25,946 bases of DNA from a virus: the IMG/VR virus record IMGVR_UViG_3300008267_000316, positions 1 to 25,946 of that record. One strand, 5' to 3'. A program made the position numbers and the translations under genes. Under the pieces are notes generated by a model. It made no database searches. It was not told the origin of the DNA and was given only the letters and a program-made list of their open reading frames with translations. This document shows, one piece after another, positions 1 through 25,946 of the stretch (within the stretch, counting starts at the first letter, position 1; each line of letters starts with the position of its first letter).

Positions 1-119
1 GAAAAAAAAATTACGCTAAATGCGTTACTCAAGATATTTTGGTTGGTTGGTCGGGTGATAGTTGTGATTTCCTGTCTGAAAGTATGCGCCCGAGAAATAA
101 ACCTTTGCCGCAACTAACT

Positions 120-405
120 GTATGTACGTATGCGTGCACACATGTATGCGTGTATGCGTGCGTGTGCGTATGTATGTGCGTGCGTAGATGTATACATGTG
201 TAGTATATACCTAGGTAAGTATATCTATATGTATATATGTATGTGTAGTATATACCACGGTAGATATATTGTTATGTATATATGTATGTATACCTATCTG
301 CATGGGTACATTTACACATGGGATAAATGTATGCGTGTATGTATGTATGCCATGCATCAAGGTGACTATGAATGCGTGCGATGTATGTAGGTGTGTATGT
401 AGGGC
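120..405. repeat. Alternating purine-pyrimidine low-complexity tract
   Basis: The tract is made mostly of TG, CG, TA and CA dinucleotide steps built from short words such as GTATG, GCGTG and ATGTAT. Long runs alternate purine and pyrimidine, the classic feature of DNA that can adopt the Z form under negative supercoiling. An 86-codon frame (130-390, +) stays open through it, but its protein is almost entirely Met, Tyr, Cys, Val, Ala and Ile, as expected from translating such a repeat. I treat the tract as non-coding by default. It resembles nothing else in the window. Confidence 0.7.
196..285. repeat. 45-bp tandem repeat, two clear copies
   Basis: The 16-mer ATGTGTAGTATATACC occurs at 196-211 and again at 241-256, and GTATATATGTAT occurs at 231-242 and 276-287, both with a 45-bp offset. 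A third, degenerate copy may follow from 286. Because 45 is a multiple of three, the + frame gives a 15-residue repeat beginning MCSIY in both clear copies. Some differences between the copies are synonymous or conservative (Lys to Arg), but others are not (Leu to His, Tyr to Val), so coding is not shown. Confidence 0.75.
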
Positions 406-762
406 TATGCCTATAGGCTAAGCAAAAAGCTGAAAAGTTGGAGGAAATTCATAGAAATGGTATACCCCCCATGTCGTTTGAACTCGTTTTCCTATTGTAC
501 CCGTTCACGATAATTCTATATATTACCCACTACCCCAATATATACGATCAATTTTTTAACTTTGTGACGGTCAGTGTCAAGAATTGCCATTTAGTGCTGA
601 CTAAATGCTTAGTTGAAAACCTCTACATCTCTTTATTTATAAGGGTTTTAGTTGTTTTAGTGTTAAGATGTTACTATATTTACAAATTATAAAAAAAAAA
701 ATTATATATATAATAAGAGATGGTGGTATACAGAAATAAAAAAAATATTTTTTTTGACGCTG

Positions 763-780
763 GTGTCGTCATCTCGACAC
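763..780. other. Small hairpin before the first gene
   Basis: GTGTCG (763-768) and CGACAC (775-780) form a perfect 6-bp stem around a 6-nt loop, just after a T run at about 748-755. The left arm extended, GTGTCGTCA (763-771), also has a 9-base inverted match, TGACGACAC, at 866-874 inside the first gene. There is no T-tract after the hairpin, so it is not a rightward terminator. It could be an operator or RNA structure upstream of the gene at 816. Confidence 0.4.
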
Positions 781-815
781 AAAATCACGTAACTAACTAA
801 TAATCAATAAATTAA

Positions 816-1004
816 ATGAAAAAAAGTCAGCACAAAACCGACATTATTGCGTCACAGAGCGTCACTGACGACACTTACTCAGCTTACAGGCTTAAATACA
901 GGCCACTTCATTACACCTACAGGCTTAAGATGAGGGAGGTGGACTGGGACAGGTACTACGCTACGCTGGATACCAGGTACATCAGAATGAATTGTGAGGA
1001 ATAA
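816..1004 (+). CDS. Hypothetical 62-aa protein
   Basis: This is a short open frame with an ATG after an A/T-rich leader (ataaattaaATG), which is how many genes start in this phage. The protein is rich in Tyr and Arg and carries YRLK twice (about residues 24-27 and 35-38), encoded by two copies of acaggcttaa. No signal peptide or membrane segment is seen. It is followed closely by a TACATTTG promoter box and the next small gene. I do not recognise a family. Coding is plausible from its start context and position but not certain. Confidence 0.45.
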   Translation: MKKSQHKTDIIASQSVTDDTYSAYRLKYRPLHYTYRLKMREVDWDRYYATLDTRYIRMNCEE

Positions 1005-1008
1005 TTAC

Positions 1009-1016
1009 TACATTTG
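1009..1016 (+). promoter_or_regulatory. -7 box TACATTTG
   Basis: It matches the Bacteroidota -7 consensus TAnnTTTG exactly and lies 30 nt before the ATG at 1047. No TTTG -33 element is present at the usual distance. It would start transcription of the group of small basic genes that follows. Confidence 0.55.
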
Positions 1017-1046
1017 CATATCGATAAACTTTAAAAATAACATGTT

Positions 1047-1268
1047 ATGAACACAAGAATCACAAAACAGACAACAGTTAAGCCAATGGTTATGGGTAAA
1101 AAAAATCCAGTATTACCAAAGGGTGGTGGCACAAATGCTAAAGTTAAGCAAGCAAAACCTTTTGATCCTAAGGCTGGTTTAAACGCTAGGGAGATGAAAA
1201 AATTGGAAAGTCTTAAGATGTCACTTGCTGCTGCAAGACAAAAAGCTAAATCTCAAAAAGGTAAATAG
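1047..1268 (+). CDS. Small basic hypothetical protein, 73 aa
   Basis: A lysine-rich protein without membrane segments. The first half is Pro/Gly-rich and probably disordered, with the stretch GKKNPVLPKGGGTNAKVK; the second half (about 43-73) looks helical and ends in AAARQKAKSQKGK. It follows a TACATTTG promoter box by 30 nt and is followed after 2 nt by a 30-codon gene and then a 497-codon gene, all three lysine-rich, so the three probably form one transcription unit. Small basic proteins of this kind are common in the virion regions of crAss-like phages, where some enter the capsid, but no function can be read from this sequence. Confidence 0.7.
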   Translation: MNTRITKQTTVKPMVMGKKNPVLPKGGGTNAKVKQAKPFDPKAGLNAREMKKLESLKMSLAAARQKAKSQKGK

Positions 1269-1270
1269 TC

Positions 1271-1363
1271 ATGGATAAGGGATACACAAAAGGAGGAAAG
1301 AGTAAGTCAACTGGGCAGGGAGTTGCTCAGATGGGAAGCTGCAAAGGTGGTAAAAACAAGTAA
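1271..1363 (+). CDS. 30-aa glycine/lysine-rich peptide
   Basis: An ATG two bases after the previous stop opens 30 codons, beginning MDKGYTKGGKSKSTGQG and ending GSCKGGKNK. The stop is two bases before the next ATG at 1366. The tight packing on both sides and a composition matching both neighbours favour a real gene despite the length. The single Cys is near the C-terminus. No family is recognised; it may be a fragment or a small virion component. Confidence 0.5.
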   Translation: MDKGYTKGGKSKSTGQGVAQMGSCKGGKNK

Positions 1364-1365
1364 CT

Positions 1366-2859
1366 ATGGCGGTAAGAAGTAAAATGTCAACAGCTCGGTC
1401 AAGGGGTCGGGCTGTTGTTAAGACAACAACTGAAGACAAGAACGCCCTTCCAAAAGAGAAGCCTAAGACATACTCTAATCAGTACAGGGCATCAACAAAA
1501 GAGGGTGTTGACTATAGCATAGCAGACGTAACTCCAGAGGACGAGGCAAGGATAAGGAAGCAGTACGGCATTTCTGATAAGGAGGACTTTGTTATAACTA
1601 AGGCTGACTACGATGTGTACAAGAACACTGGTAAGAAATCTTTAGAGGAGTACGGCATGGATAGAGCTAAAGGCAATAACCCGTTCCAGAAAAACTATGA
1701 GGGAGAGGTCGGAGGCATGCAGCTACAGATGTACGAGAAGGGTAAGGCTCCTAAGGCTAAACCAGATCCTCAGAACATAAGAGAGGCTGCAAAGAAGGTT
1801 CCAAAATTAGATAAGTTCGCTGTATTTACTGACGACAAGAAGAAGAGTTACGATGTAACCACTAAAGAGAAGAAAGCCAAGGAAGACATAATGGTTCCAG
1901 AAACTGTATCTGGTCCTAAGAGTAGAACGGTTACTAGAAAAACTATAACAGCTACACCTAAAAGAAGTGGAGCCAAGATGTATAGGAAACAAACCGCTGG
2001 TAAGGGATACTCTGCTGGTAAATTATTCCAAACGGCAACAGTTGAAAAAACAAAGGGTCCTAGACTTTCTGAGAAGATTAAGTACAAGAAGGAGGAGAAG
2101 CTTGCTGGCGCAAGAGAGCGAGTTCTTGGATTGAGTGGAGTTGCTTTAGAGGATCAGACAAATAAATCTGGAACAACTATTAAAAGAGGTCAGAAGTTAG
2201 AGGGTTCTGCTCAAAGACTTAAAGATCTAAAGGCACTATACTCATCTGATTCTATAAAAGGAGAAAAGGTTAACGCTTCAACAAATCCTGGTAAATTTGG
2301 ATCTGAAAGTAGAGTTGGCTTATTAAAAGGAGCTAAGGCCGATGTCAAGGAGATATCTAAATTATCAAAGGGTCAAGTAAAATCTATAAAAGAAGCTAAG
2401 AAGTCAGCCAAAACAAAAGAAGAGAAGGCATCACTAAAATCATCAATAAGGAATACTAGAGATGTTGCTAAGGAGGCTAGATCATACAAGGGTGACATTA
2501 GAAAGGGGCTTCGTATGGAGAAGAAGGACGTTACTGCCTCTAAAGTTGCAGCTAAAGCAAGCGATGCTAAGACTGCACGAAAGACTGAGAAAGGAAAAAC
2601 AATGAGAGGTACTAGTTACTTTAGTATGACTGAGCTTAATAAAAAGATACCACTAAGCAAGGCGTACGGAGTAAGTAAGGACAAGGAACCTAAGATGAGA
2701 CAAACAAGGCAAGAGAAAAAGGAAATGGCCAACAAGAATGTTTCTGAAAAATTAGGTCAATTGATGAGTAAGGCTCAAGAAGTAAAAAAACGTATCGGTA
2801 GTTCTGGAGAGTCTAAGGGCTATAAACAAGCTGGAACAAGAAGGTTTATAAGTAAATAA
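1366..2859 (+). CDS. Large highly basic protein, 497 aa, unknown function
   Basis: The protein is dominated by Lys, Arg, Ala, Ser, Thr and Glu, and I see no Cys, Trp or His in its full length. Nothing suggests a signal peptide or membrane segment. The stretch from about 230 to 430 is rich in short charged, probably helical segments (for example KSIKEAKKSAKTKEEKASLK), and much of the rest is likely disordered. Codon choice drifts along the gene: AAG, GAG and GAC dominate the first third, AAA and AGA later. It is last in a run of basic small genes and is followed by a separate promoter-like box. A nucleic-acid-binding internal virion or cargo protein would fit the composition, but this is inference; no enzyme motif is visible. 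Confidence 0.8.
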   Translation: MAVRSKMSTARSRGRAVVKTTTEDKNALPKEKPKTYSNQYRASTKEGVDYSIADVTPEDEARIRKQYGISDKEDFVITKADYDVYKNTGKKSLEEYGMDRAKGNNPFQKNYEGEVGGMQLQMYEKGKAPKAKPDPQNIREAAKKVPKLDKFAVFTDDKKKSYDVTTKEKKAKEDIMVPETVSGPKSRTVTRKTITATPKRSGAKMYRKQTAGKGYSAGKLFQTATVEKTKGPRLSEKIKYKKEEKLAGARERVLGLSGVALEDQTNKSGTTIKRGQKLEGSAQRLKDLKALYSSDSIKGEKVNASTNPGKFGSESRVGLLKGAKADVKEISKLSKGQVKSIKEAKKSAKTKEEKASLKSSIRNTRDVAKEARSYKGDIRKGLRMEKKDVTASKVAAKASDAKTARKTEKGKTMRGTSYFSMTELNKKIPLSKAYGVSKDKEPKMRQTRQEKKEMANKNVSEKLGQLMSKAQEVKKRIGSSGESKGYKQAGTRRFISK

Positions 2860-2959
2860 TTTTATTTATTTTGTGCATCCGCTTAAAATTTTTTTTGGGA
2901 GGATGTTACTTTTTATATATATTGGAGTTATAAGTGAAAACAATTTAAAATCTAGTATT

Positions 2960-3463
2960 ATGAAAAGGGTAGTTTTAACATTAGCATTAGCAGTTATAGG
3001 TTTAACAACTAACGCACAGAGAGATTTATATGCACCAGGTGTATACATAGACACAACAGCAGAGTTAGGGTCTTTTGATAACCCATACATAGTAGATAGT
3101 TACAAGGATGCGGATCCATATGTTTGGTTCTACCAAGAGAATTGGAACAGACACCTAAGATTAGGCAAGTGCATGTACGGAATGAAGCATGACATGAAGG
3201 ATTACGCAGAGGGCCTGATAAAAGAAATAGGTAAGGGTATCTACGACTACGACAAAATAGAGACAGAGTATAGAATAGACTGGGACGTAATTGAGGAAAA
3301 CGGAGCACATTACACAATTACATTAGAAATGGCAACAGAAACAGCTGAGTTATATATAAATGAGCTGTCTCAAGAGGAGCATATAAATGTTCTTAAACTT
3401 TTCAAAAAACAATATATAAAAGAATACGGTGAAGAACTAGTAGAACAATGGTTAGCATACTAA
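2960..3463 (+). CDS. Secreted or periplasmic protein with signal peptide, 167 aa
   Basis: The frame is open from 2873, but the start chosen is the ATG at 2960 because it begins a classic signal peptide: MKRVVLTLALAVIGLTTNA, then QRDLY, with cleavage expected after NA as is common in Bacteroidota. The mature part of about 148 residues is acidic and aromatic, with one Cys and no further membrane segment. It has its own putative promoter (imperfect box TTATTTTG at 2866-2873, long leader) and a terminator directly after it, so it is probably monocistronic. I do not recognise the family. A phage protein sent to the host envelope could alter the surface, block other phages or aid lysis; none of these is shown here. 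Confidence 0.75.
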   Translation: MKRVVLTLALAVIGLTTNAQRDLYAPGVYIDTTAELGSFDNPYIVDSYKDADPYVWFYQENWNRHLRLGKCMYGMKHDMKDYAEGLIKEIGKGIYDYDKIETEYRIDWDVIEENGAHYTITLEMATETAELYINELSQEEHINVLKLFKKQYIKEYGEELVEQWLAY

Positions 3464-3472
3464 AAAAAATCG

Positions 3473-3502
3473 AGCCCACTGTTGTGGGCTTACTTATTTT
3501 TC
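3473..3502 (+). terminator. Terminator after the secreted-protein gene
   Basis: AGCCCAC (3473-3479), loop TGTT, GTGGGCT (3484-3490) make a 7-bp stem followed by tacttatttttc. An A run precedes it, so it could also act leftward. It leads straight into a degenerate promoter box for groEL. Confidence 0.8.
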
Positions 3503-3503
3503 A

Positions 3504-3511
3504 TATATTCG
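3504..3511 (+). promoter_or_regulatory. Degenerate -7 box TATATTCG before groEL
   Basis: It differs from TAnnTTTG at one base, lies 21 nt before the groEL ATG, and sits right behind a terminator, the same layout as three clearer cassettes further right. The 21-nt spacing equals that of the boxes at 12806 and 20165. Confidence 0.5.
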
Positions 3512-3532
3512 CATAAAATTTAATCAAATTTC

Positions 3533-5137
3533 ATGGTAATTAAGCAAATATTTCTAGACGAAAAGGGTCGTCAGCAGCTAAAAAATGGTATAAATAAGAT
3601 ATCTGACGCTGTTGCATCAACACTAGGCCCAGGAGGTCAGACTGTTTTAATAGAGTCTGAACAGCATGTAGGAGGGGTAACAGTAACGAAGGACGGTGTA
3701 ACTGTTGCAAAGTCAATAAACCTATACAACCCAGTAGAGAACCTTGCGGTGCAGCTTGTACGTGAGGCCGCATCAAACACTGCGAAGATGGCTGGTGACG
3801 GTACCACAACAAGTATCGTACTTACAAGGGACCTGATAGACTCGTATGACTGGGTCACTAGGTCGTATGACAAGTACAACAAGACAGAGGTCCTTCGTAG
3901 CATACAGAAGATATGTGACGAGTTGGTTGAGAGTCTTGACAAGATGGCTAAGCCAGTTCTTGGCAAGAGGCTTCTTGACGTTGCTACAATCTCTGCGAAC
4001 AACGACCCAGTTATCGGTAAGTTGATCGCTGACGTTTATGACAAGGTTAAGTTTGTAACTGTTGAGAACAACACCAAGACAAACAACACGTACTCCGAGA
4101 TTATTAACGGTATACGAGTGCAGAGAGGATGGACATCACGACACTTTGTTACTGACCACAAGAAGATGGAGTGTGTGTTCGAGGACGCATACGTGCTCAT
4201 CACAGATCACGAGATCACTAACCTAGCGCACATAGAGTCAATACTTAAGAGGGTTGTGGCTGAGCGTATCCCACTACTTGTGATAGGCCAGTTGGCTCCA
4301 CAGGTGGCAGCTACGATTAATATGAACGTACTAGAGAAGAAGATTAGGTTCTGCAACATCATTCCGCCATCTATGGGATACAGGAAGGATGAGTTGATGG
4401 AGGACATCGCTGTTTCTCTAGGGGGCCACTACTACAGCCAAGCAACTGGGGACAACCTGTCCCTATGTACGTTTGATGGACTGGGTAAGGCAAAGAAGAT
4501 TATTATTGGACAGGACTCAACGGTTATAGTTCCAGATGAGATGTATGTAGACAATAACGATGTTTATTCTCACGTGTCAGACCTTAAGATGCTTATCGAG
4601 GAGGAGAAGGACGAGAGCTATATCAACTTCTTGAACGAGCGTATTGCGAACATATCTGGAGGGATAGGCATCATATATGTTGGTGCTGACTCAGATATAG
4701 AGCAGAAGGAGTTACGAGACAGAGTTGACGATGCCGTATTAGCTGTAAAGGCTGCGATAGACGAAGGAATTCTTCCTGGTGGAGGGATATCACTAATAAA
4801 CGCATTAAACAAGCTTAGAACGAACAGTAGGAACTACAGCATCGAGAGAGAGATCGCTATTGTTATAATGGATAATGTTGTTAAGTCACCACTATTCCAG
4901 ATATGTAGAAACGCAGGAGTTGATCCAGAGGAGTGTTACTTGAACGTACAGTTTACAAAGGACGGGTATGGTTACGATGTGAAGAACAACAGGTACGGTG
5001 ACATGATCAAGATGGGTATTATCGATCCTGCGAAGGTAACAAAGAATGCGATAAAGAATGCGGTGTCTGTTGCAACAACGATACTAAGTACTAATGCAAT
5101 AATAACAAACGTAAGAGAGAATGAAAGCGTTGAATAG
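3533..5137 (+). CDS. groEL: Phage-encoded GroEL-type chaperonin (Cpn60), 534 aa
   Basis: An ATP-driven folding cage. Conserved features sit where expected: the equatorial N-terminal motif STLGPGGQTVLI (29-40), the nucleotide-binding loop GDGTTT (88-93, Asp89 matching GroEL Asp87), and VDDAVLAVKAAIDEGILPGGG (398-418, Asp400 matching the catalytic Asp398, followed by the glycine triplet). The apical domain (about 190-375) is much more diverged. Length is close to the bacterial 540-550, but the C-terminal Gly-Gly-Met tail is absent; it ends NVRENESVE. groES follows with a 17-nt overlap, so the order is opposite to the usual bacterial groES-groEL. Codon use is richer in G/C-ending codons (AAG, GAC, AAC, TAC) than most of the window, suggesting later acquisition or translational tuning. 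Folding of capsid or tail proteins is the likely role. Confidence 0.96.
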   Translation: MVIKQIFLDEKGRQQLKNGINKISDAVASTLGPGGQTVLIESEQHVGGVTVTKDGVTVAKSINLYNPVENLAVQLVREAASNTAKMAGDGTTTSIVLTRDLIDSYDWVTRSYDKYNKTEVLRSIQKICDELVESLDKMAKPVLGKRLLDVATISANNDPVIGKLIADVYDKVKFVTVENNTKTNNTYSEIINGIRVQRGWTSRHFVTDHKKMECVFEDAYVLITDHEITNLAHIESILKRVVAERIPLLVIGQLAPQVAATINMNVLEKKIRFCNIIPPSMGYRKDELMEDIAVSLGGHYYSQATGDNLSLCTFDGLGKAKKIIIGQDSTVIVPDEMYVDNNDVYSHVSDLKMLIEEEKDESYINFLNERIANISGGIGIIYVGADSDIEQKELRDRVDDAVLAVKAAIDEGILPGGGISLINALNKLRTNSRNYSIEREIAIVIMDNVVKSPLFQICRNAGVDPEECYLNVQFTKDGYGYDVKNNRYGDMIKMGIIDPAKVTKNAIKNAVSVATTILSTNAIITNVRENESVE

Positions 5138-5402
5138 TTTTATTCTTGTTTTGCCAATGGAGCTAGAGAAGCAGGAGTCCAGTACAGGGCTCTTGCTATC
5201 TGGAATGGAGACGGCAAAGCAGAGATATCAGCAGGCAGAGGTACTGCTTGTAAGTGAGGACCTACCAAGAGATGAGAACGGTGAGCCAGTACTAGTTTCT
5301 GGAGATATTATAGCGTATGACGCTGTACAGGGTCACGACTATAGGATGGACGGTAAGAACTATAGAATAATTATGTATAGGGATGTTGCTTTGATTCTTT
5401 GA
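5121..5402 (+). CDS. groES: GroES-type co-chaperonin (Cpn10), 93 aa
   Basis: The lid partner of the chaperonin. Length and layout fit the family: N-terminal strand NSFILVLP, a mobile-loop region with QESSTGLLLSG (about 19-29) whose hydrophobic LLL stands in for the IVL/IML that docks on GroEL, then AEVLLVSEDLP, VSGDIIAYDA and a C-terminal strand ending MYRDVALIL. It starts inside groEL (17-nt overlap), which suggests translational coupling and a matched pair. Its last 32 bases overlap, tail to tail, the end of the regulator gene on the - strand, so convergent transcription may interfere. Confidence 0.9.
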   Translation: MKALNSFILVLPMELEKQESSTGLLLSGMETAKQRYQQAEVLLVSEDLPRDENGEPVLVSGDIIAYDAVQGHDYRMDGKNYRIIMYRDVALIL

Positions 5403-5886
5403 TCTCTTTATTGAACTGGTTTATTGCCATAGCGTAAACCTTATCCGTGTAAGGCGCAGTCTTTTTAAATATAGGGTTGCGCCTTTCTGATGTTGGTATA
5501 GGTTCCTCTCCGTTAAGCTTCTTGTAGATACTGAACACCATTCTCTTGGCCTTATACGTTAGTTCGTACAGCCTGGCCTCGTGATGCCCTGCTGCTCTCC
5601 AAACGTGCACTAGTCCCTTGTTTTGTAGCTTGTATATCCTTCGTTTATCCCAGGAGAATATGTTGTTGTACTGCTCGAACTTTGAGATGGTAAACAGCTT
5701 CTCGTCATACAGGAAGAATAGTATCTCAAGCTCTGGCATAGTGATATCGTATGTACGCATTGCCCAGTACCTAATAACACGGTAGTACTTCATGTAGTTG
5801 TACTTAACCTCGGTTCTATCGCACACAAGGACCTTACGCTTTCTTTTTTTGACGTATACCTTCTTTCTTTTAACTACTGGGACCAT
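5371..5886 (-). CDS. Winged helix-turn-helix DNA-binding protein, 171 aa
   Basis: The only confident gene on the - strand. After a very basic start (VVKRKKVYVKKRKRKV), residues of about 45-125 look like a winged helix: MPELEILFFLYDEKLFTISK, then SWDKRRIYKLQNKGLVHVW as probable recognition helix and wing, then ARLYELTYKAKRMVFSIYKK. This layout resembles MarR-like and other phage wHTH regulators. The frame could start at a TTG (5895), but the ATG at 5886 is preferred because it lies 6 nt from a perfect -7 box (5900-5893), predicting a leaderless mRNA. Its promoter overlaps a 9-bp inverted repeat shared with the fibre promoter, so autoregulation and control of the fibre gene are likely. The 3' end overlaps groES by 32 nt. 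Confidence 0.8.
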   Translation of the reverse strand: MVPVVKRKKVYVKKRKRKVLVCDRTEVKYNYMKYYRVIRYWAMRTYDITMPELEILFFLYDEKLFTISKFEQYNNIFSWDKRRIYKLQNKGLVHVWRAAGHHEARLYELTYKAKRMVFSIYKKLNGEEPIPTSERRNPIFKKTAPYTDKVYAMAINQFNKEIKESKQHPYT

Positions 5887-5887
5887 A

Positions 5888-5916
5888 TGTCGCAAAAATA
5901 TGCTAAATTTGCGACA
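5888..5916. promoter_or_regulatory. Palindromic operator between divergent genes
   Basis: TGTCGCAAA (5888-5896) and TTTGCGACA (5908-5916) are a perfect 9-bp inverted repeat with an 11-bp spacer. Each arm contains the TTTG end of a -7 box facing outward, so a dimeric repressor bound here would cover both promoters. The obvious candidate is the winged-helix protein whose own promoter is one of the two. Binding is inference; the symmetry is seen directly. Confidence 0.75.
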
Positions 5917-5924
5917 AGAACAAA
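5893..5924 (-). promoter_or_regulatory. Promoter of the winged-helix gene
   Basis: On the - strand, TTTG (5924-5921), a 20-nt spacer and TATTTTTG (5900-5893) match the full Bacteroidota -33/-7 consensus. This is the only promoter in the window for which I found both elements at the expected spacing. The ATG follows the box by 6 nt, so the transcript should be leaderless or nearly so. Confidence 0.75.
5904..5911 (+). promoter_or_regulatory. Fibre-gene promoter, -7 box TAAATTTG
   Basis: An exact TAnnTTTG box only 3 bp from the opposing box on the other strand and partly inside the inverted repeat. It lies 17 nt before the ATG at 5929, which therefore is the likely start of the fibre gene. No clear TTTG is found at the -33 position. 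Confidence 0.65.
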
Positions 5925-5928
5925 CAAT

Positions 5929-7413
5929 ATGAGTATTTTCCCAAGGCCACTTAAGAAGGTTCTAGATAAAATAATACCATTCTCTCAAGAGGACAAGATA
6001 CCTACATTTAACTTGGGTACTGGCACTGCGGATAATACTACATATCTAAGGGGTGACGGAACGTGGGCTACTCCTACTGGAGGAGGTGGTGGAATGCTTA
6101 GCGGAACAGCTACAGCAGCTGTTACAGATGTTTATACAACAACAATAACTGGAGTAACCTCATATACTACTAATGATGCTTACATTATAAAATTTAATAC
6201 AGACAACGTTAATGGAGCTACATTAAACATTAACGGATTGGGTGCAATAAATCTTGTTAAGAATAATGATGTAGGGGTTACTGGAGGTGATATAAGGGTT
6301 GGTCAGGAGTTCTTGGTTGTGTATGACGGTACAAACTTTCAGATGATTGGTATAGCTCCTAACCAGATGTTTGCATATGTAACAAATGCTGACAGTGTAA
6401 CAATTAATAAGGGACAGCCAGTATATGCATTTGGAGCAACTGGTGACAGGATGTCTGTAAAACTTGCATATAATACAAGTGATGCAACATCAGCAAAGAC
6501 AGTGGGTCTTGTATTCAGCAGCTCTATTCCTTCAAACGGCACAGGGTTTATTATAACTCAGGGTGTAATACAGAACTTGAATACATCTATGTACTCTCCA
6601 GGAGCTACATTATATGTAGGGGCTACGGCAGGTACTCTTACTTCTACTAAGCCATACGCACCAAATCACTTGGTGTATGCAGGTATTGTTGAGAGGGCGA
6701 ACGCTGGTAACGGTCAGATATATGTAAGGGTACAGAATGGTTACGAGTTAGATGAGATACATGATGTATATATAAATCCAGCAACAATCTCTAATAATGA
6801 TTTATTGCAGTATAACTCTTCTACGTCACTTTGGAATAATAAAAGTTTGAGTGCAGCTGGAGTTCAGCCAACACTTGTATCTGGTACAAACATTAAGACT
6901 ATTAACTCAACAAGTTTATTGGGAAGTGGTAATATAGTAATAAATGGAAATCCATCATTAGGCGTAGTTACAGGAGTTAATATTACAGGTACATTGGCAG
7001 TTAGTAAAAGTGCATCAGTATTAATACCTGCAAATTCAATTACACAACCAACAGTATTAGAAGTAATATCAAGGGCAATTCGTGTTAGTGGTACAGGAGC
7101 AACAATTTATCATGATTTTTACATAAATACAACGGATTCATTAACAGGTGCAACATTATTAGGTACATTCAATACGATAACTACATCAAATACAATTGGT
7201 CAAGGCGTTAGACAATTATTTATAGATACATCAGTAAATCAATTGTCTGTAATATTTGCAGGTGTAACAATAGGTGCAGATTATATTAATACATTAACAT
7301 CAACAATTACGTTTAATCCTGCCAATAATTATTATATCATTTTTGCAGTAAAATTATTTAATACAGGTGATACAAGCAGAACGCAATTTGGATTAATAAA
7401 AAAATATGTATAA
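5929..7413 (+). CDS. Tail fibre / receptor-binding protein, 494 aa
   Basis: A modular, glycine/serine/threonine/asparagine-rich beta protein. After a short basic N-terminus (MSIFPRPLKKVLDKIIPF) come TTYLRGDGTWATP with a glycine run (about 37-58), a motif frequent in phage fibres; beta-rich repeats; a second fibre-type linker GTNIKTINSTSLLGSGNIVI (about 322-341); and a C-terminal beta domain of about 130 residues. The frame is open from 5887, but the ATG at 5929 is preferred because the promoter box at 5904-5911 lies between the two. From about 6950 the DNA changes style to A-ending codons (ACA, TTA, GCA, CAA), consistent with exchange of the receptor-binding tip. An 8-nt overlap joins it to a 70-codon gene that shares the A/T-rich style. 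Confidence 0.8.
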   Translation: MSIFPRPLKKVLDKIIPFSQEDKIPTFNLGTGTADNTTYLRGDGTWATPTGGGGGMLSGTATAAVTDVYTTTITGVTSYTTNDAYIIKFNTDNVNGATLNINGLGAINLVKNNDVGVTGGDIRVGQEFLVVYDGTNFQMIGIAPNQMFAYVTNADSVTINKGQPVYAFGATGDRMSVKLAYNTSDATSAKTVGLVFSSSIPSNGTGFIITQGVIQNLNTSMYSPGATLYVGATAGTLTSTKPYAPNHLVYAGIVERANAGNGQIYVRVQNGYELDEIHDVYINPATISNNDLLQYNSSTSLWNNKSLSAAGVQPTLVSGTNIKTINSTSLLGSGNIVINGNPSLGVVTGVNITGTLAVSKSASVLIPANSITQPTVLEVISRAIRVSGTGATIYHDFYINTTDSLTGATLLGTFNTITTSNTIGQGVRQLFIDTSVNQLSVIFAGVTIGADYINTLTSTITFNPANNYYIIFAVKLFNTGDTSRTQFGLIKKYV

Positions 7414-7618
7414 TATCATTAAAATAAAAAATGGATTTTCTTTAGAATCTAATACGTACCAATTTATAGAAATAGATGGTCAAATGTTTAGTATTGTTTC
7501 AGACACACAGGCTCATGTATATACAACTGATGGAATAATACTTCTGGATATTGGTTGTTCAATAGATAATAGATATTTTAATGATATAAATAGCTTTTTA
7601 GTAGATCTATACATATAA
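7406..7618 (+). CDS. Small fibre-linked hypothetical protein, 70 aa
   Basis: It starts inside the last codons of the fibre gene (8-nt overlap) and shares the A/T-rich codon style of the fibre's C-terminal part, so the two probably move together. The protein looks beta-rich (YQFIEIDGQMFSIVSD, GIILLDIGCS), with no signal peptide or membrane segment. A fibre chaperone or a short accessory tip protein would fit the position, but no family is recognised. It ends just before a new promoter. Confidence 0.65.
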   Translation: MYNIIKIKNGFSLESNTYQFIEIDGQMFSIVSDTQAHVYTTDGIILLDIGCSIDNRYFNDINSFLVDLYI

Positions 7619-7628
7619 TATTTTTATT

Positions 7629-7636
7629 TATATTTG
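7629..7636 (+). promoter_or_regulatory. -7 box TATATTTG, leaderless start
   Basis: An exact box, with only 4 nt between it and the ATG at 7641. A T-rich stretch (tttttattta) precedes it as in the terminator cassettes, but no hairpin is seen here. Confidence 0.7.
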
Positions 7637-7640
7637 CAGT

Positions 7641-7811
7641 ATGAAAAATATGAAGAAACCAGAAGGTATTTATGATACTTATATCGATAAGTTGATTAAA
7701 GCTAAGAAAGGCCAGAAGGCTGCTAAAGAATTAGCAGAAGAGGCTTCAGAGACTATGGTTAAGATGGCTATTATGTCGTCTATGCATAATGGAATGAAGA
7801 AAATGAAATGA
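7641..7811 (+). CDS. Small helical hypothetical protein, 56 aa
   Basis: An ATG 4 nt after a TATATTTG box opens 56 codons, ending in an ATGA overlap with the next gene at 7808. The protein is Lys/Met/Ala-rich and probably one or two helices (IDKLIKAKKGQKAAKELAEE), with a Met-rich tail MSSMHNGMKKMK. The promoter, the start and the coupled stop make it a convincing gene despite the size. Function unknown. Confidence 0.7.
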   Translation: MKNMKKPEGIYDTYIDKLIKAKKGQKAAKELAEEASETMVKMAIMSSMHNGMKKMK

Positions 7812-8008
7812 TTAAAGTTCTTTCAAGACAGAAAGGTTTAGGTGATACTGTTGCGATGGTAACAACGTATACAGGAATAAAGTATGCTATTGAACAGGCA
7901 AAAGAACTAGGTATCATCGGGGACTGTGGATGTAATGAAAGACAAGAGAAACTAAATAACATGTTTCCATATGGCAACAAAGGGGAGGACAGCGAGGTAC
8001 TACGCTGA
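7808..8008 (+). CDS. Small hypothetical protein with DCGC motif, 66 aa
   Basis: The start overlaps the previous stop as ATGA, suggesting translational coupling. The N-terminal two thirds look helical (TYTGIKYAIEQAKELGI), followed by a compact motif GDCGCNERQEKLNNMFPYG (about 38-56). The two Cys separated by one residue are the only cysteines and could bind metal or form a disulfide; a single CxC cannot by itself complete a zinc site. The C-terminus overlaps the next gene by 38 nt in another frame. The family is not named, and its role in the virion region is unknown. Confidence 0.7.
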   Translation: MIKVLSRQKGLGDTVAMVTTYTGIKYAIEQAKELGIIGDCGCNERQEKLNNMFPYGNKGEDSEVLR

Positions 8009-8237
8009 GAATTCAGAGGCTAGAAAAAAAAGACTTCAATATCAGAAAGAATATAATAAGTCTGATAAAGAGAAGAAAAGAAGAGCCGAGCTGAATAAGG
8101 CTAATAGGGATGCAGGAACGTATGGAAACGGTGACGATATGGATATGAGTCACAAGAAAGATGGTAAGATAGTAAAGGAACATTATAGAACTAATAGAGC
8201 TCGTCAAGGAGCAAACGGTAAAAGTACAAAAAAATAA
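7971..8237 (+). CDS. Small basic phage protein, 88 aa
   Basis: Strongly basic and probably helical. It begins MATKGRTARYYAENSEARKK, continues with QYQKEYNKSDKEKKRRAELN, has a central GTYGNGDDMDMSHKK and ends in an Arg/Lys-rich tail. Short proteins with the same ARYYA, QKEYN and AGTYGNGD words recur, to my recollection, in other phage and marine contigs, without an assigned function. It overlaps the upstream gene by 38 nt and is followed after 5 nt by the next gene. A nucleic-acid-binding virion component is possible but unproven. Confidence 0.75.
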   Translation: MATKGRTARYYAENSEARKKRLQYQKEYNKSDKEKKRRAELNKANRDAGTYGNGDDMDMSHKKDGKIVKEHYRTNRARQGANGKSTKK

Positions 8238-8242
8238 AAATT

Positions 8243-8533
8243 ATGGCTAATTCATACGGGGAAATATTAACAGCTAGAGGAGGATCATTGGTATTAAATA
8301 CTGCTGATGAAATAGAAGAAATTTTTTATGCTATAGCTGTTCTTGAAGACACTAGATTTACTGTTTTAGACGCAACAGATTCAAATGGTATAGTTACAAA
8401 TGTATTAAATGACCACTTTGCTGATGCAAATATAGATATAAAGGCTGGGGCTATTATAACTCCAATGGATATAGCAAAGCCATTTTCAAGAATTCAATTA
8501 TCTGCTGGTTCTGTTGTTTTAGTATTGAGATAA
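8243..8533 (+). CDS. Putative virion structural protein, 96 aa
   Basis: A small acidic protein likely to be mostly beta strand, with GGSLVLNTADEIEEIFYAIA, FTVLDATDSNGIVTNV and a hydrophobic end SAGSVVLVLR. No signal or membrane segment. Its stop overlaps the start of the adhesin-like gene (TAATG), so the two are probably translated together. The position between small basic genes and an adhesin suggests a tail, neck or decoration component; no family is recognised. Confidence 0.65.
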   Translation: MANSYGEILTARGGSLVLNTADEIEEIFYAIAVLEDTRFTVLDATDSNGIVTNVLNDHFADANIDIKAGAIITPMDIAKPFSRIQLSAGSVVLVLR

Positions 8534-9360
8534 TGTACGGATTCGGATACAGCTTATTTTCATCTACAAATTCAATACTTGCGAATTCAGCAAGTGGAGG
8601 AGGAGTTGACCCTGATGCACAGGCATTCATAACGGCTGCATCGATTACAAACCCTACACAGCAGAGTGCTGTTAATCAGCTTGTGATTGACTTGAAGGGT
8701 TACGGTCTTTGGACTAAGATGAAAGCTATCTATCCTTTTGTGGGGGGAACAGCAAGTACTCATAAGTTCAACTTGAAGAATCCTTTAGATACAAATGCTG
8801 CGTTTAGATTAGTTTTTAATGGTGGCTGGACTCACTCGAGTACAGGTGTAACGCCTAACGGAACTAATGCTTATGCAAATACTTTTTTAATTCCATCTTT
8901 GTTATTAAATTTAAACAGTAAATCTTATAGTATTTATTCAAGAACAGATAGTAACGGATTATTTCACGATATTGGAACACACGGTTCTTCTTCAAATGAT
9001 TACGATACATTCTTTACAAGATATTTAAATGACTTCTACGGTACAATTTCATCAATAGCTGATTATACGATGTTTTCTAATTTAGATTCATTAGGATTTT
9101 ATAGTTCATCTCGCACAGCATCAAACGCTATTGAAATATATAAAAATGGAGTTTCAAAAATAACACAATCTAAAGCTTCTGGTGCAAATTCAAATGCCCC
9201 TGTTTATATTTCTGCGTTCAATAATAACGGTGGTTTACAGCAATATTCTAACAGAAATTTGGCCTTCGCTTCAATAGGTGATGGATTAACAGACACAGAA
9301 GCATCTAATTTTTACACAGCAGTTCAAGCATTCCAGACAACTTTAGGTAGACAAGTATGA
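8533..9360 (+). CDS. Adhesin-like tail protein with LamG-type fold, 275 aa
   Basis: After a short low-complexity N-terminus (ASGGGVDPDAQAF), the helical segment NPTQQSAVNQLVIDLKGYG leads into LWTKMKAIYPFVGGTAST and a long beta-rich region (about 72-255), then a helical end TEASNFYTAVQAFQTTLGRQ. To my recollection similar proteins are frequent in Bacteroidota phages, and the beta region resembles concanavalin/LamG-like carbohydrate-binding jelly rolls. It is therefore a candidate for host-surface or polysaccharide binding. Codon style becomes more A/T-rich after about 8870, within the putative binding domain, hinting at domain exchange. Its stop overlaps a truncated small gene (ATGA) next to the homing endonuclease. 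Confidence 0.7.
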   Translation: MYGFGYSLFSSTNSILANSASGGGVDPDAQAFITAASITNPTQQSAVNQLVIDLKGYGLWTKMKAIYPFVGGTASTHKFNLKNPLDTNAAFRLVFNGGWTHSSTGVTPNGTNAYANTFLIPSLLLNLNSKSYSIYSRTDSNGLFHDIGTHGSSSNDYDTFFTRYLNDFYGTISSIADYTMFSNLDSLGFYSSSRTASNAIEIYKNGVSKITQSKASGANSNAPVYISAFNNNGGLQQYSNRNLAFASIGDGLTDTEASNFYTAVQAFQTTLGRQV

Positions 9361-9452
9361 TAAACGTAGGACTTTTAACAGAGATACAAAAAGACGAATT
9401 AATCGGACAGTTATATGATGATGATTCATATTTCAATCTAATAATTTTATAA
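9357..9452 (+). pseudogene. Truncated copy of the small gene at 10063
   Basis: It starts as ATGA overlapping the adhesin stop and encodes 31 residues whose VGLLTEIQKDELIGQLYDDD parallels VGLLTLEQKDQLVGQWYDSD in the intact gene at 10063. Similarity runs to Phe-Asn and then stops; the stop codon TAA at 9450 is also the TA-A of the promoter box of the endonuclease gene. Third codon positions differ widely between the copies, so this is not a fresh duplication. The simplest reading is that an endonuclease-bearing segment entered here and cut the gene short. Confidence 0.7.
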
Positions 9453-9457
9453 ATTTG
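9450..9457 (+). promoter_or_regulatory. -7 box TAAATTTG of the endonuclease gene
   Basis: An exact box whose first three bases are the stop codon of the truncated gene. The ATG at 9461 follows after only 3 nt, so a leaderless mRNA is expected. The box may have travelled with the endonuclease. Confidence 0.65.
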
Positions 9458-9460
9458 TAT

Positions 9461-10066
9461 ATGGCATATGTTTACAGACATATAAGATTAGATAAAAATG
9501 AACCGTTTTACATTGGTATAGGCTCTGATAAAGAAAGATGTTATGTTAATGTAAGAAGAAACAAACATTGGCATTCTATTACAAAACATACAGAATATAG
9601 AGTTGATATCATTTTTGATGATTTGTCTACTGAAGAAGCAAAGGAGAAAGAAAAAGAACTTATTGCATTGTATGGTAAAAAATCAAATGGTGGCTTGTTA
9701 GTTAATATAACTGATGGTGGAGATGGATGCTGGGGAGTTAAAGCAACAGAAGAACAACTCGAAGCAAGGAGAAAAAGAATGATTGAAAATAATCATTTTA
9801 AAGGTAAAAAGCATACTCCAGAATCAAAAGAAAAAATGAGATTAGCTAAATTAGGAGTTAAAAGACCTAAAGAAGGGTATATTAAAAGAGCTGAAAAAAT
9901 GAAAGAATATGTTGGTTTTAATCATTGGAACAGTGAACCTGTATTAGATTTTGAAACAGGTGTTTATTATGGAAGTGTTAGAGAAGCAGCAGAGTATGCA
10001 GGCATGAATGTAACTACATTTATAAGAGCAATGAGAAAAGGAATTTTAAAATATCAAAGAGTATGA
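9461..10066 (+). CDS. GIY-YIG homing endonuclease, 201 aa
   Basis: A selfish DNA-cutting enzyme. The GIY-YIG nuclease domain covers about residues 1-95: YVYRHI (3-8), FYIGIG (16-21), a candidate catalytic Arg in KERCY, and an acidic helix KEKELIALYG with the likely metal-binding Glu. It is followed by a NUMOD3-like DNA-binding repeat, HFKGKKHTPESKEKMRLAKL (about 112-131), and a C-terminal NUMOD1/HTH-like region, GSVREAAEYAGMNVTTFIRA (about 171-190). The frame could begin at a TTG (9455), but the ATG at 9461 follows a promoter box by 3 nt. It lies between a truncated and an intact copy of one small gene, the expected mark of endonuclease-driven insertion. Its stop overlaps the next start (ATGA). 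Family is certain; cutting activity is not tested. Confidence 0.92.
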   Translation: MAYVYRHIRLDKNEPFYIGIGSDKERCYVNVRRNKHWHSITKHTEYRVDIIFDDLSTEEAKEKEKELIALYGKKSNGGLLVNITDGGDGCWGVKATEEQLEARRKRMIENNHFKGKKHTPESKEKMRLAKLGVKRPKEGYIKRAEKMKEYVGFNHWNSEPVLDFETGVYYGSVREAAEYAGMNVTTFIRAMRKGILKYQRV

Positions 10067-10284
10067 GTACAATATATGTAGGGTTATTAACCTTAGAGCA
10101 AAAAGACCAGCTTGTTGGACAATGGTATGATTCAGACAGTTTTTTCAATCCTCTGGAAGACGTAAACGAAAACTGGATAATATCAGTTGAAGAAATAGAC
10201 CAGTGTGTAAACCCTGAGTTTATGTGGGTTAAGGATTTACCTTTAATTCCATATGAACCAAAACCAACCCCTCCAATAGGATAA
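10063..10284 (+). CDS. Small conserved phage protein, 73 aa (intact copy)
   Basis: It begins MSTIYVGLLTLEQKDQLVGQ, has an acidic middle (YDSDSFFNPLEDVNENW, VEEIDQC) and ends in a proline-rich tail YEPKPTPPIG. The first third matches the truncated 9357-9452 copy. The ATGA overlap with the endonuclease couples its translation to that gene. The likely ancestral neighbour is the adhesin-like gene, which still precedes the truncated copy, so a role as adhesin accessory or assembly factor is possible. Function is not recognised. Confidence 0.7.
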   Translation: MSTIYVGLLTLEQKDQLVGQWYDSDSFFNPLEDVNENWIISVEEIDQCVNPEFMWVKDLPLIPYEPKPTPPIG

Positions 10285-10290
10285 TTTTTG

Positions 10291-10298
10291 TATTTTTG
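10291..10298 (+). promoter_or_regulatory. Lysis-cassette promoter, -7 box TATTTTTG
   Basis: An exact TAnnTTTG box, 5 nt before the holin ATG at 10304, so the lysis mRNA should be leaderless. No -33 TTTG is present at the usual distance. Confidence 0.7.
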
Positions 10299-10303
10299 CA
10301 CAA

Positions 10304-10804
10304 ATGAAAAAGATATCATCACTAATAATAGCTCTCTTTAGTTTTTTTACTCCAATAGAACTATGTGTTTTGCTACTGTTTTTTATGATGATAGTAGATA
10401 CTCTAGTTAAGCTGGTGTCTCTTAGAAAGATAGCTAAAAAAGAAAACAGGCCGTTTAGAGATGTATTTAAGTCTGGAATGCTTAGAAAGGGATACATATA
10501 TAAAGGTGCAGGTTACTTCCTATTCGCTTTAGCTGTATTCCCAATAGACTTTTATGCATTAACACCTTTTATTGATGGATCTATAAAGTATTTTGGATTA
10601 GACATAGCTCTTCCAACAAAGGCAATATGCACTAACTTTCTGTTAATTATTTTCTGCTTAATCGAATTATCTTCGATTAACGAGAATTATTTTGACATAA
10701 CTGGCAACAATATTATGAAGTCTGTTTGGTCTATGACTAAGAAGATAAGAACTGTCATACAAGGATTTACTGGATTTATAAAAGATACAAAAAATGATCT
10801 GTAG
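10304..10804 (+). CDS. Putative holin, 166 aa
   Basis: An inner-membrane protein expected to trigger lysis. Three hydrophobic segments are visible: about 4-33 (IIALFSFFTPIELCVLLLFF), about 70-88 (GAGYFLFALAVFPIDFYAL) and about 102-124 (ICTNFLLIIFCLIELSSI). The loop between the first two is basic (SLRKIAKKENRPFRDVFKSG) and the C-terminal tail is charged and basic. The layout resembles the phage toxin-secretion/phage_holin_4 type found in Firmicutes and Bacteroidota phages. The spanin-like gene follows with an 11-nt overlap and then the endolysin, which strengthens the call. Another small membrane protein of the lysis cassette remains possible. Confidence 0.75.
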   Translation: MKKISSLIIALFSFFTPIELCVLLLFFMMIVDTLVKLVSLRKIAKKENRPFRDVFKSGMLRKGYIYKGAGYFLFALAVFPIDFYALTPFIDGSIKYFGLDIALPTKAICTNFLLIIFCLIELSSINENYFDITGNNIMKSVWSMTKKIRTVIQGFTGFIKDTKNDL

Positions 10805-11282
10805 GTTAATTATATTTTGGTGTTGCATAACAATTATATTTTCGTGTTCTGTAGAGAAGCACTTAGAAAAGGCAAAGAAGCACATTGATATTGCTAAAAG
10901 GAAGGGCGCTGTTATAAAACCAGACACTGTTTGGCAGTATGTATACGGTACAGATACTGTATATAATAATACTACAAACACATACGAAACAAAGCATATT
11001 ATAAGAGATAGTTTTCCGTATGCTGTAACAAATACCATTACTAGTGGTATTACAAGACAAGAAAGAAAAGCCATGCAGGATATGTTTGATCATTTAGAGA
11101 AAATGATGAAGCTTCAAAACGACAGTCTGAAAATGAAATTAAAGTCAGAAGACAAACAGAACAAGCAAGATAATAAAACTGAAAGGGTAGAAACTAGAAA
11201 GGATAATAAAAAAAGCCCTTGGATATGGGTTATCGTTGCAGGATTATTAGTAGTATCAATAGCATTAATTAAATTAGGTTAG
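10794..11282 (+). CDS. Unimolecular spanin candidate (lipoprotein with C-terminal TM), 162 aa
   Basis: The protein starts with a lipoprotein-type signal: a hydrophobic stretch ending IIFSC with the lipobox Cys at residue 18, which would be lipidated and sent to the outer membrane. It ends with a single hydrophobic segment, PWIWVIVAGLLVVSIALIKL (about 142-161), suited to the inner membrane. Between them lies a charged, probably coiled-coil region (about 85-135, HLEKMMKLQNDSLKMKLK). An outer-membrane lipid anchor plus an inner-membrane helix in one chain is the architecture of u-spanins such as T1 gp11, which fuse the membranes at the last step of lysis. It sits between holin and endolysin. The architecture is seen; the role is inferred. 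Confidence 0.7.
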   Translation: MICRLIIFWCCITIIFSCSVEKHLEKAKKHIDIAKRKGAVIKPDTVWQYVYGTDTVYNNTTNTYETKHIIRDSFPYAVTNTITSGITRQERKAMQDMFDHLEKMMKLQNDSLKMKLKSEDKQNKQDNKTERVETRKDNKKSPWIWVIVAGLLVVSIALIKLG

Positions 11283-11283
11283 T

Positions 11284-11958
11284 ATGTCAAACTTCTTGGC
11301 TAAAATTAAACAGTACCCTCTAAAAGAGTCTCAGTACGTAAACGAGGATACAACAAAAAGACAGATTGTTCTACATCACACAGCAGGAAACTCTTCTGCT
11401 TTGAACACAATGATTAACTGGAACAATGACGACAGAGGTAGGATTGCAACGTGCGTAGCTGTTTCTGGAAAGGGATCTAGCAACTCATATGACGGAGAGA
11501 TAGTTCAAGGATTTCCATCTAAGAAATGGGCATACCACTTAGGTGTTAAGCAGGAAGTATTTGCAGCATATGGAGTAACATATCAGAACCTAGATAAACT
11601 ATCAGTAGGCATTGAGATATGTAACTGGGGTCCACTAACTAAAAAGGGAACTAAGTTCTATAACTACGTTGATAAAGAAGTTTCTAAGGATCAAGTATGC
11701 ATACTAGAAACTCCTTATAAGGGATATAAGTACTGGCACGCATATACTGATGCTCAGATACAGGCAGTTAAAGAGTTGTTGGTATATTGGAAGGATGTAC
11801 ATAAGATTGATATTAAGTATAAAGAAGCTGATATGTGGACTGTATCAAAGCCTGCGCTTAGCGGTGTTCAAGGTGTATACACGCATAATTCATATAGAAA
11901 GGATAAGACTGATGTATCACCTCAGCCTAAGTTAATTGAAATGTTAAAATCATTGTAA
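11284..11958 (+). CDS. Endolysin: N-acetylmuramoyl-L-alanine amidase, 224 aa
   Basis: It cuts the bond between muramic acid and the peptide stem of peptidoglycan. It has the Amidase_2/PGRP signature: RQIVLHHTAG (26-35) with zinc ligand His31, a central SVGIEICN strand (107-114), and THNSYRKDKTDVSP (200-213) holding the second ligand His201 and third-ligand Asp210 near Lys208. The length is normal for a single-domain amidase; no cell-wall-binding domain or signal peptide is visible, so a holin is needed for release. It begins one base after the spanin-like gene stop, and its own stop overlaps the next small gene (TAATG). Confidence 0.92.
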   Translation: MSNFLAKIKQYPLKESQYVNEDTTKRQIVLHHTAGNSSALNTMINWNNDDRGRIATCVAVSGKGSSNSYDGEIVQGFPSKKWAYHLGVKQEVFAAYGVTYQNLDKLSVGIEICNWGPLTKKGTKFYNYVDKEVSKDQVCILETPYKGYKYWHAYTDAQIQAVKELLVYWKDVHKIDIKYKEADMWTVSKPALSGVQGVYTHNSYRKDKTDVSPQPKLIEMLKSL

Positions 11959-12098
11959 TGGCAAAGTTAAAGTCACAGGATTTAGTTGTTAGAATAGCAA
12001 AACACGTTGAGCGTCCAGACGTTCACGCTAAGACTAAGACAAGTAGATTAAAGTCTAGTAAGAACTATAGAAAGGCATATAGAGGACAAGGTAGATAA
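11958..12098 (+). CDS. 46-aa basic conserved-type phage peptide
   Basis: The ATG overlaps the endolysin stop (TAATG). The peptide has an N-terminal helix (LVVRIAKHVERPDVHA) and a basic end, TKTSRLKSSKNYRKAYRGQG. From memory, a similar basic tail ending in KKYRGQG occurs on other small phage proteins, which together with the coupled start argues for a real gene. No function is known to me. Confidence 0.65.
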   Translation: MAKLKSQDLVVRIAKHVERPDVHAKTKTSRLKSSKNYRKAYRGQGR

Positions 12099-12112
12099 TA
12101 AATATATATATC

Positions 12113-12304
12113 ATGAAAAGAAAAGTAGTTAAAACTGGAAAACAAACAGTATCTTATACTGTAGATGGAAAAGACTATAATGCTGTTGAAAAGAAAAAAA
12201 CAGTTTATGGTAGAGATGGTTTAGTTAAGAAAACTGTAGTTAAAACTAAAGGAACTCCAGGGTCAGTTATAGGTAGATCCAAAGAAGTTAAGAGATACAA
12301 ATAA
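12113..12304 (+). CDS. Small basic hypothetical protein, 63 aa
   Basis: A lysine-rich, probably beta-rich protein: VVKTGKQTVSYTVDGKDY, then VEKKKTVYGRDGLVKKTVV, then a Gly/Pro turn and a basic tail. It has no Cys, signal or membrane segment. The ATG lies 14 nt after the previous stop in an A/T-rich leader, so it probably shares the lysis transcript. It is followed by a promoter for the next gene. No family recognised. Confidence 0.65.
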   Translation: MKRKVVKTGKQTVSYTVDGKDYNAVEKKKTVYGRDGLVKKTVVKTKGTPGSVIGRSKEVKRYK

Positions 12305-12310
12305 ATTTAT

Positions 12311-12318
12311 TAAATTTG
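12311..12318 (+). promoter_or_regulatory. -7 box TAAATTTG, leaderless start
   Basis: An exact box, 4 nt before the ATG at 12323. No -33 element and no hairpin terminator in front. Confidence 0.7.
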
Positions 12319-12322
12319 TATC

Positions 12323-12760
12323 ATGGGAAAAATTAATAACTATACAGTTGATCCAGTTAATCCTGGTGATAAGATACTAGCATCTGACGCTAATACTGGA
12401 GACACTAAGAATGTTTCTGCTCAATCTATATCAGATTTACAGACATCTCAAACTATATATAGAGCATATTTAACTCAATCTGGAAGTAATCCTCCAGTTG
12501 CTACAGAGCTTCCTGGAAACACGTTAACTGGAACATGGGAGTATGATGGTACGGGAGTTTATATATTTGCTACTGATGGAGCATTTAATGGTGTTAATGT
12601 AGGTGTTATTTGTTCTATACTTACTAGTTATAATTATTCAGTGGTGAATGATGGAAATAATAATGATTTGTTATATATTCTAACGTATAATGTAAGTACG
12701 TTAACGGATAATATATTGAATAATACATATATAGAGATATTTACACACGATAACTTATAA
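12323..12760 (+). CDS. Putative tail-associated structural protein, 145 aa
   Basis: The N-terminus (NYTVDPVNPGDKILASDAN, then TGDTKNVSAQSI, about 6-37) resembles the start of tail-fibre or baseplate-attached proteins, and the rest (about 44-145) is a beta-rich domain with TGTWEYDGTGVYIFATDGAF. The overall make-up (Gly, Asn, Thr, Ser, no Cys except one) fits an exposed virion protein. It has its own leaderless promoter and a terminator after it, so it is probably monocistronic. It may be a short fibre or a head-surface protein; the exact place is not clear. Confidence 0.65.
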   Translation: MGKINNYTVDPVNPGDKILASDANTGDTKNVSAQSISDLQTSQTIYRAYLTQSGSNPPVATELPGNTLTGTWEYDGTGVYIFATDGAFNGVNVGVICSILTSYNYSVVNDGNNNDLLYILTYNVSTLTDNILNNTYIEIFTHDNL

Positions 12761-12774
12761 CGCAAACAACAACT

Positions 12775-12803
12775 AAATCCACATCAAAAGTGTGGATTTT
12801 TTT
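12775..12803 (+). terminator. Terminator with T-tract running into a promoter
   Basis: AAATCCACA (12775-12783), a 7-nt loop and TGTGGATTT (12791-12799) form a perfect 9-bp stem followed by a run of seven T (12797-12803). The T run continues as ATTATATTTG, the next promoter's -7 box. Confidence 0.88.
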
Positions 12804-12805
12804 AT

Positions 12806-12813
12806 TATATTTG
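12806..12813 (+). promoter_or_regulatory. -7 box TATATTTG for the packaging genes
   Basis: An exact box 3 nt after the terminator T-tract and 21 nt before the ATG at 12835; the leader (ttaaattaaataaaatcaa) closely resembles that of the scaffold gene. It is the only clear promoter before TerL and the portal gene. Confidence 0.75.
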
Positions 12814-12834
12814 CCTTAAATTAAATAAAATCAA

Positions 12835-13077
12835 ATGGAAGAAAGAAGATTAACATCTGATGAGTTAGAAAGATTCAACGCATCAAGAACAAAGTATGTT
12901 GAACTCAGATCAAGATTAGCTGACATCACTATTACCGAAGAAAGATTAAAGACAGACAAACAGTCTACGCTTATGAATATTGACATGGCTCAAAACGAGT
13001 ATGCTATTGTTCAGAAAGAGATATACGATAAGTATGGTGAAGGTATGGTCAATGGTCAAACTGGAGAAATATCATGA
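12835..13077 (+). CDS. Small coiled-coil protein, 80 aa
   Basis: First gene of the packaging operon. The protein is nearly all helix, with alternating charges and heptad-like spacing (DELERFNASRTKYVELRSRL, then TITEERLKTDKQ), so a coiled coil over about residues 8-68 is likely; it ends GMVNGQTGEIS. No Cys or Trp. An ATGA overlap couples it to the next gene. It could be a small assembly factor or a packaging accessory; the small-terminase role better fits the gene at 13831. Confidence 0.7.
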   Translation: MEERRLTSDELERFNASRTKYVELRSRLADITITEERLKTDKQSTLMNIDMAQNEYAIVQKEIYDKYGEGMVNGQTGEIS

Positions 13078-13292
13078 TCATAAGAAAGATATCAATAGGA
13101 ACAGACCCTCTAAACGCTATGCATTTCCAGGTAGGAAAGCCAGTTATGGGTGGTGAATATGTTGTTTTTGATATCAAGAGAACAGACGAAGGATTGTATG
13201 ATATATGGGTAGAGAAAGACGGTGAGGCAGTAAAGTGGAAAACAGTTGGATCAACCGTACCAGTTTCAATAGAGTATAACATTAACTTTTAA
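13074..13292 (+). CDS. Small hypothetical protein, 72 aa
   Basis: Probably beta-rich: IIRKISIGTDPLNAMHFQVG, then GGEYVVFDIKRTDEGLYDIW, then a VEKDGEAVKWKTV strand and an end SIEYNINF. It is coupled by overlaps on both sides (ATGA with the previous gene, TAATG with the next). No membrane segment, signal or cysteine. I have an impression of similar short proteins upstream of terminase genes in related phages but cannot name a family. Confidence 0.7.
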   Translation: MIIRKISIGTDPLNAMHFQVGKPVMGGEYVVFDIKRTDEGLYDIWVEKDGEAVKWKTVGSTVPVSIEYNINF

Positions 13293-13846
13293 TGAAGTCA
13301 CCTCATTATTTTGTAATAAAGCCATTAAATGGCAAAAGGTATGACTCTACTAGAATGTATGACGATGTAGAGTTTGTTATATCCTCATCTATGGAGGATC
13401 ATACTGTAACTAATAGGATAGGTATTGTAGAGAGTACTCCAATAGGGTATGACGGAGATATATCTGTAGGAGACTTTGTTATCGTTCATCATAACGTATT
13501 TAGAATATATTATGACATGAAGGGTAATGAGAGATCTAGCTGGAATCATTATGATGAGGATATATTTATAGTGGAATTAGATCAGATATTTCTTTATGGA
13601 AAGGATGAATGGAAGGCTCCGTATCCATTTTGTTTTATAGAACCTATAGAGAATGATAACTCTGACTATATGTTAAATACAGATGTAGAGAAGTACCTGC
13701 ATGGACACGTTAGTTATATACCACAAAATAAAGATGTTAAAACTGGAGACTTAGTATCATTCAAGCCAGAGTCTGAATATGAATTTAGAATAGACGGTAA
13801 GAAGTTATACAGAATGAAATTAAGTAGTTTATGTCTGAAGATTTAA
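13292..13846 (+). CDS. Possible tandem GroES-like barrel protein, 184 aa
   Basis: Two halves each follow the order of a GroES-type barrel. Half one (about 6-97) starts FVIKPL, has a polar loop, then NRIGIVESTPIGYDGDISVG with GDFVIVHH and ends DIFIVELDQIFLY. Half two (about 107-182) starts FCFIEPI, has a loop, then HGHVSYIP, VKTGDLVSFKPE and ends DGKKLYRMKLSSL. Shared features are a start with Phe-x-Ile-x-Pro, a Gly-x-Val strand, and a Gly-Asp-x-Val turn. A hydrophobic tripeptide in a mobile loop, needed to bind GroEL, is not obvious. If right, it would be a second co-chaperonin-like or structural protein. It lies in the packaging operon, with its end overlapped by the next gene. This is an unverified fold reading; a plain hypothetical protein is the alternative. 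Confidence 0.45.
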   Translation: MKSPHYFVIKPLNGKRYDSTRMYDDVEFVISSSMEDHTVTNRIGIVESTPIGYDGDISVGDFVIVHHNVFRIYYDMKGNERSSWNHYDEDIFIVELDQIFLYGKDEWKAPYPFCFIEPIENDNSDYMLNTDVEKYLHGHVSYIPQNKDVKTGDLVSFKPESEYEFRIDGKKLYRMKLSSLCLKI

Positions 13847-14127
13847 GAGGTAAAAAGGATAGGTTATTAAGGGCAGCAGAGAAGGCTGTAGATGAACTTA
13901 TAAACGTACTTAATGACCCTATCATAAATAATAGCGATGATGATATATCTGCTGATAAGATGAAGAATGCAGCTGCTGCTAAGAGACTAGCATTTGAGGA
14001 TGCATTATTTATTTTAGATAGAATAGATTCAGAAAGATCAAAGTTTCAAGATACTGCTATAAAAATAATAGATACTGGAAATGGTGGATTTGCAGAGGGA
14101 AGAGCAAAGTCAAGCGGAAAGAAGTAG
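13831..14127 (+). CDS. Small terminase subunit candidate, 98 aa
   Basis: A small, mostly helical protein immediately before TerL, overlapping it by 47 nt. Residues about 8-27 (KKDRLLRAAEKAVDELINVL) and about 45-72 (MKNAAAAKRLAFEDALFILD) look like long amphipathic helices, with an acidic loop NNSDDDISADK between and a basic Gly/Ser tail. Small terminases are helical oligomers that select viral DNA and are normally encoded here. No clear HTH is visible, so the call rests on position and helical content. Confidence 0.55.
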   Translation: MSEDLRGKKDRLLRAAEKAVDELINVLNDPIINNSDDDISADKMKNAAAAKRLAFEDALFILDRIDSERSKFQDTAIKIIDTGNGGFAEGRAKSSGKK

Positions 14128-16354
14128 CAACTATGATCTGCATAGGGTTGTTAACGATCACGTTAACTCAAACGCTATTCGTGCAAGAAATAAGTCCAAT
14201 TCATGGAGGTATGGGTATGACGAACAGTACGATGTTATTGTTATATCAAAAGATGGAACCATAGGAGATATATACGAGATAAATGGTATATATATAGCAC
14301 TTCCTAAAACCCCAAAAGATATTGAAGTTTTAGGAAATAAGTGGGAGCCTAAAGAACTACCAAAGGAGCTTCAGAAAATAAAGACGTTCTTTGAGTGGAC
14401 CAGGAGAGATAACGTATTTAAGTCTCAGTGGGTTGACTATATAGAGGAGGAGTTTGATAGAAGAGAGAATGGGCATTGGTTCATGAATAACGGTAAGCCA
14501 ACATACATTACTGGTACGCATTATATGTACCTTCAGTGGTCAAAAATAGATATTGGTCTTCCAGACTTCAGAGAGTCAAACAGATTGTTTTATATTTTCT
14601 GGGAGGCTTGTAAGGCTGATAGTAGGGCATATGGTATGTGCTATCTAAAGAATAGACGTAGTGGATTTTCTTTCATGAGTTCTGGTGAAATATGTAACAT
14701 AGGTACAATATCTAAGGATTCAAGACTAGGTATACTATCAAAGACTGGTGGTGATGCTAAGACAATGTTTACCGATAAGGTTGTGCCTATTGTAAAGAAC
14801 TATCCATTCTTCTTTAAACCCATACAAGATGGTATGGATAATCCAAAGACAGAACTATCGTTTAGGGTTCCTGCATCAAAGATTACTAAGAGAAGTATGA
14901 ATGATGAGAATCAAGAGATTATGGAGGGTCTTGATACGACAATAGACTGGAAGAATACTGCTGATAACTCATACGATGGTGAGAAGCTTCTAATGCTTAT
15001 ACATGATGAGAGTGGTAAGTGGATGAAGCCAGATAATATATTAAACAACTGGAGGGTAACAAAAACCTGTTTGCGATTAGGTAGTAAGGTCATAGGTAAG
15101 TGTATGATGGGATCAACATCAAACGCACTATCAAAGGGTGGTGATAACTTTAAGAAGTTATACATGGACTCTGATCCTAGAAGGAGATCCGCAAACGGTC
15201 AGACAAAGTCTGGACTGTACTCTTTATTTATACCTATGGAGTGGAACTTCGAAGGTTTTATAGATGAGTATGGGTTCCCTGTATTTGATGATCCAGACAA
15301 ACCAGTAGTTGGAATAGATGGAGAATTAATTAAAACTGGAGTAATAACATATTGGAATAATGAAGTTAATGCGCTTAAGAACGACCCTGATGCACTCAAC
15401 GAATTTTATAGACAGTATCCGAGAACTGAATCTCATGCTTTTCGTGATGAGTCAAGACAGTCGCTTTATAACCTTTCTAAGATATATCAGCAGATTGATT
15501 ATAATGACTCCTTAATAAAGGATAGGGTACTAACTAGGGGAAACTTTCACTGGAGGAATGGTGAATTAGACTCAGAGGTTGTGTGGAGTCCAGATCCATC
15601 TGGAAGATTTTTAATATCATGGATACCAGGAAACGGTATACGTAACAATGTTGTAAAAGATAGGTCTGGAAGATTTAGACCTGGAAACGAACATCTTGGT
15701 GCATTCGGATGTGACCCTTATGATATATCTGGTCCAGTAGGAGGTGGAGGATCTAATGGATCTCTGCATGGTAAAACGAAGTTTCATATGGAGAAGGAGG
15801 CTCCTACAAATCAATTCTTTCTTGAGTATGTAACAAGGACACAGACAGCTGAGATATTCTTTGAGGATGTATTGATGGCCTGTGTGTTTTATGGTATGCC
15901 TATACTTATTGAGAATAATAAGACCAGATTGCTTTATCATTTAAAGAATAGGGGTTACAGGGCATTCTCTATGAATAGGCCAGATAAACACGTTTCTAAG
16001 CTATCTAAGACAGAATTAGAGCTTGGTGGTATACCTAACTCATCTGAGGACGTTAAACAGGCTCACGCATCAGCTATAGGAACGTACATAGAAGAATACG
16101 TTGGGTACGATCAAGAGGGAACGTATAGAGATCCAGAGGAGATGGGTAGTATGTACTTTACAAAGACACTTGAGGACTGGGCTAGGTTCGATATAAACAA
16201 TAGAACAAAGCACGATGCATCTATTAGTTCTGGACTAGCTATAATGGCTACCAGAAATAACATAATTAGGAGAGAAGAAGAGAAATCAAAAATAAGTATT
16301 AAATTTGCAAAATACGATAATAGTACTGGCAATAAAAGTCAATTAAGAAAATAA
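14081..16354 (+). CDS. terL: Large terminase subunit (TerL), 757 aa
   Basis: The motor and nuclease that pack DNA into the procapsid. The ATPase half shows a Walker B strand LLMLIHDE (303-310, Glu310 catalytic) and a coupling-type motif MGSTSN (343-348). The Walker A position appears to be YLKNRRSGFSF (188-198), which lacks the usual GK(S/T). The nuclease half has the RNase H-like acidic triad: GCDPYD (543-548, Asp545), ILIENN (608-613, Glu611) and KHDASIS (710-716, Asp712). Length fits crAss-like TerL. The ATG at 14081 is taken because it keeps the frame open and no ATG follows until residue 135; the overlap with the upstream gene is 47 nt. The portal starts in its stop codon (TAATG). Confidence 0.93.
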   Translation: MVDLQREEQSQAERSSNYDLHRVVNDHVNSNAIRARNKSNSWRYGYDEQYDVIVISKDGTIGDIYEINGIYIALPKTPKDIEVLGNKWEPKELPKELQKIKTFFEWTRRDNVFKSQWVDYIEEEFDRRENGHWFMNNGKPTYITGTHYMYLQWSKIDIGLPDFRESNRLFYIFWEACKADSRAYGMCYLKNRRSGFSFMSSGEICNIGTISKDSRLGILSKTGGDAKTMFTDKVVPIVKNYPFFFKPIQDGMDNPKTELSFRVPASKITKRSMNDENQEIMEGLDTTIDWKNTADNSYDGEKLLMLIHDESGKWMKPDNILNNWRVTKTCLRLGSKVIGKCMMGSTSNALSKGGDNFKKLYMDSDPRRRSANGQTKSGLYSLFIPMEWNFEGFIDEYGFPVFDDPDKPVVGIDGELIKTGVITYWNNEVNALKNDPDALNEFYRQYPRTESHAFRDESRQSLYNLSKIYQQIDYNDSLIKDRVLTRGNFHWRNGELDSEVVWSPDPSGRFLISWIPGNGIRNNVVKDRSGRFRPGNEHLGAFGCDPYDISGPVGGGGSNGSLHGKTKFHMEKEAPTNQFFLEYVTRTQTAEIFFEDVLMACVFYGMPILIENNKTRLLYHLKNRGYRAFSMNRPDKHVSKLSKTELELGGIPNSSEDVKQAHASAIGTYIEEYVGYDQEGTYRDPEEMGSMYFTKTLEDWARFDINNRTKHDASISSGLAIMATRNNIIRREEEKSKISIKFAKYDNSTGNKSQLRK

Positions 16355-18789
16355 TGGATAATAAACCATCTGTAGTTATAAGTAGCTTTCCTTTTCCAAA
16401 TCAAATGGCTACTGATTCAGAGAAGAATACGAAGGAGTATGGTCTGAAGGTAGGAAAGGCAATTGAGGGAGAATGGTTTAAGAGAGTAAACTCTGGAAGC
16501 TGTAGATATTATGATCAATATTTAGAGTTTCATAAGTTACGTCTGTATGCTCGTGGTGAGCAACCTACACAGATGTATAAAGACTTGTTGGCTATAAATG
16601 GAGACTTGTCTTATCTAAACCTAGACTGGAAACCAGTTCAAATCATACCTAAGTTTGTTGATATTGTTGTTAATGGAATGAACGATAGGTTATACGCTAT
16701 AAAGGCATCAGCTCAAGACATTAACTCAGCAGAAAGAAAGAATGCGTTCCAGGAAATGGTTGAGCAGGATATGCTTGCAAAGGACCTTCTTGTTCAAACA
16801 AAGGAGCAGTTTGGTATTGATGGCTTCAATGTTCCAGAGGAAGAGATTCCAGAAACAGATGAGGAGTTGGCACTATACATGCAGCTTAAGTATAAGCCAG
16901 CAATTGAGATAGCTGAAGAGGTTGCTATAAACACTCTTCTTGAAATGAACGATTATAGGGACGTTGTTAAGCCTATGATCGATAAAGATATTACAGAGAT
17001 TGGTATTGGTGCAGCAAAGCATGAGTTCTTACAAGGAGCAGGACTGCAGGTTCAGTATGTTGATCCAGCTGCACTTATATACAGCTATACTGAAAAGCCA
17101 GACTTTTCTGACATATACTATGTTGGAGAGGTTAAGCAGGTACACTATACTGAGTTAAGAAAGATTAATCCTAATCTTACTAACGAAGAGTTAGTAGATA
17201 TAAAGAATTCTGGATCCGCATGGTATAACTATTTCCCAGTTATCAGACAGTTCCAAGATGATATATTTAATGATGAAGTAGTAACTCTTTTGTACTTTAA
17301 CTATAAGACTGACAAGAGGTTTATATACAAGAAGAAGTTCTTAGATAATGGAGGAGAGAAGGTAATCAGAAGAGATGAGAGCTTTAATCCAGAAGGTGAG
17401 AACGAAAGATTTGAAAAGATCGATGTAGTAAAGGATGTGTGGTACGAAGGTGTACTAGTTCTTGGAAGTAACATACTTATAAAGTGGGACTTGTTGAAGA
17501 ACATGGTTCGTCCAGAAGCTGCAACTCAAAAGGCACTATGCAACTACATTATAAATGCACCTAGTATGTATAAGGGGCAGATACAGTCTCTAGTAAAGAG
17601 AATGGTTCCTTTTGCAGATCAGATACAGCTAACTCACTTGAAGTTACAACAGGTAATGTCTAGAATAATACCTGATGGTGTATTCATTGATGCTGACGGT
17701 ATTAATGAGGTGGACCTTGGTACTGGAGCCGCATACAATCCAGAGGATGCCCTTAAGTTATATTTTCAGACTGGATCCGTTATAGGTAGGAGCTATACTG
17801 GAGATGGTGAGTTTAACAATGCCAGAATTCCTATTCAAGAGTTAAGTACAAATAGTGGACAATCTAAAATGTCTGCGCTTATTGCTACGTATAACTATAA
17901 CTTGAATATGATACGTGACGTGACTGGATTAAATGAAGCTAGGGATGGATCTATGCCTAGTCCAGATACACTTGTTGGTGTTCAGAAGTTGGCTGCTCTA
18001 AATAGTAACGTTGCTACAAGACATATACTAAACGGTGGACTTATTATAACTAAGAGACTTGCTGAGTGTCTATCACTTAGAGTTGCTGATATACTTAACT
18101 ATGCAGATTTTAGAGATGAGTTTGCTATGCAGGTTGGTAAGTATAACTTGGCAATACTTGATGATATCAAGAACTTGTATCTTCACTCTTTTGGTATTTT
18201 TATAGAACTAGAGCCAGATGAGGAGGAGAAAGCACAGGTTGAGCAGAATATACAAATAGCGTTACAGGCAGGTCAGATAGATCTAGAGGATGCTATTGAT
18301 ATACGAATGATCAAGAATCTTAAGCTTGCTAACGAGATGCTTAAGGTTAAGAGAAAGAGAAGACTTGAGAAGCAACAACAAAGAGAGGATCAGCAGTCTC
18401 AAATTCAGATGCAGATCAATATGCAGTCTCAACAAGCTGCTTCTGAGCAAAAACAACAGACTGCACAGATTGAGGCTCAGTCAAAGATTGCTGTTAAACA
18501 GGCAGAAGCTCAGTACGACATGCAGAGAATGCAGTTTGAGGTAGAAGCTAAGAAAGAGTTAATGGCTCTTGAGTTTGAATATAACATGAAGTTGAAAGGT
18601 ATTGAGACTGATGGATTAATGAAGAGAGAGAAGGAAAGAGAGAAGGCTAAAGATAAGCGTGTTGACTTACAGGCTACTCGTCAATCAGATCTTATTAACC
18701 AAAGAAAGAATAACCTTCCTCCTATGAAGTTTGAGTCTGAGGAAGATTCAATGGATGCGTTTGATTTATCATCATTTGAACCTAGGTAA
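16354..18789 (+). CDS. Portal protein, crAss-like type, 811 aa
   Basis: It forms the ring at the capsid vertex through which DNA enters and leaves, and docks TerL and the neck. It follows TerL with a one-base overlap. The N-terminal region has LYARGEQPTQMYKDLLAING and LNLDWKPVQIIPKFVDIVVN (about 66-110), words I associate with crAss-like portals. The middle is the clip/stem/wing region, and about 650-760 is a Gln/Glu/Lys-rich, very long helix or coiled coil (for example QQQREDQQSQIQMQINMQSQ), as in extended portal barrel regions. It ends in an acidic tail. At 811 aa it is in the crAss-like size class, much larger than most Siphovirus portals. Confidence 0.9.
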   Translation: MDNKPSVVISSFPFPNQMATDSEKNTKEYGLKVGKAIEGEWFKRVNSGSCRYYDQYLEFHKLRLYARGEQPTQMYKDLLAINGDLSYLNLDWKPVQIIPKFVDIVVNGMNDRLYAIKASAQDINSAERKNAFQEMVEQDMLAKDLLVQTKEQFGIDGFNVPEEEIPETDEELALYMQLKYKPAIEIAEEVAINTLLEMNDYRDVVKPMIDKDITEIGIGAAKHEFLQGAGLQVQYVDPAALIYSYTEKPDFSDIYYVGEVKQVHYTELRKINPNLTNEELVDIKNSGSAWYNYFPVIRQFQDDIFNDEVVTLLYFNYKTDKRFIYKKKFLDNGGEKVIRRDESFNPEGENERFEKIDVVKDVWYEGVLVLGSNILIKWDLLKNMVRPEAATQKALCNYIINAPSMYKGQIQSLVKRMVPFADQIQLTHLKLQQVMSRIIPDGVFIDADGINEVDLGTGAAYNPEDALKLYFQTGSVIGRSYTGDGEFNNARIPIQELSTNSGQSKMSALIATYNYNLNMIRDVTGLNEARDGSMPSPDTLVGVQKLAALNSNVATRHILNGGLIITKRLAECLSLRVADILNYADFRDEFAMQVGKYNLAILDDIKNLYLHSFGIFIELEPDEEEKAQVEQNIQIALQAGQIDLEDAIDIRMIKNLKLANEMLKVKRKRRLEKQQQREDQQSQIQMQINMQSQQAASEQKQQTAQIEAQSKIAVKQAEAQYDMQRMQFEVEAKKELMALEFEYNMKLKGIETDGLMKREKEREKAKDKRVDLQATRQSDLINQRKNNLPPMKFESEEDSMDAFDLSSFEPR

Positions 18790-18790
18790 T

Positions 18791-19033
18791 ATGAATAGAA
18801 AAGTAACAAAGACTACTACTAAAAACTGGAAGACTACATTACATCCATACGCTAGCGCAAATGTAAATAAGTATGGATACGATGCTAATGTTGGCACACA
18901 GGTGTCAAAAGGACCAGTATCTCTAGATATAGGAACTAGTTTTGGTACTGGATATAAGCCAGAGACAGATATAATAATGTCTGTTAATATTCCTATTACT
19001 AAGAGAGTAAAGTCAAAAAAGAACAAGATATAA
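18791..19033 (+). CDS. Small hypothetical protein, 80 aa
   Basis: The frame is open from 18731 inside the portal gene, but the ATG at 18791, one base after the portal stop, gives a natural start (MNRKVTKTTTKNW). The middle is beta-like with GYDANVGTQVSKGPVSLDIG and the C-terminus is basic (ITKRVKSKKNKI). Alternating hydrophobic/polar strands could be a small barrel, but there is no signal peptide. The stop overlaps the next start (TAATG). Confidence 0.65.
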   Translation: MNRKVTKTTTKNWKTTLHPYASANVNKYGYDANVGTQVSKGPVSLDIGTSFGTGYKPETDIIMSVNIPITKRVKSKKNKI

Positions 19034-19233
19034 TGGCTGTAATATCTATACAGGGTGTTAAGCACTCAGTTAAAAAAAATAAGAATAGTGATGTTGTTGT
19101 GGAGCACACTAACATTCATAACGGAAGATATGATAAGATTAATTTAACTAATAAGGCAGATGCCAAGACAATAAAAGATGGTATAAAAGCTACAAAGAAG
19201 TGGCATAGTAAAAATCCATATCATAAAAAATAG
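19033..19233 (+). CDS. Small basic hypothetical protein, 66 aa
   Basis: A lysine/asparagine-rich protein with a beta-like first half (MAVISIQGVKHSV, then SDVVVEHTNIH) and a basic helical end (KTIKDGIKATKKWHSKNPYH). It is coupled to the previous gene by a one-base overlap and followed after 6 nt by the next. It belongs to a run of five small basic genes between portal and scaffold, a place where minor head or cargo proteins are plausible. No family named. Confidence 0.65.
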   Translation: MAVISIQGVKHSVKKNKNSDVVVEHTNIHNGRYDKINLTNKADAKTIKDGIKATKKWHSKNPYHKK

Positions 19234-19239
19234 ATTATT

Positions 19240-19386
19240 ATGAAGCAAGGGCTATACGCTAATATACATGCTAAGAGAGCAAGAATAGAAGCAGGATCTG
19301 GAGAAAGCATGCGTAATCCAGGAACTAAAGGTGCTCCTACTGCAAAAGATTTTAAAAAAGCAAAGAAAACAGCTAAAAACAAGTAG
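19240..19386 (+). CDS. 48-aa conserved-type phage peptide (YANIHAKR)
   Basis: It begins MKQGLYANIHAKRARIEAGS, continues GESMRNPGTKGAPTAKD and ends FKKAKKTAKNK. The words YANIHAKR, GSGE and PG-KGAPTA are, from memory, typical of a very widespread short phage protein found near head genes in many marine and Bacteroidota phages, without known function. Its last residues are nearly the same as the end of the next gene. Tight spacing on both sides supports it. Confidence 0.75.
   Translation: MKQGLYANIHAKRARIEAGSGESMRNPGTKGAPTAKDFKKAKKTAKNK
19345..19382 (+). repeat. 38-bp direct repeat, copy 1 (C-terminal tail coding)
   Basis: This stretch matches 19800-19837 at 35 of 38 positions. Both copies encode the C-terminal KDFK[K/Q]AKKTAKNK of their genes and end at the stop codon. 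Two of the three differences are at third codon positions; the third changes Lys to Gln. Confidence 0.85.
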
Positions 19387-19391
19387 GTATT

Positions 19392-19841
19392 ATGTCAGCT
19401 CCGAAGAGAAATATAAAAAAATCAAATAATGGAATTGTTGTATCTAATAGAAAAAAAACTGCTAGATCAATAAGGCAAACATCAAAACAAAATCAAAATG
19501 GAACTCAATCAACTCACGTTATGGAGTGGGGAGGAGGAGAAGGAAAAGGTAGAAAAAAATATACTGTTAATCCAACTATTTTTCCAAATAAAGATGGGTC
19601 ATGGACTGATTTAGGAGCATCAGAAGATAGAATGGCTTCTTATAAAGAAGCTAAAAAAAGAGGAGAAGTATTTGGTTTTATGTCTGCAAAAAAAGCTGAA
19701 AAATTTGCAGCTGGATCTTGGAAAAAAGGAGAAGATAAAAAAGATGCAATGAAAAATTATAGATCTGATAAAAAACAAGGTTTATTATATACTCAATCTA
19801 AAGATTTTAAACAAGCAAAGAAAACAGCTAAGAATAAATGA
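19392..19841 (+). CDS. Basic protein with PTIFPN/DGSW motif, 149 aa
   Basis: The first 40 residues are basic and probably disordered. From about 56 there is YTVNPTIFPNKDGSWTDLGA, then EDRMASYKEAKKRGEVFGFM and KKAEKFAAGSWKKG (about 98-111), a pattern reminiscent of the PTI-DG-Y-G-F-s-A-fA module seen at the ends of some internal or ejected phage proteins; this is a weak resemblance. The gene is strikingly A-rich (AAA, GAA, AGA) compared with its downstream neighbour. Its C-terminal KDFKQAKKTAKNK repeats the end of the preceding gene. The stop overlaps the next start (ATGA). Confidence 0.75.
   Translation: MSAPKRNIKKSNNGIVVSNRKKTARSIRQTSKQNQNGTQSTHVMEWGGGEGKGRKKYTVNPTIFPNKDGSWTDLGASEDRMASYKEAKKRGEVFGFMSAKKAEKFAAGSWKKGEDKKDAMKNYRSDKKQGLLYTQSKDFKQAKKTAKNK
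19800..19837 (+). repeat. 38-bp direct repeat, copy 2 (C-terminal tail coding)
   Basis: Second copy of the stretch at 19345-19382, at the same place relative to the end of its gene. The shared tail could be a targeting signal or the trace of a local duplication. Confidence 0.85.
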
Positions 19842-20143
19842 AAGATTCAAGACTAGAACGTGCTGGAGTTGAAGGATTCAACAAACCTAAGAGAACTCCA
19901 AGTCATCCAACAAAGTCTCATATTGTAGTTGCTAAAGAGGGTGACACTATAAAGACTATTCGTTTTGGACAGCAGGGAGTTAAGACTAACCAGACAGCTG
20001 GACAGAGAGAAGCGTTCAAATCTAGGCATGCAAAGAATATTGCAAAAGGAAAATTATCTGCTGCATATTGGGCAGATAAGGTTAAGTGGAGTCCGAGTAA
20101 CACTGCTCAACCTAAGAACAAGAAGTGGGTAAAGGGCTCATAA
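19838..20143 (+). CDS. Conserved-type small basic phage protein, 101 aa
   Basis: It has a recognisable set of words: KPKRTPSHPTKSHIVV (17-32), IRFGQQGVKTNQTAGQ (about 41-56), and SRHAKNIAKGKLSAAYWADK (about 62-81). The same arrangement, to my memory, is found in many cyanophage, pelagiphage and Bacteroidota-phage proteins assigned only to domains of unknown function. It is rich in Arg, Lys and Gly and probably partly disordered. It is coupled to the preceding gene (ATGA) and ends the small-gene run before a new promoter. A structural or DNA-associated role is a guess. Confidence 0.75.
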   Translation: MKDSRLERAGVEGFNKPKRTPSHPTKSHIVVAKEGDTIKTIRFGQQGVKTNQTAGQREAFKSRHAKNIAKGKLSAAYWADKVKWSPSNTAQPKNKKWVKGS

Positions 20144-20164
20144 CTTATGTATTAAAAAAATAAT

Positions 20165-20172
20165 TAATTTTG
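20165..20172 (+). promoter_or_regulatory. Scaffold/capsid promoter, -7 box TAATTTTG
   Basis: An exact TAnnTTTG box 21 nt before the scaffold ATG, with leader taactaattaaattaaataaa. No hairpin precedes it, so transcription from the left probably also enters. It is the nearest promoter for the major capsid gene. Confidence 0.7.
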
Positions 20173-20193
20173 TAACTAATTAAATTAAATAAA

Positions 20194-21276
20194 ATGGAAG
20201 AACAAAAATTTACTGTTCGTTTAGTTGATTCTGAAGAAAAGTCTTTACAGGAGATAGAAACAAAACTTGTAGAGGAACACGAGAAAGAGTTAATTCAAAA
20301 CGAGCAATCGTCTCAAGAAACACCAGTTGTTGAAGAGACACCAGAACTAGAACAAACGAGTTCTAGTAATTTTGAAATAGATGATGATGCTGTACTATCT
20401 CATATTAAAACAAAGTATAACAGAGAAGTATCAAAAATTGATGACTTATTCCAACAGAATGATTTAGATGAGGATGTTGCAGCATTTCAGAAATATAAAA
20501 GAGAAACTGGTAGAGGTATCGAAGACTTTATTAAATTAAATAGAGACATTGATTCACTTGATCCAGATAAGTTGCTTGCTGACTATTATAAAGATAATGG
20601 TGACGATGATGAGGATGTAGAGTATAAGCTTAGTAAACTTCAGTATGAAGAAGACTATGACTCAGAATCTGAAATCAAAGAAAAAAAGCTTGCAAAAAAA
20701 CAAGAGCTGAAGAAGGCGAAGAAGTATTTTAATGATCTAAAAGAACAGTACAAAGCTCCTCTTGAGTCAAGAGAATCTTTTGTTCCACAGGATGAGAAAG
20801 AAGCTTACGAGTCTTACAAAGCATATAAAAATAACCAGTCAAAAGAGCTGGAGGAACAACAAAAGAAGTCAGAATTCTTTAAGCAAAAGACTGAGGAATT
20901 GTTTTCTAATAACTTCGAAGGTTTCGGGTTTAACATAGATGACAACACCAAGATTGTTTACAAGCCTGGAGAGAGCAGTGATATTCTTTCAAAACAGTCT
21001 AATTTAACAAACTTTATCTCTAAGTTTTTAGATGATAAGGGTTACTTAAAGGATGCTGAGTCGTTCCACAAAGCTATAGCGATAGCAATGGATCCAGAAA
21101 AGACTGCAAAGTTTTTCTACGAAAAAGGAATAGCAGATGCGGTTACAAACTTTGATAAGGAGTCTAAGAATATAGATATGACTAGAAACTCTCCGACACC
21201 TACACCAAAGTCTGGATTACAGATCAGAGCTATTGACGATGGTTATAGTGGTAGACTAAAAATTAAAAAACGTTAA
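20194..21276 (+). CDS. Scaffolding protein, 360 aa
   Basis: Scaffolds guide capsid assembly and leave before or during DNA packaging. This protein lies directly upstream of the major capsid gene (11-nt gap), is very acidic in its first half (DDDAVL, NGDDDEDVEY), and is mainly helical with charged coiled-coil stretches such as KKLAKKQELKKAKKYFNDLK (about 163-182) and KELEEQQKKSEFFKQKTEEL (about 216-235). The C-terminal end is basic (SGRLKIKKR), where many scaffolds bind the coat. No protease motif is seen and no separate prohead protease gene is visible in the window. The call rests on position and composition, not on sequence homology. Confidence 0.75.
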   Translation: MEEQKFTVRLVDSEEKSLQEIETKLVEEHEKELIQNEQSSQETPVVEETPELEQTSSSNFEIDDDAVLSHIKTKYNREVSKIDDLFQQNDLDEDVAAFQKYKRETGRGIEDFIKLNRDIDSLDPDKLLADYYKDNGDDDEDVEYKLSKLQYEEDYDSESEIKEKKLAKKQELKKAKKYFNDLKEQYKAPLESRESFVPQDEKEAYESYKAYKNNQSKELEEQQKKSEFFKQKTEELFSNNFEGFGFNIDDNTKIVYKPGESSDILSKQSNLTNFISKFLDDKGYLKDAESFHKAIAIAMDPEKTAKFFYEKGIADAVTNFDKESKNIDMTRNSPTPTPKSGLQIRAIDDGYSGRLKIKKR

Positions 21277-21287
21277 AATTAAAAAAA

Positions 21288-22688
21288 ATGGCAGGTTCAT
21301 TATTATCAGTTCCTGGAGTTGATTTATCTCCTAGCTCTGTAAAAGCTACATTGTCAAGTAACTACATTAGTACTTTTGACTTTATGAATCAGTATCTTCC
21401 AGATACTTATGAGCAAGAATTCGAGCGATATGGTAATCGTTCTATTGCATCTTTCTTACGTAATGTAAGTGCTGAAATTCCTTCAGCTTCTGACTTGATC
21501 AAATGGGCAGAGCAAGGTCGTTTACATACTAAATTCACAGGATTAACTTATGGATCTATAGGTACTCCTGCATCTGGACAACAAGTATTTACAATGGCTG
21601 GTTCTGATGTTTGTAACTTTAGAGTTAATCAAACAGTATTTTTGTCATCTGAATCAACTAGTGCATTTGCAAAAGGACTTATTGTAGCTGTAGCTTCTAA
21701 CGGAACTACATTTACAGTTGCTTATTATGATTCTGCTTACAACTCTACATCACCTTTTGCTTCTGGAACAGTAACTGCTTTTGTTTATGGTTCTGAATTT
21801 AAAAAAGGTGTTGCTGGAATGTCTGGATCTCTTGAGCCAGTTGACGATATCTTCGAAGTTAAACCAGTTATCATTAAAGATAAATTTGAAGTTGCTGGAT
21901 CTGATATGGCACAAATTGGATGGATTGAAGTAACTACTGAAAATGGTGCTACAGGATACCTTTGGTATGTTAAAGCAGAGCACGAAACTCGTCTACGTTT
22001 TGATGATTATCTTGAAATGATGATGATCGAACATGTATCTACAGATTCTGGTTCTGGTGCAGCAACTCAATTAGGAACAAATTCTGGTAGTGAGGGTATG
22101 TTCGAAGCTATCGAAGATCGTGGTAATGTATGGTCTGGAGGTAATCCTTCTACATTGGGTGAGTTTGATGACATCGTTGCTCGTCTTGACAAGCAAGGTG
22201 CTATCGCAGAAAACGTGTTGTTCGTTAATCGTGAGTTCTCTTTCGATATCGATGATATGTTAGCTGCTCAAAACTCTTACGGAGTTGGTGGTACTTCTTA
22301 CGGATTGTTTGATAATGACAAAGATATGGCTCTAAACTTAGGATTTACTTCATTTAGAAGAGGTTATGACTTCTATAAGTCTGACTGGAAATACTTGAAT
22401 GATGCAACTCTTAGAGGTGGTATCGTAGGTGGTGCTATTAATGGTGTTCTTATTCCAGCTGGAACTATGTCAGTTTATGACCAAGTTATGGGTAAAAACA
22501 TGAAGCGTCCATTCTTACACGTTCGTTATCGTGCAAACGAAGCAGAAAATAGAAAATTCAAGACTTGGGTTACTGGTTCTGCTGGAGGGGCTTCTAATAG
22601 CGATCTAGATGCAATGCAAGTACATTTCTTGTCTGAGCGTGCGCTTTGTACACTTGGAGCAAATAACTTTGTATTGTTCAAAGACTAA
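21288..22688 (+). CDS. Major capsid protein, crAss-like HK97 fold, 466 aa
   Basis: The main shell subunit. Size and position (scaffold before, strong terminator after) are those of crAss-like capsid genes, and the N-terminal words NYISTFDFMNQYLPDTYEQE and GNRSIASFLRNV (about 25-60) look familiar from that group. The mixed alpha/beta make-up is consistent with an HK97 fold; an inserted domain of about 95-165 (FTMAGSDVCNFRVNQTVFLS onward) is possible. Codon use differs from its neighbours: Arg is mostly CGT rather than AGA/AGG, as expected of the most highly translated gene. The leader aaaattaaaaaaa before the ATG is A-rich with no Shine-Dalgarno. Confidence 0.88.
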   Translation: MAGSLLSVPGVDLSPSSVKATLSSNYISTFDFMNQYLPDTYEQEFERYGNRSIASFLRNVSAEIPSASDLIKWAEQGRLHTKFTGLTYGSIGTPASGQQVFTMAGSDVCNFRVNQTVFLSSESTSAFAKGLIVAVASNGTTFTVAYYDSAYNSTSPFASGTVTAFVYGSEFKKGVAGMSGSLEPVDDIFEVKPVIIKDKFEVAGSDMAQIGWIEVTTENGATGYLWYVKAEHETRLRFDDYLEMMMIEHVSTDSGSGAATQLGTNSGSEGMFEAIEDRGNVWSGGNPSTLGEFDDIVARLDKQGAIAENVLFVNREFSFDIDDMLAAQNSYGVGGTSYGLFDNDKDMALNLGFTSFRRGYDFYKSDWKYLNDATLRGGIVGGAINGVLIPAGTMSVYDQVMGKNMKRPFLHVRYRANEAENRKFKTWVTGSAGGASNSDLDAMQVHFLSERALCTLGANNFVLFKD

Positions 22689-22700
22689 TAATCAAAAACT

Positions 22701-22730
22701 AGAGAGGGACGCTAATGTCCCTCTCTTTTT
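22701..22730 (+). terminator. Strong terminator after the capsid gene
   Basis: AGAGAGGGAC (22701-22710), a 6-nt loop and GTCCCTCTCT (22717-22726) form a perfect 10-bp stem with a T run. It is the longest perfect stem found. No TAnnTTTG box follows it before the next ATG at 22756, so downstream expression may need read-through. Confidence 0.92.
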
Positions 22731-22755
22731 ATAATTTTAATTTAAATTAAGTATA

Positions 22756-23514
22756 ATGAAAACAAATCAAACAAAAGACAAGGTATATGTCTTAAATCAA
22801 TCAAAAACTCCAGTTAGTTTTTTTATTCAATCAAGAAGTAATAAAAGAAGGCAGCTTCTTTATTTTGATGAAGATAAGGGAGTTAATAGAGCACTTAGAT
22901 ACTCTAAAAATCAAAGATCTATTTTTGAAGACGAGCAGGATGGAACTGCTATACTTGAACCTATTGTAATGGAGGATGGTAAGTTAACTGTTGCTAAGAA
23001 TAATCCGATGTTACAACAGTTTATGGATACTCATCCAGATAATGTGGCAAATGGAGGATTATTATTTTATGAATTTGATCAGCAAAAAATTGCTGAAGAA
23101 AATGTCAATAATCTTAATTTAGAGGTTGATGCATTAATTGCAGCAAGATCTTTAGATATAGATAAAATGAAATCAATAGTTAGAATATATTTAGATTCTG
23201 ATGTTGATAGAATGACCATTGCTGAGATTAAGCATGAGGTATTGCTATTTGCTAGAAACTATCCGCAAGATTTACTAGATGCTATTGATGATCCAGATAT
23301 CGAAGTTAACGATATTGCGTCCAGAGCTTTCAATGAGGCTTACGTAACATTTAGAGCTGGAAAGGATATTCATTATAATTTAAAGAATAACAAGAAGAAG
23401 ATTCTAACTGTTCCTTTTGGGGAGAAAAAAGAAGATATGTTTATGTCTTGGTTGAAATCTGATGATGGTATTGAATTTTATCAGTACTTAGAGGATCAGT
23501 TTATGAATAATTAG
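22756..23514 (+). CDS. Conserved-type virion protein after capsid gene, 252 aa
   Basis: The first gene after the capsid terminator. The N-terminal third is beta-like (DKVYVLNQSKTPVSFFIQSR) and basic; the rest is mostly helical and acidic (NVNNLNLEVDALIAARSLDI, then VDRMTIAEIKHEVLLFARNY). It has no signal, membrane segment or cysteine. In crAss-like phages genes here encode head or neck components, so a minor head protein or head-completion factor is likely; the exact role is not readable. It ends before a terminator-promoter cassette, with a 46-nt gap that holds nothing I recognise. Confidence 0.7.
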   Translation: MKTNQTKDKVYVLNQSKTPVSFFIQSRSNKRRQLLYFDEDKGVNRALRYSKNQRSIFEDEQDGTAILEPIVMEDGKLTVAKNNPMLQQFMDTHPDNVANGGLLFYEFDQQKIAEENVNNLNLEVDALIAARSLDIDKMKSIVRIYLDSDVDRMTIAEIKHEVLLFARNYPQDLLDAIDDPDIEVNDIASRAFNEAYVTFRAGKDIHYNLKNNKKKILTVPFGEKKEDMFMSWLKSDDGIEFYQYLEDQFMNN

Positions 23515-23560
23515 TATATTTACAACTGAAGTCTCACATTCAAGGATTCGTAGTTATTCG

Positions 23561-23589
23561 AAAGGTCCAACTATATGTTGGACTTTTTT
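23561..23589 (+). terminator. Terminator of the second terminator-promoter cassette
   Basis: AAAGGTCCAAC (23561-23571), loop TATAT and GTTGGACTTTT (23577-23587) pair with one G-T wobble; six T follow (23584-23589) and lead straight into ATTATATTTG. Confidence 0.88.
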
Positions 23590-23591
23590 AT

Positions 23592-23599
23592 TATATTTG
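23592..23599 (+). promoter_or_regulatory. -7 box TATATTTG
   Basis: An exact box 2 nt after the terminator T run and 30 nt before the ATG at 23630. It would start a one-gene transcript that ends at the next terminator. Confidence 0.75.
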
Positions 23600-23629
23600 T
23601 ACTTTATTAACCCATTAATTTTTTACAAA

Positions 23630-23911
23630 ATGGAAAAGTTTTTATCTATACCAGTTACTAATGAGCAAACTCAATTAGTTTCAGCTACTGACATTAAATT
23701 AATTGAGCAAGGTAGCACAACCACAGTTGTTATAACATACGGAGGTGGAAAAATAACTACAATTACACATGCTGCTTTAGGAGCTGGAGTTGAAACTATG
23801 CGTGATGCTATTCAAAATGCAGTTGTTGCTTCTTTCCAACAGCCTTGGTACAATGTTACTTATTCTGTAACAAACTTACCAGTTGCAGTTTCTGGAATTG
23901 CAATTGCATAA
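23630..23911 (+). CDS. Small virion protein, putative head auxiliary, 93 aa
   Basis: The frame is open from a TTG at 23597, but that lies inside the promoter box, so the ATG at 23630 is chosen. The protein is small, uncharged and beta-rich: MEKFLSIPVTNEQTQLVSAT, then TTTVVITYGGGKITTITHAA, then a short helix and an end VAVSGIAIA. It stands alone between two terminators with its own promoter, an arrangement suited to high, independent expression, as for a decoration or auxiliary head protein. That role is inferred from size, composition and place. Confidence 0.7.
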   Translation: MEKFLSIPVTNEQTQLVSATDIKLIEQGSTTTVVITYGGGKITTITHAALGAGVETMRDAIQNAVVASFQQPWYNVTYSVTNLPVAVSGIAIA

Positions 23912-23933
23912 TACAACTACTATTATGAATTAT

Positions 23934-23960
23934 AAAGGTCACAATTTGTGACCTTTTTTT
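23934..23960 (+). terminator. Terminator of the third terminator-promoter cassette
   Basis: AAAGGTCACA (23934-23943), a 3-nt loop and TGTGACCTTT (23947-23956) are a perfect 10-bp stem followed by seven T (23954-23960), directly continued by ATTATATTTG. Confidence 0.9.
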
Positions 23961-23962
23961 AT

Positions 23963-23970
23963 TATATTTG
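23963..23970 (+). promoter_or_regulatory. -7 box TATATTTG, leaderless start
   Basis: An exact box 2 nt after the T run and 4 nt before the ATG at 23975, so hairpin, box and start codon fit into 44 bp. Confidence 0.75.
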
Positions 23971-23974
23971 CACT

Positions 23975-24715
23975 ATGATAGACAGCGTAAGAAATACAGT
24001 ACTATCCATAATAAGTAAGGATAATCGTGGATACATAACTCCAATGGAATTTAATCTATTTGCAAAACAGGCGCAAATGGAGATATTTGATGGATTAATG
24101 AATAAGTATAGTGCGGCTATTAACGCACAGAATGCAAGATCTTATAACGCTGGATATACAGATGTTCCTAAGAAACTTACAGAAACAATAGAGTTGTTTT
24201 CTACGTATGGAGCACTGCAGTTTAATAATACGTATGCTAAATTTTCAACACCTAGCGACTGTTATTATTTAGATAAGGTACTATATAATAATACTGTAGA
24301 GATTGAAAAGGTGTCACACAGCAAGATACATAACTTGTTAGCTTCAAACATTGCAGCACCTACTGTTTCGTATCCAGTATATACAATGGACAGGCCATCA
24401 GCTACAGGTGTAAATGACACACTTATACAGTTGTATCCACTGGTATTAAACTCTACATCTCAGTATGGATTTGTTACAGCTCAGTATATAAGATACCCTA
24501 AAGATCCAGTATGGACATATAGTTCATTATCTAATGGCGATCCAGTATTTAACCCTAACACTGCTATTGGATATCAGGATTTTGAGTTACCAGATAGTTA
24601 TGAGGCTGACCTTGTTTTAAAGGTACTTCAGTATGCTGGAATATCTATTAGAGAGACAGAAGTAGTGCAGGCTGCTAAGACAGAAGAATTACAAAATATA
24701 CAAGAAAAAGGTTAA
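23975..24715 (+). CDS. Putative neck/connector (ring) protein, 246 aa
   Basis: The frame extends upstream into the terminator, but the ATG at 23975 just after the promoter box is the logical start (MIDSVRNTVLSIISKDNRGY). The N-terminal region is helical with NLFAKQAQMEIFDGLMNKYS (about 27-46), the middle beta-rich with YAKFSTPSDCYYLDKVLYNN, and the end helical. In crAss-like phages the genes after the capsid gene encode the ring proteins joining portal to tail. The next gene follows after 3 nt and appears to belong to the same set. Which ring it builds cannot be decided. Confidence 0.65.
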   Translation: MIDSVRNTVLSIISKDNRGYITPMEFNLFAKQAQMEIFDGLMNKYSAAINAQNARSYNAGYTDVPKKLTETIELFSTYGALQFNNTYAKFSTPSDCYYLDKVLYNNTVEIEKVSHSKIHNLLASNIAAPTVSYPVYTMDRPSATGVNDTLIQLYPLVLNSTSQYGFVTAQYIRYPKDPVWTYSSLSNGDPVFNPNTAIGYQDFELPDSYEADLVLKVLQYAGISIRETEVVQAAKTEELQNIQEKG

Positions 24716-24718
24716 TAG

Positions 24719-25621
24719 ATGCCGTATATAACTCCATATCAGTACTACACTAATAACGGTGTAGTTCCACAGGAAGAAAACTGGGGATCGTATCAGTATA
24801 TATCTTTGAAAGATGCTGTAAATAATTTTATGGCTATGTATGTTGGAAACGACAAACTCGTTAATAACGTGCAGCGTTATGAAGTTATATTCCACATTAA
24901 GCAAGCCATTAAGATGCTTAACTACGATGCTCTTAGGTCTATAAAGACTATAGAGATGAGTGTGGGAGACAATTTGAAGTTTATACTTCCATCGGACTAC
25001 GTTAACTATGTTAGGATATCAATCCTACAGGATGGTTTATTAAGACCTTTGTATGAGAACAGAAAGGCTAACACAGCTCTTGGTTACCTACAAGACAACA
25101 ATAATAATATACTTTTCGATCAGAACGGAGAGATTCTTATAGGTACATCAAAGCTTGACCTAGATAGACTTAATAAAACACTATACGAGGGCCCAGGAAT
25201 TTGTAACGGGTGCTACGGATGGTGTGTTGATGGAGACTGGTATTTTGGTTATGAGGTTGGTGCTAAGTGGATGGTTGATCCATCTGAGCTTTCAGCAGGA
25301 CCATCGTTTAGAGTAAACAATGGAGTTATAGACTTCTCGTCTGGAGTATCTGGCCAGACCATAATACTTGAGTATATCTCTGACGGAATGGAGAACGGCA
25401 ACGATGCTGACATAACTATTCATAAATTTGCAGAAGAGTTTATATACAGGTATACAAAGTGGGCACTTATAAATAATAAGTACGGAACTCCTATATACGA
25501 GAAAAATTTAGCAAGAAGCGAAAAACAAGCAGAGCTTAGAAACGCAAAACTGAGATTAAGTAATATGCATCCTTCTAGACTTCTAATGTCACTTAGAGGC
25601 CAGGGTAAACAAATTAAATAG
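24719..25621 (+). CDS. Putative neck/connector (ring) protein, 300 aa
   Basis: The N-terminal word MYVGNDKLVNNVQRYEVIFH (about 40-59), a helix KQAIKMLNYDALRSIKTIEM and the strand FILPSDYVNYVRISILQDGL (about 88-107) look familiar from crAss-like virion proteins encoded just before the stabilisation protein. A four-Cys stretch may lie in GPGICNGCYGWCVDGDWYFG (about 158-177; three Cys within it). The C-terminus is helical and basic, ending MSLRGQGKQIK. It shares a transcript with the genes on each side (gaps of 3 and 2 nt). Exact position in the neck is inferred. Confidence 0.68.
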   Translation: MPYITPYQYYTNNGVVPQEENWGSYQYISLKDAVNNFMAMYVGNDKLVNNVQRYEVIFHIKQAIKMLNYDALRSIKTIEMSVGDNLKFILPSDYVNYVRISILQDGLLRPLYENRKANTALGYLQDNNNNILFDQNGEILIGTSKLDLDRLNKTLYEGPGICNGCYGWCVDGDWYFGYEVGAKWMVDPSELSAGPSFRVNNGVIDFSSGVSGQTIILEYISDGMENGNDADITIHKFAEEFIYRYTKWALINNKYGTPIYEKNLARSEKQAELRNAKLRLSNMHPSRLLMSLRGQGKQIK

Positions 25622-25623
25622 AT

Positions 25624-25946
25624 ATGCCAGATATTAGTAATATGTTCGTACAGGGGGTGATGAACAAAGATCTTGATGAAAGATTGATTCCCTCTGGAGT
25701 ATATATAGACGCACTTAATATAACAGTAGACTCATCAGATAACGGCAATATTGGTGCTGCTAAAAATCAATTAGGAAATACTGAGGTAGCAAGCATATCT
25801 ACAGTATCTGGAGTTCAGAACATTACAAACGCTAAAACAATTGGAGCTGTAGCAAGTGAACGAGATAATCTGATTTATTGGTTAGTGGCTTGTGATCAGT
25901 TTGACGCTATATTTGAGTACAATCAAAGTAATGGTGCAACAACTAG
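25624..25946 (+). CDS. Tail/neck stabilisation-type protein, partial (5' end)
   Basis: The ATG lies 2 nt after the previous stop and the frame stays open for 107 codons to the edge of the window. The start MPDISNMFVQGVMNKDLDER then LIPSGVYIDALNITVDSSDN (21-40) is the part most characteristic of crAss-like phages, in the protein usually described as a tail stabilisation (P22 gp10-like) or tail-tubular component. A beta-rich region follows (ERDNLIYWLVACDQFDAIFE), consistent with a beta-propeller-like body. The gene is truncated by the window, so the full length and C-terminal domains are unknown. Confidence 0.75.
   Translation, partial: MPDISNMFVQGVMNKDLDERLIPSGVYIDALNITVDSSDNGNIGAAKNQLGNTEVASISTVSGVQNITNAKTIGAVASERDNLIYWLVACDQFDAIFEYNQSNGATT

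Follow-up and report, generated by a model that had tools for sequence, protein, structure and literature searches.

A perfect palindrome at positions 5888-5916 of a podovirus-like phage record is probably, with a rough probability of 60%, an orphan operator for a host-encoded AbiEi protein (DUF6088; AbiE type IV toxin-antitoxin) that lies over the phage's own promoters. Judged from its sequence, the element matches the operator-promoter of abiE operons, in identical register on the Bacteroidota -7 box: it fits GTC-nn-AAA-N11-TTT-nn-GAC perfectly, belongs to the GC type that is also present at host abiE, and overlaps a TAnnTTTG -7 box, with the TTTG in the arm, on both strands of the window, by which we mean the whole 25.9-kb virus record (25,946 nucleotides) under analysis. 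We propose further, at slightly less than even odds, that Bacteroidota phages of unrelated families have independently put one promoter each under the operator of the host AbiE antitoxin and have tracked the AbiEi alleles by symmetric switching.

The left arm (TGTCGCAAA, 5888-5896), a perfect 9-bp GC-type AbiEi half-site, is separated by an 11-bp spacer (AATATGCTAAA, 5897-5907) from the equally perfect 9-bp right arm (TTTGCGACA, 5908-5916). This inverted repeat had been described in an earlier note on the same DNA, together with two opposed -7 boxes separated by 3 bp and, for the leftward one, a TTTG -33 element at 20 nt, and all of these features were confirmed. The rightward box (TAAATTTG, 5904-5911, + strand) and the leftward box (TATTTTTG, 5900-5893, - strand) leave only positions 5901-5903 between them, each has its TTTG inside one palindrome arm, and both fit the sigma-ABfr -7 element of Bacteroidota, for which the consensus TAHHTTTG and a distance of 4-5 nt from element to start were measured in Flavobacterium johnsoniae (PMC6847099). 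The leftward -33 TTTG (CAAA at 5921-5924, - strand) lies 20 nt from its -7 box, and no TTTG or TTG was found within 26 nt upstream of the rightward box; the -33 element is generally weak (PMC6847099). With the F. johnsoniae spacing the predicted starts fall at 5888/5887 (- strand) and 5916/5917 (+ strand), the outer edges of the palindrome, and the leftward mRNA (ATG at 5886-5884) is predicted to be nearly leaderless and the rightward mRNA (ATG at 5929) to carry a leader of about 12 nt.

A lone 9-bp palindrome is weak evidence against chance, with 8 seen in the window against 2.65 expected and several of these being terminators. Simulated sequence resembling the window, 12 Mb in all, contained no 9/11/9 palindrome that was in register with TAnnTTTG. 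The window holds a second perfect 9/11/9 palindrome (GATACAAATAAATTTATTAAATTTGTATC, 12294-12322) over the -7 box TAAATTTG, which ends just before an ATG at 12323 and shares the geometry of the site at 5888-5916 while its arms are unrelated. TAnnTTTG boxes (for example TATATTTGcactATG) were also seen 3-5 nt before structural-region gene starts at 7629, 9450, 10291, 12311, and 23963, a pattern that would leave many late mRNAs almost without a leader, and some of these boxes come right after a terminator hairpin (23934-23956, 12775-12799).

The terminase of the phage shares 67% identity with its MW202828 counterpart and about 42% with the terminases of the Flavobacterium elemo phages and Maribacter phage Panino; a DNA search with the window region returned no named relatives. 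Profile searches placed groEL at 3533-5137 and groES at 5121-5402 (both + strand), followed by the leftward gene (5371-5886, - strand), which encodes 171 aa from the ATG at 5886 and matches phrog_17028 (E 1.4e-13). The proposal that this gene encodes a winged-helix protein is supported by its AlphaFold model (pLDDT 76), whose top matches belong to the MarR family and which points to a MarR-like winged helix. The rightward gene (5929-7413, + strand, ATG at 5929; the predicted start is preceded by a further ATG in frame, at 5887) gave no match in profile searches and has no assigned family, and no profile backed its designation as a tail fibre. Neither an AbiEi nor an AbiEii gene was found within the window by ORF and profile searches. 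Positions 1-700 form a low-complexity left end with M/C/Y-rich ORFs unlike the rest, possibly a chimera or an assembly artefact.

The layout, a dyad operator over divergent promoters, is repeated in MW202828, where the regulator is a 41% match and an AC-type palindrome with spacer 10 and one -7 box per strand lies between an HNH gene and the winged-helix gene. The earlier note had taken the winged-helix protein as the ligand of a private, autoregulated switch, and had suggested checking relatives for conserved arms with co-varying changes. The arms are perfect in the window and at six relative loci, with one base of the left arm altered at a seventh, that of the close relative L003, and symmetric type switches do occur (see below); in most relatives, however, no site lies directly upstream of the regulator. 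The palindrome was absent from that position in L055, L011, L098, L093, Panino, and elemo, and in elemo no such palindrome was found even with up to 3 mismatches. It forms the groEL promoter instead in L055, L011, and L098/L099. That the MarR-like protein of the phage binds the palindrome and autoregulates itself and the divergent gene would agree with the position of the palindrome next to the regulator gene, both in MW202828 and in the lineage of the window, and with a palindrome a few kb from the groEL-groES-regulator module in L055, L011/L098, and L093. Among 32 phage records with the palindrome, however, just 5 encode the protein, all of them from the virus group of the window, and it is missing from the other 27, including several of 65-117 kb; its recognition helix is unlike that of GC-type AbiEi, and the same site serves host AbiE operons that have no such winged-helix protein. 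As the main reading this private switch is therefore unsupported, and we rate it as rather unlikely, though the winged-helix protein may take part in the window lineage.

For the bacterial counterpart the 29-bp element was searched against 84,980 bacterial and archaeal genomes, which yielded at least 119 loci, mostly in Bacteroidota. Among the 119 matches listed, 80 had AbiE genes and 78 lay directly upstream of AbiEi, here a protein of about 205 aa (DUF6088, PF19570, E 2.4e-66), with the gene of the AbiEii toxin (PF08843) coming next. The AbiEi-oriented consensus of the matches listed was TTTTGTCGCAAATATTTACTAAATTTGCGACAAAA, and the rightward strand of the window shares with it CTAAATTTG, including the C that precedes the -7 box. 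At the AbiE sites among the matches listed, the -7 box was present on the AbiEi strand in 69/77 and on the opposite strand in 15/77, and 20 nt was the commonest promoter-like spacing (10/77). A sample of 198 Bacteroidota genomes, 42 with and 156 without DUF6088, was searched for the palindrome with up to one mismatch; it was found in five genomes, all DUF6088-positive, and in none of the 156 DUF6088-negative ones (p about 0.002 with the genome used as the centre left out). In three of the five it was immediately upstream of the DUF6088 gene and in one it lay no more than about 250 bp away. Since the GC palindrome was confined in this sample to DUF6088-positive genomes, we regard it as an AbiE operator, and the site of a global host regulator was rejected on the same count. 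At one host abiE locus (L630 of genome G258, 3381-3498) two palindromes precede a single AbiEi gene, one of the AC type (TGTCACAAATTCCGACAAGATTTGTGACA) and one of the GC type 89 bp further, and a near-copy of the former stands at 3480 of L629 before a possible AbiEi remnant.

DUF6088 genes without the GC palindrome had a like structure with GTC-CC, GTC-AC, GTC-AG, or more distant discriminators, the arms of the AC type being TGTCACAAA/TTTGTGACA. In a comparison of operators with the helices of 95 AbiEi proteins, recognition-helix residues 37/40/44 followed the discriminator and were among the columns highest in mutual information or uncertainty coefficient. These residues were K, then S, N, Q, G, or A, then E in the GC type; E, D, or T, then R, then Q or V in the AC type; E, then K, then L, F, or Y in the CC type; and A, D, and S in the AG type. 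The GC-type protein of L179 (SKAIQKSLERL) and the AC-type protein of L130 (SDAIRKALDRL) are 80% identical overall; L527, with a CC operator and an AC-like helix, is an exception. An AbiEi tree built without columns 37/40/44 requires at least 8 changes of operator type, and the helix residues change with the type in all supported independent pairs, of which there were only three (p 0.25). Because the helix residues covary with the discriminator bases, AbiEi is very probably the ligand of the palindrome. A sequence search for a solved structure related to DUF6088 gave no match.

The spread of the palindrome among viruses was determined by scanning 2.9 million viral contigs for the GC arms with spacers of 8-14, which gave 96 stretches with 100 matches. 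The preferred spacer was 11 (80/100), and a control palindrome with the arms reversed gave 20 stretches, 3/20 with spacer 11. The exact spacer-11 palindrome falls into about 33-34 viral clusters whose flanks have no mutual DNA similarity; it is neither a product of chance nor private to the phage of the window. Phage records of 60-117 kb generally carry one exact site each. As a DNA query, the palindrome matched MW202828 and an intergenic AC-type site in the Tenacibaculum jumbo phage pT24; in the cultured pT24 (LC168164) positions 46052-46086 are 97% identical to the AC consensus over 35 nt. At L066 (892-920, TGTCGCAAATTTGCGACAAATTTGCGACA) the arms overlap and a third half-site falls inside the spacer.

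AbiE genes were found at 0/100 viral loci with the GC palindrome and DUF6088 in 0/50 whole palindrome-bearing viral records (Pfam), the same search recovering DUF6088 in 5/8 bacterial genomes as a positive control. Among the proteins of 13 large palindrome-bearing phage records there was neither a phage-encoded AbiEi homologue at E<=10 nor an AbiEi-like winged helix. A shared phage DNA-binding protein as the ligand was also considered and rejected, the top family occurring in only 7/13 of these large records and being the portal protein. The genes behind the phage sites encode GroEL, RecA, terminase-like proteins, ribonucleotide reductase, primase, MazG-like and HNH proteins, and others of no known function; the RecA N-terminus as a query against named phages gave no match. 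The -7 box was present in register in 55/80 phage clusters and lacking in 25/80, and a gene start followed within 30 nt on 29/70 box-bearing strands vs. 13/90 strands without a box. That many unrelated phages carry the operator without toxin-antitoxin genes suggests that they tie a promoter of their own to a host defence protein. The promoters so coupled, tentatively and with the balance just short of even, would be those of groEL, recA, the terminase operon, ribonucleotide reductase, primase, and the gene in the window.

Spacer 11 was also frequent among viral sites of other types, with 84/120 for the AC type among the matches listed, 17/29 for the TC type, 16/28 for TGTCCC, and 11/16 for CGTCCC; the viral AG type prefers spacer 12 (71 at 12 and 39 at 11 among the matches listed). 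AG-type palindromes (TGTCAGAAA) with an AbiEi gene directly downstream were seen at L425, L432, L457, L489, L491, L502, and other viral loci, and represent phage-borne or prophage AbiE. At orthologous promoters of related phages the discriminator switches symmetrically in both arms between GC, AC, CC, and TC. Such pairs are L082/L020 (GC) vs. L305/L363 (AC) with unchanged spacer, L031 (GC) vs. L294 (AC) at recA, L021/L048 (GC) vs. L523/L540 (CC), L055 (GC) vs. L560 (TC) at groEL, L076 (GC) vs. L300 (AC), and L308/L358 (AC) vs. L554 (TC); the switches were found via a perfect-palindrome search, so that asymmetric intermediates, of which L003 is one, are under-sampled. It is very improbable that the sites are remnants of AbiE cargo or random palindromes on a promoter: AbiE is present on a few viral contigs (AG and AC types), yet about 34 independent clusters have perfect arms, the arms switch symmetrically, and the GC-type loci without AbiE and the simulated sequence without a match argue in the same direction. 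Another alternative, that AbiE evolved as a phage sensor whose operator copies a phage promoter element needed by another factor, and that infection titrates the antitoxin and frees the toxin, would account for the wide spread of the element among phages and for the host operators that match it. We consider it improbable, as no common phage factor was found and arm mutations would let phages escape, yet the arms are perfect or symmetrically switched.

Under the AbiEi-operator reading, the AbiEi protein of a host that has a GC-type AbiE would bind both arms, cover the two -7 boxes together with the two predicted starts, and repress the winged-helix gene and its rightward neighbour. Relief would come from titration of AbiEi by replicating phage DNA, or from depletion or absence of the protein. 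In this way the status of a host defence system would set the timing of one phage operon or be a condition for its expression. Such a coupling across unrelated phages, to which we give a little under an even chance, would be a DNA-level tie between lytic gene expression and the host abortive-infection system. Counted against the AbiEi-operator reading are that the gain for a lytic phage from repression by a host antitoxin is not obvious, that 25/80 phage clusters lack a -7 box, that the TC type, predicted blind from the phage sites, was found at host AbiE in 0/396 genomes (a weak result with only about 2 expected), and that the CC type is the commonest in the host sample yet rare in phages. 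A pure decoy, in which a multi-copy phage site titrates AbiEi and disturbs host AbiE while promoter control is incidental, shares the AbiEi logic and is inseparable here from promoter control, since both use the same AbiEi binding. The unrelatedness of the phages, their differing genes, and the boxless clusters speak for it; we nonetheless find it unlikely given the usual single exact site per phage genome, the in-register -7 box in most clusters, and the closer gene starts on boxed strands.

If the AbiEi-operator reading is true, the antitoxin of an anti-phage system also regulates the transcription of phage genes, and how an infection ends would depend on the host AbiEi allele. The operator-helix code (GC, AC, CC, AG) is testable by allele swaps in Flavobacterium and offers a sequence handle on AbiE triggering or evasion for type IV systems. 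Our literature search found no paper connecting antitoxin operators and phage genomes, and DUF6088 was rarely named in the literature searched.

The closest experimental parallel is Streptococcus agalactiae, where AbiEi has been shown to repress abiE via TGTTGCTTTTA-N27-TAAAAGCAACA (PMC3985639; PMC7319586). There too an inverted repeat lies over the promoter and is bound by the winged-helix N-terminal domain of AbiEi, which represses the operon, and the half-sites are alike (TGTTGC in S. agalactiae vs. TGTCGC here). The outer ends span 49 bp in S. agalactiae vs. 29 bp here, a difference of 20 bp or two helical turns; the S. agalactiae system also differs in its Firmicute promoter, its longer spacer, its COG5340 rather than DUF6088 antitoxin, and in controlling abiE and not a phage gene. 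The Bacteroidota abiE operons (PF19570 and PF08843) have identical arms, spacer 11, the same -7 box register, and a gene start shortly downstream, whereas the site in the window fronts phage genes in a phage without AbiE genes. Host repressors are known to act at phage promoters, as LexA does at CTX-phi. In both cases a phage promoter is under a host regulator, but here that regulator would be an anti-phage antitoxin and the operator occurs in several allelic types across unrelated phages. Phage phi-TE likewise has part of a host toxin-antitoxin locus for abortive infection in copy, namely pseudo-ToxI; this is an RNA antitoxin mimic, whereas the palindrome described here would be a DNA operator.
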